Assembly: GCA_943328915.2 (NCBI GenBank)
Contig: CALQBW020000003.1
Coordinates: forward strand, 1-64,000
Direction: 5' to 3'
Source: Singulisphaera sp. GP187
GTDB taxonomy: Bacteria > Chloroflexota > Chloroflexia > Chloroflexales > Roseiflexaceae
DNA: 64,000 nt
Under the pieces are notes generated by a model. That model searched no databases and was not told the origin of the DNA. It saw only the letters and a program-made list of their open reading frames with translations. The translations under genes were made by a program, and so were the position numbers. This document shows, one piece after another, positions 1 through 64,000 of the stretch (positions are counted from its first letter, which is position 1; the number at the start of each line of letters is the position of its first letter).

Positions 1-654
<654 letters not shown>

Positions 655-659
655 CCACG

Positions 660-696
660 AAACCCCCTGTGCAGATCGAATCTGCACAGGGGGTTT
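660..696. terminator. Bidirectional terminator between serS and GNAT gene
   Basis: A perfect 16-bp inverted repeat (arms 660-675 and 681-696, loop TCGAA) lies between the converging serS and acetyltransferase genes. Each arm ends in three A or T bases, so it can serve both strands, although neither side has a long T tract. Confidence 0.8.
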
Positions 697-705
697 CGTT
701 ATTTC

Positions 706-1251
706 TTACATGACATGATAGGCCATAACCACTAAATCGTGACGGTTGCCGTGGCGATCGTGGGCATGCTTACTAAACACCCCCTCGCGATTAAAGCCGA
801 GCCGCTCAAAAATCGCGCGTCCACTGACTTGGACCGCCAACATTTCGACAATTACTTTGGCGACACCCAATCCACGGGCAGCCTCAAACACTGCTTTGGC
901 CATGTGGAGGCCCAAACCACTGCGTCGAAAATTTTCGCCAACCATCAACTGGATATCACCTACGTGCGATGACCAGCCCGCCAAACGCCGCACCGCACCA
1001 TATGCGACGATCGTGCCGTCGTCGAGCGCCGCGACCACTTGCCGCCAGTTTTCGGCCGCGCTAGCGTTGACAAGCCGATTTATAATATCGGGGTTTTGTA
1101 AATCATCTTCGAGGTATAACAAATCATCTTGGGGAAGGCGCTGGCCAAACTGCATCAACGCCGCCAAATCACTATACGCCAAAAAACGAATGGTAACATG
1201 GTGGCCGTTGCGTAACGTAATGGGCGCCGCTGCCGATACGTGCGTGGTCAT
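706..1251 (-). CDS. GNAT family N-acetyltransferase
   Basis: This is a GNAT acyl-CoA-dependent acetyltransferase of 181 residues. The acetyl-CoA pyrophosphate loop is visible as RRSGLG, followed by the helix HMAKAVFEAARGLG and a C-terminal beta-bulge region (AIFERLGFNREG). Substrate and partners cannot be read from the sequence. I start it at the ATG at 1251 (MTTHVS) because AGAAGGA sits 8 bases upstream; the frame stays open for eight more codons without a site. It is a single gene with its own likely promoter (-10 TATAAT at 1351-1356). The family is clear and the substrate unknown. Confidence 0.88.
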   Translation of the reverse strand: MTTHVSAAAPITLRNGHHVTIRFLAYSDLAALMQFGQRLPQDDLLYLEDDLQNPDIINRLVNASAAENWRQVVAALDDGTIVAYGAVRRLAGWSSHVGDIQLMVGENFRRSGLGLHMAKAVFEAARGLGVAKVIVEMLAVQVSGRAIFERLGFNREGVFSKHAHDRHGNRHDLVVMAYHVM

Positions 1252-1350
1252 GTGCGCTTTCCTTCTCGTATACAAAAATCCATTACGTCCTTATACGCAC
1301 AATGTGCAGTTCTGGATGAGTAAACTTCGTGCAAATTATCACATATTTGT

Positions 1351-1378
1351 ATTATACCTGTTTTTGTGTGTTTGTCAC
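1351..1378 (-). promoter_or_regulatory. Likely sigma-70 promoter of the GNAT gene
   Basis: Read on the minus strand, GTGACA (1373-1378) and TATAAT (1351-1356) are separated by 16 bases. The implied leader before the ATG at 1251 is about 95 nt. Confidence 0.55.
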
Positions 1379-1382
1379 GCCG

Positions 1383-1437
1383 AAAAAGCCAGCGGCGTTG
1401 GATATGTTGCCATACCCGTCGCCGCTGTAATTTTTTT
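1383..1437. terminator. Terminator after tkt, with T tracts on both strands
   Basis: Arms CAGCGGCG (1390-1397) and CGCCGCTG (1420-1427) form a hairpin 35 bases beyond the tkt stop. On the minus strand it is followed by GCTTTTT, as expected for a rho-independent terminator of the tal-tkt message. The plus strand also has a T7 run at 1431-1437. Confidence 0.75.
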
Positions 1438-1461
1438 GTAATGAAAGCGAAAACCGTAGGC

Positions 1462-3468
1462 TTAGATGCGCGCCTTGACCGCTGCAACCACCGCTTCAGC
1501 AGTGATACCAAATTGGGCGTAGAGTTCGCTGGCGGGGGCTGATGCCCCGAAGCCTTGCATGGTGACGAGGCCACCATTGATGCCCACATACCGTTCCCAC
1601 CCCAACGATACACCTGCTTCGACTGCTACCCGCGCCGTAATATGGGCGGGCAACACGCGTGATCTGTAGTCGGCGGACTGTGCCTCAAACAAGGCGTGAC
1701 AAGGCATGCTCACCACGCGGGTATCGATACCTTGGGCTTCAAGTTGATCGGCGGCCGCCATGGCAATTGCTACTTCGGAGCCCGACGCAATCACGATGGC
1801 CGCAGGGGTGCCCCCTTGGGCTTCACGGAGCACATAGGCGCCCTTGGCAGCCATCTGGGCGGGGGCGTAGCGCTGACGGTCGTAGAGGGGCAGTTTTTGG
1901 CGGCTAAGGATCAGCGCCGTGGGATGACTCTGTTGCGCCAAGGCCACTTGCCAAGCCACGGCTGTTTCGGCGGCGTCGGCAGGGCGAATTACCCACAAAT
2001 TGGGGATGGCGCGCAGGGCAGCCAAATGCTCGACCGGTTGATGGGTTGGACCATCTTCACCCACACCGATACTGTCGTGAGTAAAGACGTATATGACCGG
2101 TTGGTGAGATAACGCTGCTACCCGGATCGAACCACGCATATAGTCAGAGAAGGTCAAAAAGGTACCACCGTAGGGACGGACGCCCCCATGCGCCACCATG
2201 CCATTAAGCATGCCACCCATGGCGTGTTCGCGGACGCCAAACCAAATCACTGACCCTGCGTAATTGTCACGCTGAAAGCTCCCATTGGCGACTTTGGGTG
2301 TTTTGTTGGAGCCGGCCAAGTCAGCTGAACCGCCCAGCAACCACGGAATGCGGCTGCGGAGTAGATCCAACACTTTGCCCGAGGCGTCGCGGCTGGCCAT
2401 ATCGCCATTGCCAGATACACTTTCGATCAAGCCATCATCCCAGCCTGCCGGTAAAGTGCCATCCCATGCGCTCCGCAACTCCCCAGCAAGGTCAGGGTGG
2501 GCTGCAGCATAGACGGTGACGGTTTTTTGCCAGGCTTCGTAGTGCTTGGCATTACGCCGGGCCACATCGGCCCACAATTGGCGTACCGCTTGCGATACGG
2601 CAAAGGTCTGGTCGGGATCCAGCCCGAGCGCTTGCTTGGCGAGGCGCACTTCGTCTTTGCCCAGTGGTTCGCCATGGGCGCGGCTGGTGCCGGCATAATT
2701 GGGGCTACCAAAGCCGATGATGGTGCGCACCGCAATCAAACTGGGGCGGGTGTTATCGGCGCGGGCGGCCGTGATGGCGTCTTCGATGGCGTCGCAATCA
2801 TTGCCATCGCTGACGCGGAGCGTTTGCCAGCCGTAGGCGGCATAGCGGGCGAGCACGTCTTCGCTGAAGGCCAGCGTGGTGGGACCGTCGAGCGAGATCA
2901 GATTGTCGTCGTACAACAACACCAATTTGCCCAAGCCGAGATGCCCGGCCAGCGAGGATGCCTCGGCCGAGATGCCTTCCATCAAATCACCATCGCTCAC
3001 CAAGGCATAGGTGTAATGGTCGACGGGAGTGGCGTCGGCACGGTTGTAGCTGGCCGCCAAAAACGCTTCGGCTACGGCCATCCCCACGGCATTGGCGGCA
3101 CCTTGGCCCAAGGGCCCAGTGCTTACTTCCACGCCGGGGGTCAGGCCTACTTCGGGATGGCCGGGGGTCAACGAACCCCATTGGCGGAAGCGCTTGAGCT
3201 CGTCGAGCGAGAGCTCGTAACCTGCCAAATGGAGCAAGCCGTATAACAACATCGAGCCGTGACCGGCCGAGAGCACAAAGCGGTCACGATCGGGCCAATG
3301 CGGGTCACGCGGGTTAAACCGCAAAAAGCGCGACCACAACACGTGCGCCATAGCCGCAGCACCCATCGGCAAGCCCGGGTGACCAGAGTTTGATTGTTGG
3401 ATGGCGTCCATCGCGAGGGCACGGAGCGTATTGATGGCACGCTGGTCGACTTCGGTATACGTAGTCAT
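1462..3468 (-). CDS. tkt: Transketolase
   Basis: Transketolase is the thiamine-diphosphate enzyme that moves two-carbon ketol units between sugar phosphates in the pentose-phosphate and reductive pentose pathways. The 668 residues match the usual full length. Visible landmarks are the N-terminal HPGLPMGAA segment, the ThDP-binding stretch SDGDLMEG ending at YDDN, the pyrimidine-domain [13 protein letters not shown], and a C-terminal domain rich in Ala and Val. It lies 15 bases downstream of transaldolase on the same strand, so the two are almost certainly one operon for the non-oxidative pentose-phosphate branch. A hairpin with a T tract ends the message downstream. The call is secure. Confidence 0.97.
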
Positions 3469-3483
3469 TTTTGCACCCCCGTT

Positions 3484-4128
3484 TTATTGACGGCTTTTCC
3501 AGTCAGCCAAGAATTTTTCGATGCCGCTGTCGGTCAAGGGGTGCTTCATACTTTGTTCGAGCACCTTAAAGGGGCAGGTGGCGATGTCGGCACCGGCCAA
3601 GGCCGAATCGATGATGTGGCGAGGATGACGAATCGAAGCCGCCAAGATTTTGGTGGTGATGCCGTGCTGACGATAAATCGCCGAGATTTCGCGGATGAGT
3701 TGCATGCCGTCCATGCCCATATCGTCGATACGCCCGATGAACGGGCTAATGATAAATGCCCCGGCTCGAGCGGCAAATAAGGCTTGGGTGGCGTTGAAGC
3801 ATAAGGTCACATTGGTGCGGATACCGTCTTTGGCAAGCGTCGATACTGCTTTGAGGCCTTCGGTCGTAATCGGTACTTTGACAATCACGTTGGGATGCCA
3901 GGTGGCAAACTCGCGCCCTTCACGAATCATCCCTTCGGCATCGAGCGAAATGGCTTCGGCGCTGATAGGGCCATCAACCAGCTTGGTGATTTCGGTAATC
4001 AAGGTCTTGTGGTCGATGCCTTGTTCTTTGGCGACGAGTGAGGGGTTGGTGGTGACGCCGTTCAAGATGCCCCAGCTGGCAGCATCGCGGATTTCACGCA
4101 GATTGGCCGTATCGAGATAGATTTGCAT
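3484..4128 (-). CDS. tal: Transaldolase (small TalC/MipB-type)
   Basis: Transaldolase transfers a dihydroxyacetone unit between sugar phosphates. This is the short single-domain type (214 residues) that shares a family with fructose-6-phosphate aldolase. The N-terminus [10 protein letters not shown], the TTNPSL loop and the Schiff-base lysine in VIVKVPIT are present. The SPFIGRIDD motif carries Phe where the aldolases have Tyr, which favours true transaldolase. The frame extends to a GTG at 4134, but AGGAGG at 4138-4143 is 9 bases from the ATG at 4128 and only 3 from the GTG, so ATG is chosen. It is first in an operon with tkt, and its leader holds a palindrome and a hairpin described separately. 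Confidence 0.95.
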
Positions 4129-4150
4129 TGACACTATCCTCCTCTATATT

Positions 4151-4181
4151 AAAAAAATAACGTCGCCTTTGAAGCGACGTT
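4151..4181 (-). terminator. Hairpin plus T7 tract upstream of tal
   Basis: On the minus strand, arms AACGTCGC and GCGACGTT (4159-4166 and 4174-4181) are followed by ATTTTTTTAA, a textbook rho-independent terminator for the sigma-factor message. It lies between the tal ribosome-binding site and a TATAAT at 4191-4196, so it could also act in the 5' leader of tal-tkt. Confidence 0.75.
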
Positions 4182-4190
4182 GCTTGCCGT

Positions 4191-4230
4191 ATTATACCGT
4201 ACGTCAGCATCATGAATGACGCTGACGTAC
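4191..4230 (-). promoter_or_regulatory. Candidate tal-tkt promoter with palindromic operator
   Basis: The minus strand carries TATAAT at 4191-4196 with no good -35. In its place is a 10-bp inverted repeat, GTACGTCAGC (4199-4208) and GCTGACGTAC (4221-4230), whose inner bases continue the symmetry with one mismatch. This looks like a regulator-binding site overlapping the -35 region. It also directly follows the sigma-factor stop, so a role as a terminator hairpin is an alternative. Confidence 0.5.
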
Positions 4231-4237
4231 GCTGAGT

Positions 4238-5992
4238 TTATTCGAGGAAACTACGCAGGCCGCGCGCCACACCGGGATGCCGCAATTTCCGCAGTGCTTC
4301 ACCTTCGATTTGGCGGGTACGTTCACGGGTAATCCCAAATTCGCGACCCACTTCTTCAAGGGTGCGTGAGCGACCATCTTCGAGACCGTAGCGCAGTTGG
4401 ATAATGCGACGTTCGCGCTCGGGTAAGCGCGTCAGGGCTTCGCTCAAGCGCTCACGCAACAACATGTGCGTGGCGGATTCGGCCGGGGTGGCACCATGGT
4501 AGTCTTCGATGAAATCGGCTAAATTGGCGTCTCCATCACTGCCGACAGGAGTTTCGAGTGACAAAGTTTGACGTGAGGCATCCAGGATACGACGCACCTT
4601 GTCGGTAGGCATGCCGAGTGCTTCGGCGATATCGTCGGGAGTGGCATCGCGGCCGGTCTCTTGTTGGATCCGTGACGCCATGCGCATCAAGCGATTAATG
4701 GTTTCGCCGACGTGTACCGGCAAGCGAATGGTGCGGCTTTGGTCGGCCACTGCGCGGGTAATCGCTTGGCGAATCCACCAGGTGGCATAGGTCGAAAACT
4801 TAAAACCGCGGCGGTGATCAAACTTCTCGGTGGCGCGCATCAAGCCGATGCTACCTTCTTGGATTAAGTCGAGCATCGACATGCCGCGACCGAGATATTT
4901 TTTGGCGTTTGAGACGACCAACCGTAAATTGGCCGAAATCAGTTGCTCTCGCGCTTCGCGCCCTCTGATAAGCATGTCATGCAGCCAACGGGTGTCGGTC
5001 ACCATCCCGATGTCACTGTGGTTGGTGGGGAGTGGTTGGCCATCAAAATGGACGTCAGGAATATTGAGAGAAACTACTTGTGTTGATTGCAAAGTAATAT
5101 CACCGTCAGATTGCACATTCGTTGTTTCCGCAATACGCTGTTCGTTACCGTCATATTCCAGCACGTCAAGTGTTGTACTGGTCGAATCTTGCCGTGCGGT
5201 AACCGTGAATGAATTCTTTTCTGTGGTCGCAAACGGAATTTCATACATGTGTAATGTGCGGCCCAATTGATGCAATGCCGGGGTGTCTTTGAGGCTCAAC
5301 AACAACATCAACACATCTGGTGAAACAATATTGGAGATATTTTTTTTGATGACACTGTGTGTCACAATCAAGCGATATATCGAAAAATATCCCGACTCTG
5401 CAGAAATACTATTGCATTCTTCGACGCACATCAAACCTGCAATCATCGGTTTCCGGTTGACGTCTGATAAGTTTTTGACATGATAGCCGTAATCCGTATC
5501 GACTTTGCTGACCAAATCCCGCGCTTCAGGAGTGCATGAGGACTCCCAATCAGCGTCGCCATGAAGTTTTTTGAGATATGCAGAAACCGCATCGCTAATG
5601 TGCGATATTTTTTGGGCGAGACTATCTGCTAACCCTAACAAATCATTATCATTATAGGGAACAACGGTTTTCCCTTTGACCAATTGTTCTACCAACAAGC
5701 CCAATTCGATCTGGTAGGCAAGATTGATCTCTTCGACGATTGATTTGAGGCGGTCGATGCGGCCAATATCACGCAAATAAAGCCGGACTGAATCATCGAC
5801 ATCACTATCATCGCTTGTAGTGGTTTCGAGTTCAATACGGTGCAGTTCGCCTTCGTCATTTTCTATATCAGCATACACATCGGGCAAATCAATGGTACGA
5901 TTCAAGGAATACGAGGGAGCGTTGGCATCATTGCGGACATTGGTATCGACGTGTATTTTATGAAGTTGAGGTGGAGTGTTCAGCTTATCCAC
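4238..5992 (-). CDS. rpoD: Sigma-70 family RNA polymerase sigma factor with large non-conserved insertion
   Basis: This is a primary-type (group 1/2) sigma-70 factor that directs RNA polymerase to -10/-35 promoters. Region 1.2 is seen near residues 65-100 ([14 protein letters not shown]). Residues 340-584 hold region 2 ([31 protein letters not shown] and the aromatic melting segment [12 protein letters not shown]), region 3 and the region 4 helix-turn-helix ([19 protein letters not shown]). Between them are about 240 residues with no motif I recognise, where primary sigma factors carry their variable non-conserved region; the DNA there is visibly more AT-rich than the C-terminal half. Whether this is the housekeeping factor or a second RpoD-like one cannot be settled from the window. 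Confidence 0.93.
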
Positions 5993-6153
5993 GCGACACC
6001 AACTTTCTATGGCTAGACTGGTCGCCTAATTACCTTAAATGTACCATATATTGGGGTAAAACGCAACAATTATGCCTATATTTAGTATATTTATTTGTGA
6101 GAAAAATATGCAATAATACTCATAATTATTGGGTTTTATCGTGAAGGGTTCCT
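5993..6153. promoter_or_regulatory. Divergent AT-rich promoter region, sigma factor / GH4 gene
   Basis: These 161 bases separate the divergent sigma-factor and GH4 genes and are strongly AT-rich from 6040 to 6140, with several TATA-like hexamers on both strands. No single -35/-10 pair stands out. A good ribosome-binding site (GAAGGG) precedes the GH4 start. Confidence 0.45.
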
Positions 6154-7434
6154 ATGCACATTGTGGTGATTGGCGGTGCGAGCACCTATACCCCCGAATT
6201 AATCGATGGGTTGATTCAGCGTGCCCACGACATAGGGCTTACCAAAATCACCTTGTGTGACCCCAACCACGACCGTTTAGCAATCGTCGGTGCATTTGCC
6301 CAACGAATGGCCGCCCATCACCGTGCGCCATTTACGGTAGCGCTTAGTCATGACCGTCGTGCTGCCATCGCTCAGGCTCCAGATTATGTGGTCGCCCAAC
6401 TCCGCATCGGCGGCCAATTAGCCCGCCACAATGATGAGTTACTCGGGCGTCGTCATGGACTGATTGGCCAAGAAACCACTGGGGTCGGCGGATTTGTCAA
6501 AGCGCTCCGCACCGTGCCTGTCATGCTCGATATCGCCAATGATATGCGTACCTATGCCCCCCATGCCACGTTGATAAATTTCACAAATCCGGCAGGTATC
6601 GTCACCGAAGCGTTACTCCGGCATGGCGGTATCCCCGCAATCGGGTTGTGCAACAACGCAATGACGGCGCAACGGAGCATCGCTCGCCAGCTCGACGTCA
6701 ACCCACACGATGTGACCATCGAGCAAGTAGGTCTCAATCACTTGAATTGGATCCGCCGCATTACCGTAGGGTCCCACGATGTCACGCAAACAGTACTGCA
6801 ACACACGATGGACGACCTTGAACGCACCAAAAATCATTTACACATCCCCGCAAGCCTGATCGAATTATTACACGCACTTCCAAGTGGGTATCTTGACTAT
6901 TTTTATTTACAAAACGAAATCATTGCCCATCAAAAAAGCGGGATTCCGACCCGTGCAGAGGTGGTCATGGATGTCGAGCGCCGTCTCCTTGAACGTTACA
7001 CCGATGTGCATCTCTGCGAAAAACCAACCGAACTCATGGAACGGGGCGGTGCGTATTATTCAACAGCTGCCGCCGCCTTGATTTGTTCGTTGCATCTCGG
7101 TGACGGCGCTACCCATGTGGTAAATGTGCGGAACAATCACTCATTACCCGACTTCCCCAGCGATGTGGTCGTCGAAGTGCCATGTCGCGTTGATCGTACC
7201 GGCGCAACCCCGCTACACCACGCCCCACTCGCACTGGTCATGTATGGGCTCGCCGCACATGTCAAATCATACGAACTATTGACCATCGAAGCGGCCATCA
7301 GCGGGAACCACGAACGTGCCATGAGTGCGTTGCTTGCCAATCCGCTTGGCCCCGGCGCCGCCATGGTGGAGCAGGTATGGCACGATGTGTTGGCGACTAA
7401 CCTACAATGGCTCCCCCAGTTTTCGGCATACTAA
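6154..7434 (+). CDS. GH4 family NAD-dependent glycosidase (6-phospho-beta-glucosidase type)
   Basis: GH4 enzymes cleave (often 6-phosphorylated) glycosides by an NAD- and metal-dependent redox-elimination mechanism. The 426 residues show the NAD-binding start VVIGGASTYTPE, the QETTGVGGF segment, TNPAG at about 145, and the metal-site residues Cys166 (GLCNN) and His196 (GLNHLNW). The sequence resembles the 6-phospho-beta-glucosidase (BglT-like) branch. No PTS gene is in the window, so whether its substrate is phosphorylated is open. It begins a plus-strand run with an unknown protein, tag, an XPB helicase and a membrane protein. GAAGGG precedes the ATG. Confidence 0.92.
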   Translation: MHIVVIGGASTYTPELIDGLIQRAHDIGLTKITLCDPNHDRLAIVGAFAQRMAAHHRAPFTVALSHDRRAAIAQAPDYVVAQLRIGGQLARHNDELLGRRHGLIGQETTGVGGFVKALRTVPVMLDIANDMRTYAPHATLINFTNPAGIVTEALLRHGGIPAIGLCNNAMTAQRSIARQLDVNPHDVTIEQVGLNHLNWIRRITVGSHDVTQTVLQHTMDDLERTKNHLHIPASLIELLHALPSGYLDYFYLQNEIIAHQKSGIPTRAEVVMDVERRLLERYTDVHLCEKPTELMERGGAYYSTAAAALICSLHLGDGATHVVNVRNNHSLPDFPSDVVVEVPCRVDRTGATPLHHAPLALVMYGLAAHVKSYELLTIEAAISGNHERAMSALLANPLGPGAAMVEQVWHDVLATNLQWLPQFSAY

Positions 7435-7455
7435 TGTTTACCAAAAGGCTCCTCC

Positions 7456-8214
7456 ATGACGACAGATGATTGGTTTGTAGGAAGTGCCAGCAAACGCATT
7501 GGGTCACGCGCGTGGGTACATGCCATAGGGTTCCGCAGTGAACGTGCGCTCCTCGCCCTCGTGGCGTGTGATATTGACGATGTGGCGACCATTGACTTGA
7601 CGGCGATTACCGCTCATCTTTCGCTTCACCCCATCGAAACGGTCGAAGTGCTTTTGGTGGCAAGTGGGATTCAAGACGCAATAGGCTACCGCTCCATCAC
7701 GCCAAACGCTCAACATCAGGTCATCCATGCGATGGTTGATGCCATTGTTGATGCCTTGACATTTGGCTGCCCCGCCACCATCCGGGTGACACCTCATGCC
7801 TTGCAGTGGCGAAAATTCGACGAACACCCGATTGCCACGTTGACGCTGCACCCGCAGCCACAACAGATTGACACCACGCTACATCAGCAACTTACCCGTG
7901 ATTGTGGGGAACCGGTCTTGATAATGCGCACTGCATCGCTTACCAATGGGTGGGACACCACTGCTATTGCCGCACAACTCACTGCATGTAGTGCCATACC
8001 GGTCTCCACCGTCACCTGGCGTCATCAAGACAATTGTTGGGTGCTCTGTTTCAATCAAACTCCCCTTGCGATTATTCCCGGCACGCTTGCGTCGACGCCT
8101 GACTGGCCGCACCACGTGGTTGCGAGTCGACCACACTACGCACTCACCGCAAACCAATCCGCATCGACTCGTCGTTTTTTGCAAGAGGCGCATCGCGATG
8201 TCAACCACGATTGA
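7456..8214 (+). CDS. Hypothetical protein, possibly ceramidase-N-domain-like
   Basis: I do not recognise this 252-residue protein with confidence. The N-terminal pattern (FVGSASKRIG, then a segment like ALLALVACDIDD and a hydrophobic VEVLLVASG strand) faintly recalls the N-terminal domain of neutral/alkaline ceramidase-like hydrolases, but the histidine-rich catalytic THTHSGP motif of that family is absent. No signal peptide or membrane segment is evident. It starts 21 bases after the GH4 gene with an AAAGG site, and its 3' end overlaps tag by 17 bases, so translation is probably coupled to both neighbours. A role alongside the glycosidase is an inference from position only. Confidence 0.7.
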   Translation: MTTDDWFVGSASKRIGSRAWVHAIGFRSERALLALVACDIDDVATIDLTAITAHLSLHPIETVEVLLVASGIQDAIGYRSITPNAQHQVIHAMVDAIVDALTFGCPATIRVTPHALQWRKFDEHPIATLTLHPQPQQIDTTLHQQLTRDCGEPVLIMRTASLTNGWDTTAIAAQLTACSAIPVSTVTWRHQDNCWVLCFNQTPLAIIPGTLASTPDWPHHVVASRPHYALTANQSASTRRFLQEAHRDVNHD

Positions 8215-8776
8215 GCGTTGTCCATGGTGCGGCAGTGATCCGCTCTATTGTGACTATCACGACAACGAATGGGGAGCACCGTTGCACAGCATCTATGGCT
8301 GGTATGAACGTATCGTGCTCGAAACGATGCAGGCTGGCTTGAGTTGGATTACCGTTTTGCGCAAACGTACCCATTACCGAGCCGTCTGCCACCAATTTGA
8401 TCCACACATCGTCGCAACCTATGGCGAAGCCGACATCATGCGCCTGATGGCCGACCCAGGGATTATTCGCAATCGTGCCAAAATCAGCGCCATGATCCAC
8501 AATGCGCAGATGTTTTTGACGTTACAGGCAAAAACAGGCAGCGTCGATGATTATTTCTGGCGCTATGTCGAAGGTCGCCCGTTGCAACCGCATCGCCAGC
8601 ACCATAGCGAAATCCCAGCAATCACCCCACTCGCTAGCCAAATAGCTCAGGATTTACGCATGCGTGGTTTTAAATTCATTGGACCAACCATGTGTTATGC
8701 CTTGATGCAAGCCACAGGATTGGTCAATGATCATCTTGTCAGCTGTCATCGCCATTCGGCGTTACGCGACCGATGA
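8198..8776 (+). CDS. tag: DNA-3-methyladenine glycosylase I
   Basis: Tag removes 3-methyladenine from alkylated DNA as the first step of base-excision repair. The 192 residues match the family length. The N-terminus ERCPWCGSDPLYCDYHDNEW aligns with the E. coli start, giving zinc ligands Cys8 and His21; the C-terminal HLVSC supplies the second His/Cys pair. The GLSWITVLRKR segment is also typical. The frame runs far upstream, but the ATG at 8198 with AGAGG 9 bases before it gives the family start and overlaps the upstream gene by 17 bases. Its stop overlaps the helicase start (ATGA), so the two repair proteins are translationally coupled. Confidence 0.95.
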   Translation: MSTTIERCPWCGSDPLYCDYHDNEWGAPLHSIYGWYERIVLETMQAGLSWITVLRKRTHYRAVCHQFDPHIVATYGEADIMRLMADPGIIRNRAKISAMIHNAQMFLTLQAKTGSVDDYFWRYVEGRPLQPHRQHHSEIPAITPLASQIAQDLRMRGFKFIGPTMCYALMQATGLVNDHLVSCHRHSALRDR

Positions 8777-10374
8777 CCAGCGCTGCCCTCCAAATCCTCC
8801 CCAATGGCCAGCTGATTGTCGATAGTAAGCATCCGCAAGCCATTGCCATCCTCCAATCAATCCACTCTTTTTGTCTGGTAGAGGCCTATGTGGGGCGCTA
8901 TGTGCGCTGTCGCATCCACCGAACGGCCCTTTGGGCGACCGCAGAGCGCGGGGAGAGCGCCGATGAGATTATCAAAACGTTGGCGATGGCAAGTGGCGCT
9001 GCCGTCGACGACCGTGTCCAGCGCACCATAGAAACGTTGATGCGGCGCTGGGGGCAGGTCACGCTGACCGGCAGTGCCGGAGCGTTGTGTTTACTTATTC
9101 GCGAGCCACCCATCATCGCGCGGTTTCTCCACGACCCCAGCTTTGCTGAATTTTTTGATTCCCCGACAGCGCAGGGCTGGTTCATCAATCCGCTCCTTCG
9201 TGGTGCACTGAAGCAGGCCTTTTGGCGAAAAGGGTGGCCTGTGGATGACCAAGCATCATTGATTGACGGCCAAACATTTGCAACGACGTGGCGGAATGAA
9301 ATCACCCTGCGCCCCTACCAGCAGGCTGCCGTAACCGCCTGTGTGGCCCATAGCCATGGAGTCGTGGCGTTGCCCCCTGGGAGCGGCAAAACGTATATCG
9401 GGGTGGCGCTGCTCGCACACGTGCAACGGACGACATTAATTATCACAACAAGTCGGGCAGCAGCGAACCAATGGCGCGAGAGTATTTTGACCGCAACAGA
9501 TTGTTCCCCTGATGATGTCGCCGTCTATCGCGGCACCGCGGCCACATTGGCACCGATTACGATTACCACGTACCAGCAACTCATCGCCCGGACAAGTATT
9601 TGTGCCGATGCCGATTGGGGACTCATCCTGTATGATGAGGTACATACATTGCCCGCACCGGTCTTTCGTAGTACTGCGTTGCTCAATTCACGGCGACGCT
9701 ACGGCCTTAGTGCGACGTTGATTCGCGAAGATGGTCGCATTGGTGATGTGTTTAGTTTGATCGGGCCATTACGCTACAGTGTGCCGTGGCGCCACCTCGA
9801 AGCACAAGGCTTCATCGCTAAAGCGCGCTGTATCGAAGTACGGGTGCGATTGACCGCAAGCGAACGTGCTACGTACCTCGCGGCATTCAGTCGCCAGCAA
9901 GGGAGCCTCGCGGCGCACGCTACTGCCAAATACCGCGTTGTCCAACGGATTCGCGAACGCCATCCCAACGAACCGATGTTGGTCATTGGGCATTATTTGG
10001 CGCAATTACATGCGTTGGCTACAGTGACCGGTTGGTCGCTAGTGACCGGGGAGAGCGACAGCGACGAACGGGAACGCGTATTTACGGCATTTCGCAACGG
10101 CGAGATACCGTGCCTGATTTTGTCGCGGGTGGGCAATCAGGCCTTGGATTTGCCTACTGCGCGTCTCTTGGTCCAGATATCGGGGAGCTTTGGTTCACGC
10201 CAAGAAGAAGCCCAACGCTTGGGGCGGGTGTTACGCCCAAAAGATGACAACACGGCATTGTTTTATTCGGTGGTAAGCGCGCAAACCCGTGAAGTCGAAG
10301 ATGCTTGGCAACGGCAGCGGTTTTTGACAGCCCAAGGATATACCTATCAGGTAATCAACGAGGACGAAGTATGA
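8773..10374 (+). CDS. XPB/Rad25-type DEAD/DEAH-box DNA helicase
   Basis: This 533-residue superfamily 2 helicase is of the XPB type, a DNA translocase that in eukaryotes and archaea opens DNA for repair. Residues 1-165 resemble the XPB N-terminal domain. The core shows Walker A GSGKT at 203-207, DEVH at 288-291, the LSAT motif III, the XPB-specific RED triad at 318-320, and motif VI QRLGRVLRP near 480. No nuclease domain (Bax1-like) is visible in it or beside it. It overlaps tag upstream and the VTT gene downstream by ATGA, so it is part of a coupled run. The family is clear; its partnership with Tag is inferred from the arrangement. Confidence 0.93.
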   Translation: MTSAALQILPNGQLIVDSKHPQAIAILQSIHSFCLVEAYVGRYVRCRIHRTALWATAERGESADEIIKTLAMASGAAVDDRVQRTIETLMRRWGQVTLTGSAGALCLLIREPPIIARFLHDPSFAEFFDSPTAQGWFINPLLRGALKQAFWRKGWPVDDQASLIDGQTFATTWRNEITLRPYQQAAVTACVAHSHGVVALPPGSGKTYIGVALLAHVQRTTLIITTSRAAANQWRESILTATDCSPDDVAVYRGTAATLAPITITTYQQLIARTSICADADWGLILYDEVHTLPAPVFRSTALLNSRRRYGLSATLIREDGRIGDVFSLIGPLRYSVPWRHLEAQGFIAKARCIEVRVRLTASERATYLAAFSRQQGSLAAHATAKYRVVQRIRERHPNEPMLVIGHYLAQLHALATVTGWSLVTGESDSDERERVFTAFRNGEIPCLILSRVGNQALDLPTARLLVQISGSFGSRQEEAQRLGRVLRPKDDNTALFYSVVSAQTREVEDAWQRQRFLTAQGYTYQVINEDEV

Positions 10375-11054
10375 GCACTCCGAGTACGTGGCAAACAATT
10401 CGCACACTCTTGACCCCACAGCGCATCATTATCCTCGGCTTTGCCGGTGTCTTGTTTGTGGCGATGCTCTGGTGGATTCGCCAATTCATCGATCTTACCC
10501 CACAAGGGTTACGCACGGTGATGGCGCCGTTGGGCTGGTGGGGCGGGTTGCTTCTCAGTGGTATCATTGCGTTTATTTTGGTACTTCCGGTCGCCCCCGC
10601 CACCATCGCCCAAGTAGGAGCGGGGCTATTATATGGTCCTTGGATTGGCTTTGGAGTGACCATGCTGGGGGATGTCATCGGCAGCTTGATCGGTTTTGCC
10701 ATTGCACGGCAATGGGGCAGGCAGACATTTTTGTATAAACGGTTATCTGCGACAGAACAAGCCGCCTTTGATCGTTTGTGCAAACAAATCACCCCGATGC
10801 GGCTCATCGTGCTACGGATATTACCGGGTCCGGCCTATACAATGGTGTCGCTCGCTGCCGGATGTAGCCCATTATCGTGGTGGCGCTATTTATTAGCGTC
10901 GTTGCTCGGTGTCGCACCTGGCTTGGCGTTGTTGACGCTGGCTGGGGATTTGAGTACGAGTCAACCGTGGTTGGCGGCAGTGGTAGGAGTTGGTTTTGTG
11001 CTGTTGATGCTTTTGTTAAATAAAGTAGCACAGAAATATAACAATTCCTTATAA
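10371..11054 (+). CDS. VTT/TVP38-type (DedA-like) membrane protein
   Basis: This is a 227-residue integral membrane protein of the TVP38/TMEM64 (SNARE-associated/VTT) family, related to DedA proteins now linked to lipid scrambling or undecaprenyl-phosphate transport. About five to six hydrophobic segments are visible. The family signature stretch GAGLLYGPWIGFGVTMLGDV and the later RILPGPAYTMVSLAAG are present. The ATG at 10371 overlaps the helicase stop (ATGA). A TATAAT at 11050-11055 overlaps its stop and may start the galK message. The substrate is not known. Confidence 0.88.
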   Translation: MSTPSTWQTIRTLLTPQRIIILGFAGVLFVAMLWWIRQFIDLTPQGLRTVMAPLGWWGGLLLSGIIAFILVLPVAPATIAQVGAGLLYGPWIGFGVTMLGDVIGSLIGFAIARQWGRQTFLYKRLSATEQAAFDRLCKQITPMRLIVLRILPGPAYTMVSLAAGCSPLSWWRYLLASLLGVAPGLALLTLAGDLSTSQPWLAAVVGVGFVLLMLLLNKVAQKYNNSL

Positions 11055-11086
11055 TAAACATTGCATACTATGTATAGGAGAAACAG

Positions 11087-12262
11087 ATGACGCTGATTGA
11101 TGCCGCCCAAATACATTCTTTGTTTCAGACACATTATGGGCATGCACCTAGCTTGATTGTCCGCGCCCCTGGGCGGGTCAACTTAATTGGCGAGCACACT
11201 GACTATAATGATGGCTTTGTATTGCCCGCAGCCATAGATCGCACTACGTATATCGCAGCAACCCCGCGGACTGACCGGCGCGTACGTGTCCTCGCTGCCG
11301 ACCTCAACGAAAGCGACGAATTTGCGATTGATCATATTGAGCGCAGTGGCATGCGGCCATGGAGCAACTACATCCGCGGTATGGTCCGGGCTTTGATTGG
11401 GGCAGGGCATGTAATCAACGGTGCCGATATGGTGGTCTCCAGTAGCGTGCCGCGGGGTGCTGGCTTGTCGTCATCAGCGGCCCTTGAGGTCGCAACCGGT
11501 TATATGTTCCAGGTTTTTCATACGCTGAATATTTTGGGGGAAGAATTAGCCCTGATGGCACAAGCCACCGAAAACCAATTCGTTGGGGTGAATTGTGGCA
11601 TCATGGATCAATTCATAGTGACCCTCGGCAAAGCCAATCATGCCTTGTTGATTGATTGCCGTGACTTGAGTTACCAAGAAGTCTCCGTGCCGACCAACGC
11701 CGCCATCATCATCTGCGATAGTCACATCGAACGCACCTTGGCAGGCTCAGCCTACAACCAACGCCGTGCCGAATGCGAACAAGCGGTCGAGCTTCTCAAG
11801 CCGTTCATCCCAGGAATTAAAGCCTTGCGTGATGTGAGTAGTGCCCAATTGGCAAGCCACGGGCATGTGTTGTCGCCGGTGGTACTGCAACGGGCTCGGC
11901 ACGTCGTCAGTGAAAACGAACGGGTGATAGCGAGTGTATCTGCTTTGGCTGCCAATAACGTAACCGAATTCGGACGTTTGATGAATGCCTCGCACGCCAG
12001 TTTGCGCGACGATTACGCCGTCAGTATTCCCGAAATGGATGCCCTCGTGGCTGCTGCCCAACGCGTCAATGGCTGTTATGGATCACGCTTGACTGGTGCT
12101 GGGTTTGGTGGCTGTACGGTCAGTCTGGTAGATACCAATTCCGTCGAGCGATTCCGTCACGAAGTGGCGGCCGCATATTTGGCCAGCACGGGTCGCAGTG
12201 CCACAATTTATGTGACACATGCGAGTGACGGCGTAAGCCGCATTCGACCCGATTCGGCCTAA
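11087..12262 (+). CDS. galK: Galactokinase
   Basis: Galactokinase phosphorylates galactose at C1 in the Leloir pathway. This GHMP kinase is 391 residues, the usual length. The N-terminal galactokinase signature [19 protein letters not shown], the ATP-binding GHMP loop [16 protein letters not shown], the GIMDQF segment and the C-terminal [11 protein letters not shown] motif are all present. AGGAG lies 8 bases before the ATG. No galT or galE is adjacent; the next genes are a two-component pair 14 bases downstream, possibly on the same message. Identification is secure. Confidence 0.96.
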
Positions 12263-12276
12263 GAAATGAGAACACC

Positions 12277-12972
12277 ATGCCCACGATTTTGCTCGTAGAA
12301 GACGATGCCACGCTCGCAGAAACGCTACGCTATAACCTCGAACGTGAAGACTATACGGTCATTAGTGCAGGAGATGGTGTCACCGCGCTCGAGTTAGCGC
12401 GGCAAGAAAAACCCGATATCGTGGTGTTGGATGTGATGTTGCCACGCCTCGACGGATTTTCGGTCTGTCGGATGCTCCGCAAAGAAAGCGCCATTCCTAT
12501 TATCATGCTCACTGCCCGCCAAGACGAAGTCGACCGGATCGCCGGCCTCGAATTAGGTGCAGACGATTACCTCACCAAGCCCTTCAGTGTGGGTGAATTA
12601 TTAGCCCGCATCCGCGCTATCATGCGTCGCAGCGACCGGAGTAATGGGGGTGGTGCTGACCGTGATATTATGCATCTTGGCAAGATCAAGCTTGACGCTG
12701 GCTCACGCCGGATATGGCGTGACGACGTCGAAATTCAACTTTCGCAAAAAGAGTTTGATTTGCTTGCGTGTTTGATGCGGAACCGAGGATTAGCCTTGTC
12801 CCGTGATGTGTTACTCGAACGGGTCTGGGGATTTGATTATGTGGGTGATGGCCGCACCGTAGATGTCCACATCAGGTGGCTGCGAGAAAAAGTCGAACTC
12901 GATCCGAGTGCTCCCGATTACCTGCAAACCGTACGCGGGATTGGCTATCGCTTTGATTTGCCCACAACCTAA
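12277..12972 (+). CDS. OmpR/PhoB-family response regulator
   Basis: This is a 231-residue DNA-binding response regulator. The receiver domain (1-118) has the acidic pocket EDD at 8-10, the phospho-acceptor Asp52 in VVLDVMLPRLDG, the LTA switch Thr79 and Lys101 in YLTKPF. A winged-helix output domain of the OmpR/PhoB type follows (LSQKEFDLL, VDVHIRWLREK, VRGIGYRF). It is 20 bases upstream of a histidine kinase, its obvious partner. Overall similarity is to PhoB/PhoP regulators, but the signal (for example phosphate) cannot be shown from the sequence. Its 14-base distance from galK suggests possible co-transcription. Confidence 0.93.
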   Translation: MPTILLVEDDATLAETLRYNLEREDYTVISAGDGVTALELARQEKPDIVVLDVMLPRLDGFSVCRMLRKESAIPIIMLTARQDEVDRIAGLELGADDYLTKPFSVGELLARIRAIMRRSDRSNGGGADRDIMHLGKIKLDAGSRRIWRDDVEIQLSQKEFDLLACLMRNRGLALSRDVLLERVWGFDYVGDGRTVDVHIRWLREKVELDPSAPDYLQTVRGIGYRFDLPTT

Positions 12973-12992
12973 AAATATACGGGAGAGCAATA

Positions 12993-14186
12993 ATGTTGTT
13001 TGATTTGCTCATCCCATGGGTGATTGCCGCCGCCGCCATTACGTGGCTGGTGATAATGTGGCAAAATCGCCCGCCTGAACCATCAAAGCCATCGAAAACA
13101 GCGGTGGTGGCAACAGAGCGCGCCTATTCCCCTGCCGAAATAATCGTTTCGATAATCGACATCGGAATTCTTTTTGTCAATGGTGATGGCATCGTGTTGA
13201 TGCACAACCCTGCAGCCTCTGAATTGCTCAACCTGGAACGCGACGGCGTCGGCCGTACCTTGATGAGTCTGATTCGTGACCATCAATTCGATGAATTTGT
13301 CCGTGATGTTGCCGTCCGGTGCGAAGACGACCAAATGCTCTTGCCGATGCGCAACCCCGCACGCACGCTGCGGGTAAATGCTCGACCCATCATAGAACCC
13401 AACCATGACGTGATTGTTCTTTTATTAATCCGCGATATTACCCAGCTGAGCCAACTCGAGCGCGCCCGCCGCGACATGATTGCCAGCGTCTCACACGAAT
13501 TACGCACGCCCCTGGCCGCCCTCAAATTGTTGAGCGAGACGATTGCCAGTAATCCCCCACCCGAAATCGCCCAACGCATGGCGCGCCGGATTTCGGACGA
13601 AGTCGATGCCCTAACCCGCCTCGTTAACGACTTACATGATTTGTCACAAATCGAAGCCGGCCGCATCGCTTTGCAAATGGCACCAACCGATGTGATTCAA
13701 ATCGTTGAACGAGCCATTGAACGCATCCAGCCCCAAGCCGACAGTCATCATATTGAAGTGAATCATACCGTCCTCAGTGGCTTAGCGATGATTCTTGCCG
13801 ACGCGGGGCGTATCGATCAGGTACTGCTCAATTTGCTCCACAATGCCGTCAAATTCACCCCTGACGGTGGCTATATCACGATTGGCGCACAGTTGGTTAC
13901 ATTGCCTCACGATCATGATGCGCTTCCAGGCATCCCCGCAGACCACAATGGCGGCGAATGGGTGGCTATCACCGTCACCGACACCGGCGTCGGCATTCCG
14001 AGTGAACATTTACCACGGGTGTTTGAACGCTTCTACAAAGTCGACCAAGCCCGCACCCGCGGCTCGGGTACTGGGCTGGGGTTAGCCATTGCGCGCCATC
14101 TTGTCGAGGGCCATAGCGGCAAAATCTGGGTCGTTAGCACCGTTGGTGTCGGTACGACATTTATTTGCACCCTGCCAACGGCGTAA
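12993..14186 (+). CDS. PhoR-like sensor histidine kinase
   Basis: This 397-residue membrane sensor kinase should phosphorylate the regulator encoded just upstream. One N-terminal hydrophobic segment (about residues 4-22) anchors it; there is no large extracytoplasmic loop, so sensing is probably membrane-proximal or cytoplasmic. Residues 45-150 look like a PAS domain. The HisKA motif SHELRTPLAALKLL places the phosphorylated histidine at 168. The HATPase domain shows the N box (NLLHNAVKFTP), DTGVGIP and GTGLGLAIARHLVE. This single-segment PAS-HisKA-HATPase layout is that of PhoR. The gene ends 18 bases from a converging UPF0210 gene. Confidence 0.93.
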   Translation: MLFDLLIPWVIAAAAITWLVIMWQNRPPEPSKPSKTAVVATERAYSPAEIIVSIIDIGILFVNGDGIVLMHNPAASELLNLERDGVGRTLMSLIRDHQFDEFVRDVAVRCEDDQMLLPMRNPARTLRVNARPIIEPNHDVIVLLLIRDITQLSQLERARRDMIASVSHELRTPLAALKLLSETIASNPPPEIAQRMARRISDEVDALTRLVNDLHDLSQIEAGRIALQMAPTDVIQIVERAIERIQPQADSHHIEVNHTVLSGLAMILADAGRIDQVLLNLLHNAVKFTPDGGYITIGAQLVTLPHDHDALPGIPADHNGGEWVAITVTDTGVGIPSEHLPRVFERFYKVDQARTRGSGTGLGLAIARHLVEGHSGKIWVVSTVGVGTTFICTLPTA

Positions 14187-14204
14187 CAGCTCGTCCGCGC
14201 ACCA

Positions 14205-15368
14205 CTACGCCAACACCCGCGCCTCACAAAAAAACTGCGCTAAAGGCGGCGGTAATAATTCCGCAAAGCGGGTTTTTTGCCCCACCGTATGCCCAACGAG
14301 GGGCATCAAGCGCGCCGTGAGTGGTTTTTTCAAGGCCGTCGCCAACGTGGTCACCTCGCGGTAAATACCGGCCAGCACGGCGGTGTCGACATCTCCCGCC
14401 AACGGGATGGTATCGAGTCCGGTGCCACACACCGCACTAAACGCCAACAAATCACGCAAAGTATAGCGGCCATCCAGCGCCCGTTGTGCCAACGTCGCAT
14501 CTTCGACCACAGGCAACATAATGCCCGAAAACCCCAGCTGGGTCACGGCACAGCCACGAATCGTCGCCGTCAAGGCCCGCACCGCCGCCATCGTGCCCCA
14601 ATCGCCAAACAGCACGCCAGACAACGCCTCAATGGCGGCAGCAATACTGCGCTCGGGGTGGGGATGGGGTGCCAGCGACCAATCGCAGCCGGCATAATTA
14701 ATCCCGTACTGGGCACAAATCGGTTGTGCGATGGCCCGCAAGCGCGCATCATGCGTCACAATCTCGCGGGCTAGGGCCGCCAAAGCGGCCGCCACCAACA
14801 CCGGGCGGTCGGGGTGAGCGAGTGGTACGTCGACCAAAGGTCGCGTCACTTGCCACGCCAAGGCCGCCGCTTCAGGACCAATCGCCAGCCACGATGCGCC
14901 ACCGTCATGCCACGAGGCCGGGAAGAACGGGCTCCCCGCCGGGACCATCGCCAAAGCCGCCACCCGCAAATTCCCCACCCCACCCGGCACTTTGCGCGCC
15001 AAGTCATGCGTCATCTGCGCCATCAATTGCACCACCGCGTCATCGATTTGGCCATTGGCAGTCAGACTGACGCTGGCAAATACCGCTTGCGTAGCCGCCA
15101 TGGCATCGGCCAACTGCCCCAAACGGTCGCGAGGCACAATCCCCAACGTGGCATAATCGAAGCCGTCGTCGAGGGCTCGGTCTTCGATTCCCGTGGCCAC
15201 ACTCACCAAATCGGCACAACTATTAAACCCATTCATGGTGGGAGTACACCGCAAGGTTTGTACTGCATAGCCAGCGTCACTGAGTTGCTGGCGGAGGGCA
15301 TGCGCGGCCTGTGCCCCACGTCCCAAATCACTTTCACGCGCCCCAATAGTAATTGTGCGTAATTCCAT
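14205..15368 (-). CDS. UPF0210 / DUF711 family protein
   Basis: This 387-residue protein belongs to the uncharacterised UPF0210 (DUF711, PFL-like) family. Recognisable conserved stretches are the N-terminal ITIGARESDL, GDWGTMAAVRA, LGFSGIMLPVVED, and AFSAVCGTGLDTIPLAGD. Members elsewhere are commonly paired with a small ACT-domain protein; none is seen here. I start it at the ATG at 15368 (MELRTI) because the family begins there; the open frame extends 19 codons upstream into azlD. It is the last gene of the minus-strand set alaX-like / methyltransferase / azlC / aminotransferase / azlD. Function unknown; amino-acid related by context only. Confidence 0.88.
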   Translation of the reverse strand: MELRTITIGARESDLGRGAQAAHALRQQLSDAGYAVQTLRCTPTMNGFNSCADLVSVATGIEDRALDDGFDYATLGIVPRDRLGQLADAMAATQAVFASVSLTANGQIDDAVVQLMAQMTHDLARKVPGGVGNLRVAALAMVPAGSPFFPASWHDGGASWLAIGPEAAALAWQVTRPLVDVPLAHPDRPVLVAAALAALAREIVTHDARLRAIAQPICAQYGINYAGCDWSLAPHPHPERSIAAAIEALSGVLFGDWGTMAAVRALTATIRGCAVTQLGFSGIMLPVVEDATLAQRALDGRYTLRDLLAFSAVCGTGLDTIPLAGDVDTAVLAGIYREVTTLATALKKPLTARLMPLVGHTVGQKTRFAELLPPPLAQFFCEARVLA

Positions 15369-15414
15369 GGTTTTCTCTTTATAAAAATTGGCGCCCAGAC
15401 ACTGCTGTTTGTGC

Positions 15415-15732
15415 TTAGCCAACAACCAAACGGATCAACCAAAACGCTGCCATACCCAACCCCACCGTCACAATGGCGTTTTCGGTCCGCCACGCGACCA
15501 GGGCGCCCACCACTGCGGCGCCCACCGCCGGTCCCAACTGTAGCACCCGACCATGGTCGCCCATTTGGGTGACCACGGCGGGGACAATCAAGGCCGTAAA
15601 CACCGCCGGCGGCACATATTTCAACCACAACGCCAGCCACGCAGGTGGATCATTGCGCAACAATAGCAAGGGAATCGCCCGGGCGGCATAGGTCACCGCC
15701 GCCATCCCCGCATAGGTCAACCAAATCGACAT
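15415..15732 (-). CDS. azlD: AzlD-type branched-chain amino acid exporter subunit
   Basis: AzlD is the small membrane partner of AzlC in the LIV-E type exporter for branched-chain amino acids. This 105-residue protein has about four hydrophobic helices, and the family pattern YAARAIPLLLL followed by LKYVPPAVFTALIVP is clear. GGGGAAG precedes the ATG. Unusually, it is separated from azlC by an aminotransferase gene rather than following azlC directly. Substrate assignment rests on the family. Confidence 0.9.
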   Translation of the reverse strand: MSIWLTYAGMAAVTYAARAIPLLLLRNDPPAWLALWLKYVPPAVFTALIVPAVVTQMGDHGRVLQLGPAVGAAVVGALVAWRTENAIVTVGLGMAAFWLIRLVVG

Positions 15733-15747
15733 CTATCGCTTCCCCTC

Positions 15748-16863
15748 TCACAGTTGCTTTAGGAATGCCTCAAACCGCACCAAGCCCTGATCGAAGTCGG
15801 CTTTGCCAAAGCCTACCCGGAAGTAATTCCCCGGGTAGCCATAGACACTCGCCGGCAAAATCAACACCCCGGCCTGCGCCGCCATTTCTTCGGCAATCTG
15901 GGCAATCGGTTTGGCGTGATGAATCTGGGCAAATGCCACACTCCCCGCCCGTGGCGACACCATTTGCAATTTCTCGGGCATGCGTAGACACACCTCTTGG
16001 AACAACTGCAGATTGCGCAACACGATCGCCCGGCTCCGAATCAACATCCGTTGTGACGCCCGCAGGGCAATCAATGCCAACACCTCGGAGGGAGCCGAAT
16101 TGCAAATCGTGGTGTAGTCTTTGTAGGCCAGCAGTTTTTGCCGCAGCACTGCGTCACGCACCACCAACCAGCCAATCCGTAACCCCGCCAGCCCAAAGGC
16201 CTTGGACATCACTCCCAGGCTCAACGCCGACGGTGATAATTCACAGGCTGCCGGCAAACGGTCGCTGGGGTTGTACTCCAGCATGCGGTAGACTTCGTCG
16301 GCAAACAATACCGCTCCTGCCTCGTGCGCCATTGCCACCACTGCCCGCCAATCGTCGTGGCTCATCAACGCTCCCGTGGGATTATGCGGCGTATTGAGCA
16401 AAATCAACTTGGTGTTGGGGCGGATTGCCCGGCGCAATTCATCGACATCGAGGCGCCATTCTTGTTCGGGCCGGAGCTCAATCAAGGTCACGTCGGCACC
16501 CGTCGCCCGCCCTACTTCATACAGCGATTGGTAGCCGGGCCAGGTGGTAATCATATGATCGCCAGGGCCCAGCAACACATTGGCGGTGATAAACACGGCT
16601 TCTTCGGCGCCAGCAAAGGTAATCACCTCGTCCGGGTCAATCCCGTCATAGAGTTGCGCGATCGCAGTCCTCAAGGCAGGCAAGCCGTTGGTCTCGGTAT
16701 AGCCGAGGGTCAATGATTGCCAGCGTTGCAGGGCATCGTCGTCGGCCAGTGCCAACAAATCGTGCATCGCCATCCCTTGGATGTCAGAGCTACACAAAAT
16801 ATAGGGCGTGCTAAACTCGTAACGCGCAAAAAAACGCTCGAGCGTAAACTCAGGAATTTTCAT
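15748..16863 (-). CDS. PLP-dependent class I/II aminotransferase
   Basis: This fold-type I aminotransferase has 371 residues. It shows the Asn of NTPHNPTGALM, the Asp-x-x-Tyr pair in FADEVYRML, the PLP lysine in SLGVMSKAFGLAGLRIGW, and a C-terminal arginine in NYFRVGFGK. The specific substrate cannot be read from the sequence. The gene lies between azlC and azlD and its start overlaps the end of azlC by 14 bases, with AAGGAG 8 bases before the ATG. That position suggests a branched-chain or related amino acid as substrate, feeding or balancing the exporter. This context-based substrate is inference. Confidence 0.92.
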   Translation of the reverse strand: MKIPEFTLERFFARYEFSTPYILCSSDIQGMAMHDLLALADDDALQRWQSLTLGYTETNGLPALRTAIAQLYDGIDPDEVITFAGAEEAVFITANVLLGPGDHMITTWPGYQSLYEVGRATGADVTLIELRPEQEWRLDVDELRRAIRPNTKLILLNTPHNPTGALMSHDDWRAVVAMAHEAGAVLFADEVYRMLEYNPSDRLPAACELSPSALSLGVMSKAFGLAGLRIGWLVVRDAVLRQKLLAYKDYTTICNSAPSEVLALIALRASQRMLIRSRAIVLRNLQLFQEVCLRMPEKLQMVSPRAGSVAFAQIHHAKPIAQIAEEMAAQAGVLILPASVYGYPGNYFRVGFGKADFDQGLVRFEAFLKQL

Positions 16864-17566
16864 TAATGGGCTCCTTTGGTGCTAATTGTTGGCGCTGTGC
16901 CAGCCATGCTCCTACGGCGCTCGCCAAAATCCCGGCGGTCAATACATACCAGCTTCCCGGCAATACCAGCGCCGTGGCTACCGAAATAATCGCCGCGAGT
17001 AGCGCCAACACCAAGTTCACGCGGTCACGCAACATCGGCACTGTAAAGGCGATAAAAGTCAATGGGAAGATTAAATCAAGCCCCAGCGCGGCCGGGTTGG
17101 GAATCAACGCCCCCAACAAACTGCCAATGATGGTGCTGGTCGCCCACACAAAATAAAGACTCAAATTCGATCCCAATTGGAACCAGGCATCGCCGCCATG
17201 CTGGGTGAATCGTTGCACCCCCACAGCATAGGTTTCGTCGGTCAATTGAAAGGCCACCAGTGCCCGCAACCACGTGGGCGACTTGCGGATGTACGAGGCC
17301 GTCGACGCTGCCAGCAACAAATGGCGCGCATTGATGATAGCCGTGGTCGCAATGATACTAAAGGGGTGCGCGCCACTACCAAACATTCCGACGGCGGTAA
17401 ATTGCGAGGCGCCGGCAAAGACGATAAGCGACATCCCCAGCGTTTCCCAGAAACTTAGTCCTGCTGACAAGGCGCTGACGGCATAAACCATCCCAAACGG
17501 CGCCACGCCCGGCCAGACCACCAGTGTCGCCAAAAAACCTTGTCGGATCGTGGCCCAGCGACTCAT
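16850..17566 (-). CDS. azlC: AzlC-type branched-chain amino acid exporter subunit
   Basis: AzlC is the large membrane subunit of the LIV-E exporter. The 238 residues contain about seven hydrophobic segments and the family blocks GVAPFGMVYAVSA, VFAGASQFTAVG, and INARHLLLAAS, plus FQLTDETYAV. The start overlaps the methyltransferase stop (ATGA) with GGGGTG upstream, and its 3' end overlaps the aminotransferase start by 14 bases. These overlaps indicate one transcript. The partner azlD lies one gene further on. Confidence 0.93.
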   Translation of the reverse strand: MSRWATIRQGFLATLVVWPGVAPFGMVYAVSALSAGLSFWETLGMSLIVFAGASQFTAVGMFGSGAHPFSIIATTAIINARHLLLAASTASYIRKSPTWLRALVAFQLTDETYAVGVQRFTQHGGDAWFQLGSNLSLYFVWATSTIIGSLLGALIPNPAALGLDLIFPLTFIAFTVPMLRDRVNLVLALLAAIISVATALVLPGSWYVLTAGILASAVGAWLAQRQQLAPKEPINENS

Positions 17567-18330
17567 GCCCGCACCCCTTCGATCAAGGCGACAGCGATAT
17601 GAAAGCTACCGTCGGCCTCAATCCCCAAAATATCGCGCACATGCGCCGGCGCATTGGCCATCAAGCGTTGCAGCTGAGCCACTTCTGGTGCGGGTGTCGC
17701 CATCCGCGTCACCCACGTCGTAAACTCAAGGCGCACCGACCAGGTTTGCACGTGGCGGGCTGGTAACCCGGTCGCGCCACACATGTCTAGCCATTGCGCC
17801 ACGCTGTGGTCACGTACATGCGAGGGGTCGCGCAAAATTTCCACTGTATTCAAATAGGTATCGGCCATCGGTTCAGGGGGCGATACCACATCGACCAACA
17901 ACCAGCGCCCACCCGGTACCAACACCCGCTGTATCTCGCGCAGTGCCTGGAGCGGGTCAGCGAAATGATGGGCTGCATAGCGTGACACCGCCACATCAAA
18001 CGAGTCATCAGCAAAGGGCAATGCCGCCACATCGGCTTTTTGGATGGTCACATTGTGCAAGCCCCGTTTTTCGACCTGCGCCTGAGTCTGGTCAAGCATG
18101 GCCTGCGTCAAATCGACCGCCGTCAAATGCAAGGCCTGGGCCGCCAAACCGATGGTGACATGCCCTGCTCCACACCCCACGTCAAGTACCCGTTCGCGCC
18201 CTGTCAAGCCGGCTGCCGCCAGCAAACCTTGCAGATCGGCGCCACTGGCATGCACGGTGCTGGTAGTGTAATTTGCGGCGACCGCCCCAAATTGCTGTTG
18301 AATGGATTGATTTACCGATGCATCGCTCAT
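17563..18330 (-). CDS. Class I SAM-dependent methyltransferase
   Basis: This 255-residue protein is a UbiE/COQ5-like class I methyltransferase. The SAM-binding motif I is VLDVGCGAGHVTIGLA, followed by the acidic post-I residue VDLTQAM and motif IV-like FDVAVSRYAAHHFADP. The methyl acceptor is unknown; closeness to the MenG/UbiE type does not fix it. Both ends overlap neighbours by ATGA (AlaX-like upstream, azlC downstream), so it belongs to the amino-acid operon, where methylation of an amino acid or keto acid is conceivable but unproven. Confidence 0.88.
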   Translation of the reverse strand: MSDASVNQSIQQQFGAVAANYTTSTVHASGADLQGLLAAAGLTGRERVLDVGCGAGHVTIGLAAQALHLTAVDLTQAMLDQTQAQVEKRGLHNVTIQKADVAALPFADDSFDVAVSRYAAHHFADPLQALREIQRVLVPGGRWLLVDVVSPPEPMADTYLNTVEILRDPSHVRDHSVAQWLDMCGATGLPARHVQTWSVRLEFTTWVTRMATPAPEVAQLQRLMANAPAHVRDILGIEADGSFHIAVALIEGVRA

Positions 18331-19046
18331 GGGTGCAACCCAATGATGATCCGCTTGTTGGTCGCCCCTTTGCTCCGCGTTTTGAGCAAATCGACCCGCC
18401 CTACTTCACCCGTATGTGCCACATGCGTCCCGCCATCGGCTTGCAAGTCGAGCCCCACAATGTTGACAGTGCGCACTTCGCTAATACCCTCGGGCAACAG
18501 GCTGATTTTGGTGCGAATCAAATCAGGGATGGCAAAGGCTTCGTCACGGGGCAAAATATTGACCTGAATTGGCCGATTGGCTACGATTTCGAGGTTGACT
18601 TTTTCCACAATCGCTTGTGCTAATTCATTACTAAAGTCAGCAATTTCGAAATCAAGTCGCCCTTCATCGAGATCCATGTTGCCACCAGTGACAAAGGCAC
18701 CATAATCACGGAACACCACACCACACAGCAAATGTAAGGCTGTGTGGGTGCGCATCAAGCGGTAACGCCGCTCCCAATCAATCACGCAAGTGACGGTGGA
18801 TCCGACGGCTGGTAATTCACCATCACTCAGGATGTGGATGATTCCATCAGCAGATTTTTTGACATCGATAATCTGCCAATTGCTTCCACCCGCACTCATG
18901 GTACCGGTATCGTGTGGTTGGCCACCGCTGGTGGCATAACAAACCGTTTGATCAAGCACCACTCCATGCCCTTCAGTGGCATGAGCAATCACTTTGGCAC
19001 GACATTCACGCAAAAACGCATCGTGATGAAACAACAATATGGTCAT
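18327..19046 (-). CDS. Alanyl-tRNA editing protein AlaX
   Basis: AlaX is a free-standing homologue of the alanyl-tRNA synthetase editing domain and hydrolyses Ser-tRNA-Ala or Gly-tRNA-Ala. The 239 residues correspond to the medium (AlaX-M) type. The zinc-binding HTALH motif is at 101-105, the GGQPHDTG loop at 41-48, and the second half site is DGGTH at 204-208, where the usual ligand is Cys (CGGTH); Asp204 is therefore notable. AAGGAG lies 6 bases before the ATG. It is the first gene of the operon running to the UPF0210 gene. Confidence 0.92.
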   Translation of the reverse strand: MTILLFHHDAFLRECRAKVIAHATEGHGVVLDQTVCYATSGGQPHDTGTMSAGGSNWQIIDVKKSADGIIHILSDGELPAVGSTVTCVIDWERRYRLMRTHTALHLLCGVVFRDYGAFVTGGNMDLDEGRLDFEIADFSNELAQAIVEKVNLEIVANRPIQVNILPRDEAFAIPDLIRTKISLLPEGISEVRTVNIVGLDLQADGGTHVAHTGEVGRVDLLKTRSKGATNKRIIIGLHP

Positions 19047-19185
19047 TACCGCTCCTTCTTTTAACGCACAGTCTATCTATTCTAGCGCATGCACTATATT
19101 CACGAAAAGTATGCTGGATGAGCAGTGATTATGACATGTCGTTTTTTGATGGCGGATTTTCAATTCAAGTACGCCAACCACCAAC

Positions 19186-20385
19186 TTAGCCATCCCGCTG
19201 CCATTGCCAAACCGCAACACTCGATAGCACGTAGGCAATCGCCCCCAAAATCAATAGCGGCGTAAACCCGTAACTGGTCTGCACAAACCCACTCAACGTC
19301 GCCGTAATCGCCCACCCCGCCGCCCATTGCATGTTCCAAACGCTCGAGGCAAACCCCCGTTGCTGGGGATTGACCAGGCGCATCGTCAAGACGTCGTTGA
19401 GCGAAATACTGCTGCCAACCAACAACGCGCGCACAATGAATCCCAATACCGACAACCACAACACCGGCGACAACATCAACAGCAACATCGGCGCCGCCAA
19501 AATTCGAAAACTCCCCGCCCATATCCGCAAACTGCGTTTGCCGATATAGTGGCCCGCCAACACCGCCCCAATCCCGAGTGAAACCCCACTAAATGCCAGA
19601 ATCGTTCCTACTTGGGCATCTGGCAAATGAAATTGCATGCGGAAAAAGAGGCTTTGGAAAGGGAAAAACGTCCCGCTCCCTATCCCCATCAAAAATCCTG
19701 CCATACCGTATTTGAGGATGGTCCAATTACTCAGCACTGCGATGTTGGCGCCATCGGTCAACACCCCATCGGCGTCACGTTCACTTGCCTCTTCAAGGTG
19801 ACCAATCAATGGTAACGTCGACATCCCGAGAATCGCCACCCCAATCAGCAACACCACCCGATAAACCACCGCACTCTGGTCACTTGCCTGCAACCAAGGG
19901 GCTACCACCGTCGGCAACCAGCCCGCCACAATACTCCCGACCAAGCCAATCATGTTGAGCGCGGCTTCATTGAGGCCAAACACTGCGGTTTGTTGGGCAT
20001 GGGGCGTGGTCACGGTTAGCAACGGGAAGAGCGCCGCAAAAAGCAGTGAAAAGGCACAGCCCACCATAAATTGACTCGCAATTAACAACACTTTGGTGGG
20101 GGCAAATATGACACACGACAGCCCCACCACATAAATCAAGACGGCAGCCATCAAGGCCCGCCGGGCTCCGATGCGGTCTATCAGCATCCCTCCGGGAATC
20201 CCTACCACCAAGCCAGCGATGCGTGCTGTAGTCGACAAAATCCCTGCGGTATCGGCGGCATACCCAATACTCACGAGATAGAAATTAAACAACACATCAA
20301 AAAAACTCATCCCGAGGCCGATCAGCAGGCTGTGCATGAGGACGCGCCACACGGTGAACGGAATTTTACGCCAAGAATTCATCAT
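19186..20385 (-). CDS. MFS transporter (paralogue of next gene)
   Basis: This is a 12-helix major facilitator superfamily transporter of 399 residues from the ATG at 20385. The signature loop after helix 2 reads GGMLIDRIGARRAL. It is closely similar throughout to the product of the upstream gene (shared blocks RVLMHS, SFFDVLF, TAGILSTTAR, GIP.G), so the two are a tandem duplication. The open frame extends 21 codons further upstream into its neighbour, but AAAGGA upstream of the double ATG supports the chosen start, 7 bases after the neighbour's stop. Substrate unknown. Confidence 0.88.
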   Translation of the reverse strand: MMNSWRKIPFTVWRVLMHSLLIGLGMSFFDVLFNFYLVSIGYAADTAGILSTTARIAGLVVGIPGGMLIDRIGARRALMAAVLIYVVGLSCVIFAPTKVLLIASQFMVGCAFSLLFAALFPLLTVTTPHAQQTAVFGLNEAALNMIGLVGSIVAGWLPTVVAPWLQASDQSAVVYRVVLLIGVAILGMSTLPLIGHLEEASERDADGVLTDGANIAVLSNWTILKYGMAGFLMGIGSGTFFPFQSLFFRMQFHLPDAQVGTILAFSGVSLGIGAVLAGHYIGKRSLRIWAGSFRILAAPMLLLMLSPVLWLSVLGFIVRALLVGSSISLNDVLTMRLVNPQQRGFASSVWNMQWAAGWAITATLSGFVQTSYGFTPLLILGAIAYVLSSVAVWQWQRDG

Positions 20386-20392
20386 CAGGTAC

Positions 20393-21580
20393 TTAATCCT
20401 TTGTAAAGATCCAAATTGCCAAACCCGACAACACGTACGCCACCGCACTAAACATGATCAAAGGGGCAAAACCGTATCCTTTTTGCACAAAGCCACTCAG
20501 TGTTGCCGCAATCCCCCATCCGGCAGACCAAAACACCGTCATCAGGCTCGCTACTCGCCCGCGTTGGCGGGCATTGACCAAATGCATCGAAAGCACATCA
20601 TTGAGCGCAAAACTCCCACCCATCAAAAAACTCCGTCCGAAATATCCAACTAATGCAAATGGCAAAATCGGTATCATCAAACAGGCAAAAATTGGTGCCG
20701 TCACAAGGCGCAATGCCCCAGCCCAATGGCGCAGATTTCGTTGACCAAGCCAACGCCCTGCCAGTAATGCACCGACACCAATCAATACTTCGCCAATTGC
20801 AATAATGACACCCACGTCGTGGTCGGCCATCCCGAGTTGGGTACGGAAATACAAACTTTGGAATGGCAAAAAAGTACCGCCGCCCATCCCCACAAATAAA
20901 CTTGCGACAGCGTACCCGACTACCTTTCGGCGTGATTTGGTTGGCACATCGTTATCGTGCGCTTCGGCGGCATCATCATGCGCACTACTCGTCTGTATCA
21001 CCGTGATAATCGGTGTCACCGCAATGAAAATAATCGCTACCCCGACCAACAGCGCTAATCGATACGCTAAGGCATCTTGCGCATTCACATGCACCCACGG
21101 TGCCAGCACACTCGGCAGCCACCCAGCAATTACACTCCCGATCAAACCAAAGCTGATAGAGGCTTCGTTGAGACCAAACACCAGTGGGCGTTGGTCGGGG
21201 GGGGTAGCAGTCGTCAACATTGGCATCGTCGCCGTCATAGCTAATGACACAAAACAACCTGCCACAAATTGGCTGATAATCAACCAGGTAATCGTGGGCG
21301 CAAATAAAAGCCAGGTCATCATGATGGCATACCCAGCCACCCCAATCACCAATGCCCGTCGAGGACCGATCCGGTCAACAAATATCCCCGTAGGTATGCC
21401 TATGATGAGGCCTGCCAACCGCGCCGTGGTCGACAAAATACCTGCCGTTTCGCTGCCAAAACCCATACTGACAAGATAAAAAGTAAATAACACGTCAAAA
21501 AAGCTAATACCCAGCCCAAACAACACACTATGCATTAACACGCGCCATGCCGACCATGGAATCGCTCGGTATGCCTTCAC
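20393..21580 (-). CDS. MFS transporter (tandem paralogue)
   Basis: This 395-residue major facilitator transporter shares its architecture and many sequence blocks with the gene directly downstream. The loop after helix 2 is GIFVDRIGPRRAL. A cytoplasmic loop between helices 6 and 7 is rich in Asp, His and Ala (SSAHDDAAEAHDNDVP). It starts at GTG (21578-21580) with AAGGG 8 bases upstream; no suitable ATG is nearby. The region upstream is shared with a divergent EamA gene. Substrate unknown; drug or metabolite efflux is the usual family role. Confidence 0.88.
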   Translation of the reverse strand: MKAYRAIPWSAWRVLMHSVLFGLGISFFDVLFTFYLVSMGFGSETAGILSTTARLAGLIIGIPTGIFVDRIGPRRALVIGVAGYAIMMTWLLFAPTITWLIISQFVAGCFVSLAMTATMPMLTTATPPDQRPLVFGLNEASISFGLIGSVIAGWLPSVLAPWVHVNAQDALAYRLALLVGVAIIFIAVTPIITVIQTSSAHDDAAEAHDNDVPTKSRRKVVGYAVASLFVGMGGGTFLPFQSLYFRTQLGMADHDVGVIIAIGEVLIGVGALLAGRWLGQRNLRHWAGALRLVTAPIFACLMIPILPFALVGYFGRSFLMGGSFALNDVLSMHLVNARQRGRVASLMTVFWSAGWGIAATLSGFVQKGYGFAPLIMFSAVAYVLSGLAIWIFTKD

Positions 21581-21799
21581 AATCGAACCCTTGCTACATA
21601 CGCAGCCAAAACATTCTGCGCATTACTATTCATCACAACTGATCTCTGTGTAGTATAACAAGACATGATGCTTCGCACAGACGCAGCCTGCTACGTCTTT
21701 CCCAAATTCCTGCTTCACTTCATACTTCCTCCTTCATACTTCCTCCTTCATATCGGTGCTATCATACCCACATTATCTTCCACCATTAAAGGGGACTTC
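21581..21799. promoter_or_regulatory. Divergent intergenic region with short tandem repeat
   Basis: This 219-base gap separates the MFS gene (minus) from the EamA gene (plus). It contains a TATAAC hexamer at 21654-21659 and a tandem repeat of a 14-base unit (CTTCATACTTCCTC-like) in about 21717-21753. The plus-strand frame is open through part of it, but a start at 21665 has no ribosome site and the repeat-derived peptide looks non-coding. I see no other gene here. Confidence 0.4.
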
Positions 21800-22696
21800 A
21801 TGACGGCACGTCAAACAGGTATTTTGTTTTTGTTGGGAGCAATTTGGGGAGCAGCGTTTATGCTCATCAAAATTGCCGTCAGCGATGTTGCCCCTGCCAC
21901 CCTCGTCGCCGTTCGGATTGCGATTACTGCAGTGATTTTGTACGCCAGTATGCGTGTCAGTGGGGTCACCTTGCCTCGTGAGCGCCAACCATGGTTCAAT
22001 TTTTATTCGGTGGGGCTGTTTGGGTTGGTCATTCCGTTTTTGTTGATTTCGTGGGGGCAACGGCTCATCCCGAGTAGCACCACTGCTATTCTCGGGGCAA
22101 CAACGCCGTTGTTTACCGCACTCATTAGTATTGCCACCCGCGCCGACGAAAAAATTAATATCGAACGCATTATCGGTCTTGTGATTGGATTTATCGGCGT
22201 GATTATCGCCATCGGGATTGCCAATGTCACCGCAGGGAATTGGATTGGCGAGATATGTGTCCTTGGTGCCGCCGTTTGCTATGCGATTTCGGCACTCTAC
22301 AGTCGGCGCGTATTTAGCGGGATGAAGCCAATCATTCCCTCCACAGGGCAAATGATTGCCAGCGCCTCACTCCTCATCCCAATTGCGCTCATCTGGGATG
22401 GCATGCCTACTGCATTCCCGTCGGCCAAATCAATCACAGCACTATTGATTTTGGCGGTTTTTTGTACGGCCATCGCCTATATTTTGTACTACCACTTAAT
22501 CGATACCGTCGGTGCGACCAAAGCTTCAATGGTGTCATTTTTGATTGCACCATTCGGTGTCGTGTACGGCTCGGTGTTTTTGCTCGAACCAGTGAACCCC
22601 AATTCGATTGCCGGCCTCGCGATTATCATCGTCGGGATTGTGATTGCTGGGGGTAGTTGGCGTTCCATAATCAGAAAAAGGCCAACTCGCGCATGA
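21800..22696 (+). CDS. EamA/DMT family transporter
   Basis: This is a ten-helix drug/metabolite transporter with two EamA repeats in 298 residues. The first repeat opens with LFLLGAIWGAAFMLIKIAV, the second contains GEICVLGAAVCYAISALYSRR. I start at the ATG at 21800 (MTARQTG), preceded by AAAGGGGA; the frame is open for 45 codons before it but those codons look non-coding. The stop overlaps the next gene (ATGA). Family members export amino acids or other metabolites; the substrate here is unknown. Confidence 0.9.
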   Translation: MTARQTGILFLLGAIWGAAFMLIKIAVSDVAPATLVAVRIAITAVILYASMRVSGVTLPRERQPWFNFYSVGLFGLVIPFLLISWGQRLIPSSTTAILGATTPLFTALISIATRADEKINIERIIGLVIGFIGVIIAIGIANVTAGNWIGEICVLGAAVCYAISALYSRRVFSGMKPIIPSTGQMIASASLLIPIALIWDGMPTAFPSAKSITALLILAVFCTAIAYILYYHLIDTVGATKASMVSFLIAPFGVVYGSVFLLEPVNPNSIAGLAIIIVGIVIAGGSWRSIIRKRPTRA

Positions 22697-23883
22697 CACC
22701 CGAATTAGTGGCCTGGCTCAGGTGCGCCGAAGCCCAAGCACACTTGGCAACAATCGACCCTAATCAGCATTTACTAAGCATGAGCCTATTACGGCGTCAG
22801 TTTACCAATGCGCAGGCGGCTGCGTTGTTTGAATTAGCCTTCGTGCGCCAATTGGCCACACGCAAATTCCCCGATGGCGCACAGTTGTGGTTCACACGCG
22901 AAGCGCTCGAGCAAGCCAGCCACAGCCGCGTCGCCCTGCACCGTGCCGCTCAATTTGCAGGCCGTTACCACATTGCCGATTTGTGTTGCGGCTGTGGCAG
23001 TGATTTGTTGGCGCTGGCGACGCAGGTGGCATGTATCGCCGTCGATAGCGATCCCACTCGCTTGGCAATGGCGCAAGCCAATATTGCCCAACGCGGCCTC
23101 AGCGACCGGGTCAGCTGGATCGAGGCCGATGTAACCACCTATACACTGCCAGACAGCGTCGATGCGGTGTTTTTTGATCCAGGCCGGCGCAGTGGTGGCC
23201 GCCGCATGTTCCATCACAGCGATTATCAACCACCACTTACGATTGCGACACATTGGCGACGTACGGGTCGCATCATCGCCATCAAGTGTGCACCTGGCCT
23301 TGATTATTTCGACTTACCGCTCGCACCCCCATTTGCCATCGAATGTGTGTCGTTCGCAGGAGAATTACGCGAAACAGTCGTATGGCTCGATGTCCCTTGG
23401 TCATGGCAACGCCGGGCCAGTGTCCTCAGTGCAACCACCACTCATCAGATTGACGACACTGCGCCGGCCGACGCCGTGACGTGTTGTGCCCCGCAAGCGT
23501 TTTTTTATGAGCCAGATGTGGCGGTCATCCGGGCAGGGCTCGTCCAGCAACTCGCCCAACACATAGGGGCGCAAATGATTGATCGGCAAATCGCCTATTT
23601 AACGAGTGCCGATTACCACGCCACACCATTTGCCCGCTGTTGGCAGGTGATTGAAACGTTGCCGTTTAATGAGCGCATCCTCAAACACACCTTGCGCCGC
23701 CTGAATGCGGGGGTTATTACCGTCAAAAAACGTGGATCCCCGGTCGACACCGACGCACTCACGAAACGCTTGTCTCAACCAAATGGTGAACCACTGGTGG
23801 TGGTATTAACCCAAGTCGCCGATCACCATACCGCAATTATTTGTCGCGGACCATATCACCCCCCACAGGAGTCAATGCCATGA
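22693..23883 (+). CDS. Class I methyltransferase with C-terminal THUMP-like domain
   Basis: This 396-residue protein has a central SAM-binding domain (motif I ADLCCGCGSDLLALA; acidic loop AVDSDPTR; catalytic-type motif VFFDPGRRSGGRR) and a C-terminal region typical of the THUMP-like domain (about 330-390, including LKHTLRRLNAGVITVKKRGS). Such proteins are presumed RNA methyltransferases, but a target is not established. The ATG at 22693 overlaps the EamA stop, and its own stop overlaps the MFS start, so three genes are coupled. Confidence 0.88.
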   Translation: MTPELVAWLRCAEAQAHLATIDPNQHLLSMSLLRRQFTNAQAAALFELAFVRQLATRKFPDGAQLWFTREALEQASHSRVALHRAAQFAGRYHIADLCCGCGSDLLALATQVACIAVDSDPTRLAMAQANIAQRGLSDRVSWIEADVTTYTLPDSVDAVFFDPGRRSGGRRMFHHSDYQPPLTIATHWRRTGRIIAIKCAPGLDYFDLPLAPPFAIECVSFAGELRETVVWLDVPWSWQRRASVLSATTTHQIDDTAPADAVTCCAPQAFFYEPDVAVIRAGLVQQLAQHIGAQMIDRQIAYLTSADYHATPFARCWQVIETLPFNERILKHTLRRLNAGVITVKKRGSPVDTDALTKRLSQPNGEPLVVVLTQVADHHTAIICRGPYHPPQESMP

Positions 23884-25118
23884 TCAAACAACCGGCAGAC
23901 CTTACCATTCAAGAACGCCGCGTTGGCATGTATGTCATGATTATTAATTCATTCATGATGTGGGGGGGCTTTTTTATGATTGTCCCACTCATATCTATCC
24001 ATTATGTTGAGCAATTAGGCTGGGCAACGGCAAGTATAGGGATTGTGCTCGGGGTACGCCAACTCTGCCAACAAGGGTTCACCGTAGTCGGTGGGATGTT
24101 GGCCGATCGCTTTGGAGCGCGGTTATTGATTTTGTGTGGACTGATAGTGCGGGTTATCGGCTTTGGTGCAATGGCCTGGGCCACCACCTTCCCGTTACTC
24201 CTGGGAAGTGCGATTTTTGCTGCACTTGGTGGGGCATTATTTGATTCACCGAGTTCGGCTACCATCGCTGCCCTGACCACCCCCGCCGACCGCGCGCGCT
24301 ATTTTTCAATTTTGGGTATCGTACGTAACCTCGGGATGGCCATCGGACCGCTGGTGGGGACATGGTTGCTCAAATACGACTTCGGCATCGTGGCTATTTC
24401 TTCCGGCGCGTGTTATATCATCGCCTGGGCAGCAACATTTATGTTGCTCCCGAATATTGCCGTTGCAACTGGTCAGGGCAAATTAACCCATGGCATCGGT
24501 TTGGCATTACGCGATCGACGTTTCATGCTATACAACGCCTTATTGTTAGGCTATTGGTTCATGTGGACCCAAATCACCCTCGCTATCCCCCTCAAAGCCA
24601 CTGATATTGCCACCGACAACAACGCAGTGAGTTGGGTGTATGGTGTCAATGCGTTGATTAGTATTGCCCTGCAATATCCGCTCATGCGCTTGGCCGAACG
24701 CTATCTATCGGCAGCCACAATCCTTGTGATCGGGGTGGGAGTAATGGCCATCGGCTTAGGGCTTATTGCGACCACCCACACCACAGCATTGTTGCTGATT
24801 TGTGTAGCACTCTACTCGGTCGGCGGGTTACTCGCATCACCCAGCCAACAAACCGTGGCGGCTAATTTGGCAGATAATAGTGCCCTAGGTTCTTATTTCG
24901 GGGTCGCAGGATTGGCAATCGCCCTAGGGGGCGGAATGGGGAGTTTTAGCGGTGGTACGCTCTATGGTTGGGGGAAGTCGCTCCAACAACCAGCTTTGCC
25001 CTGGCTCACGTTTATGAGCGTCGGCATAATCACTACCATCGCCCTCATCTATTATTTCCACCGCTTTGGCTTATTGACACACCACAAACCGCGCCACGTT
25101 CAGGACATCCCCGCATAA
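23880..25118 (+). CDS. MFS transporter (MdtH-like)
   Basis: This is a 412-residue, 12-helix major facilitator transporter. The conserved motif A is GGMLADRFGARLLI, and the overall layout resembles multidrug exporters of the MdtH type. The ATG at 23880 has AGGAG 9 bases upstream and overlaps the preceding stop. It is followed 20 bases later by a GNAT gene with its own strong ribosome site. Substrate unknown. Confidence 0.9.
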   Translation: MIKQPADLTIQERRVGMYVMIINSFMMWGGFFMIVPLISIHYVEQLGWATASIGIVLGVRQLCQQGFTVVGGMLADRFGARLLILCGLIVRVIGFGAMAWATTFPLLLGSAIFAALGGALFDSPSSATIAALTTPADRARYFSILGIVRNLGMAIGPLVGTWLLKYDFGIVAISSGACYIIAWAATFMLLPNIAVATGQGKLTHGIGLALRDRRFMLYNALLLGYWFMWTQITLAIPLKATDIATDNNAVSWVYGVNALISIALQYPLMRLAERYLSAATILVIGVGVMAIGLGLIATTHTTALLLICVALYSVGGLLASPSQQTVAANLADNSALGSYFGVAGLAIALGGGMGSFSGGTLYGWGKSLQQPALPWLTFMSVGIITTIALIYYFHRFGLLTHHKPRHVQDIPA

Positions 25119-25138
25119 CCGTTCCCACAGGAGGTTCG

Positions 25139-26032
25139 TTGTCTCCGTTGCCATTACGTCTCGTACAACTTTCTTTCTCGCTCGCCACACCCGACCAATA
25201 TGGGCTGGTGATTGCGTTAGTGCAGCGCGCCCGGATTCGGTTGTTGCAATTTGGCACCATTACCCTGCAATTACCCGCATCCCAACAACTCATGGCGGTG
25301 GCGTGGCACGAATCTCAACCTGTAGCTGCGGTGGTTGCCAGCACAAGCAATCCCCACTGCGCATGGATTCGTTGTTGTGCCATTGATGATATTGCATTTC
25401 GTGACCATACCGCCGTCTTGGCTCAACTCGCACATACGCTCATTGCACACGCACCCGTCACTTGCTTGTACTACAGCGGTGATTCCAATGATCGTTGGTT
25501 TGGCGAAATGTTGGTAGGGGTAGGCTTTCATCCACACAATGCCATTATAGGGCTGCAACGTCAAACGTCGTTGCTTCTGCAGGATGCTCCTCAACCAGCC
25601 CTATTACAGCGGCTGCATGAGACTGATATTGCCACAATACAACGCATCGATGCCTATGCGTTTGCTGATGAATGGCTAAAAAATGACTATGAAATCAACC
25701 ACTTATTTCATTCCGATACCGTTGCCTTCCATGCGATTATTGCTGACCAATCCGTAGGCTATGCGATTGCAGTCCTTCATGACCACGGGAGCCTGCTCCA
25801 TATTGTGCGAATTGCAACAGTGCCTGAGTGGCGCCGCAAAGGGGTTGGCCAACAACTTTTGGCAGCGGTGATTGCCTATGGTCAACAAATCGACACCACA
25901 TATATTTCACTCAATACCCAACACGACAACCACGCTGCGTTGGCGCTCTACCAGCGCGCTGGATTCCAACAGACGACTGATTACCACGAAGTTATTGCGC
26001 ACGCCACATCCTTTGCTGTCAACCTTGAATAA
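25139..26032 (+). CDS. GNAT N-acetyltransferase with two-domain layout
   Basis: This is a GNAT protein of about 297 residues. The C-terminal half holds the clear acetyl-CoA motif VPEWRRKGVGQQLLAAV followed by the Asn-rich YISLNTQHDNHAALALYQRAGF. The N-terminal half looks like a degenerate second GNAT fold. AGGAGG at 25129-25134 follows the MFS stop; no ATG is near, so I take the in-frame TTG at 25139 (spacing 4). A TTG at 25148 is the alternative. Substrate unknown. The start is less sure than the gene. Confidence 0.83.
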   Translation: MSPLPLRLVQLSFSLATPDQYGLVIALVQRARIRLLQFGTITLQLPASQQLMAVAWHESQPVAAVVASTSNPHCAWIRCCAIDDIAFRDHTAVLAQLAHTLIAHAPVTCLYYSGDSNDRWFGEMLVGVGFHPHNAIIGLQRQTSLLLQDAPQPALLQRLHETDIATIQRIDAYAFADEWLKNDYEINHLFHSDTVAFHAIIADQSVGYAIAVLHDHGSLLHIVRIATVPEWRRKGVGQQLLAAVIAYGQQIDTTYISLNTQHDNHAALALYQRAGFQQTTDYHEVIAHATSFAVNLE

Positions 26033-26625
26033 CGGAATCCAGGTAGAGATTAAAGCTGATTTACTCGCTAAAATGGTTGGCAGAGCTGTTTTGCAAAATC
26101 TCCTCTGCACTCAGCAAATTTCACTACAAAATGTAAATATTTTTTCATTAATATTATAGATATATGCTAAACTAATGTTATGAAAAGTCATAAATAACAT
26201 GCGCTAGTATATCGTTAGAAGTATGGGACAGCGGGATTTAATCCGATGCCACTTTGATTTTGACATCCAACCCAATGGTCGTGTATTCTTCGTTCCCGCC
26301 TTTGCGTACGTTAACCCCACATGCAGCATGGCGTGGCGACGAGTAATACAACCACCAATGTCCCTCTGGTATGAGCAGAAAGTACACTGGCATTTCAGTA
26401 AACCGTCTGAATTCCGCTCATCTATTTGTACTCCGTGGGAGTTTCCCCATCTCCATTTTATTTCGGCCATAACCGTGTATTCTCACTGGTTGATCAAATT
26501 TCTTTTTTGCGAAATGGTGACCTCCCAACCATTGCCTATTTCTTCGCAAAGGCTGTCGATAATTTGGTATGATGGCGTTAAGTATATTTTTCTCTAATTT
26601 GTCTTTTACTAATGATGAGGTACAT
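26033..26625. other. Long gap upstream of tyrS, with AT-rich promoter-like part
   Basis: These 593 bases hold no gene I can name. At 26080-26108 an imperfect hairpin (GCAGAG/CTCTGC around the palindrome TTTTGCAAAA) may end the GNAT message. The stretch 26130-26215 is very AT-rich, with TATA-like hexamers and an inverted repeat TTATGA/TCATAA, and is the likely promoter region. From 26223 a 124-codon frame stays open to just before tyrS and is entered separately as doubtful. I looked for a T-box leader and found no T-box consensus. Confidence 0.5.
26223..26597 (+). CDS. Doubtful hypothetical protein upstream of tyrS
   Basis: A 124-codon ATG frame ends 28 bases before the tyrS start. The first part has a mixed, plausible amino-acid composition, rich in aromatic residues (FDFDIQPNGRVFFVPAFAYV), while the C-terminal third looks less protein-like. 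I recognise no family. Only a weak GAAG lies before the ATG. It could be a genuine orphan protein, a decayed gene or simply an open stretch of leader; the overlapping minus-strand frame looks no better. Confidence 0.25.
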   Translation: MGQRDLIRCHFDFDIQPNGRVFFVPAFAYVNPTCSMAWRRVIQPPMSLWYEQKVHWHFSKPSEFRSSICTPWEFPHLHFISAITVYSHWLIKFLFCEMVTSQPLPISSQRLSIIWYDGVKYIFL

Positions 26626-27807
26626 ATGGCTATTATTCCTGATGAATTACTCACGCGCGGGGTAGCCGAGATTATCGTCGAAGCCGAACTCCGCGCAAAA
26701 CTCGCCGCTGGTCGCAAACTCCGCCTCAAACAAGGGTTCGACCCTAGTCGTCCAGACATGCATATTGGCCATACTGTCGGCTTGCGCAAATTGAAAAAAT
26801 TCCAAGAACTCGGTCATACTATCGTGTTAATTGTGGGGGACTGGACGGCGCAAATTGGTGACCCTAGCGGCCGTGACATCACCCGCCCTCGCCTCACCGC
26901 TGAAAAAGTCCGTGAAAACGCCCTAACCTACATGGAACAATTTTTCCGTGTTATTGACCGTGATAAAACCGAAATTCGTTGGCAAAGTGAATGGTTTGGC
27001 GACTTCACCCTCGAAAACGCCCTTGACCTAGCGGGGCGCTTTACGTTGGCACATATGTTGTCACACGACACCTTCCGCAAGCGCTACGAATCCGGAGCAC
27101 CCCTCACCATCCTCGAATTGATGTACCCAATGCTGCAAGGATACGACTCAGTGGCAGTCAAAGCCGATGTGGAATTTGGTGGCACCGACCAGAAGTTCAA
27201 CAATTTGGCAGGCCGTGAGCTCCAGGGCCAAATGGGACTTCCCCCCCAAGATGTCTTTTTGTTACCATTGATTCCCGGCACCGATGGCCGCAAAATGGGC
27301 AAGTCATTCGACAACACAGTAGATATTTTGCTATCACCCGAAAACATGTTTGGCAAAATCATGTCGATGGCCGACGAAGTTATGCCACTCTATTTTGAAG
27401 TGCTGACCGATGTCCCGATGAAAGAGGTCTCCGAAATTCGCCAAATCATCGAGAATGGTCATGAAAACCCGATGGAAATCAAAAAACGGCTAGCCACTGA
27501 AATCGTCGCACAATTCCATTCCCCTGCTGCGGCTACGCAAGGACGCGATGCCTTCGAACGCCAATTCCAACGCCGCGAAGCACCTACCGACATGCCCGAA
27601 TATGCGATTACGGCGCCGATGGTCATCATCGATGTGTTGGTGGCCGCAGGACTTGCTAGTAGCAAAAGTGATGCGCGCCGCTTGATTGATGGAGGAGGAG
27701 TGAAACTCAACAATGAACGGATAAGCAGTTTCAATCAAGTGATTGAAGAGACTGCGGTCGTCCAAAAAGGTCGTCACTTCGTCCGTATTATCACTAAAGC
27801 CGGATAA
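26626..27807 (+). CDS. tyrS: Tyrosyl-tRNA synthetase
   Basis: This is the class I tyrosyl-tRNA synthetase, which charges tRNA-Tyr. The 393 residues are of the longer TyrZ-like type. The HIGH motif (DMHIGHTVGL), the tyrosine-binding VEFGGTDQKFN, the KMSKS variant KMGKS and a C-terminal S4 RNA-binding domain (SKSDARRLIDGGGVKLNNER) are all visible. The frame extends 19 codons upstream, but the ATG at 26626 with GATGAGG just before it gives the family N-terminus. A strong terminator follows. Secure. Confidence 0.96.
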   Translation: MAIIPDELLTRGVAEIIVEAELRAKLAAGRKLRLKQGFDPSRPDMHIGHTVGLRKLKKFQELGHTIVLIVGDWTAQIGDPSGRDITRPRLTAEKVRENALTYMEQFFRVIDRDKTEIRWQSEWFGDFTLENALDLAGRFTLAHMLSHDTFRKRYESGAPLTILELMYPMLQGYDSVAVKADVEFGGTDQKFNNLAGRELQGQMGLPPQDVFLLPLIPGTDGRKMGKSFDNTVDILLSPENMFGKIMSMADEVMPLYFEVLTDVPMKEVSEIRQIIENGHENPMEIKKRLATEIVAQFHSPAAATQGRDAFERQFQRREAPTDMPEYAITAPMVIIDVLVAAGLASSKSDARRLIDGGGVKLNNERISSFNQVIEETAVVQKGRHFVRIITKAG

Positions 27808-27821
27808 CTACCAAAACAGCC

Positions 27822-27860
27822 AACCCCATGCCGTGTGATAAACGCAGGCATGGGGTTTTC
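27822..27860 (+). terminator. Rho-independent terminator of tyrS
   Basis: Arms AACCCCATGCC (27822-27832) and GGCATGGGGTT (27847-27857) form a perfect 11-bp stem followed by TTCTC, 15 bases after the tyrS stop. Confidence 0.85.
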
Positions 27861-27930
27861 TCATCACGTTGTAATTGTATTATGCTATGGTGTAGTTCAT
27901 GTACGGGTGTGTTGGACATAGGGGTATGAA

Positions 27931-28479
27931 ATGGGCCGTTTTTTTCTTGTGACTAGCATAATTTGTATGGTGTTGTGTATCGGCTGTGGTACGGTGTCTC
28001 CCACAACTATACCCAGTAATTTGCCGGAATTTATCGCGAGTAATGCCACCCTGAGCAATACCAATGCCCCAACCATCGCCGTCGACCAACAAGCACCCGA
28101 CCTATTTTGGACGTATGCTGACGGACACCAAGAGCAACTGAGCAGTCTCCAAGGCCAACGCGTGGTGCTCAATTTCTGGGCCACATGGTGTGAACCATGT
28201 CGGAGTGAAATGCCAACCCTCGCTGCGCTAGACGGTCACGATGTGCGCATTATTGGCATCAACAAAGGCCAACAACTCGCGGTCATCCCTCCCTTTGCTA
28301 AAGAATTAAATGTGCACTTCACCCTCGTAAGTGACCCAGATGGCACGGTGAGTACCGTCTATGGGGCACGGAATCTACCTACAAGCGTTTTTATAAATCG
28401 CACTGGGCAGATAGTTGCGATCCATATCGGGGTTTTGTCTACCGCCGCCCTACAGCTACAACTGGAGCGCATCCCATGA
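27931..28479 (+). CDS. TlpA-like thioredoxin-fold lipoprotein
   Basis: This is a membrane-attached thioredoxin-like protein of 182 residues. An N-terminal hydrophobic signal ends in a lipobox-like LCIGC with Cys19 as possible lipidation site; a linker rich in Thr, Ser and Asn follows. The TlpA/ResA-type domain has the redox pair Cys87 and Cys90 in WATWCEPC, the cis-proline region NLPTSVFI and the NFWATWC start. Such proteins act outside the membrane in cytochrome c maturation or disulfide reduction. Its stop overlaps the next gene (ATGA), a DUF2085 membrane protein, which is therefore a probable partner. Confidence 0.9.
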   Translation: MGRFFLVTSIICMVLCIGCGTVSPTTIPSNLPEFIASNATLSNTNAPTIAVDQQAPDLFWTYADGHQEQLSSLQGQRVVLNFWATWCEPCRSEMPTLAALDGHDVRIIGINKGQQLAVIPPFAKELNVHFTLVSDPDGTVSTVYGARNLPTSVFINRTGQIVAIHIGVLSTAALQLQLERIP

Positions 28480-29285
28480 CCACATCGTTACGCAGTTGGT
28501 ATTGGTTGGTCATTGGTATGTATAGCGGTGTAGTCGCAGGCATTCTTTTTTGGCCATCACTGCCGCTCCCGAGTTGGCCAAGTAGTCACATTGCTTGGAA
28601 CATGTATGCGAGTGTGCATGGTGTCTGTGCCCAAGTACACAATACTGCTCTTGCTGGCCAACAATTACCGCTTTGTGCACGTAATACCGGCATCTATGGT
28701 GCAATGACGTTGAGTATGTTGGCGATGGTACTTGCTGGACGACTTCGTTACACACAATATGGTTCAAAAATATACACGGTACTCTTGCTGTTCCCGATAG
28801 TGTTCGTTGGGATCGATGGCTTTAATTCTTTGAGTGTCGATCTCGGTATGACCCCGCTCTATCAGCCACAAAACTGGCTCCGCGCAATGACAGGATCATT
28901 CGCTGGTATTGCGATCGCGCCTATATTCATCCCAACACTGAATCGTGTATTGCGCAATAACGGCGATGACCATCCCATGATTGCCAAATGGTGGCAGCTT
29001 GTCGGCTTATGGGCACTCGCACTCGGCTATGCCGCCCTCATTAGCATAGGACCCGGTTGGCTCTATTGGCCGATTGCAGTGGTATCGTGGGGTGGGATTG
29101 TGGGGATTTTATTGATTTCAAATACATTTGCCGTTGCGGTCGCCGCTGGGTATGATCAGCGCAAAATTAGCCACCTCACCGAGCTCGTCAAGCCATTTTT
29201 GGTGGCGACATTGATTACCAGTGTCGAACTGGGCATCATGGCTTGGTTACGTTTTGGATTTGAGGCCAGTGGATTTGCCCGTTAA
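28476..29285 (+). CDS. DUF2085 family integral membrane protein
   Basis: This 269-residue protein has about seven hydrophobic segments. The family signature PLCARNTGIYGA follows a conserved Cys-containing stretch (HGVCAQVHN), which marks DUF2085, a family of unknown function with conserved cysteines. Coupled translation with a TlpA-like thiol protein suggests that these cysteines could be redox partners, but this is inference. The gene ends 48 bases before the converging Rrf2 gene. Confidence 0.85.
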   Translation: MTTSLRSWYWLVIGMYSGVVAGILFWPSLPLPSWPSSHIAWNMYASVHGVCAQVHNTALAGQQLPLCARNTGIYGAMTLSMLAMVLAGRLRYTQYGSKIYTVLLLFPIVFVGIDGFNSLSVDLGMTPLYQPQNWLRAMTGSFAGIAIAPIFIPTLNRVLRNNGDDHPMIAKWWQLVGLWALALGYAALISIGPGWLYWPIAVVSWGGIVGILLISNTFAVAVAAGYDQRKISHLTELVKPFLVATLITSVELGIMAWLRFGFEASGFAR

Positions 29286-29333
29286 TTGATATTCACGACG
29301 GCAAGCACGGGTTTTCTGATAAATTACGCGATT

Positions 29334-29759
29334 TCAAATCATATATGAACTTGTCGACAAGGCATTGCGGCGTTCACACAATTCGGCGAGGGTTACATCC
29401 CGGAAGCAACAGCGCACACGGTCACGTGCTTCATTCCAGGCATCTCGTACCACGGCGACTTCGACGACATTTGCCTGTCCAGGGCGATCACGGGCTTCGT
29501 CGCTCCCTTCGAGTGCTTCGATGATTTCAAGCACGGTAATCAACGATGCAGGGCGTGCCAAGCGGTGACCACCTTGACGACCTCGCAGGCTTTCGATGAC
29601 ACCTGCGCGCCGAAGCATCAATAATATTTGACTTATGAAATGTTCGTCGATGCCTTGGCGACGATGAATGTCGCCAGCTTGGACCGGGCCATCGCTGCCG
29701 TTTAGGGCAATATCAAGCATTGCACGTAATCCGTATTCGACTTGGCTAGACATGCGCAT
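29334..29759 (-). CDS. Rrf2 family transcriptional regulator
   Basis: This is a 141-residue winged-helix regulator of the Rrf2 family. The N-terminal MRMSSQVEYGLRAMLDIA and the recognition region IDEHFISQILLMLRRAGVIES with the wing GRQGGHRLARP are typical. The Fe-S-binding three-cysteine cluster of IscR/NsrR is not present in its usual place (only a C-C pair and one later Cys), so it may be a CymR-like non-Fe-S member. I choose the ATG at 29759 on family resemblance; the frame is open 39 codons further up. It is divergent from sqdB, with a perfect 12-bp palindrome between them. Confidence 0.88.
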   Translation of the reverse strand: MRMSSQVEYGLRAMLDIALNGSDGPVQAGDIHRRQGIDEHFISQILLMLRRAGVIESLRGRQGGHRLARPASLITVLEIIEALEGSDEARDRPGQANVVEVAVVRDAWNEARDRVRCCFRDVTLAELCERRNALSTSSYMI

Positions 29760-29831
29760 CATAACAAAAAACTCACATTCACAACAAACCATCAACAAAA
29801 AACAATCACCGGTTAACATTGCCCATGTACC

Positions 29832-29843
29832 ATACAATTGTAT
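29832..29843. promoter_or_regulatory. Palindromic operator candidate between Rrf2 gene and sqdB
   Basis: ATACAATTGTAT is a perfect 12-bp palindrome placed 57 bases before the sqdB start and 73 bases before the Rrf2 gene start. A TATTGT at 29851-29856 could be a -10 element for sqdB, so a regulator bound here would overlap the promoter. Regulation by the adjacent Rrf2 protein is inference. Confidence 0.5.
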
Positions 29844-29866
29844 CATGGAGTATTGTACCGAAGTAG

Positions 29867-31105
<1,239 letters not shown>

Positions 31106-31159
31106 AAACACCTGGCATAATAATGCCTACGATGATCATTGTGGAAGTGTACGAAATAC

Positions 31160-31200
31160 GATCCCCGCTGGCGTCGGGACGCCCGCGGGGATCTCTTTTT
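31160..31200 (+). terminator. Strong terminator of sqdB
   Basis: Arms GATCCCCGC (31160-31168) and GCGGGGATC (31185-31193) enclose an inner stem GGCGT/ACGCC with a CGGG loop. A run of T (TCTTTTTTTT) follows, giving a strong rho-independent terminator. Confidence 0.9.
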
Positions 31201-31254
31201 TTTCGGGGATAAATATACTTCAAATAATTTTGAAGTATATTTATCCCGAAAAAA
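31199..31254. repeat. Very long AT-rich hairpin next to the sqdB terminator
   Basis: A perfect 19-bp stem (31206-31224 with 31229-31247, loop TAAT) extends through one bulged G into pairing of the preceding T run with the following A run, about 26 paired bases in all. It has no T tract on its 3' side for either strand, so it is not an ordinary terminator. The T tract of the sqdB terminator is part of its left arm. Confidence 0.8.
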
Positions 31255-31313
31255 CAACCAAATTCACTCCGCGCCGGTTTGTTTTATCACAAACCGAACC
31301 CAACCTACACTCG

Positions 31314-32603
31314 TTAACTTAAATTGGCCGTCACTTCGATGATTTCGACGGCTTTGGCTTGGAATTCATCGCTACGAATACGTTGCAGCATGACCATCGA
31401 AACCAACAAAAACACGAATTCAATGCCAAAAACAGTGGCATACCCGGCGAGTTTATTCCCGGTACCAAAGGTGACTACGTCACGTACGACGCCGCTCAGC
31501 AAGGTACCACCGAGTCGCGCCAAGGCATCAGCCACCCCCCATGCACCAATAAACAACCCAACTTGGCCGGCAATGGTCATATCAAGCATCAATGCGAGAT
31601 TGGCCGCAGTCGAAATGCCGGAACCAAAGCCAAACAAGAGCAAGCTGGGGAGCAATAATCCTACCTGATCCAATACCCCCGCAAGCACAATCCCGAGGAG
31701 GCCGAGAGCGGCAAACGTCGCACCAATGTGGGCGGCGCGCTTCAGCCCATACCAAAGTGTCAGCCGATTGGTGACGAGTAACCCTACCAACAACGCTACT
31801 CCCCAAATCGATGTAAAGCGCGTTGTATTGGCAGGTGACACCCCAAATACATCGGCCGCATACGGTTCGAGCAACACGTCTTGGCCAAGCAACGCAATCA
31901 GCAAAAGCATCAAATAAACAAAAAAATTCCGCGCTTGGGGATTGTGCGCGACCATCTGCAAGGTGGCACCGATATTTTTTCGTTGATCGCCGTGCGCCGC
32001 GGTGTAGCGTGGCTCCAGCCCAATCAACCCGACCAAGCCAATTGTCAACGCTATCCCAGCTACCACTGCAAACGCCGCGACTAAACGGGCGTGACTATAC
32101 GGTTCAATACTGCGGGCCAACGTAATCCCACCGATAATCATGCTCAAAATCAACACAAACCACATCACCCCAACCGTTCGGGCACGTTGACCAGCTCCTG
32201 ACAACTCTGTGGCAAGTGACAAATATGATACCGTAGCAAAATTAAAGCCGAATCCCCACGCGCCAAATGCGACAAACCCCAACGGTAAGCCCCACCACAC
32301 GCCATCATGGATGGCAAAGGCAGCGTACGGGGTCAAGGCAGACCCGGCCGCACACAATACCAGACCTAGGATGATATACGGCGTGCGACGCCAGCCCCAC
32401 AATGGGTACCGTTCGCTCAGCGAACCTACCCACATTTGCATTGGCGACAATATATACGGCACGGCAATCATTAATGCCACCAACGTCGCCGAAATCCCCA
32501 ACTCGCTGATCATAATCCGATTGAGGGTGCTATTAATGGGCAATAACGTCAAGGCAACAGCCACGTGGACTGCACTCAACCGCAATAATTGTGAGGTACG
32601 CAT
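31314..32603 (-). CDS. PucC/LhaA-type MFS transporter (bacteriochlorophyll delivery family)
   Basis: This 429-residue, 12-helix protein belongs to the BCD (PucC) branch of the major facilitator superfamily, associated with light-harvesting complex assembly and bacteriochlorophyll delivery in phototrophs. The N-terminal block LPINSTLNRIMISELG, then VPYILSPMQMWVGSLSERYP and GWRRTPYIILG, is characteristic. It sits on the minus strand, with a double-dyad region upstream and the M24-like gene beyond that. The presence of this family suggests a phototrophic ancestry, though related copies occur without photosynthesis. The exact ligand is unknown. Confidence 0.9.
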   Translation of the reverse strand: MRTSQLLRLSAVHVAVALTLLPINSTLNRIMISELGISATLVALMIAVPYILSPMQMWVGSLSERYPLWGWRRTPYIILGLVLCAAGSALTPYAAFAIHDGVWWGLPLGFVAFGAWGFGFNFATVSYLSLATELSGAGQRARTVGVMWFVLILSMIIGGITLARSIEPYSHARLVAAFAVVAGIALTIGLVGLIGLEPRYTAAHGDQRKNIGATLQMVAHNPQARNFFVYLMLLLIALLGQDVLLEPYAADVFGVSPANTTRFTSIWGVALLVGLLVTNRLTLWYGLKRAAHIGATFAALGLLGIVLAGVLDQVGLLLPSLLLFGFGSGISTAANLALMLDMTIAGQVGLFIGAWGVADALARLGGTLLSGVVRDVVTFGTGNKLAGYATVFGIEFVFLLVSMVMLQRIRSDEFQAKAVEIIEVTANLS

Positions 32604-32667
32604 GACAAATCCTTTGGTAGAGAAGCTATTTTTATTCTACCTTGTTTTTTCATCATTTTGTACCAAT

Positions 32668-32716
32668 ATAGGCGATTTAGCCTATTCTAATGCCAAACTC
32701 TAACCGACCGGTCAGT
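32668..32716. promoter_or_regulatory. Two dyad sites upstream of the PucC-type gene
   Basis: ATAGGC-GATTTA-GCCTAT (32668-32685) and a near-palindrome centred on GACCGGTC (32703-32716, one mismatch) lie in the 126-base gap before the transporter. The second has the look of a TetR-family operator. Neither is followed by a T tract. Confidence 0.45.
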
Positions 32717-32729
32717 AGCACTATCATCA

Positions 32730-33830
32730 TTAGCGCTCCAATATCCCCGGGCGTTCAAACACCACCCCTGCCACACTGGTAGCAATCATCGGCCATTGTC
32801 CAGTCGTCGAAAGCGCATGTGGGCCGTGGTCTGTGAGCAACATGGTGTCTTCTGATTTCGTGCCCGTAATGCTGGGATTCCAGGCAAAGGCTTGACCAAC
32901 CGCAATAGGGTGAATGCTTTCGATTCGCGCTTGAATTTCACGGTTTTCGTACCCCGTCACGCCACCTTGATGGTGCTTGTGCCATTCGTCTGCATACCCG
33001 CGAGCGGCATACGCTGCACATACATCACCAAACGCATCACCCAACAGACGACCCGGTTGCGATGCATGCCAGGCCACTGCATCGACGTATGCGCATGCTT
33101 CGGCACGCTGGGCGATTTCGTCACCAACGCGTCCAAACGATATCAAGCGGGTGGCCGACACTATCAACCCATACCGGCGGGCACAAACGACCAGCATGGC
33201 CATTTTGGTCACGCGTTGCAGCGTCGGGGCAGGGTGGCGATAGCTGCGAATCCGTTCATCGCCGGCAATCAGCGTGACCACCGGCGTCGCACCACTCGCA
33301 TAGACTTTTTGCGCCAATATCCCGGCAACTTCGAGTTCGTGCATCCCAGGTGCGACGAGGCGGGCGGCTGCTTCAATCGCTAATCCCGTCGCCAACCCAT
33401 GACTGACAAACCTGTTTTGCTCCGCACTGGTTAAATTGACGCGCAAACCGGTTAATTCTCCTGCTACCGAATACGCGGCACCTGCGATATCACTGCCCCA
33501 GCACCCAACGCCACAGACGTCGTCCACAAAGCGATCGCGCGCAGTCGGGTCGAACCAATCGAATTGATGCGGTGTCAATGGCAATCCGGCGGTTTCTTCC
33601 GTCTGCATACGTACCATTTCGATGCGACTTGCCAGCAAATAATCACCGTCGGGTGTACAAAGCACACTGGCTACTGCAGTTTCGCTATTCACTCCCACAT
33701 GGGCTTGACCACCACACGTAATCCAACTGAAATTCGCACAGCGGGTCAACAATATGCCCTTTAATCCTCTTTGCGTCATGAGTTGGGCGAGTCGAGTGCG
33801 TTTTTCGTGCCATTCTTGAGCATGTGTCAT
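32730..33830 (-). CDS. M24 (pita-bread) peptidase-like protein lacking metal-binding aspartates
   Basis: This 366-residue protein has the creatinase/aminopeptidase P (M24) fold: an N-terminal creatinase domain, then the pita-bread domain. A ligand-like His (KHHQGGVTGYENRE) and Glu (GTKSEDTML) remain, but the segment that should supply two Asp ligands reads CARRYGLIVSATRLISFG, with Ala before the TR pair. Metal binding is therefore probably altered and peptidase activity doubtful. The ATG at 33830 with AAGGAG 9 bases upstream is chosen; the frame is open 42 codons higher, through the tRNA terminator. Physiological role unknown. Confidence 0.87.
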   Translation of the reverse strand: MTHAQEWHEKRTRLAQLMTQRGLKGILLTRCANFSWITCGGQAHVGVNSETAVASVLCTPDGDYLLASRIEMVRMQTEETAGLPLTPHQFDWFDPTARDRFVDDVCGVGCWGSDIAGAAYSVAGELTGLRVNLTSAEQNRFVSHGLATGLAIEAAARLVAPGMHELEVAGILAQKVYASGATPVVTLIAGDERIRSYRHPAPTLQRVTKMAMLVVCARRYGLIVSATRLISFGRVGDEIAQRAEACAYVDAVAWHASQPGRLLGDAFGDVCAAYAARGYADEWHKHHQGGVTGYENREIQARIESIHPIAVGQAFAWNPSITGTKSEDTMLLTDHGPHALSTTGQWPMIATSVAGVVFERPGILER

Positions 33831-33908
33831 AGTCAAAGACTCCTTGTGCGCGCAGATTCGAATATGCCTAGTATAAAACAATCCAACAGGTACATTCAGC
33901 GGCATACG

Positions 33909-33942
33909 AAAACCGCAACCAGATACATCTGATTGCGGTTTT
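33909..33942 (-). terminator. Terminator of the tRNA-Ala transcript
   Basis: Arms AAAACCGCAA (33909-33918) and TTGCGGTTTT (33933-33942) with an inner CAGAT/ATCTG stem lie just beyond the second tRNA on the minus strand and end in TTTTCG. Confidence 0.75.
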
Positions 33943-33945
33943 GAT

Positions 33946-34021
33946 TGGTGGAGCAATGGGGGATCGAACCCCAGACCTCAACACTGCCAGCGTTGCGCTC
34001 TCCCAGCTGAGCTATTGCCCC
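33946..34021 (-). tRNA. tRNA-Ala (anticodon GGC)
   Basis: A 76-nt cloverleaf on the minus strand. Acceptor stem GGGGCAA pairs with TTGCTCC and contains the G3-U70 wobble that identifies tRNA-Ala. The D arm is GCTCAGCTGGGAGAGC, the anticodon loop CTGGCAG gives GGC, and the T loop is TTCGATC. The CCA end is encoded. It is the second tRNA of a two-tRNA transcript. Confidence 0.96.
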
Positions 34022-34039
34022 ATGATTTGCTATTTATTT

Positions 34040-34115
34040 TGGTGGAGGTGAGGAGGCTCGAACTCCTGGCCTCGACAGTGCGATTGTCGCGCTCTCCCAG
34101 CTGAGCTACACCCCC
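34040..34115 (-). tRNA. tRNA-Ala (anticodon CGC)
   Basis: A 76-nt cloverleaf on the minus strand. Acceptor GGGGGTG pairs with CACCTCC including G3-U70; anticodon stem CGACA/TGTCG encloses loop ATCGCAC, giving CGC, which reads GCG alanine codons. T loop TTCGAGC and an encoded CCA are present. It lies 18 bases upstream of tRNA-Ala(GGC). Confidence 0.96.
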
Positions 34116-34129
34116 AAAACTCTTTTTGA

Positions 34130-34158
34130 AGTATACGCTGTCAGATGCAGGATGTCAA
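34130..34158 (-). promoter_or_regulatory. Near-consensus sigma-70 promoter of the tRNA-Ala pair
   Basis: On the minus strand, a perfect -35 TTGACA (34153-34158) and -10 TATACT (34130-34135) are separated by exactly 17 bases. Transcription would begin about 8 bases before the first tRNA. Confidence 0.88.
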
Positions 34159-34209
34159 ATGCAATTTCAGGGACAGCGTTAATGGAGTCCGCATCACTAT
34201 TTCCATTTT

Positions 34210-35169
34210 TTATTGGGCATTCCGGCGCATGGTCATTCCCCGTGCCAACACATACGAACCGATGACCAACACGATTGCCCCACACTGCGCTATTAACCCT
34301 TCAAGATTAGGGAACAATGCGAACCACATCCCCAACCACCCAGGGATCGCCAGATTGACCGGCGCTGTGCCAATCCACCCTGCCTGTTGCATTTCTTGGA
34401 CTTGTTCACCCACCATTACCACCAGCACCATTGCCAACAATAACCCCGTCACTATCAACAATTGCTTATAGGGCAATTTGTGATTGGTCAAAAACGTCAC
34501 TAGCCCGATTACCCCGGTAAACGCCAGTCCAATCAATACACCCATAATCACCGTAGGGGTACCTACTTGGAGCCGTACATTTTGCAAAAACAATACAATT
34601 TCAAAACCTTCGCGGTACACTGCACTAAATCCCAGCGCAATCATCCCCCATGTTGTTTTGGATAGCGACACGCCGCTCCCCAGCAATTGGCGTTTGCGTT
34701 GATTATGCAGTGAAATCCAACCTGTCCAATAGACACTATGCAAAAACCAATTCATAATCACCAGCAACACCACAATCGCCAATAATCCCGTGGCAGCTTG
34801 GATATGCAATGCCGGTGCATTGATTTGATCCATAATTGCAACCACGATAAACCACGTGACAATACTTGCCAGTAATGTCCAACCAGCCCCTTGGAATACC
34901 GCACGGCGCAAATGGGCTTGGGCACCAACAAAACTTGCCGTTATCGCGGCCAACACTAATATCGCCTCTAATCCTTCGCGGAACACAATCAAACTGGTAT
35001 TGATAACCACCGCATTTGGATGTAAATTCGATGCAAACGGATCCGGCACTCCGGCCGATACAATACCTTGCCAGATCATCACCCCTACCACAATTGCCAA
35101 ACCAACTCCCGCCACCCAGCGGTACCATTCCCACTGACGCAATTGCCCGGCATGTTGATTCGCTGCCAT
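34210..35169 (-). CDS. FTR1 family iron permease
   Basis: FTR1/EfeU permeases carry ferric iron across the membrane. This 319-residue protein has about seven helices and both REGLE-type iron motifs: REGLE at 64-68 and REGFE at 186-190. An additional N-terminal membrane segment precedes the first motif. No EfeO cupredoxin or EfeB peroxidase gene is adjacent, so the electron or iron donor is unknown. The ATG at 35169 is preceded by AGGAGG at 6 bases; the frame continues 15 codons further up. The minus-strand neighbour upstream is gyrB, ended by its own terminator. Confidence 0.93.
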   Translation of the reverse strand: MAANQHAGQLRQWEWYRWVAGVGLAIVVGVMIWQGIVSAGVPDPFASNLHPNAVVINTSLIVFREGLEAILVLAAITASFVGAQAHLRRAVFQGAGWTLLASIVTWFIVVAIMDQINAPALHIQAATGLLAIVVLLVIMNWFLHSVYWTGWISLHNQRKRQLLGSGVSLSKTTWGMIALGFSAVYREGFEIVLFLQNVRLQVGTPTVIMGVLIGLAFTGVIGLVTFLTNHKLPYKQLLIVTGLLLAMVLVVMVGEQVQEMQQAGWIGTAPVNLAIPGWLGMWFALFPNLEGLIAQCGAIVLVIGSYVLARGMTMRRNAQ

Positions 35170-35287
35170 GTATTCCTCCTGTAACGACCGTTTTTGCGTC
35201 AATACAACAAGCATCTACTTTACTATTGTCAGTATACTGATTATTTTTATTTTTACAAGTTTAAACTGTTTTAATTCATGACGTAAC

Positions 35288-35324
35288 AAAAAACGCCCAC
35301 AGCAATAAAATCACTGTGGAGCGC
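35288..35324 (-). terminator. Terminator of gyrB
   Basis: On the minus strand CGCTCCACAG pairs with CTGTGGGCG (one bulge) and a T6 run follows at 35288-35293. Confidence 0.8.
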
Positions 35325-35348
35325 TTCCATTATTCACCTATATAGCTA

Positions 35349-37271
35349 TCAAATATCAAGGTTCCGCACTTCGGGGGCATGGGTTTGGATAAAGCGTTTG
35401 CGGGGCGGCACGAGGTCACCCATCAACATGGTAAACGTCTCTTCCGCAGCCACCGCATCGTCCATAGTGACCTGCAAAATAATCCGATTGGTAGGATTCA
35501 TCGTAGTATCCCACAATTGTTCGGCGTTCATTTCGCCCAACCCCTTGTAGCGCTGGATTTCCATACGACTGCGGTCACTCGGCGACAAACTCGCTGCATA
35601 TTCTTCACGGTCACGGTCATCATACACATAGCGTTCGTTTTTGCCGACTTTGAGACGGTACAACGGCGGTTGTGCAATATACAGATTGCCGCTTGTGATG
35701 AGTGGTCGCATATAACGGAAGAAAAACGTCAGTAACAAGGTACGGATGTGACTGCCATCGACATCGGCATCGCTCATCAAAAAGACGCGGTGGTAACGAA
35801 TTTTAGTGATGTCAAACTGATCGCCCACACTCGCCCCGATTGCCGTAATCAACGAACGCACTTCATTGTTCGACAACATTCGGTCAAGCCGACTTTTTTC
35901 GACATTCAGGATCTTACCACGCAACGGCAAAATCGCTTGGAACCGGCGATCGCGACCCTGCTTGGCGCTCCCACCGGCGCTGTCACCCTCTACGATAAAC
36001 AACTCGCAGTTGGCAGGGTTGTTGTCGGAGCAGTCGGCCAATTTGCCCGGCAACGAAAAGCCTTCGAGGGCTCCTTTACGCGCCGTTTCTCGTACTTTTT
36101 GGACGGCGAGGCGTGTACGGGCTGCAGAAACACATTTTTCGATGATCCGTTTGGCTTCAGCGGGGTTTTCTTCGAGCCATTGTTGCCACGAATCACCAAA
36201 CACGGTATTGACGGCGGTGGCAGCCACTGGGCTGACGAGTTTTTCTTTGGTTTGTGAGCTAAATTGTGGGTCGCGTAATTTAACACTAATCACCGCCGTC
36301 AACCCTTCGCGGACATCATCACCGGTCAAATTGGTGTCATTTTCTTTGAGCAGGTTCTTGCCGCGGGCATAGGTGTTGATGACACGGGTTAATGCATTGC
36401 GAAACCCCGTCACATGCGCGCCACCATCGGTATTGTTGATGTTGTTGGCAAATGAATAAATGGAGTCTGTGTCGTAGGTGTCGGTGTATTGCAACGAAAT
36501 CTCAACCGCCACATCATCCGCAATTCGGTCCACATAAAATGGATTTTTGTGGAGCACGGCACGGTCTTTGTTCAGGTGACGCACATACGAGCCAATGCCA
36601 CCCTCAAAATAAAAATTGTGTTCATTGTCATCGCGCTCGTCTACAAAACGAAAGCGTAACCCTTTGTTGAGGTATGACATTTCTCGGAAGCGTTGTGCCA
36701 AGGTACGGAAGTTGTAGTCGAGGGTTTGAATGATCGTCGTGTCTGGCAAAAACGTCGTCTCTGTGCCGTGACGTTCAGTCGGCTCTACATCAGTGATATC
36801 GCCTTGGGGAATACCGCATTGGAAAATTTGGTAATAGTGGCGACCGTTCCGGTAGACATCGACCCGGCAATAGGCGGACAACGCATTGACTGCCGACACG
36901 CCCACACCGTGCAACCCAGACGACACTTTGTACCCCGTCCCGCCAAACTTCCCACCTGCATGTAATACCGTCATCACCACTTGGAGTGTACTTACGCCCA
37001 TTTTGGGATGGATACCAACGGGGATACCCTGACCGTCGTCACTCACCGTGACAGAGCCATCTTCGTGGATGATGACTTCAACGGCAGTCGCGCGACCTGC
37101 CATAACTTCGTCGACGGAATTGTCGACGACTTCTCGCACCATCGTGTGTAATCCATTGATATCGGTCGGTCCAATATACATACCTGGGCGCTTCCGCACC
37201 GCTTCCATGCCTTCAAGGACTTGTATTTGACTCTCGTCGTACAATGAAGCTTGCATGCCTGCATCACTCAT
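35349..37271 (-). CDS. gyrB: DNA gyrase subunit B
   Basis: GyrB is the ATPase subunit of DNA gyrase, which introduces negative supercoils. The 640 residues are full length. The GHKL ATPase shows EVVDNSVDEVMAG, DDGQGIPV and GLHGVGVSAVNALS; the TOPRIM domain shows EGDSAGGSAKQGRDR and DADVDGSHIRTLLL; the C-terminus ends in FIQTHAPEVRNLDI, typical of GyrB. ParE is the alternative paralogue, but the C-terminus favours gyrase. The gene follows a membrane-protein gene by 34 bases on the same strand, so the two probably share the promoter with extended -10 at 38345. Confidence 0.95.
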   Translation of the reverse strand: MSDAGMQASLYDESQIQVLEGMEAVRKRPGMYIGPTDINGLHTMVREVVDNSVDEVMAGRATAVEVIIHEDGSVTVSDDGQGIPVGIHPKMGVSTLQVVMTVLHAGGKFGGTGYKVSSGLHGVGVSAVNALSAYCRVDVYRNGRHYYQIFQCGIPQGDITDVEPTERHGTETTFLPDTTIIQTLDYNFRTLAQRFREMSYLNKGLRFRFVDERDDNEHNFYFEGGIGSYVRHLNKDRAVLHKNPFYVDRIADDVAVEISLQYTDTYDTDSIYSFANNINNTDGGAHVTGFRNALTRVINTYARGKNLLKENDTNLTGDDVREGLTAVISVKLRDPQFSSQTKEKLVSPVAATAVNTVFGDSWQQWLEENPAEAKRIIEKCVSAARTRLAVQKVRETARKGALEGFSLPGKLADCSDNNPANCELFIVEGDSAGGSAKQGRDRRFQAILPLRGKILNVEKSRLDRMLSNNEVRSLITAIGASVGDQFDITKIRYHRVFLMSDADVDGSHIRTLLLTFFFRYMRPLITSGNLYIAQPPLYRLKVGKNERYVYDDRDREEYAASLSPSDRSRMEIQRYKGLGEMNAEQLWDTTMNPTNRIILQVTMDDAVAAEETFTMLMGDLVPPRKRFIQTHAPEVRNLDI

Positions 37272-37305
37272 AACTCGTTCTTTCCTCTACAATGATGCTG
37301 ACGCA

Positions 37306-38319
37306 TCAAACCCCACTTGTTCGCACCACAGGGGCGTGTTGACTTAATTGAAACAGGACAAAACGCAAGCGCGCCATAACCAACCCAGTCATCAAATACG
37401 TGCTGATTGCTACTACTGCAATACGCCCTATGAATGAGTCAATCAACCCAGTAAAAATAACGCCACTCCCCGCAGCAATTACCAACACTATCATCATGAG
37501 TGTGAGTGTGCGCCAAAACGATGACCGCACAATTTGGACACTTGTTTTTATCGCACGAATCGGACCAATCTGCGCAAGCACCATTACTTCTCGCGTAAAT
37601 CCGATATAAATACCGACCCACAACCAGACCCCTGCCCCAATAAAAACCACGAACGCCCCAAAGGCCGGACTCACTCCAAATAACAGCATCACAAAAATCG
37701 TCAGTGGAATCAGTAACAAAAGCATCACCGCAGCCATCAGCAATGCATAGAGAAGCAATACTGCCACGGTACGAACCGACCGGTATGGTACCTGTCGCCA
37801 TTCCGGCATACGTGTCACCCCACCACGTGCTAACTCCAAAAAAACGCCGCTGGCGATTACCGTCACCATGTTGATGACCGCAATCCAACCAAATAACGCC
37901 ACCGCATCAGCGATTTGGAAGGCATTATTCGCACCTATGGGTACCGATAATGCGACGATATATGGTAAACCAAGTGCGTCTGCACTTGCTCCTGCGGTAC
38001 GAAAGGTGTAAATCGAATACGGGACGACATTCAGCCACGCCAACTGTCCACGCATGTCTTGTTTGGCGATCTCATCAAGAATCAGCAACGATTGATCACG
38101 GACATCTTTTATATCGGCCGTACTTGCCCCATCTGGCTGTAGTTCACGCACCATTGCACTCGTTTTTGCCACAAGTGGTGCCAAAGAAACGCCCGGACCA
38201 AACCACAAGTACGCATTGATGATGAGTGGTACAAGCAATACCCACGGCGCCCGATTCAAGGCAGCATATGCGTCACTCAAGATATCTACGATACTCGGTG
38301 GAGTCGTCGGATTGGCCAC
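37306..38319 (-). CDS. Integral membrane protein of unknown function upstream of gyrB
   Basis: I recognise no named family. The protein is 337 residues with roughly six hydrophobic segments, a soluble stretch near residues 50-110, and a hydrophobic core containing FGWIAVINMVTVIASGVF. The start is decided by the ribosome site: AGGAGG abuts an ATG at 38325 with no spacer, whereas the GTG at 38319 (MANPTTPP) has the ideal 6-base spacing. It is the first gene of a likely two-gene message with gyrB. A TATAAT with TG extension lies at 38345-38350. Confidence 0.82.
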   Translation of the reverse strand: MANPTTPPSIVDILSDAYAALNRAPWVLLVPLIINAYLWFGPGVSLAPLVAKTSAMVRELQPDGASTADIKDVRDQSLLILDEIAKQDMRGQLAWLNVVPYSIYTFRTAGASADALGLPYIVALSVPIGANNAFQIADAVALFGWIAVINMVTVIASGVFLELARGGVTRMPEWRQVPYRSVRTVAVLLLYALLMAAVMLLLLIPLTIFVMLLFGVSPAFGAFVVFIGAGVWLWVGIYIGFTREVMVLAQIGPIRAIKTSVQIVRSSFWRTLTLMMIVLVIAAGSGVIFTGLIDSFIGRIAVVAISTYLMTGLVMARLRFVLFQLSQHAPVVRTSGV

Positions 38320-38344
38320 TGTCATCCTCCTGTAATTTAATCTA

Positions 38345-38353
38345 ATTATACCA
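38345..38353 (-). promoter_or_regulatory. Extended -10 promoter of the membrane protein-gyrB message
   Basis: On the minus strand TGGTATAAT is a perfect extended -10, about 25 bases before the GTG start. The -35 region is poor, which is usual for extended -10 promoters. Confidence 0.6.
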
Positions 38354-38526
38354 CAGACACGACTACACTGCCCTTTCGGAGATGCAAATCGTTTACGCTC
38401 GTTCGCTACAATCCGGCAAACAGAATGGTTCCTTCTCACATCGGAATTTCACCAATCAAATCCGATCACACCACACAACCCAAGGGATGCGGTATAGTAA
38501 GAGGAATAACCAAATAGGAGTCGCAA

Positions 38527-39384
38527 ATGAGTGATTTGCCTCATTATTCCCCACAAACCGAAAGTATCTATCGACGCCCGATTACTGCGCAACGACGACT
38601 GTTGGTCATATATGCCCACCCCGATGATGAAGCTTTTGGGAATGCGGGTATCATCCTGGCGGCTCGTCACGCGGGCATCGAAGTGCACTATATCTGCGCT
38701 ACTCGGGGCGAATGTGGAACCGTTGATGACCACTTCCTCACCCTATATCCCGATGTACGCGCGCTGCGAACTGCCGAACAAATGGCAGCAGCCGAAGCAT
38801 TGGACCTCGGTGCTGTGCACTTCCTGAATTACCGAGACAGCAATATGCCTGGCAGTTTAGATAACCAAAACCACCAAGCACTCGTGCAGGCGCCGGTCGG
38901 CGACGTGGCAACGCGCATTGCGACCCTCATCGATGACATCAAACCCGAATTCGTCATCACCTTTCCACCGTATGGTGGGTATGGCCATCCTGATCATATT
39001 GCAATCCATCATGCCAGCATGGCCGCCCTCGCCCACGCAACCTGGCATGTACCAAATGTCTTTTATTCGACTTTTTCAACCACACTCATTCGTGCGATTA
39101 TATTGTTCATGCGTATCATCCGTCGCAATCCTCGGGCATTTGGGCGCAATGGCGATATCGATGTGGTTCGGGTCGCCGAAGAAGCCACCCCCATTACTAC
39201 CACCGTTGATTGCCGCCATGTAATCCCAGCTAAAATAGCCGCGTGGCAATGTCATGCCAGCCAAGGTGGCAGGACAACGCGGGTGCCCCGGATTTGTTGG
39301 CGCTGGTTTTATGGCACCGAAACCCTCACACGCGTCACCCCTCCAGCCCTTGGGCACCGTGAGGTGCTACGGTTCGAGGCATGA
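38527..39384 (+). CDS. PIG-L/LmbE family deacetylase
   Basis: PIG-L-type zinc enzymes remove N-acetyl groups from amino sugars (GlcNAc-PI, GlcNAc-malate in bacillithiol, GlcNAc-inositol in mycothiol). The 285 residues show the zinc-binding AHPDDE near 30-35 and HPDH near 157-160, with ATRGECG between. No BshA or MshA homologue is adjacent, so the substrate is open. TAGGAG lies before the ATG. The stop overlaps the following GNAT gene by ATGA, and a deacetylase plus acetyltransferase pair may act in sequence on one substrate. Confidence 0.92.
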   Translation: MSDLPHYSPQTESIYRRPITAQRRLLVIYAHPDDEAFGNAGIILAARHAGIEVHYICATRGECGTVDDHFLTLYPDVRALRTAEQMAAAEALDLGAVHFLNYRDSNMPGSLDNQNHQALVQAPVGDVATRIATLIDDIKPEFVITFPPYGGYGHPDHIAIHHASMAALAHATWHVPNVFYSTFSTTLIRAIILFMRIIRRNPRAFGRNGDIDVVRVAEEATPITTTVDCRHVIPAKIAAWQCHASQGGRTTRVPRICWRWFYGTETLTRVTPPALGHREVLRFEA

Positions 39385-40004
39385 GCGATTCTCCGATTAC
39401 TATTCGTGCCGCCACCCCAGCAGACATCGACGACGTCGTAGCTGTGCATCGTGATGCCTTTAATGATAAATTTCTGGCGGCATTTGGCCGCGCCAAATTC
39501 CAAATTGGCGTTGACTTGATGGCCGAAACCTGGCGGCGTCAAGGTACTGCTGGGCTGCAAGGGATGTGGGTTGCAATTATTGATAATCAGATTGTGGCGA
39601 CAATCGCCCTACGTGCCCGCATTACGATGCGCCAATTGCCCCCGGTGCCCGTAGAATGGTTATTCATCAAAGCATTAGGCGTTACTCGGGCCATGTATGC
39701 CCTCACCGCTTTATCGATTATTGACCACCCCATAGCCAACAACGAACTCTATATCAGTGATGTGGCGGTGCGCAGGAATTACCAACGACGGGGGGTCGCC
39801 AGGGCATTATTGCAACACGCGGTGAGCGAAGCGCGCCGGCTCAATCTCAGTTCACTGTGCTTATTGGTAAGTGCCTCCAACACGCCAGCCATCACCCTCT
39901 ACACACAAGCTGGCTATCGCATCGATACTACCCAATTTTCTTTTTTGGCGTGGCTCATGATGCGTCGCTGGCAATGGTTACTTTTACGCGCCAAACCGCA
40001 GTAG
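39381..40004 (+). CDS. GNAT N-acetyltransferase
   Basis: This 207-residue GNAT protein has the acetyl-CoA loop RRNYQRRGVARALLQHAV and the later NTPAITLYTQAGYRID. An insertion of hydrophobic residues in the middle (about 85-115) is a little unusual. It is translationally coupled to the PIG-L deacetylase upstream (ATGA). Its stop codon lies within the left arm of a 13-bp inverted repeat shared with the converging acyltransferase gene. Substrate unknown. Confidence 0.88.
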   Translation: MSDSPITIRAATPADIDDVVAVHRDAFNDKFLAAFGRAKFQIGVDLMAETWRRQGTAGLQGMWVAIIDNQIVATIALRARITMRQLPPVPVEWLFIKALGVTRAMYALTALSIIDHPIANNELYISDVAVRRNYQRRGVARALLQHAVSEARRLNLSSLCLLVSASNTPAITLYTQAGYRIDTTQFSFLAWLMMRRWQWLLLRAKPQ

Positions 40005-40030
40005 GTGCGAGACTTGCCTCGCACCTACTG
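39999..40030. terminator. Inverted repeat containing the stop codons of two converging genes
   Basis: CAGTAGGTGCGAG (39999-40011) and CTCGCACCTACTG (40018-40030) form a perfect 13-bp stem with a 6-base loop. The TAG of the GNAT gene is in the left arm and the TAG of the acyltransferase in the right arm. No T tract follows on either strand. Confidence 0.7.
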
Positions 40031-40858
40031 ACGGGCCGCTCGTTCTTGGTTTATTAATTCACGCATAACAGCAGTCAAACCACCGCCACCAATCAGCGGT
40101 GGCGCACAGCGTACGCGCACCAACGGCGCTCGGTACCACGGCACGATGAGCTGCAAGGTGGCCGCAAACCAATCGCGGTCTTTACGGATTGGCATGCGCC
40201 GCACCCACCAGTTTTGCAGGGCGCGGGCCGAAATCACCCCACTCACCAGTGCTCCTACAACCGGCAAACCTGGGATCAGTCGACAAAAAAACGCCGTCAC
40301 GGCTGACCAATCGCGTAGTGTGGATGCGGCGTCTTCCATGACTGCCGGATCTGGTTCGATATGACCCGCAGGGAATGTCAACAACGCCCCACCATTACGC
40401 AGATGTCGCGCCGCAATTCGCATCACCTTGGCACGACCAGCCACATCATCTGGTACACATATCAAGCGTGCCGCCACATTGGGTAACGCCCGCAACAACG
40501 GCCGATCGGCGGCAATCACTAACACATCAGGGCGATTAATCGCCACAAACATTGCCGAGGTATCGACCATACCCGGATGATTGGCACAAATCAAAACAGC
40601 CCCCGTTCGCGGGATATAGTCTGTATGAACATATTCGGCCTGCGTGGCGTATTGATCAACAATCACTTGCCCGGCGGCAGCCAGGCTTTGCTGACCGGCC
40701 AACTGGTCGCATGCCGCCATACTCTGCGCCAAACGCCGCGCCGGCCACCAGCCCAGTACCGCCACAATCCGACGGAGCACTGGTCGCTGATCAACCTTGA
40801 ATGATTTTTGCAAATCAGCAACATTCATCGCGGTCAACACATCAATATTTGCCTGCAT
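40025..40858 (-). CDS. Lysophospholipid acyltransferase (PlsC-like)
   Basis: This 277-residue protein belongs to the PlsC/LPLAT family, which transfers acyl groups to lysophosphatidic acid or similar lipids. The catalytic HX4D motif appears as NHPGMVD. The second motif reads FPAGHIEPD in place of the usual FPEGT, so it is an atypical member and the acceptor may not be lysophosphatidate. GGAGTGAGGC precedes the ATG. A strong terminator separates it from the efflux operon upstream. Confidence 0.87.
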   Translation of the reverse strand: MQANIDVLTAMNVADLQKSFKVDQRPVLRRIVAVLGWWPARRLAQSMAACDQLAGQQSLAAAGQVIVDQYATQAEYVHTDYIPRTGAVLICANHPGMVDTSAMFVAINRPDVLVIAADRPLLRALPNVAARLICVPDDVAGRAKVMRIAARHLRNGGALLTFPAGHIEPDPAVMEDAASTLRDWSAVTAFFCRLIPGLPVVGALVSGVISARALQNWWVRRMPIRKDRDWFAATLQLIVPWYRAPLVRVRCAPPLIGGGGLTAVMRELINQERAARQ

Positions 40859-40877
40859 GCCTCACTCCATTCCCCAA

Positions 40878-40912
40878 TAAAAAGCGCACCATAGCCGTGG
40901 CTATGGTGCGCT
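40878..40912 (-). terminator. Terminator of the TetR-ABC efflux operon
   Basis: Perfect 14-bp arms (40883-40896 and 40899-40912) with a 2-base gap are followed on the minus strand by TTTTTATT, 13 bases past the permease stop. Confidence 0.88.
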
Positions 40913-40925
40913 GATACATGCCAGA

Positions 40926-42176
40926 CTATTCGTAGCGCAAGGCTTCGATAGGCAACAACAGGGCCGCCCGTTTTGCCGGGTAATACCCGAAGCCAATTCC
41001 AATGCCTAAGGCAAAAATCAGCGAGATAATCACCGCCGGAATCGACAGAATCATCCCCAATCCCGCCGCCGAGGCAATTCCCAAAACCAACGCCACTGCA
41101 AAGCCAATTCCGATAAAACTGCCGATCAAACTAATCGTGGCGGCTTCGATGACGAATTGCCCCAACACATCTCGATCGGTGGCACCCAAGGCTTTGCGCA
41201 CGCCGATTTCGCGGGTACGCTCAGTCACTGCGACCAACATAATGTTCATAATGCCAATCCCACCCACCACCAAACTAATCCCTGCCACAACGGCAATAAA
41301 TCCAGTGATTGCGCTGTTAATTCCATTCAAAATCCCCAGCGCTTGGGTGGGTGAATTAATTTTGAAGTCATCGATGGCCCCTACCGGCACATTGCGGGCA
41401 TCGCGCAATGTCGCCGTAATCAAGGCTTCTGCTTTGGTTACGACCCCTTCGGTGCGTAACCCCAACAAAATCGACGACATCTTGAGACCCCGGCCAGGCA
41501 AATCTTGGTTACCGGCAATGCGCAAGCGGGCAGTTCCTGACGGCACGAGGATGCGTTGATCAGACGAAAAAGGGCCACCGGCGCCTTTAATTACCCCGAG
41601 GATTTTGATGCTCTGCCCATTGATAATGATGGTTTGCCCCACCGCCTTCGCACGATTTTCGACACCCTTGCCAAACAAATCCTCGGTCACGAGCGACCCG
41701 AGTACGGCCACGCGGTCGGAGTCTAGTTCTTCTTCGAGAGTAAAAAATCGCCCAGCTTCGAGGGGTACCGACTGGACTTTTTGATAATCAGCACCCGTTC
41801 CCACCACCAACGAATCGACTTCGACGGTGCCAGAGCGGGCCCGCACTTTGATGGCTACTTCGGGAACGATAGTACGAAAAATATCAGGGTGCGTGGTGAC
41901 CATTTTGTCCAAGGCATTAAAGTCCTTGATGGACAACAATCCATATCCCGACGATACCCGAGCGCCGTTGGCATCGGGGTCGCCAGGCAAAATCGCCACC
42001 CGACGCGTCCCCAAATCGATGAAGCGCTCAAATACTTGTCCTTGCAAGGCATTGCCCAACGACAACACCGACACCAAGGTAGACGAACCAATAATAATCC
42101 CCAGCATAGTCAACAGCGAACGAAAGGTATTGGCGCGCAAGCTTTGCCACGCCATGCGTAATTGTTCACCCCACAT
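40926..42176 (-). CDS. MacB-type ABC transporter permease (FtsX family)
   Basis: This 416-residue permease has the MacB/FtsX layout: helix 1 near residues 20-42, a MacB periplasmic core domain of about 220 residues, then three C-terminal helices. The block AVTERTREIGVRKALGA is diagnostic. With the ATPase and membrane-fusion genes it forms an exporter for antibiotics, peptides or lipids. It overlaps the ATPase gene by 11 bases. The ATG is preceded by GGAGG at 6 bases. Confidence 0.92.
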   Translation of the reverse strand: MWGEQLRMAWQSLRANTFRSLLTMLGIIIGSSTLVSVLSLGNALQGQVFERFIDLGTRRVAILPGDPDANGARVSSGYGLLSIKDFNALDKMVTTHPDIFRTIVPEVAIKVRARSGTVEVDSLVVGTGADYQKVQSVPLEAGRFFTLEEELDSDRVAVLGSLVTEDLFGKGVENRAKAVGQTIIINGQSIKILGVIKGAGGPFSSDQRILVPSGTARLRIAGNQDLPGRGLKMSSILLGLRTEGVVTKAEALITATLRDARNVPVGAIDDFKINSPTQALGILNGINSAITGFIAVVAGISLVVGGIGIMNIMLVAVTERTREIGVRKALGATDRDVLGQFVIEAATISLIGSFIGIGFAVALVLGIASAAGLGMILSIPAVIISLIFALGIGIGFGYYPAKRAALLLPIEALRYE

Positions 42177-42918
42177 GTGGCACCTCCGTCACGACTCGCC
42201 CCAATGCGTCAGTATTTATTCCATAATATTCGTGCAAGGCATCCATGTTTAATTGGCCGTCGCGCAAACTAACGATTCGGTCCATTTGCTTGCCGACTTC
42301 GGCATCGTGGGTTACCACCACCACCGTGATGCCTTGCTCGCGGTTGAGTTGGCGAAAGAGCGCCATGATTTCGTGGCCAGTACGGCTGTCGAGTGCGCCG
42401 GTTGGTTCATCTGCCAACAAAATCGCAGGATTGTTGACCAAGGCCCGCGCAATGGCTACCCGTTGCTTTTGACCACCAGACAACTCGTTGGGGCGGTTAT
42501 TGAGGCGATTGCCCAAGCCGACCGCTTCGAGCGCTGCTTTGGCTCGTGCTTCCCGTTCGCCCATACCCACCCGAGCATACACCATCGGCAAGGCGACGTT
42601 TTGCAAGGCAGTCAGCCGCGGCAACAGATTGAAGTTTTGAAAGATAAAACCGAGCTTTTGGTTGCGCACTCCCGCTTGGGCCGTGCGATCAAGGCCGCTT
42701 GTCTCGATACCGTCCAGCAAATAGGTGCCACTCGTTGGGACATCGAGCAACCCGATGATGGTCATTAAGGTGCTTTTGCCACTGCCTGATGGACCCATGA
42801 TGCCAACCATTTCGCCTTTGGCAATAGTGAGCGAGACGTTATCCAAGGCAACGACGCGGTTATCGCCGCCATCGAAAATTTTGGAGACGTGGTGAATCGC
42901 AACGACGTCAGTGCTCAT
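42166..42918 (-). CDS. MacB-type ABC transporter ATPase
   Basis: This 250-residue ABC ATPase energises the adjacent permease. Walker A is GPSGSGKST, the Q loop FQNFNLLPRL, the signature LSGGQKQRVAIARAL and Walker B ILLADEPTGALD, as in the LolD/MacB group. About 25 residues follow the usual end of the domain. ATGA overlap couples it to the membrane-fusion gene upstream, and its 3' end overlaps the permease gene. Confidence 0.94.
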   Translation of the reverse strand: MSTDVVAIHHVSKIFDGGDNRVVALDNVSLTIAKGEMVGIMGPSGSGKSTLMTIIGLLDVPTSGTYLLDGIETSGLDRTAQAGVRNQKLGFIFQNFNLLPRLTALQNVALPMVYARVGMGEREARAKAALEAVGLGNRLNNRPNELSGGQKQRVAIARALVNNPAILLADEPTGALDSRTGHEIMALFRQLNREQGITVVVVTHDAEVGKQMDRIVSLRDGQLNMDALHEYYGINTDALGRVVTEVPHVG

Positions 42919-44597
42919 TTACTTGCCTCTCCATCGATTTCGACAACATCGCCCACAGCCACACCGCTCTTAATTTCGACCAAATCGTCACCACGCACAC
43001 CCGTTTCAACGGTACGGACCTCACGGACGCCGTTTTTAATCACGCTCACTTTTTGGACGCCGTCAACGAGATGCACTGCAGCGCGGGGCAGACCGATGGC
43101 GTTTTTGGCTTGGGCAGTAATGATTTGGGCAGAAGCCGTCATCCCAGATTTGACCACGCGTTGATCTGGAGTCGCTTCGACAGTGACTTTGTACGACACG
43201 ACACCATTATTGATAGTCGCTTGCGGAGCAACGCGTACCACTAAGCCTTGTAAGGCAGGGGCACCGAGGGCATCGACCAACACATCGACCTTTTGACCGA
43301 CAGCGACATGGGCCACATCGACTTCATCGACGGTTATTTCCACCGCGAATTTCGTGATATCAATCAAATTGACGACTGGGGCGGTGGATACTAATTCACC
43401 AACTTTCGCACTCACATCGGCTACCACACCGGCAAACGGGGCGGTCAAGGTAGCATCGTCTAAATTGACGCCAGCCATTTGCTTTTGGGCTTGGGCTTGC
43501 GTCAGCCGCGCGTTGGCGCGATCGAGCCCCGCGGTAGCCGCGGCAACGTTGGCTTCTTGAGCGGCGACTTGGGCATTCCGTTGGTCACCGAGCAGTTTGC
43601 CGAGATTCGATTCCGCCGTCGCTACTGCCGCTTTGGCAGCAGCCACATCGGCACCAGCGCCGCTGGACAGTGCTGCTAAATCGGCTTGGGCAGTATTCAC
43701 ACGTGATTCGGCAGTGGCAATCCCACTGATTTCGGCTTGACGGGCGGCATCTGCATCACGGGTCGCTTGTGCTAACAACGCCGTGGCGTTTTCGTTGGCA
43801 CGCACTGCCGCATTGTATTTGCCTGCATAGTCGCGTATGTCGCTTTGGCTCAATTCACGGCCGGTCCGGGGATCGGTGCCTTTATCGATAACATGTTGGT
43901 TATCTTCGCTTGCGCCAGTCATTGCCGATTGGGCATCGGCCAAATCATTGGCGCGCTGGGCCACCAATGTATCGGCTTGCGCTTTGGCCACCGCAAGTGT
44001 TTTGCGCTGAGTATCGAGGTTGGCTTGGGCATCGACGACGGCAGCCTGGGTTCGTGCCAATACATCGGCCCGGGTACCATTGCTGAGTAACGCCAAGCGT
44101 GCTTGGGCTTCGGTCAAATACGCCCGGGCAGCGGAAATGTCATTTGCCGTCACACTACCGACGGTTTGATTGAGGACCGCTTGCGCCCCTGCCAATTGGG
44201 CCGCAGCGACGGCCACATCTGCTTGGGCCAGAGTCAATGCTGCGGTCGCGGATTGGGCGTCGAGGGACAACATGTTGTCTTCGAGTTTGACGAGGGGTGC
44301 ATGTTGCGCCACAGTATCGCCCGCCACCACCAACACTGCCGCGACACGTCCACCACTGGTATAACTGAGATTTGCACTGCTACGCGGAGTCATTTTGCCA
44401 GTCGCAGTAATACTTGCCGTAATGTCCCCTTGGGTAGCAGTGACAGTGGCTCCGATGGCCGTGGCAGCCGCCGTGCTTTGTAACGAACGAAATACAATTG
44501 CGCCCACAATTGCCACAATGACCACGCCAATAATTACCATCATACGTCTTGAAATTTGTGGAATGCGATTACGCCAACTTTGTGAAATCACTGCCAT
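42915..44597 (-). CDS. HlyD/MacA-type membrane-fusion protein
   Basis: This 560-residue adaptor subunit links the exporter to the outside. A single N-terminal membrane helix (about 19-40) is followed by a lipoyl/biotinyl-like half, a very long Ala- and Gln-rich coiled-coil (about 110-370, with repeats such as AQADVAVAAAQLAGAQA), the second lipoyl half (TLTAPFAGVVADVSAKVGE) and a beta-barrel domain. The coiled coil is longer than in MacA. The start overlaps the TetR gene by 29 bases, with AAGGAG 8 bases before the ATG. Confidence 0.92.
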   Translation of the reverse strand: MAVISQSWRNRIPQISRRMMVIIGVVIVAIVGAIVFRSLQSTAAATAIGATVTATQGDITASITATGKMTPRSSANLSYTSGGRVAAVLVVAGDTVAQHAPLVKLEDNMLSLDAQSATAALTLAQADVAVAAAQLAGAQAVLNQTVGSVTANDISAARAYLTEAQARLALLSNGTRADVLARTQAAVVDAQANLDTQRKTLAVAKAQADTLVAQRANDLADAQSAMTGASEDNQHVIDKGTDPRTGRELSQSDIRDYAGKYNAAVRANENATALLAQATRDADAARQAEISGIATAESRVNTAQADLAALSSGAGADVAAAKAAVATAESNLGKLLGDQRNAQVAAQEANVAAATAGLDRANARLTQAQAQKQMAGVNLDDATLTAPFAGVVADVSAKVGELVSTAPVVNLIDITKFAVEITVDEVDVAHVAVGQKVDVLVDALGAPALQGLVVRVAPQATINNGVVSYKVTVEATPDQRVVKSGMTASAQIITAQAKNAIGLPRAAVHLVDGVQKVSVIKNGVREVRTVETGVRGDDLVEIKSGVAVGDVVEIDGEASK

Positions 44598-45183
44598 GGT
44601 GTTGCTCCTTTTGGTAACTTACGCCATACAAAAACAGGTCGGTCATACGCGTTGCATCAATGTGCATCTGGATAGCGGCACCTTCTGGACCACTAAATGC
44701 TTCCACAAAACACAAAAACATCATGGCAAGCTCTGCAGCAGTGCCACCGGCAATCTGCTTGTTCGCCAATCCTTGCCCCATCACGGCTACTAGTGGGCCC
44801 ATCATGGTGCGATAAAACTGTTCGGCTAATTGGGCTTGCCATTGAGGTGACAGATAGGTACGGATCTCATGGCGCAACATTCGCGTGTCTTCGGCGTTGC
44901 GTGACTGAATCATTTCAATCACACCACACAATAACTGTGCGAAACTACCGTCAATTTCCGCAATCGCAGCACTCATTTCGGCGCCCATCTGCGTCAACAC
45001 CTGGTGCGCCATGGCCACGTACAAGGCCTCTTTGTTGGCGTAATGGTAATACAACGTCGGTTTGCTAATCCCAACCTGTTGCACTACATCTTTGATTGAT
45101 ACGCCATTAAAGCCACGTTCCATGAACAATTGATGGGCCACTTGTAATATGCGCTCTGCGGTTTGTGCGCCGTCTCGTGCCAT
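44569..45183 (-). CDS. TetR family regulator of the efflux operon
   Basis: This 204-residue regulator has the TetR helix-turn-helix at the N-terminus (RILQVAHQLFMERGFNG, then VVQQVGISKPTLYYHYANK). The ligand domain is not diagnostic. It is the first gene of the operon with the membrane-fusion protein, ATPase and permease, and should repress it. TACC-GAAT-GGTA just upstream is a candidate autoregulatory operator. The ligand is unknown. Confidence 0.92.
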   Translation of the reverse strand: MARDGAQTAERILQVAHQLFMERGFNGVSIKDVVQQVGISKPTLYYHYANKEALYVAMAHQVLTQMGAEMSAAIAEIDGSFAQLLCGVIEMIQSRNAEDTRMLRHEIRTYLSPQWQAQLAEQFYRTMMGPLVAVMGQGLANKQIAGGTAAELAMMFLCFVEAFSGPEGAAIQMHIDATRMTDLFLYGVSYQKEQHHGSDFTKLA

Positions 45184-45197
45184 GTGACCTCGTTATA

Positions 45198-45209
45198 TAC
45201 CGAATGGTA
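45198..45209. promoter_or_regulatory. Candidate TetR operator
   Basis: TACC-GAAT-GGTA, a small inverted repeat of the form used by many TetR-family repressors, lies 15 bases upstream of the TetR start codon, where it could block transcription. Confidence 0.45.
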
Positions 45210-45289
45210 AGTATCATAATTGGGTTTTCATGTTTTGTCAATACATTGCACAGGATTTGTTTGTTTTCTAATGTTTGGTATCCACAGCC

Positions 45290-45318
45290 AAAAAACTGTG
45301 CACGGATTGTGCACAGTT
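45290..45318 (-). terminator. Terminator of the RlmI-like gene
   Basis: Perfect arms AACTGTGCAC (45294-45303) and GTGCACAGTT (45309-45318) are followed on the minus strand by a T tract, 29 bases beyond the stop. Confidence 0.85.
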
Positions 45319-45346
45319 GCATACCTATTCCTGCCCATTGACACAT

Positions 45347-46531
45347 TCACCAAAGATCACCGATGCGAGCGATAATGAATTTGAGGTAGCGTCCTTCGAG
45401 GAAGTGGGCCGGCACGGGGTGGTCGAGGGCATGGCCAGCTTCATGGAGGATTTGCAGGCGTTTTTCGCTGTTGGTGGCAACCGAGGTTAGCATCATGCGG
45501 AACTCTTCGGGAGCAATTTGGCTGGTACAACTGGCCGACACCAATAAGCCATTGGGTGTCAGGCATTTGATCGCCAGCATATTGAGTCGAGTATAGGCTT
45601 GCATGGCCGCATCACGCTGTAGGCGGGTGCGGGCAAAGCTAGGCGGGTCGAGGATAATACAGTCATACTTTCGCCCATCGCCGGTCATTTTTTGTAATAA
45701 CTCAAAACAATCTTGGGTGACATACTGATGGCGCTCGGCGGGCAATTGATTGAGGGCGATGTTACGCTCGGCCGCCTCGGCGAGGCCATGACCGCTGTCC
45801 GCACTCACTACTTTGCGTGCGCCCCCTTTGAGGGCATACAGCGAAAAAGCGCCGGTATAAGCGAAACAATTGAGCACGCTCAACCCAGCCACATAGTGCA
45901 TTAAGGTCTGGCGGTTTTCGCGGTGATCGAGGAACAAGCCGGTTTTTTGGCCAACCTGGGGATCCACCACAAACTGCAACCCGGCGTGCTCTTGTACCAC
46001 CAATTCGTGGGCCGGCACCTCGCCCCATAGCACCGCCCGCCGTTGCGAAGTATTGTTGTCGTCATCGCGGTTTTTGCTACCCAGCACGGCCACCAAATCC
46101 GGGTTCACCGCCACGAGGGCGACGACTACGTGATGGACAATACTCGCTGGACCACTGCCATAGCTCTGAAGCACGGCGACGTTACCATACAAATCGACGG
46201 TGATACCCGGCAGCCCGTCGCCTTCGCCGAACAACCAGCGATAGGCGGTCACCCCTTGGGCGCGCAAAATTGATCGCCCCTGCCAGGCCTCGCGGACGCG
46301 CTGGGTAATCAAGCTGGCGTCAATGCGATTGGCAGTAGTGTATATGCGGATTGCGATGGGGCCTTGGGCATCCCACAACCCTATCCCGCGCCAGCCGCCG
46401 CAACGTACCACCACCTCAGTGCCATCGGCCAAGTCAATGGCGGCATCGAGGTGATTGCGGTAGACCCACGGGTGGCCACGCCGCAGCGTATCGCGTAAAT
46501 TGCGCGGCAGGGTAATTTCGGCACGGGGCAT
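45347..46531 (-). CDS. RlmI-like class I rRNA methyltransferase with PUA domain
   Basis: This 394-residue protein has the RlmI layout: an N-terminal PUA domain (RRGHPWVYRNHLD), an RFM-like middle and a Rossmann methyltransferase domain. Motif I is VLNCFAYTGAFSLYAL and the catalytic motif is IILDPPSFAR; CTSQIAPEEF carries the later Cys segment. In E. coli RlmI makes 5-methylcytosine 1962 in 23S rRNA; related RlmK/YccW-type proteins may modify other sites. AAAGGA precedes the ATG. Single gene with its own terminator. Confidence 0.92.
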   Translation of the reverse strand: MPRAEITLPRNLRDTLRRGHPWVYRNHLDAAIDLADGTEVVVRCGGWRGIGLWDAQGPIAIRIYTTANRIDASLITQRVREAWQGRSILRAQGVTAYRWLFGEGDGLPGITVDLYGNVAVLQSYGSGPASIVHHVVVALVAVNPDLVAVLGSKNRDDDNNTSQRRAVLWGEVPAHELVVQEHAGLQFVVDPQVGQKTGLFLDHRENRQTLMHYVAGLSVLNCFAYTGAFSLYALKGGARKVVSADSGHGLAEAAERNIALNQLPAERHQYVTQDCFELLQKMTGDGRKYDCIILDPPSFARTRLQRDAAMQAYTRLNMLAIKCLTPNGLLVSASCTSQIAPEEFRMMLTSVATNSEKRLQILHEAGHALDHPVPAHFLEGRYLKFIIARIGDLW

Positions 46532-46555
46532 GGTGGTTCCTTTGGGTAATTATTG

Positions 46556-46591
46556 ATGAAAAACGTACCGCGGCGCAGGGCCGCGGTACGT
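46556..46591 (-). terminator. Terminator of the ThuA-like gene
   Basis: Perfect 12-bp arms (46563-46574 and 46580-46591) are followed on the minus strand by TTTTTCATC. Confidence 0.88.
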
Positions 46592-46604
46592 CACCAGCAC
46601 AGGG

Positions 46605-47330
46605 TTATTTTTGGCCTTCGAGGGCCTTGTGGTTGCCATAGCTGGGGCGGACCAACCCGTTGGGGGCAGCCCAGCGCACGCCGTTGGCGATGACCAACTG
46701 GACGTTTTTGTCGAAGTAGGTGGGGTAGCTTTCGTGGCCAGGGCGGAAGTAGAAAACTTTGCCGTTGCCGCGATGATAGCAGCAGCCACTCCGGAATACT
46801 TCACCGCCGGTGAACCAGCTCACCATCACCAAATTGTCGGGAGCGGGGATGTCGAAGCGCTCGCCGTACATTTCTTCGGGGAGCTCGAAGTGTTGGGGCA
46901 CGCCGGCCGCAATCGGATGGCTGGGCTCGATGACCCAGACCCGCTCGATGTCATCAGACTCGCGCCACTTGAGGTCACAGGTGGTGCCCATCAACGACTT
47001 GAAGATTTTCGAGAAATGGCCAGAATGCAACACAATCAAGCCCATACCACGTTCGACCACATGTTTTTTGACCCGGATCACGATGTCGTCTTGGACGGCG
47101 TCGTGGGCCATATGCCCCCACCACACCAACACGTCGGTTTGGGCCAATACAGCCTCGCTCAGCCCATGTTCGGGGTCATCCAGAGTGGCAGTATTTACCA
47201 CAAAATCACCACTGCTGGCTTTGAGTCCATCGGCAATAGCCCCATGAATGCCCTTTGGGTAAATGGTGCCGGCAGAATGGGTTGGGTCCTTCTCATGGCG
47301 GAATTCATTCCATACCAATACACGCATCAT
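46605..47330 (-). CDS. ThuA-like (trehalose-utilisation type) protein
   Basis: This 241-residue protein belongs to the ThuA family, a class I glutamine amidotransferase-like fold found in sugar metabolism. The N-terminus [12 protein letters not shown], the strand [14 protein letters not shown] and the region GRVGV-equivalent [10 protein letters not shown] are visible. ThuA has been linked to trehalose and ketosugar handling but its reaction is not well established. TAGGAG is 8 bases from the ATG at 47330. No trehalose genes are adjacent. Confidence 0.86.
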
Positions 47331-47500
47331 TGTGAGTACTCCTATGAAAAATCGAACCATCACCACTATACCACTTATGACGTAGGGGACTGGAAAGTGA
47401 AAAGTGCAAAATAGAATTTCCCAATCACACCCCTGCAACAATCGTTAACCCATGTCTTTGGTGTACAATATTAAAGTAATCAGCAAGTGGTAACATTGAC

Positions 47501-48205
47501 GTGTCACAACCGATATCTCCTTTTTCAATCCAACAGATACTCCAACAAATACGCACCTCCGGTGCGGTTCTTAATCCACAATTGATACGAGTAATTCAGC
47601 AACACCAAGCCGAAATAACCGTACCGTTGCGCCAACTACTTGCTCAAAAAACAATTCTCCAAGATGACGAATCTCACTCCTTTGCCAGGGGCCATGCTTT
47701 AGTGTTTTTGAGCAGTTGGGGGGATAGCGAAACCATCGCTATTTTGCACGATGTATTACTGCGCCACGACGACCAACTCGAAATATTTTACGAACTTATA
47801 GAATATACCGTGCCTGCCTATGGACCAGAAATAATCCCCGTATTTGCCGAATTAATAAATGATAGTGACGCACCTCGCGCTTCGCGGATTATTGCGAGTT
47901 CATTATTAAGTATGATTGCCCATTTACATCCATTAACGGCTGTGGTCGTATCCCGTATTTTGTGCCAAGCGCTCCCGCCACCCGAGTTGGCCGCGTCCCA
48001 AGACAGCGAATTATGGTCGTGGATTGTGGCAGCACTAGCGGAATTACGCAGCAAATCGGCCAACACCCAAGTCCGCCTGCTCTATACTGCAGGGGTACTT
48101 GACCCGAGTATTTGTGGGCGCCCCGAAGAGTTTACCCAAGCGCTCAACGATACGATTTACCACATTTCATTTCGCGATCCATTGTATTTATACGAACAGT
48201 CATAA
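47501..48205 (+). CDS. Hypothetical all-helical (HEAT-like) protein
   Basis: I recognise no specific family. The 234 residues look like a series of alternating amphipathic helices (for example ETIAILHDVLLRHDDQLE), suggesting HEAT-type repeats, and there are no membrane segments. It begins at GTG (47501) with only a weak site. It ends one base before the O-antigen-ligase-like gene, so it is probably the first gene of the polysaccharide cluster and may be a scaffold or regulator within it; this role is inference. Confidence 0.75.
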   Translation: MSQPISPFSIQQILQQIRTSGAVLNPQLIRVIQQHQAEITVPLRQLLAQKTILQDDESHSFARGHALVFLSSWGDSETIAILHDVLLRHDDQLEIFYELIEYTVPAYGPEIIPVFAELINDSDAPRASRIIASSLLSMIAHLHPLTAVVVSRILCQALPPPELAASQDSELWSWIVAALAELRSKSANTQVRLLYTAGVLDPSICGRPEEFTQALNDTIYHISFRDPLYLYEQS

Positions 48206-48206
48206 C

Positions 48207-49661
48207 ATGCAATTACCGCGCCTGGGCTCAATCCAACCCGAAATTCCCAAAATCATGAGTGCAATTTTCATCGCTGTGGCATTATGCCTCGGCGGGGCTG
48301 CGTTGCTTGTGTATAGTTACTTCTGGGTACCGTTTGTAGTGATTGCGAGCCTCGCACTGACCTACAAAATGTTAGGCAATGTACGCGTGATGGTGAGCGT
48401 CATGGTATTACTCATCACGGTATTGCCGTTTGGGACGTTGCCGTTCCGCGCAGTTATTACGCCTTCATTATTATCAGTAGCAATTGGGGCCTTGATTGGC
48501 GTGCGGCTTATCACTGCATTGACGAACCTTGATTATAAATTTGATTTTTCGCCCTTTGCACCGGCAGTGCTAGGATTTATTGGCTTCACCTTGTTTGCCT
48601 TGTTTCTTGGTGCCAAAGGGCTCCCTGATGCAACTACGTTGCATAATTACGCCAAATTTTTGTTGGGGATTTTGGTGATGTTTGTGGTGCTTGACACCAT
48701 CAAAAGCGAAGCAGACATTCGCTGGGCGATGCGCTTATTGTTGATTGGCGGTACCATCTCAGCTTTAATTGGGTTGGTACTGTATGTGATTCCGGCAACG
48801 TCCGCGCAACAATTTTTGCTACAGTTTGGCCGCATCGGCTACCCCACTAGTGGACGGATTTTGCGCTATGTCGAGGATGATACGAGTGGCCTAATGCGCG
48901 CCATCGGGTTGTGTGTCGACCCCAATAGTTATGGGGGAATGTTGGCACTGATTGGAGCCGTGGCGGCCACACAATTGATTGTGGCACGGCCGGTGTTTTC
49001 ACGTCGCATGATCATCATGATTACGGGAATCATCGTCGTGGCGTTGTTTTTGACGTTTTCACGGGCCGCCCTTGGCGGGCTCATCATCGCCGCGATTTAT
49101 GTGGCTACCGTGCGCTATCGGCGCTTGTGGTGGTTGATTATCGGCAGTGGGATTATCGCCACCATATTGTTGGTGTTTGTGGGGGTGGGCGAGCAGTTTG
49201 TCAATCGCGTAGTCCAAGGCGTGCAGTTCCAAGACCGCGCCAATCAAATGCGGCTGGCCGAATACAACAACGCCATCGCCGTCATCCAAGCCTATCCGTT
49301 TTTTGGGATTGGCTTTGGTAAAGCGCCCGACATTGATTTGGTGGCCGGGGTATCGAGTATTTATCTCGCCATTGCGCAGCGGATTGGATTAATCGGTTTA
49401 CTGGCGTTTTTGGGATTAATGGCTAGTCTATTTGTGCAGAGCTGGCGCAGTTTGGGTTTGGCTGTTGCCCAGAACGACGAAGTCCACGCCAGTTGGCTGA
49501 TTGGTTTACAAGCGGGGGTGGTCGCGGCGCTGGCAGTGGGGTTACTCGATCACTATTTTTTCAATATTGAATTTAGTCATATGACCGCGTTGCTATGGTG
49601 CACCATTGGGCTAATGCTGGCCGTCGCACGCAATAGTGCCCTGCCGAGTGAGTCGGTATGA
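48207..49661 (+). CDS. O-antigen ligase / Wzy-type polysaccharide polymerase
   Basis: This 484-residue membrane protein has about twelve helices and the large late periplasmic loop typical of the WaaL/Wzy superfamily. The motif FGIGFGKAPD in that loop and the Arg-rich FSRAALGG segment are family features. It should join or polymerise lipid-linked glycan units. I take the ATG at 48207, one base after the previous stop; the frame is open 36 codons upstream through that gene. The stop overlaps udk. Confidence 0.9.
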   Translation: MQLPRLGSIQPEIPKIMSAIFIAVALCLGGAALLVYSYFWVPFVVIASLALTYKMLGNVRVMVSVMVLLITVLPFGTLPFRAVITPSLLSVAIGALIGVRLITALTNLDYKFDFSPFAPAVLGFIGFTLFALFLGAKGLPDATTLHNYAKFLLGILVMFVVLDTIKSEADIRWAMRLLLIGGTISALIGLVLYVIPATSAQQFLLQFGRIGYPTSGRILRYVEDDTSGLMRAIGLCVDPNSYGGMLALIGAVAATQLIVARPVFSRRMIIMITGIIVVALFLTFSRAALGGLIIAAIYVATVRYRRLWWLIIGSGIIATILLVFVGVGEQFVNRVVQGVQFQDRANQMRLAEYNNAIAVIQAYPFFGIGFGKAPDIDLVAGVSSIYLAIAQRIGLIGLLAFLGLMASLFVQSWRSLGLAVAQNDEVHASWLIGLQAGVVAALAVGLLDHYFFNIEFSHMTALLWCTIGLMLAVARNSALPSESV

Positions 49662-50299
49662 CGCCGTTTGTAATTGGTATTGCTGGGGGGAGCGGCGCCG
49701 GCAAAACCACCATCGCCAAACGGATCATCGACCAGATTGGTCATCAGGCGATTGCCTGGGTTCCTTTTGATGCCTATTATTGCGATTTGGGACATCTGAC
49801 CATCGCCCAACGCCAAGCCTGTAATTTTGACCACCCCGATGCCTTTGACACCGAACTATTCCTTACGCACCTCGATCAATTAATTGCCGGCCGTGCAATC
49901 ACCCTGCCCAATTATGATTTCGTGCAATATACACGGGTGGGCGGTGGGCACGTGGTGCAACCACGCCCGATTATTTTGGTGGATGGGATTTTGTTGTTTG
50001 TGGCGGCGGCGATACGATCCCGCATGAATGTACGCATCTTCATCGAAGTAGCCGATGATATCCGCTTGCTGCGGCGAATGTTACGTGACACCCAAGAACG
50101 TGGGCGTGACGTGGAATCAGTCTGTCAACAATACATAGCAACGGTCCGCCCGATGCATCAGGCCTTTGTTGAGCCGTCACGAAGCTATGCCGACGTGATT
50201 ATTCCGGGAGTCAACGATGTCACGGCGGCGGTCAATCTGATTACCAATCATATTCGGCAATTGCTCAGTGCGACTCCAGACGGAAAAGAGGGAATATGA
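49658..50299 (+). CDS. udk: Uridine kinase
   Basis: Uridine kinase phosphorylates uridine or cytidine to the monophosphate in pyrimidine salvage. This 213-residue P-loop kinase shows GGSGAGKTT at 10-18, FDAYYCDLGHL, the NFDHPDAFD nucleoside-binding loop and the lid segment LRRMLRDTQERGRD. It is embedded between a Wzy-type gene and a glycosyltransferase, overlapping both by ATGA. Supply of UMP for UDP-sugars is a plausible reason for this placement. Confidence 0.94.
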   Translation: MTPFVIGIAGGSGAGKTTIAKRIIDQIGHQAIAWVPFDAYYCDLGHLTIAQRQACNFDHPDAFDTELFLTHLDQLIAGRAITLPNYDFVQYTRVGGGHVVQPRPIILVDGILLFVAAAIRSRMNVRIFIEVADDIRLLRRMLRDTQERGRDVESVCQQYIATVRPMHQAFVEPSRSYADVIIPGVNDVTAAVNLITNHIRQLLSATPDGKEGI

Positions 50300-51345
50300 C
50301 CACCATTCATCCCTTCCCACCCACGCTTGCTTTTTCTCCCTACCTCGATGAGCTCTATGGCGTTTTGGAACCACATTTCACCATTGATCGGCGCTCACCA
50401 CGCCACGCTATCCCTGCGCTTTTATTTGGGCGGGGGGCACGAATTTTGCACGTGCATTTTTTTGATGAAGTGGTGCAACGTCCATCTCGATTCATTACTT
50501 GGATGCGCTTTGTCATGTGGATTATGTTGTTGATGTTGTTGCGCTGGCGGGCAGTCACCATCGTCTGGACAGTCCACAATGCCACTCCCCACGAATGCCT
50601 GCACCCCGATATTGCGCGCCGCACCACACAGCACGTTCTCAACCAATGCCACGCGGTAACGGCGCATCATCACGCCACGCGCACGCTCCTGCTTGAGCAA
50701 TACCCCACCACTACACCCATCAGTGTAATTCCGCACGGACACAAGGCACATCCCTTTGGGTTGCTCCCCCAGCATCAATATGCCCGCCAACAGCTCGGCT
50801 TGACCCTCGATGCGCCGTTGTTGCTATACCTCGGCATGATCCGGCGCTACAAAGGCATCGAAACCTTGATTGATGCCATGGAATTACTCCCCCATGCCCA
50901 TTTAGTGATTGCCGGGCATGCTGCTGATACCGTCTATCTCTCTGAACTCCATCAGCACACGGCCCGCCGTATCAACGTCACCATCCGGCCACGGTTTTTG
51001 CCAGACGAAGAAGCAGCCCGCTATTTGGCGGCTTGTGATTTATTGGTGTTACCCTATCGTTCGATTACCACTTCGGGGATGTTGGTTTCGGCACAAGCCG
51101 CAGGGATTGTCTGCGTGGTCCCTAATTTGCCCCCATTACTCGAACAAGTACGCGATGGCGTAACGGGATTTGTATTCCATGCTGAAAATAGTACATCACT
51201 GATTCACACAATCGAACGAGCCCTCGCCCACCCCTATCGAAGCCATATCGGCATCGAGGCGCAACGCTCCCTTGCGAACAATACATGGGCACAGGTTGGC
51301 CAACAATTCACCACCTTCTTAAACAAGGTCTGTCAACCATCATGA
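50296..51345 (+). CDS. GT4-type glycosyltransferase (GT-B fold)
   Basis: This 349-residue glycosyltransferase has the two-lobed GT-B fold. The C-terminal donor-binding lobe shows YLGMIRRYKGIETLIDAM and LPYRSITTSGMLV. It resembles mannosyl- or rhamnosyl-type transferases of polysaccharide clusters, such as GumH-like enzymes. Donor and acceptor cannot be read from sequence. It is coupled to udk upstream and to the next GT2 gene by ATGA overlaps. Confidence 0.9.
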   Translation: MTTIHPFPPTLAFSPYLDELYGVLEPHFTIDRRSPRHAIPALLFGRGARILHVHFFDEVVQRPSRFITWMRFVMWIMLLMLLRWRAVTIVWTVHNATPHECLHPDIARRTTQHVLNQCHAVTAHHHATRTLLLEQYPTTTPISVIPHGHKAHPFGLLPQHQYARQQLGLTLDAPLLLYLGMIRRYKGIETLIDAMELLPHAHLVIAGHAADTVYLSELHQHTARRINVTIRPRFLPDEEAARYLAACDLLVLPYRSITTSGMLVSAQAAGIVCVVPNLPPLLEQVRDGVTGFVFHAENSTSLIHTIERALAHPYRSHIGIEAQRSLANNTWAQVGQQFTTFLNKVCQPS

Positions 51346-52151
51346 CGAAACCACGTGTTTCATTAATTCTGGTAACGTACAACAGTGCGGCATTGCTCGC
51401 TGAATTTGCCAATTCGCTGTCAAGTGACACATCCATGCCTCCCTACGAACTCATCGCCGTAGATAATGCCTCGCACGATACACCGTGGCAGCAACTCCCC
51501 GCCGCCACCTGGATTGTCCTACCGACAAATATTGGCTATGGCAGCGCCTGTAATCGTGGTGCGGCGCAGGCCAACGGAGAATATATTCTTTTCCTGAATC
51601 CTGATATTGCAATGCGTGCAGGGTGGCTCTTCCAACTCATTGCCCACCTCGAAGCTCACCCCGAAGTGGCCTGTATCGCCCCCGAAACGCTCTACCCCGG
51701 CGAACAGCGTACGTTGCAACCGGGCATCGCAGACCGACCAACGCTCCCTGGGGCTGCGCTGATGATGCGCAAGCGGGATTGGGTAACACTGGGAGGATTC
51801 GACGAGGCAATTTTTTTGTATTGGGAAGATACAGACTTGTGTTGGCGGGCCCAAAAATCTGGCCGCCGCACGGTAGTAGCCTGTGATACGGCCATTACTC
51901 ACATCCGTGGAGCCAGTGGTGGTGGCAGTGCCCGCTGGATCCACCATTACATACGCAATGGGATTTATGCCTACCTCAAAACCCAACCCTGGCCAGCGGT
52001 TGGCTGGTTCATACTTCGCCAAATCATTGCGTGGCCGTGGCGCGCAGTGCGCCGCCAACCACAGCACCTTGTATTGGCAGTATGGTGGAATATCGCGCGA
52101 TTACCACAGACATTAGCCTTGCGACGGATGCTCCTTCTTCCAAAAAAATAA
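51342..52151 (+). CDS. GT2 family glycosyltransferase (rhamnosyltransferase-like)
   Basis: This 269-residue GT-A enzyme has the GT2 start VSLILVTYNSAALL, the DNASHD loop, the FLNPDIA metal-binding DxD-like site and the WEDTDLCWRAQKSGR motif, as in WbbL-type rhamnosyltransferases. A C-terminal hydrophobic stretch may contact the membrane. The ATG overlaps the previous stop (ATGA). A 249-base gap with promoter-like AT-rich sequence follows. Confidence 0.9.
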   Translation: MTKPRVSLILVTYNSAALLAEFANSLSSDTSMPPYELIAVDNASHDTPWQQLPAATWIVLPTNIGYGSACNRGAAQANGEYILFLNPDIAMRAGWLFQLIAHLEAHPEVACIAPETLYPGEQRTLQPGIADRPTLPGAALMMRKRDWVTLGGFDEAIFLYWEDTDLCWRAQKSGRRTVVACDTAITHIRGASGGGSARWIHHYIRNGIYAYLKTQPWPAVGWFILRQIIAWPWRAVRRQPQHLVLAVWWNIARLPQTLALRRMLLLPKK

Positions 52152-52400
52152 TCCATCCAAAAAACGTTGTTAAATTAATGTAATCGACACATACGCTGTC
52201 AAAACTCAACGTATATTTTATTCGCAACCGTATTTTGTCGGTTGGTACGCACGCATCCAGGTGTGATTGGCACGTTAGGTGATTATCCTAGGGAATATTT
52301 TGAAATTTGCATCAAAATAAAATTGAATGATATACCGGCAATCCCCATTACCATATAGTGTATAGTGCTTATATAAAAGAGCTACTTGAGCGTATCCACA
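52152..52400 (+). promoter_or_regulatory. AT-rich intergenic region between glycosyltransferase genes
   Basis: The only break of more than 200 bases in the polysaccharide cluster. It holds an inverted repeat ATTTTGA/TCAAAAT (52297-52303 and 52312-52318) and several TATA-like hexamers near 52360-52375. It probably contains an internal promoter. Confidence 0.45.
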
Positions 52401-53264
52401 ATGTCACATCCGCGCATCGCAGTGATTATTCCCTGCATTAGTCCCAACCTGCCAGCACCCGTACTTGCTGCGGTCAAGTGTCAAACTCGTCACGCTGACG
52501 AGGTGATTGTAGTGCACGGTATCAGTCCAAACGGGCTTGCGCGTAACCAGGGAGTTGCCCAAAGCACCGCTGAGTGGTTATTGTTTGTTGATGATGATGC
52601 GGTGCTCGGTCACCCAGAACTCATCGAACGGTTATTTATTGCGGCCCAACAACCAGATGTTATCATCGTCGGTAGCGCACGCATTCTCCCGGTTGACGCA
52701 TCACTCTTTCAGCACGCAGTTGCCAATCAAGTAGCGCGCATAGTCCATCCCATCGTTGCGCGCAATACCGTCACCAATCCCGACCCACCGAGTTTTTATT
52801 GTGATATTAAGACGACGTGTTGTCTCATGTCCCGTACATGGTTTGATGTTGTGGGCGGATTTGACGCGCAGTTACACCGGGGGGTCGACAGTGAGTTTTT
52901 TGTACGTGCGCGCCGCACCCCTCATCAGAATGGTGCGGGCAATATCATGCTCGTCGCCGATACCTGGGTCTATCACCCAGCTCCGGCCACCATTGGGGCA
53001 CTTTGGCGCAAACATATTGCCTATGGTATTGGCCACGCCCAAGAAGTACGCCGGGATCCGACACGTGCTCGTGGGGGGAATTATTTTTATACCCCCATCC
53101 ATGCGCTGTTTTGGATTATTTTTCGCACCATAATAGTACCCATCCACACGATCATCCCTTATTCATACGGAGCACCCCAATGGCGCATCGGCTGGTACCC
53201 GCTGAAAGCGCTCGCATCATTTGCCAGTGCCATTGGCTATGTAATCGGCTGGTACCAGTCATGA
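52401..53264 (+). CDS. GT2 family glycosyltransferase
   Basis: This roughly 287-residue GT-A transferase has the N-terminal AVIIPCISPNLPAPVL, the metal-site FVDDDAVLGHPE and a late FDAQLHRGVDSEFFVRA motif. Two hydrophobic stretches near the C-terminus suggest membrane association. The ATG at 52401 is chosen, but a TTG at 52386 with an upstream AAGAG is a real alternative, adding five residues. The stop overlaps the next glycosyltransferase (ATGA). Substrate unknown. Confidence 0.87.
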   Translation: MSHPRIAVIIPCISPNLPAPVLAAVKCQTRHADEVIVVHGISPNGLARNQGVAQSTAEWLLFVDDDAVLGHPELIERLFIAAQQPDVIIVGSARILPVDASLFQHAVANQVARIVHPIVARNTVTNPDPPSFYCDIKTTCCLMSRTWFDVVGGFDAQLHRGVDSEFFVRARRTPHQNGAGNIMLVADTWVYHPAPATIGALWRKHIAYGIGHAQEVRRDPTRARGGNYFYTPIHALFWIIFRTIIVPIHTIIPYSYGAPQWRIGWYPLKALASFASAIGYVIGWYQS

Positions 53265-54367
53265 AATTGTGCGTTGATTTACGCTATGCTAACGACAAAT
53301 TCCCCGGAATCGGTCGGATGGTCACCGAGCTTTCCCACGAATTCGCGCTCCACCCAGCCATTGAGCAACTCGATTTGCTCATCAATCCCCGCAACAACAA
53401 TACCCACCTCACCTTCCCTGCCTCAAATCCAAAAGTCCATCATCACCTGCTCAATGCAACTCCGTTTAGTCTGTCTGAGGCTTGGCAAATCGGACGCATT
53501 ATTGCGTCTAGCCACCCGAATTGGTTTTATACGCCTTACCTACAGATACCGTTAGTCCCGATTCGTAGCAACCTCCTCGTGACCATTCATGATGTCATCC
53601 CACTCACCACCCCTGCACCATGGTGGGTGAAAATCGGTCTGCGGGTAGCAATGACCCACGTCGCATTCCGCGCCGAAGCCATCACGAGCGTTTCAACGCA
53701 TGCTGCACAACAAGTCACCGCACAACTCTGGCCACATCGGAATGTACAACCCATTCCCAATGGCGTCGCTGAGCAGTTTTTTGCGCACCAACACCGTACT
53801 GTGCCAATGCCCGCAGCAATCACGGGCCCGTTTTGTTTGTGCGTCAGTTCCAATCAACCCCACAAAAACCTCGCCACGCTGGTGGCGGCCTGGGCAGATG
53901 CATATCAACGTGGCGCCATCCCCGCGAATAGTCAATTAGTGTTGGTGGGCCAATTTAGTCCACACCGACCACACCCGTGGCACGAAGCGCGCTACCAACA
54001 TCTGCCTATTGTGGTATTTGACGCGCCAGATGATGCATTGTTGGTCGCTCTCTATCGGCACGCAACATTATTTGTATTGCCTTCATTAGCCGAAGGGTTT
54101 GGATTACCACTTGTTGAGGCGATGGCGAGTCGCCTCCCGATAATCTGTCACCGTCACTCCGCGCTGCGGGCGTTGGTCGGTGATGCGGCGCTGTTGTGTG
54201 ACATGCAAGACTCTGCACAATTAGCTCAGGACATTACCACCCTATGGTGCGACATTCCTCGCCAAAATCAACTTCGTGATGCAGGCAGTCTTCGTGCCCA
54301 GCAATTTCACTGGAGGACTGCCGCCGATGCCTATATCCAATTAATGCAATCCCACCCAAACCAATAA
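53261..54367 (+). CDS. GT4 family glycosyltransferase
   Basis: This 368-residue GT-B enzyme shows the donor-site motif EGFGLPLVEAMAS with the E-x7-E pair, and VLVGQFSPHRP-like strands before it. The N-terminal lobe includes VTIHDVIPLTTP, as in mannosyltransferases of the WbaZ/MtfB type. The ATG at 53261 is coupled to the upstream stop; the frame runs further back through that gene. It is the last gene of the cluster, ended by a hairpin. Confidence 0.91.
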   Translation: MKLCVDLRYANDKFPGIGRMVTELSHEFALHPAIEQLDLLINPRNNNTHLTFPASNPKVHHHLLNATPFSLSEAWQIGRIIASSHPNWFYTPYLQIPLVPIRSNLLVTIHDVIPLTTPAPWWVKIGLRVAMTHVAFRAEAITSVSTHAAQQVTAQLWPHRNVQPIPNGVAEQFFAHQHRTVPMPAAITGPFCLCVSSNQPHKNLATLVAAWADAYQRGAIPANSQLVLVGQFSPHRPHPWHEARYQHLPIVVFDAPDDALLVALYRHATLFVLPSLAEGFGLPLVEAMASRLPIICHRHSALRALVGDAALLCDMQDSAQLAQDITTLWCDIPRQNQLRDAGSLRAQQFHWRTAADAYIQLMQSHPNQ

Positions 54368-54399
54368 CCCCCACCGACACGGGTTGTGTGGGTGGGGGT
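54367..54399. terminator. Terminator-like hairpin between converging genes
   Basis: ACCCCCACC (54367-54375) pairs with GGTGGGGGT (54391-54399), with additional inner pairing. It lies directly after the glycosyltransferase stop and before the VanW gene's end; T tracts are weak on both strands. Confidence 0.65.
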
Positions 54400-54418
54400 C
54401 CGCGATGCAGAAAATCAA

Positions 54419-56404
54419 CTACGGCGCTGCCGTCAACGGGACTATTTTGTCGGATGAAATATAATGCAATCCACCAGCCGGGGTTTCGTTAGGCGTACGC
54501 AGGTTTGGGGTTGGCGGAGGCATAGTAATTTGGGGCTTATTGCTGATTAAATCAACGGGATTGAATACAAAAATATTTGGCCAAGGCTTAAATCGCGTTG
54601 TGTATTTATCGGGATCACGTGCAGTACCGTCAGCTTCAATGACCGTGCGCACAATCTCGATGGTCAAGCCGTCACGGGCATGGTCACTTTGCTTGACCGC
54701 ACCAGCAGGCTGTTCGGGGTCTGTGACGTACACTGGCGCAGTTGGTGCCGTGACACGGTCCCGAATGACTTGGGTCATTTCAACTTTGCGATTCGGCGAT
54801 GTACCATACAACCGTACAGATGCAACGCCCGTTTTGGGGTTTGAATAGGTTTGTAGCAATATCCAGTGCCCGGTATCATTCAGGAACTTCAAATCCGGTC
54901 CACCGGTAAAAATTGTTGCATCCATGCCGGTGGGACCATATTTGTCGTACCAACTAATATAAAACGAATGCCCCCAGCGCTCCGTAATCGGCAGACCGGC
55001 CCAAAACGCCGCGCGAAAAACGGTGGTAGAATCTTGGCAAATCCCGCCACCAAATTCGAGTTGGGTACGTGATTTAATAATTGCATACCCTTTGACAAAG
55101 CCATTGGTCTCGTCAATTAGCCCAATCGTATCATCAAATGAAAACTCATCACCCGGGGCAACCAACACCCCATCCAACAACGCCAACCCCGCTTGAATGT
55201 TGGTCACACGGTATGGTGCTGACCCTGTAAAGTCACTTTTGCCCTCAGAAATAAGTCCAGTAATCCCAAGAGACGCCAAATTTGTTTTATTAATCGGTAC
55301 AGCCACATAACGAGGATTGAGCTCCATTGTCCGGACGCCTTGGTCGACATTATTTACTACCAAATCTCGGCTCTCATGCTTATTGATACGCCATCCCGGA
55401 GCACCTGCTTTGATGATTTGCAGATCGCCACCATTCCAAGCAACGTGCGGGTATACCGGGACCGTTTGGGTAGTTACACCAATTACCTCCATACGGCGCT
55501 CGATTTGGTATGGATTAAAAAATACGTTGTAGCTATCAGGAGCATTTTTGTTTGTTTGTTGCACTATTTCGATCATGCGCGCCAAATCGTCGCTATTCCA
55601 GACAAATTCTTCATCGTTGACTTTGATCGTCACTGGTTGACTTATCAAATCCACCACACGCGCGCGCGCAGCTTGAATTGCCGAATCATTTACTCGTGGC
55701 AATAATTCACGGGTTGCCAAAGTGATTTGTTGTTGACTCACCAACAATGACAATACCTCGCGGATGCGGGCAACTGTCTCGTCGACGAGCAACATACGAC
55801 CCGCCTTACCCTCCTGAACCATCAATGTCGTCCCCTCCATATGGAGCTTCGGATCGCGGGCAGGGACGTCAACCGTCGTCGCCAAACGAGCAATGCTTGC
55901 TTGGGCTTTGGATTCATCGACCACAATCAACACCGGTATCGATACACTTTTTTGGATCGTCTGCCAAATGGTTTGGACATTGCTCATCATGTCACGGCTA
56001 CGTCCGATTTTGTATGCTTGTTGGACGCTGGTACGCACATCCATCGTCAGTCCCAAATCCTTACCAGAAACGCGCCATGACCGACCTTCAAAATTCAAAA
56101 TCACCGGTGCTTCAGTAAATGCATGGAAATGATCAGAAATCGCCGCTTCCGCTTCGTCGGGTTGCAACCCACCAACGTTTACCCCCAAAATCGACACATT
56201 CGGGTAAATCCGTTGTTGATACCGTCGCTCAATCGACAAAAACCACACACCGCCGGCGGCAATCAATATTAATACCACCAATAAGCAACTCATCATCAAC
56301 TGCGCACGTTGCTGAATTTGACGGCGCCGCACTGTTAAGGCACGACTCCGTTGACGGTTGCTACTCGTTGGTAATGAATCTGTATGTTGGTAATCAGGTG
56401 CCAC
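54419..56404 (-). CDS. VanW family protein with membrane anchor
   Basis: This 661-residue envelope protein has a basic N-terminal tail, one membrane helix (about 37-57), two peptidoglycan-binding-4-like domains (about 65-330) and a VanW domain (about 385-520). The VanW hallmark is FGGGICQDSTTVFRAAFWAGL with GHSFYISWYDKYGP after it. A proline-rich tail follows. The VanW function is unknown; the family was named for vancomycin clusters but is widespread. It starts at GTG (56402-56404) with CGGGG 9 bases upstream. Confidence 0.9.
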   Translation of the reverse strand: MAPDYQHTDSLPTSSNRQRSRALTVRRRQIQQRAQLMMSCLLVVLILIAAGGVWFLSIERRYQQRIYPNVSILGVNVGGLQPDEAEAAISDHFHAFTEAPVILNFEGRSWRVSGKDLGLTMDVRTSVQQAYKIGRSRDMMSNVQTIWQTIQKSVSIPVLIVVDESKAQASIARLATTVDVPARDPKLHMEGTTLMVQEGKAGRMLLVDETVARIREVLSLLVSQQQITLATRELLPRVNDSAIQAARARVVDLISQPVTIKVNDEEFVWNSDDLARMIEIVQQTNKNAPDSYNVFFNPYQIERRMEVIGVTTQTVPVYPHVAWNGGDLQIIKAGAPGWRINKHESRDLVVNNVDQGVRTMELNPRYVAVPINKTNLASLGITGLISEGKSDFTGSAPYRVTNIQAGLALLDGVLVAPGDEFSFDDTIGLIDETNGFVKGYAIIKSRTQLEFGGGICQDSTTVFRAAFWAGLPITERWGHSFYISWYDKYGPTGMDATIFTGGPDLKFLNDTGHWILLQTYSNPKTGVASVRLYGTSPNRKVEMTQVIRDRVTAPTAPVYVTDPEQPAGAVKQSDHARDGLTIEIVRTVIEADGTARDPDKYTTRFKPWPNIFVFNPVDLISNKPQITMPPPTPNLRTPNETPAGGLHYISSDKIVPLTAAP

Positions 56405-56527
56405 GCGCGTGTTCCCCGCTATTTGATTTCGAACTCATTAAAACTACGCTTATTTTACACTATAATCACGCATTTAATTATCCAAAAACCACATAGACAG
56501 CTGTATTTTTGCTGAGAAATCAATCTA

Positions 56528-57844
56528 CTATTTGCGGTTTTTCCGCCGGGTACGACGCGGCCATGATACCGATAACCCCCCATGCCGCCGCAACCGTTCA
56601 AGCATATCAAGATTCAACAATCGCACGCGACGTGGACTACCATCATTCGTCTCACGCCGCCGCAGCCAATGCGGAACAGTCGGCATTAACGTGCGCTTGG
56701 TGGTTATAGGTGGATCAAGCGCTAATTGCGCCAAAATAATATCTGCAATTCGTTTGGCACCATCGCGTGGAACCGCATCAGCCAATCTCGCCACCGTTGC
56801 GCGGTGCACCTCAGGGTCACGTAAATTCGTAACTGCCGCAACAATTTCGGGAATACGTTTGGAATACGCGCCTAAGCCACGGTCAACCACAAACGCAATA
56901 TTGCCCTGTTCTTGCATCCCTACGGCTTCGGTTATCACCACCGGGCGACGCATCACGAGCGCTTCCATCAATGTTCCCGGACCAGCTTTGGTGACGACGA
57001 CATCACTCGCCGCCATTAATTTTTCCATATTCTCGACAAAACCATAAATATGCACATACGCCGGCAACCCCAAGCGCTGGAGCTCTGTGCGTAATGCGGT
57101 ATTCCGCCCGGTCACCACAAATAATTGCATGTCGGGATGAAAGGAATGCAATGCGACAACTAATTCACGTAACCGACCCGATCCGACACCACCGGCAGTG
57201 AGTAATACCGTAAATCGCGCTTCATCGACTCCCAGCAAATGGCGCGCTTCGCGGTCAGTTAATGCACATGCCGTAAATTTGGGGTGCACCGGGAACCCTG
57301 CATAGACTACTTTGTCAATCGGCATACCCTGCTGGATCAGCACGTCAGCGCCTTCTTGGGTCGGTGCCACACACAAATCAGCATCCAAATCACCCCACGC
57401 GGTATGTAAACTCACCAAATCAGTGACAACGGTGATAAAGCGAAACTGCATATTAAAGGTGCGGCGTGCATGACCAATAAATCGATTTGCTAACGGGTGA
57501 ACCGACACCACTAAATCAGGTTTGAAGGCATCAATTGCGCGACGGATATTACGTTGTGCCGATAAATACGCTATTTTCGAAATCGTATCAACCCGGCGGC
57601 GACCATTGGTTAATTGATAGAGTAAATCCCATAATGGTAACCATCGCGTGGACAAATTATCATATAAACCCGGGGCATTGCGTAATAACGGCAAACCAGT
57701 GCTCGTGATTAAATCAATCGTACTATATTCCAATCCATGCGCATCTGCATGTTGCAATAACGCCGAATGTAATGCAGCAGCCCCTGAACGATGCCCACCG
57801 CCGGTATCGGAAATTGCAAATAAAATGCGATTACGCCGACTCAT
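56528..57844 (-). CDS. MGDG-synthase-type glycosyltransferase (GT28)
   Basis: This 438-residue GT-B enzyme resembles monogalactosyldiacylglycerol synthases and related MurG-like enzymes, which transfer a sugar to diacylglycerol. The N-terminal glycine loop ISDTGGGHRSGAAAL, the HPLANRF segment and the donor-site KAGPGTLMEAL plus EQGN are present. The last about 45 residues are rich in Arg (RRRETNDGSPRRVRLL), an unusual tail that may bind membrane phospholipid. GGAGGAG precedes the ATG. With sqdB it suggests glycoglycerolipid membranes. Confidence 0.9.
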   Translation of the reverse strand: MSRRNRILFAISDTGGGHRSGAAALHSALLQHADAHGLEYSTIDLITSTGLPLLRNAPGLYDNLSTRWLPLWDLLYQLTNGRRRVDTISKIAYLSAQRNIRRAIDAFKPDLVVSVHPLANRFIGHARRTFNMQFRFITVVTDLVSLHTAWGDLDADLCVAPTQEGADVLIQQGMPIDKVVYAGFPVHPKFTACALTDREARHLLGVDEARFTVLLTAGGVGSGRLRELVVALHSFHPDMQLFVVTGRNTALRTELQRLGLPAYVHIYGFVENMEKLMAASDVVVTKAGPGTLMEALVMRRPVVITEAVGMQEQGNIAFVVDRGLGAYSKRIPEIVAAVTNLRDPEVHRATVARLADAVPRDGAKRIADIILAQLALDPPITTKRTLMPTVPHWLRRRETNDGSPRRVRLLNLDMLERLRRHGGLSVSWPRRTRRKNRK

Positions 57845-58151
57845 ATGCGCTCCTCCGATTGCCCATCAAATTGTTCCCGACCAGTTTTTGTGAAAAAGTT
57901 CTATTTTTGTGAAATGCCAATGACCTATTTCTCTCCTACTATCCTACCATAGCCACTCACGCTTATCTACGGATGGCATTTGTTCAAACCAAAAATGCGT
58001 CGTATGGAGCGTTCCCTCTGTTACCTACGTCCACCAAAAATGGGGGATATGTTTTGGGTATATTAGGGGATAGTAAAAATACTCCACTGCCATTACTATT
58101 TTCGTATTACCTCTCTTTTCGTTCTCTCATTTGCCAGAAAGAGGTTTTGAG
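57845..58151. promoter_or_regulatory. 307-base divergent region before the BTAD gene
   Basis: It separates the minus-strand glycosyltransferase from the plus-strand BTAD gene. An 11-base direct repeat TTTTTGTGAAA occurs at 57885-57895 and 57904-57914. A TATATT-like -10 lies around 58058. I see no gene. Confidence 0.4.
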
Positions 58152-58952
58152 ATGCGTCAATTAACAACGCGACCAATGCAATCAGCTACCACCGGAGCAT
58201 TCCCTACATTGCAGGTGACCACCTTCGGAGAATTTCGCTGTCTGCGCAATCACACGTTGATTACTCCCGCACAATGGCGCTCCAAACGGGCCACGGAATT
58301 GTTTTTGTTGTTAGTCAGTGCTGATACACACTCCCTTACGCGTAGCTATATCGCAACCCAACTATGGCCAGAGCTCGACCCAATTGCCGCGAATAATAAT
58401 GTGCGTGTCTCGTTATCGCGACTTCGCCAAGCCCTTTCCGATTCAAATACTAGCTACCCACTCATCATTGCCGACAACACCCGTGTTCAATTAACAATCC
58501 CGCCGCAAAGTACAATTGACATCGATGATTTTCGTCTGGCAGTCAACGCTTCACGGCGCATATATGACAACCGAACGGCCCTGCCACACTTACGCCACGC
58601 AGTTGAACTGTATCGCGGCGCATATCTTGCCGATCAACCGATCGCCGACTGGCAACTCATGTACCGTGAACAATCTGCCAACGAATACATCGAAGTAGCC
58701 CTCCGTTTAGGCCGCACCCTTCTCGCACTCAATCTCCATCCCGAACTTATCGAACGGATGTGGACGCTCTTGAATCACGACGCAACCATCGAAGCTGCCC
58801 ACCGCCTGCTAATGGCGTCATATCAAGCCAATGGCAATATCGAAATGGTCCGTCGTGTCTATCAATCGTGCAAGATTTTACTCTGGCAGCAACTCGGTAC
58901 CTCGCCTCAACACGAAACAACCGCGTTATATCAACAAGTAAATGTGGGCTGA
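58152..58952 (+). CDS. Stand-alone BTAD/SARP-type transcriptional regulator
   Basis: This 266-residue protein has an N-terminal winged helix of the SARP type (LQVTTFGEFRCLRN, QWRSKRATELFLLLV and RLRQALSD) followed by a bacterial transcriptional activation domain of helical repeats (about 115-262). It lacks the ATPase and TPR modules that larger members carry. Such regulators activate secondary metabolism and other clusters; the target is unknown. The ATG at 58152 has AGAGG at 7 bases. Its nearest neighbour downstream is a tyrosine recombinase. Confidence 0.9.
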   Translation: MRQLTTRPMQSATTGAFPTLQVTTFGEFRCLRNHTLITPAQWRSKRATELFLLLVSADTHSLTRSYIATQLWPELDPIAANNNVRVSLSRLRQALSDSNTSYPLIIADNTRVQLTIPPQSTIDIDDFRLAVNASRRIYDNRTALPHLRHAVELYRGAYLADQPIADWQLMYREQSANEYIEVALRLGRTLLALNLHPELIERMWTLLNHDATIEAAHRLLMASYQANGNIEMVRRVYQSCKILLWQQLGTSPQHETTALYQQVNVG

Positions 58953-58995
58953 CTCTTATCGTTTTAAGTGACTTTTTCAATAAAAACAATACCAA

Positions 58996-59034
58996 CGCAG
59001 GGTGTCAACAGCTCATGACACCCTGCGGTATAAT
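58996..59034 (+). promoter_or_regulatory. Palindrome abutting the recombinase promoter
   Basis: Perfect 12-bp arms CGCAGGGTGTCA (58996-59007) and TGACACCCTGCG (59016-59027) stand next to a consensus TATAAT at 59029-59034, so the dyad occupies the -35 area of the recombinase gene. There is no T tract, so a regulator or operator role is more likely than termination, though it may also end the BTAD message. Confidence 0.55.
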
Positions 59035-59069
59035 GAATTAAAGATTACGACATACTGTGGTAAAGAATA

Positions 59070-60080
59070 ATGAGTTACACCTTTGCCCAAGCACTTACCG
59101 ATTGGCAAACTGATCAACGGAAGCGCCGCCGCCAATTATCATCTGCCACAATCGCATCATATAGCGACGCATGGCATTCATTTAGTGCGTGGGCGGCAAC
59201 CCAACAACGCGAATCAACGAACGATATCGCCAATACCGATTTGGCCGATTGGATAAACAGTTTACGCCATTTGGCTGACGGGTCCGTCCAAACCTACAGC
59301 CATGGGGTACTGGCAATCTGTCGCTACCTCGCCGATCGCAAACATCTGTCTTGTGAACTCGCCGTGCTCCAGCTGCACCTGAGTGACTCACTCCCCAAGA
59401 TGTCACCCGGTCGTGCCCCAGATGTTGCGGATTTACGTCGCTTGGTCACATTTTATGATACAGAGCTACCGGCCGGGCCACTTCACAGCAAAGACGAACG
59501 CGAACGCTTGAGTGGCTTACGCAACGCGGCAATATTACATTTGTTATTTTCTACCGCGGCCCGTATTTCCGAAATCTTAGCACTTGACATGATCGATTTA
59601 CGTGGTGATCATGACCAGATTGCCAATCGGGCATCCGTGGTTGGCAAAGGAAACAAACGCCGGACGGTTTTTATTCGTCCCCATGCACGCGCGGCAATCG
59701 AACGATATGTGCTCGCCCGTCGTACGACATTCCCGCTCGCCCATGCATTATTTATTTCGCATGGACCACGTGGCGCCGGGCATCGGCTCAATCGGATTGC
59801 AGCCTGGAGCATTGTGACCCATGCATCGTTAGCACTCGCAGAAACCGTCGAACAGGCTGGCCGTTTCCATGAAGCGAGTTTATTGCGAAGCACGACGCCA
59901 CATACTTTTCGCCATTTTGTAGCGATGTGGCTCCTCAACGAAGGCGTCCAACTCTCCGAAGTATCGGCACTGCTAGGCCACGCCAACACGCGCATCACCG
60001 AACAATATTATGCGCGCCATACCGATGAGCGCCTCGCCGAAGTCCTTGATCAATTCGCAGCCGAACCTTTAGCGCAATAG
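59070..60080 (+). CDS. Tyrosine recombinase (XerC/D-like)
   Basis: This 336-residue integrase-family protein has an N-terminal SAM-like DNA-binding domain (10-105) and a catalytic domain with all key residues: Arg165 (ARISE), Lys193 or Lys196 in GKGNKRR, His278 and Arg281 (HTFRH), His304 (LGHANTR) and nucleophile Tyr313 (EQYYARH). The core is like XerC/XerD, but an insertion of about 20 residues near 245-270 and the R-rich N-terminus set it apart. No attachment site or mobile-element genes are next to it, so chromosomal dimer resolution or a local inversion system are both possible. Confidence 0.92.
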   Translation: MSYTFAQALTDWQTDQRKRRRQLSSATIASYSDAWHSFSAWAATQQRESTNDIANTDLADWINSLRHLADGSVQTYSHGVLAICRYLADRKHLSCELAVLQLHLSDSLPKMSPGRAPDVADLRRLVTFYDTELPAGPLHSKDERERLSGLRNAAILHLLFSTAARISEILALDMIDLRGDHDQIANRASVVGKGNKRRTVFIRPHARAAIERYVLARRTTFPLAHALFISHGPRGAGHRLNRIAAWSIVTHASLALAETVEQAGRFHEASLLRSTTPHTFRHFVAMWLLNEGVQLSEVSALLGHANTRITEQYYARHTDERLAEVLDQFAAEPLAQ

Positions 60081-60108
60081 TGACGTACTTTCGGCGTCGG
60101 GACTGATT

Positions 60109-61218
60109 TTACGTTTTTTTGGGGGTGCGGATGGCATATCCAATTGTTACTACACCCACCACTAACAGCATCAGCAATGCGAACAACTTGCCCGTCGACC
60201 CGATGTCGGCAATCCCCAATATTCCAAACACCAAACTGATTGAATAGAAATACACTGCAATGTGGCGTGGCGCAAATCCCGCATCTGTCAGCCGTTGATG
60301 CAAATGATCGCGTCCACTATGCGTCGGTGAATGACCTGCCCATACTCGCGACACAATCAACCACGCCACATCGAGAATCCATACACCCAACACCAACATC
60401 ACTGTTGCCATTTTGGCGCCACCAATAATGGCGCTAATACCGAGCACAAATCCGAGTAATTCAGCACCCGAATCACCCATAAATATTTTTGCAGGGGGGA
60501 AGTTAAAAATCAAAAATCCAGCCGCTGCTCCCGCCAACGCCAATGGCACCATCGCAACCGTGTATTGGGCAGGGTCAAGGAGTAATGCATGCAACCCCAA
60601 CATCAACCCGGCAATCAGCGACACACCAGCCGCCAACCCATCAACACCATCCATCCAGTTGACGGTGTTGGTCATCCACCCCAACCAAAAAATAGTCACA
60701 ATAATCGCAAGCCAAGGGGATATGGCATAAATATCGAGATGTTGCCCAAACGGAACATTGAACCCGAGCAATACGATACCACGCACTTCAGTCAAACTTC
60801 CCAAGGTGTCGGGATAGCGTTGCTGGTCCCACAAAAACGGCCCAACGGCGATCGCCCCAGCTAATATATTGACCCCAAATTTGGGCAACCATGGCAACTC
60901 AATGACGTCGTCGAGCCACATCACCGCAAACGTCAATGTCGCCCCCACAAAAAGCAACGCCAATCGCAATTCATCGCGCGGTGTTCGTTGCAATTCGGGA
61001 ATCCACCGACCAATCAACCATGACACCAGCAACGCTACTACAAAGCCAGCATAAATTGCGATGCCGCCAATCGTCGGCATGGCACCTTGGTGCGTGCGAC
61101 GCCCACCAGGCATCACCACCCACCCACGGGCGAGACAAAGTCGAATCACGACGGGGGTCAACAGCCAAGTGCTGATAAAACCAACCAACATTATGCCGAG
61201 GGTTGCAACAATCGCCAT
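60109..61218 (-). CDS. WecA/TagO-type undecaprenyl-phosphate phosphosugar transferase
   Basis: This 369-residue protein has about eleven helices and transfers an N-acetylhexosamine-1-phosphate to undecaprenyl phosphate, starting glycan synthesis. The catalytic motifs are WLDDVIE, NWMDGVDGLA, FMGDSGAE and the cytoplasmic HSGRDHLHQRL. The last favours WecA/TagO over MraY. The ATG at 61218 with AAGGAG 8 bases before it is chosen over a longer frame. It lies 10 bases behind upp, one message. Confidence 0.93.
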   Translation of the reverse strand: MAIVATLGIMLVGFISTWLLTPVVIRLCLARGWVVMPGGRRTHQGAMPTIGGIAIYAGFVVALLVSWLIGRWIPELQRTPRDELRLALLFVGATLTFAVMWLDDVIELPWLPKFGVNILAGAIAVGPFLWDQQRYPDTLGSLTEVRGIVLLGFNVPFGQHLDIYAISPWLAIIVTIFWLGWMTNTVNWMDGVDGLAAGVSLIAGLMLGLHALLLDPAQYTVAMVPLALAGAAAGFLIFNFPPAKIFMGDSGAELLGFVLGISAIIGGAKMATVMLVLGVWILDVAWLIVSRVWAGHSPTHSGRDHLHQRLTDAGFAPRHIAVYFYSISLVFGILGIADIGSTGKLFALLMLLVVGVVTIGYAIRTPKKT

Positions 61219-61228
61219 TCCGCGCTCC

Positions 61229-61855
61229 TTAGTAGGTACCAAATTGGCGGTCACCAGCATCGCCCAAGCCCGGCACAATATAGCCAATTTCGTTTAGTTT
61301 TTCGTCAATCGCTGCCAAATACAACGGCACATCCGGATGCTCGCGTTGCATCAACGCGACTCCTTCTGGAGCAGCAATCAGCCCCAAGAACTTTATGCGT
61401 TTGACCCCCCACTGCTTGAGGACCGTTACCGCCGCACTCGCCGACCCACCAGTTGCCAACATCGGATCAAGCACCAATGCAACATCAATAGTTACTTCGG
61501 CAGGGAGTTTGTTGTAATAGCTGACCGGTTGCAATGTATGGTGGTCACGATACAACCCCAAATGCCAAATATGTGCCGTGGGAATCATGTCGATAATCGG
61601 TTCTACCATGCCTAATCCTGCCCGCAAAATCGGCACCAAGCCAATGCGCTCAGCCAATACATGCCCTGCATAGGGTGCCATTGGGGTGTGCACTAGATGT
61701 GATTGGAGCGAGATATCATTGGTTGCTTCATACATCAAAAATTGAGTGATTTCCCCTACTAATTCTCGGAATATTTTTGATTTGGTCGTTTGGTCACGCA
61801 ACATCGTCAGTTTGGTCAATACAAGAGGGTGTTGCGATACCTGTACAATCGACAT
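61229..61855 (-). CDS. upp: Uracil phosphoribosyltransferase
   Basis: Upp converts uracil and PRPP to UMP. The 208 residues match the family length. The conserved GLGMVEPIIDMIPTA and the PRPP loop VLDPMLATGGSASAAV are present, as is the C-terminal GLGDAGDRQFGT. The ATG at 61855 gives the family N-terminus; the open frame extends 63 codons further. Placed before a UDP-sugar-using transferase, it may supply UMP for UDP-HexNAc. Confidence 0.95.
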   Translation of the reverse strand: MSIVQVSQHPLVLTKLTMLRDQTTKSKIFRELVGEITQFLMYEATNDISLQSHLVHTPMAPYAGHVLAERIGLVPILRAGLGMVEPIIDMIPTAHIWHLGLYRDHHTLQPVSYYNKLPAEVTIDVALVLDPMLATGGSASAAVTVLKQWGVKRIKFLGLIAAPEGVALMQREHPDVPLYLAAIDEKLNEIGYIVPGLGDAGDRQFGTY

Positions 61856-62142
61856 AGCAGTACCGATCACTGGGAGATATTCAATTCCCTTATTATAAAC
61901 CATCCAGTTTGGAGAGTCGCAGTACGGCCATGACCCTTCGTCTGGCAGTCTGTCCGCAACGAATGTTGGCTGCGACGAATATAAACGCGTCGCGATACGG
62001 TTTGGCCAAGACGAATCAAGCCCATGTGAGCAGCTGCCTCGCACCTCCGCATTTCGCCATGATTAATTTTCAAATCTTCATTTAAACGCGTGTTACAATC
62101 CAATCATAATGGACATGCGTATTGAATACTGAGAGGGTGACC

Positions 62143-62262
62143 ATGACGCTTGGATGGGAAGAAATCCTGATTGTCCTGCTTGTGGTTGGCTTTGTCGTTG
62201 CGCTTACGTTCCGCGCTGGCATCATACGTGGTCGCCAAACTCGGCGTCCACCCAAGGAGTGA
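62143..62262 (+). CDS. 39-residue single-helix membrane peptide (TatA-like start)
   Basis: A short frame with a good site (GAGAGG 7 bases before the ATG) encodes 39 residues: MTLGWEEILIVLLVVGFVV is a hydrophobic helix after a short acidic start, followed by a basic tail (RGRQTRRPPKE). The start resembles TatA/TatE-type N-termini, but the amphipathic helix and FG hinge of TatA are missing, so this is not a confident TatA. It ends 4 bases before the PPOX gene, whose ribosome site lies in its last codons, so it looks translated and coupled. Confidence 0.6.
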   Translation: MTLGWEEILIVLLVVGFVVALTFRAGIIRGRQTRRPPKE

Positions 62263-62266
62263 CCCA

Positions 62267-62647
62267 ATGGCTTTCGAAAATTTACAATCTCAACAATTTA
62301 TGAATTTGATTACCTACCGCAAATCAGGCCAAACGGTGCGCACTCCGGTGTGGTTTGTCCAAGAAGAAGCATGCTTGTATGTGATGACGGGCAAAGATGC
62401 GGGCAAAATCAAACGCATCCGCAACAATCCCACAATCGTCGTCGAGCCATCCGACCGTACGGGCAAATCGCTCGGTCCCGAACTTGCAGCCCAAGCCCAC
62501 CTCATCACCGACCCTGCAATTGCAGCGCACGCTACCTCGTTACTCAACAAAAAATACGGGTTTATGAAACGCATCTTTGATTTTATGGCCATGTTCAGTG
62601 GAGGCCTCAAAAACCGTGCGTATATCGTGATTACCCCAGCAGAATGA
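62267..62647 (+). CDS. PPOX-class flavin/F420-type oxidoreductase-like protein
   Basis: This 126-residue split-barrel protein resembles the pyridoxamine-phosphate-oxidase-like family (F420- or flavin-binding). The N-terminal YRKSGQTVRTPVWFV and the KIKRIRNNPTIVVEPSDRTG strand are typical. Length agrees with the small single-domain members. AAGGAG lies 7 bases before the ATG at 62267. The stop overlaps the PfkB gene (ATGA). Function unknown; the cofactor cannot be decided here. Confidence 0.88.
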   Translation: MAFENLQSQQFMNLITYRKSGQTVRTPVWFVQEEACLYVMTGKDAGKIKRIRNNPTIVVEPSDRTGKSLGPELAAQAHLITDPAIAAHATSLLNKKYGFMKRIFDFMAMFSGGLKNRAYIVITPAE

Positions 62648-63573
62648 TCATCACCCTCACCTGCAACCCTGCGTGCGATCGCACCCTCATCGTGCCTGGA
62701 TTTCGTCATAGTGACGTCACTCGCGTGATATCCCGTCATGACGCCGCAGGAGGCAAGGGCCTGAATGTCGCACGTGCGCTTGCCACTCTTGGCGGTACGT
62801 GCCAAGCCATCGTGCCGCTAGGCGGTGCGACCGGTGCGCATGTCGCCTCGTTAGCCAGTGCAGAAGGACTCACACTGACCACGGTGCCGATTCACGACCA
62901 AACCCGAACCTGTTTGTTGGTGACTGACCCTGAAGCTCCCGATCAACTCGTAATCAATGAGCCCGGACCACAGGTCAGTGCCGCAGAATGGCAGACACTT
63001 CGGCAGGCGGTGATTACCGCTGCGAATACTGCCGATTATTTAACCATCTCTGGCAGCCTCCCACCTGGCATTGATGCGACAAATCTCCGTCACCTCATCA
63101 ACGACATCCCGTCAACCTGTGCCGTTTTGCTCGATACCAGTGGAGCGCCCCTCACTGCATGCCTCGATGCTCGTATTGCATTGCTCAAAATCAACGCCAG
63201 TGAATTATCACAGGCTATTGGTCGACCAGTTACGTCGCATGCCGAGGTCGTCACCGCGGCGCGCATGGTGTGTGCCAATGGGCCGCGTGCCGTAGTAATT
63301 ACCCTTGGCGCTGCTGGTGCCATCGCCGTCGATGCAAGCGGCGCGTGGTACGTTGCAGCACCCACGATTCACGCCGTAAGCCCTGTGGGGAGTGGTGATT
63401 GTACGCTTGCTGGGATTGCCATGGCTTTCCAGCACGGGTTGTCCCTCGCCCAAGCACTCCACTGCGGTGTGGCCGCTGGGAGTGCGAACGCACTCATCCC
63501 GCACGCAGGTGTCTTCGACATCAACCAGTACACCTTGTTTTGTCAACAATTGACCGTAACACTACTTGACTAA
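62644..63573 (+). CDS. PfkB-family sugar kinase (1-phosphofructokinase/tagatose-6-phosphate kinase type)
   Basis: This 309-residue PfkB kinase belongs to the FruK/LacC branch. The N-terminus ITLTCNPACDRTL, the AGGKGLNVARALATLGG loop and the ATP-site VGSGDCTLAG are characteristic; the catalytic Asp is in GSGD. The branch phosphorylates fructose-1-phosphate or tagatose-6-phosphate; which one cannot be told. No PTS or fru genes are adjacent. It is coupled to the PPOX gene by an ATGA overlap. Confidence 0.91.
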   Translation: MIITLTCNPACDRTLIVPGFRHSDVTRVISRHDAAGGKGLNVARALATLGGTCQAIVPLGGATGAHVASLASAEGLTLTTVPIHDQTRTCLLVTDPEAPDQLVINEPGPQVSAAEWQTLRQAVITAANTADYLTISGSLPPGIDATNLRHLINDIPSTCAVLLDTSGAPLTACLDARIALLKINASELSQAIGRPVTSHAEVVTAARMVCANGPRAVVITLGAAGAIAVDASGAWYVAAPTIHAVSPVGSGDCTLAGIAMAFQHGLSLAQALHCGVAAGSANALIPHAGVFDINQYTLFCQQLTVTLLD

Positions 63574-63688
63574 CTCCCTAGACACTAAATAATCCTTCAC
63601 TCATATTGATTCATACGTACCTTTTTGGCTACTTGCAACGGTTACATTTGCGAGTTTTCGTCAGTGTAGTCCTGATTGCGAGGTCCCT

Positions 63689-64000
63689 ATGAGTCTTTCA
63701 ATGACCTTCCCGTTGCGTATCCGCGAAGCTGCCTTCGACGAGCACCCGTTAGCGCGGCTCGCACTCCATGGCGCCAATACCCTTAGCGATGCCGAATTAA
63801 TAACCTTATTGCTTGGCACCGGTGATCAACCGCAAACACAACAAATGCTGACTGATGTTGGCGGGCTCGCTGGGCTACAACGCCTGAGTATCGATGAATT
63901 ACAACAATTACCCGGCATTGGCACCATGCGCGCTGCCCGTATCAAAGCGGCGCTCGAATTGACACGCCGAATGGTATTGTCGGGCTTCGAAGATCGCTTC
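63689..64000 (+). CDS. radC: RadC-like (UPF0758) protein, N-terminal part
   Basis: The window ends within this gene; 104 residues are visible. The start (LRIREAAFDEHPLARLALHG), the segment LSDAELITLLLGTG and the helix-hairpin-helix LQQLPGIGTMRAARIKAALEL are the N-terminal RadC/UPF0758 domain. The JAB-type metalloprotease-like domain would follow. GAGG is 6 bases before the ATG. The family's role in DNA repair is doubtful despite the name. Confidence 0.93.
   Translation, partial: MSLSMTFPLRIREAAFDEHPLARLALHGANTLSDAELITLLLGTGDQPQTQQMLTDVGGLAGLQRLSIDELQQLPGIGTMRAARIKAALELTRRMVLSGFEDRF

Follow-up and report, generated by a model that had tools for sequence, protein, structure and literature searches.

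In Bacillus subtilis, the bipartite exporter AzlCD, which got its name from azaleucine resistance, exports azaleucine, histidine, asparagine and diaminopropionate or makes the cell tolerant of them, and does not protect against serine. Members of the AlaX family hydrolyse Ser-tRNA-Ala and Gly-tRNA-Ala. Streptomyces cattleya encodes a fluorothreonyl-tRNA deacylase (FthB) together with a 4-fluorothreonine transporter (FthC), and the PLP enzyme GntC (8FFT/8FFU) cyclises gamma-hydroxyarginine to enduracididine. Relatives or counterparts of these proteins meet in a six-gene locus of the window (the whole stretch of 64,000 nucleotides that was analysed), which comes from the 2.9-Mb draft genome of a lake bacterium of the Chloroflexota.

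The locus resembles azlBCD of B. subtilis in encoding an AzlC/AzlD amino-acid exporter, used in that species against toxic amino acids; it differs in that none of its six genes encodes an AzlB-like regulator, a PLP enzyme gene splits the two subunits, and a tRNA-editing gene belongs to the operon. Like fthB and fthC, it pairs a free-standing aminoacyl-tRNA deacylase with an amino-acid transporter, but FthB is related to ProXp-ST1 and not to AlaX, and the Streptomyces genes sit in a 4-fluorothreonine locus, whereas no such biosynthetic locus was seen here.

Layout, gene products and conservation of the locus

Six minus-strand open reading frames between 14205 and 19046 encode AlaX, a class I methyltransferase, AzlC, a fold-type-I PLP enzyme, AzlD and a UPF0210/DUF711 protein. 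The ORF check bears out the earlier note, which had described six minus-strand genes, the first four overlapping and the last two following short gaps: alaX and the methyltransferase gene overlap by 4 bp, the methyltransferase gene and azlC by 4 bp, and azlC and the PLP enzyme gene by 14 bp, while gaps of 15 and 46 bp precede azlD and the UPF0210 gene. In the ORF list the UPF0210 gene starts at a TTG (15425) overlapping azlD; an alternative ATG at 15368, which follows AAAGAG and leaves the 46-bp gap, is more likely to be the start. Since the genes downstream of the locus (histidine kinase, response regulator, galactokinase) converge on it and alaX is preceded by a gap of 139 bp and then an MFS gene, alaX is likely the first gene of the transcript, and the spacing suggests that all six genes are co-transcribed. 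The 139-bp region upstream of alaX (19047..19185, minus strand) contains an AAGGAG ribosome-binding site and is the probable place of the transcript start; no Rfam element was found in it, and a promoter and terminator scan of the locus returned sites no more numerous than in shuffled sequence.

AlaX (18327..19046, minus strand, 239 aa), an alanyl-tRNA trans-editing protein by family, has tRNA_SAD/AlaRS editing-domain homology (38.5 bits against PF07973) and the length of the AlaXM class; it scores 263 bits over residues 4-237 against NF040865 (AlaXM), which is under the 300-bit equivalog cut-off of that model. It shares its family and the HxxxH motif (H101, H105) with AlaX-M of Pyrococcus horikoshii (2E1B), but the cysteine of the CxxxH motif, which with HxxxH makes up the zinc site of the latter, is an aspartate in all 14 Chloroflexota sequences aligned (D204-GGTH in the window protein); H101, H105 and H208 are invariant. 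The methyltransferase (17563..18330, minus strand, 255 aa) is a YcgJ-like, class I SAM-dependent enzyme of the Methyltransf_11 type. Both exporter subunits are present by family: AzlC, the large subunit (16850..17566, minus strand, 238 aa), with 130.6 bits against PF03591, and AzlD, the small subunit (15415..15732, minus strand, 105 aa), with 79.5 bits against PF05437. The UPF0210/DUF711 protein (14205..15368, minus strand, 387 aa), of a PFL/RNR-type barrel family, scores 199.3 bits against PF05167 (gathering cut-off 25). It has an invariant cysteine (Cys314) and SLAP motif in common with SP0239 of Streptococcus pneumoniae (2HA9), which is about 450 aa long compared with about 390 aa here; no ACT_6 (PF13740) partner was found in the source genome. 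Sequence searches turned up relatives of known structure for four of the proteins: the PLP enzyme, UPF0210, AlaX and the methyltransferase.

The order AlaX–methyltransferase–AzlC–PLP enzyme–AzlD–UPF0210 recurs unbroken in eight further congeneric genomes (G001, G002, G004, G005, G007, G008, G009, G010), with protein identities down to about 72%, so the objection foreseen in the earlier note, that no relative might conserve the order, fails. In a ninth congener (G003) the contig stops within the PLP enzyme gene. Another (G006, 91% complete) lacks all five of the genes searched for (AlaX, methyltransferase, AzlC, PLP enzyme, UPF0210), which fits either loss of the block or an assembly gap. All six genes are under purifying selection, with dN/dS well below 1 against two congeners: dN is 0.16-0.24 and dS 1.2-4.1 (partly saturated) against G010, and dN is 0.007-0.06 and dS 0.41-0.98 against G002. 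The same operon is present in an uncultured Roseiflexaceae bacterium (Chloroflexota), and the complete six-gene set is limited to one genus.

UPF0210 had been proposed as a core partner, which holds inside the genus but not outside it, where the gene stands alone. It is present in many members of the class without the other operon genes, and its neighbours differ between families; a role as universal partner was rejected accordingly, and UPF0210 is a genus-specific addition to the operon. The proximity of AlaX and UPF0210 in G077 is not an operon, because the genes between them run on the opposite strand.

PLP enzymes beside AlaX and between the exporter subunits

The PLP enzyme (15748..16863, minus strand, 371 aa, catalytic Lys221), whose gene lies between azlC and azlD, scores 159.7 bits against Aminotran_1_2 and belongs to the same fold-type-I subfamily (PRK07324/3OP7/GntC-like) as GntC and the Streptococcus suis protein 3OP7, with both of which it aligns end to end. 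Its label as an aminotransferase in the earlier note was too specific, the protein lying no nearer to an uncharacterised aminotransferase family than to GntC, the enduracididine cyclase; transamination is a putative activity. The arginine cyclases were considered and rejected: scores fall below the equivalog cut-offs for GntC (280 of 415 bits) and VioD (220 of 391 bits). GntC residues Glu9, Ser25 (Ser26 in the window protein) and the catalytic lysine (Lys219 in GntC numbering) are matched, but the enzyme should not be called an arginine cyclase, because the cyclase residue Ser26 of GntC is replaced by Asp27 and Thr84 of GntC has no match. Among 32 genes for relatives of the enzyme in diverse bacteria, no consistent neighbour was found, the commonest being DinB-like, UbiA and dehydrogenase genes.

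In eight genera of the class beyond that of the window, a gene for a fold-type-I aminotransferase lies co-directionally within 75 bp of alaX, although these loci are related by descent and their counts are not independent events. The aminotransferase is of the LysN/multi-substrate type in G016, G017, G087/G090, G099, G101 and G103, and of the aromatic/aspartate type in G083 and G088/G094; the nearest solved structures are 3AOV, 1X0M and 2EGY for the LysN-type protein of G017 and 1DJU for the aromatic/aspartate-type protein of G083. It lies 5′ of alaX in G016 and G017 and 3′ of it in the remaining loci. No aminotransferase was found in the flanks of 60 AlaX loci outside the class in the same phylum, and seven class members with AlaX have no aminotransferase neighbour (G032, G037, G038, G055, G072, G077, G089). 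A search of the 11 genomes of the window genus for the LysN-type enzyme gave no match at E<=1e-90; in this genus the operon has the PRK07324/GntC-like enzyme in its place, with the methyltransferase gene and azlC standing between alaX and the PLP enzyme gene. This exchange of partners has the look of one role being taken over by non-orthologous enzymes, and such replacement beside AlaX is the strongest evidence of a functional linkage.

Other pieces of the operon recur in relatives. In G017, AlaX is directly followed by the methyltransferase, and AlaX–methyltransferase, AzlCD and UPF0210 are on three separate contigs. One contig of G016 starts within azlD and continues with a small ORF, the aminotransferase gene and alaX; azlC and the first part of azlD lie at the end of a second, and we infer that the two contigs join. 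In G037 and G055, alaX and azlCD are neighbours on opposite strands.

The position between azlC and azlD is itself occupied by a different PLP enzyme in each of three Roseiflexaceae genera: the aminotransferase-like enzyme in the window genus, in G020 a member of the PALP family whose nearest relatives are threonine/serine dehydratases, and in G017 a PLP decarboxylase of group II. Elsewhere in the Chloroflexota, azlC loci in which both subunit genes could be located have them side by side or no more than about 450 bp apart, with no gene of such size between them; azlD escaped detection at some loci, which leaves this comparison incomplete. The deep branches of the AzlC tree do not resolve whether azlC and azlD were separated once or repeatedly. 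The order in G083 is azlC-azlD-PLP enzyme, followed by phzF, and the first three are arranged likewise in Thermanaerothrix daxensis. Read in the frame that the tblastn coordinates define, the azlC-matching stretch of T. daxensis is interrupted by stop codons.

Explanations for the assembly of the six genes

What is seen directly is which genes are present, that they are conserved, and that AlaX recurs with PLP aminotransferases and AzlCD with PLP amino-acid enzymes. As our best explanation, held with roughly even confidence, the six genes make up an operon that deals with amino-acid overflow and with quality control in translation. Its trigger would be an excess over alanine of a competitor for tRNA-Ala (serine, glycine or a small analogue). 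The PLP enzyme would convert the competing amino acid, or its partner in amino-group exchange; AzlCD, a broad amino-acid exporter to judge from its family, would export the surplus; AlaX, if it has the Ser/Gly activity of its family, would hydrolyse aminoacyl-tRNA-Ala that had already been mischarged; and the methyltransferase might, at a guess, modify the same compound. Together the parts probably prevent an amino acid that is harmful or in surplus from entering proteins, and they probably cooperate, because relatives keep the pairing while swapping in unrelated converting enzymes. The earlier note proposed that the operon might detoxify or export a non-canonical amino acid or keto acid with AlaX guarding translation. 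A functional linkage of AlaX, PLP enzyme and AzlCD is supported by its recurrence with non-orthologous PLP enzymes; the proposed cargo is conjectural, since the AlaX and AzlCD systems characterised so far both work on ordinary amino acids. Several observations run against the overflow reading: AzlCD of B. subtilis is not protective against serine, several AlaX loci of the class have no aminotransferase, UPF0210 is unlinked outside the genus, and two genes intervene between alaX and the PLP enzyme gene.

The whole set is confined to one genus, its modules lie apart in relatives (on three contigs in G017), the neighbours of UPF0210 vary between families, and those of the PLP enzyme elsewhere are mostly unrelated genes; all of this would be expected of housekeeping amino-acid genes that share a promoter and no substrate and are kept together in one genus by common regulation or chance. 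We consider such loose clustering rather unlikely, since inheritance of a single arrangement would hardly account for aminotransferase-type genes from three subfamilies accompanying AlaX in nine genera of the class (that of the window included), or for three kinds of PLP enzyme in one position between azlC and azlD. A small biosynthetic locus with self-protection, in which the PLP enzyme and the methyltransferase (perhaps with UPF0210) make or finish a non-canonical amino acid that AzlCD exports and AlaX clears from tRNA-Ala, would follow a known design, that of a deacylase and a transporter guarding a non-canonical amino acid as in FthB/FthC. GntC is moreover the nearest characterised relative of the PLP enzyme, with Glu9 and the equivalent of Ser25 kept. 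The candidate biosynthetic genes beside AlaX and AzlCD are those of the PLP enzyme and the methyltransferase only. This proposal is unlikely: the arginine-cyclase signature is broken at Ser26 and Thr84 of GntC, the operon has no hydroxylase, NRPS or further tailoring gene, and relatives carry ordinary multi-substrate aminotransferases instead. Catabolism of branched-chain or aromatic amino acids with efflux of the excess, AlaX being a passenger, would suit the azaleucine resistance for which AzlCD was named and the AT2 and AT3 relatives, which are multi-substrate, aminoadipate and aromatic aminotransferases; but AlaX is the member tied most consistently to an aminotransferase, and neither branched-chain nor aromatic amino acids are known as its substrates, which makes this explanation very improbable.

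Amino-acid pools and translation fidelity

To our knowledge, AlaX and other trans-editing factors are generally regarded as housekeeping proteins that act on their own, and the cargo of AzlCD is known from a few suppressor studies only. In the literature searched, no paper was found with both AlaX and azlC, and none joining an alanyl-tRNA editing protein, an aminotransferase and a gene cluster. Each part is known by itself; that literature yielded no description of their combination or of the exchangeable PLP partner. The exchanges number three aminotransferase subfamilies with AlaX and three types of PLP enzyme between azlC and azlD. One might go further and suppose, as a speculation that we think improbable, a class-wide principle by which a free-standing tRNA-editing factor is coupled genetically to the PLP enzyme and exporter, of whatever kind, that control how much of the competing amino acid is present, the PLP enzyme being freely exchanged and pool control and proofreading forming one unit, which in the window genus would also handle a non-protein amino acid. 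UPF0210, a family without an established function, is now placed in an amino-acid context in one genus. The recurrent linkage of AlaX to exchangeable PLP enzymes, joined in some genera by an exporter, offers a concrete, testable tie between the control of amino-acid pools and the accuracy of translation, and a route to the natural substrates of AzlCD and AlaX.

Genes splitting or adjoining azlC and azlD

The azlC and azlD genes, which encode the two subunits of an amino-acid exporter, are separated in Roseiflexaceae genome G020 (locus L107, 1089-3139) by a gene for a PALP-type threonine/serine dehydratase and in Roseiflexaceae genome G017 (L207, 7635-10192) by a gene for a group-II PLP decarboxylase. 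In Thermanaerothrix daxensis, the azlC-matching stretch (L139, about 7700-8600) contains stop codons when its frame is taken from the tblastn coordinates; a later start inside the stretch, or a frameshift, may account for them.

PhzF-family genes (L225, 6003-6791; L221, 5946-6827) adjoin azlCD, together with the PLP gene, in genome G083 and are found near azlCD in genome G048. A molybdopterin oxidoreductase-like gene also recurs near azlCD in this order (loci L208, L212, L214, L219, L222 and L223), with Pfam confirmation for one copy, that of L214.

AlaX and its neighbours

Upstream of alaX (window 18327-19046, minus strand) and on the same strand are two tandem MFS transporter genes (19186-21580), both of the MFS_1 family. 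Across the class, an aminotransferase gene lies 75 bp or less from AlaX (loci L292, L286, L296, L310, L312, L317, L340 and L382-L384); at AlaX loci outside the class, an aminotransferase was found within 75 bp in 0 of 60. The AlaX-adjoining aminotransferases of the class belong to two subfamilies, neither of which is that of the enzyme encoded in the window. In AlaX itself, the zinc-site cysteine is replaced by aspartate, within the motif QADGGTH, in all 14 Chloroflexota sequences of the AlaX alignment (A3).
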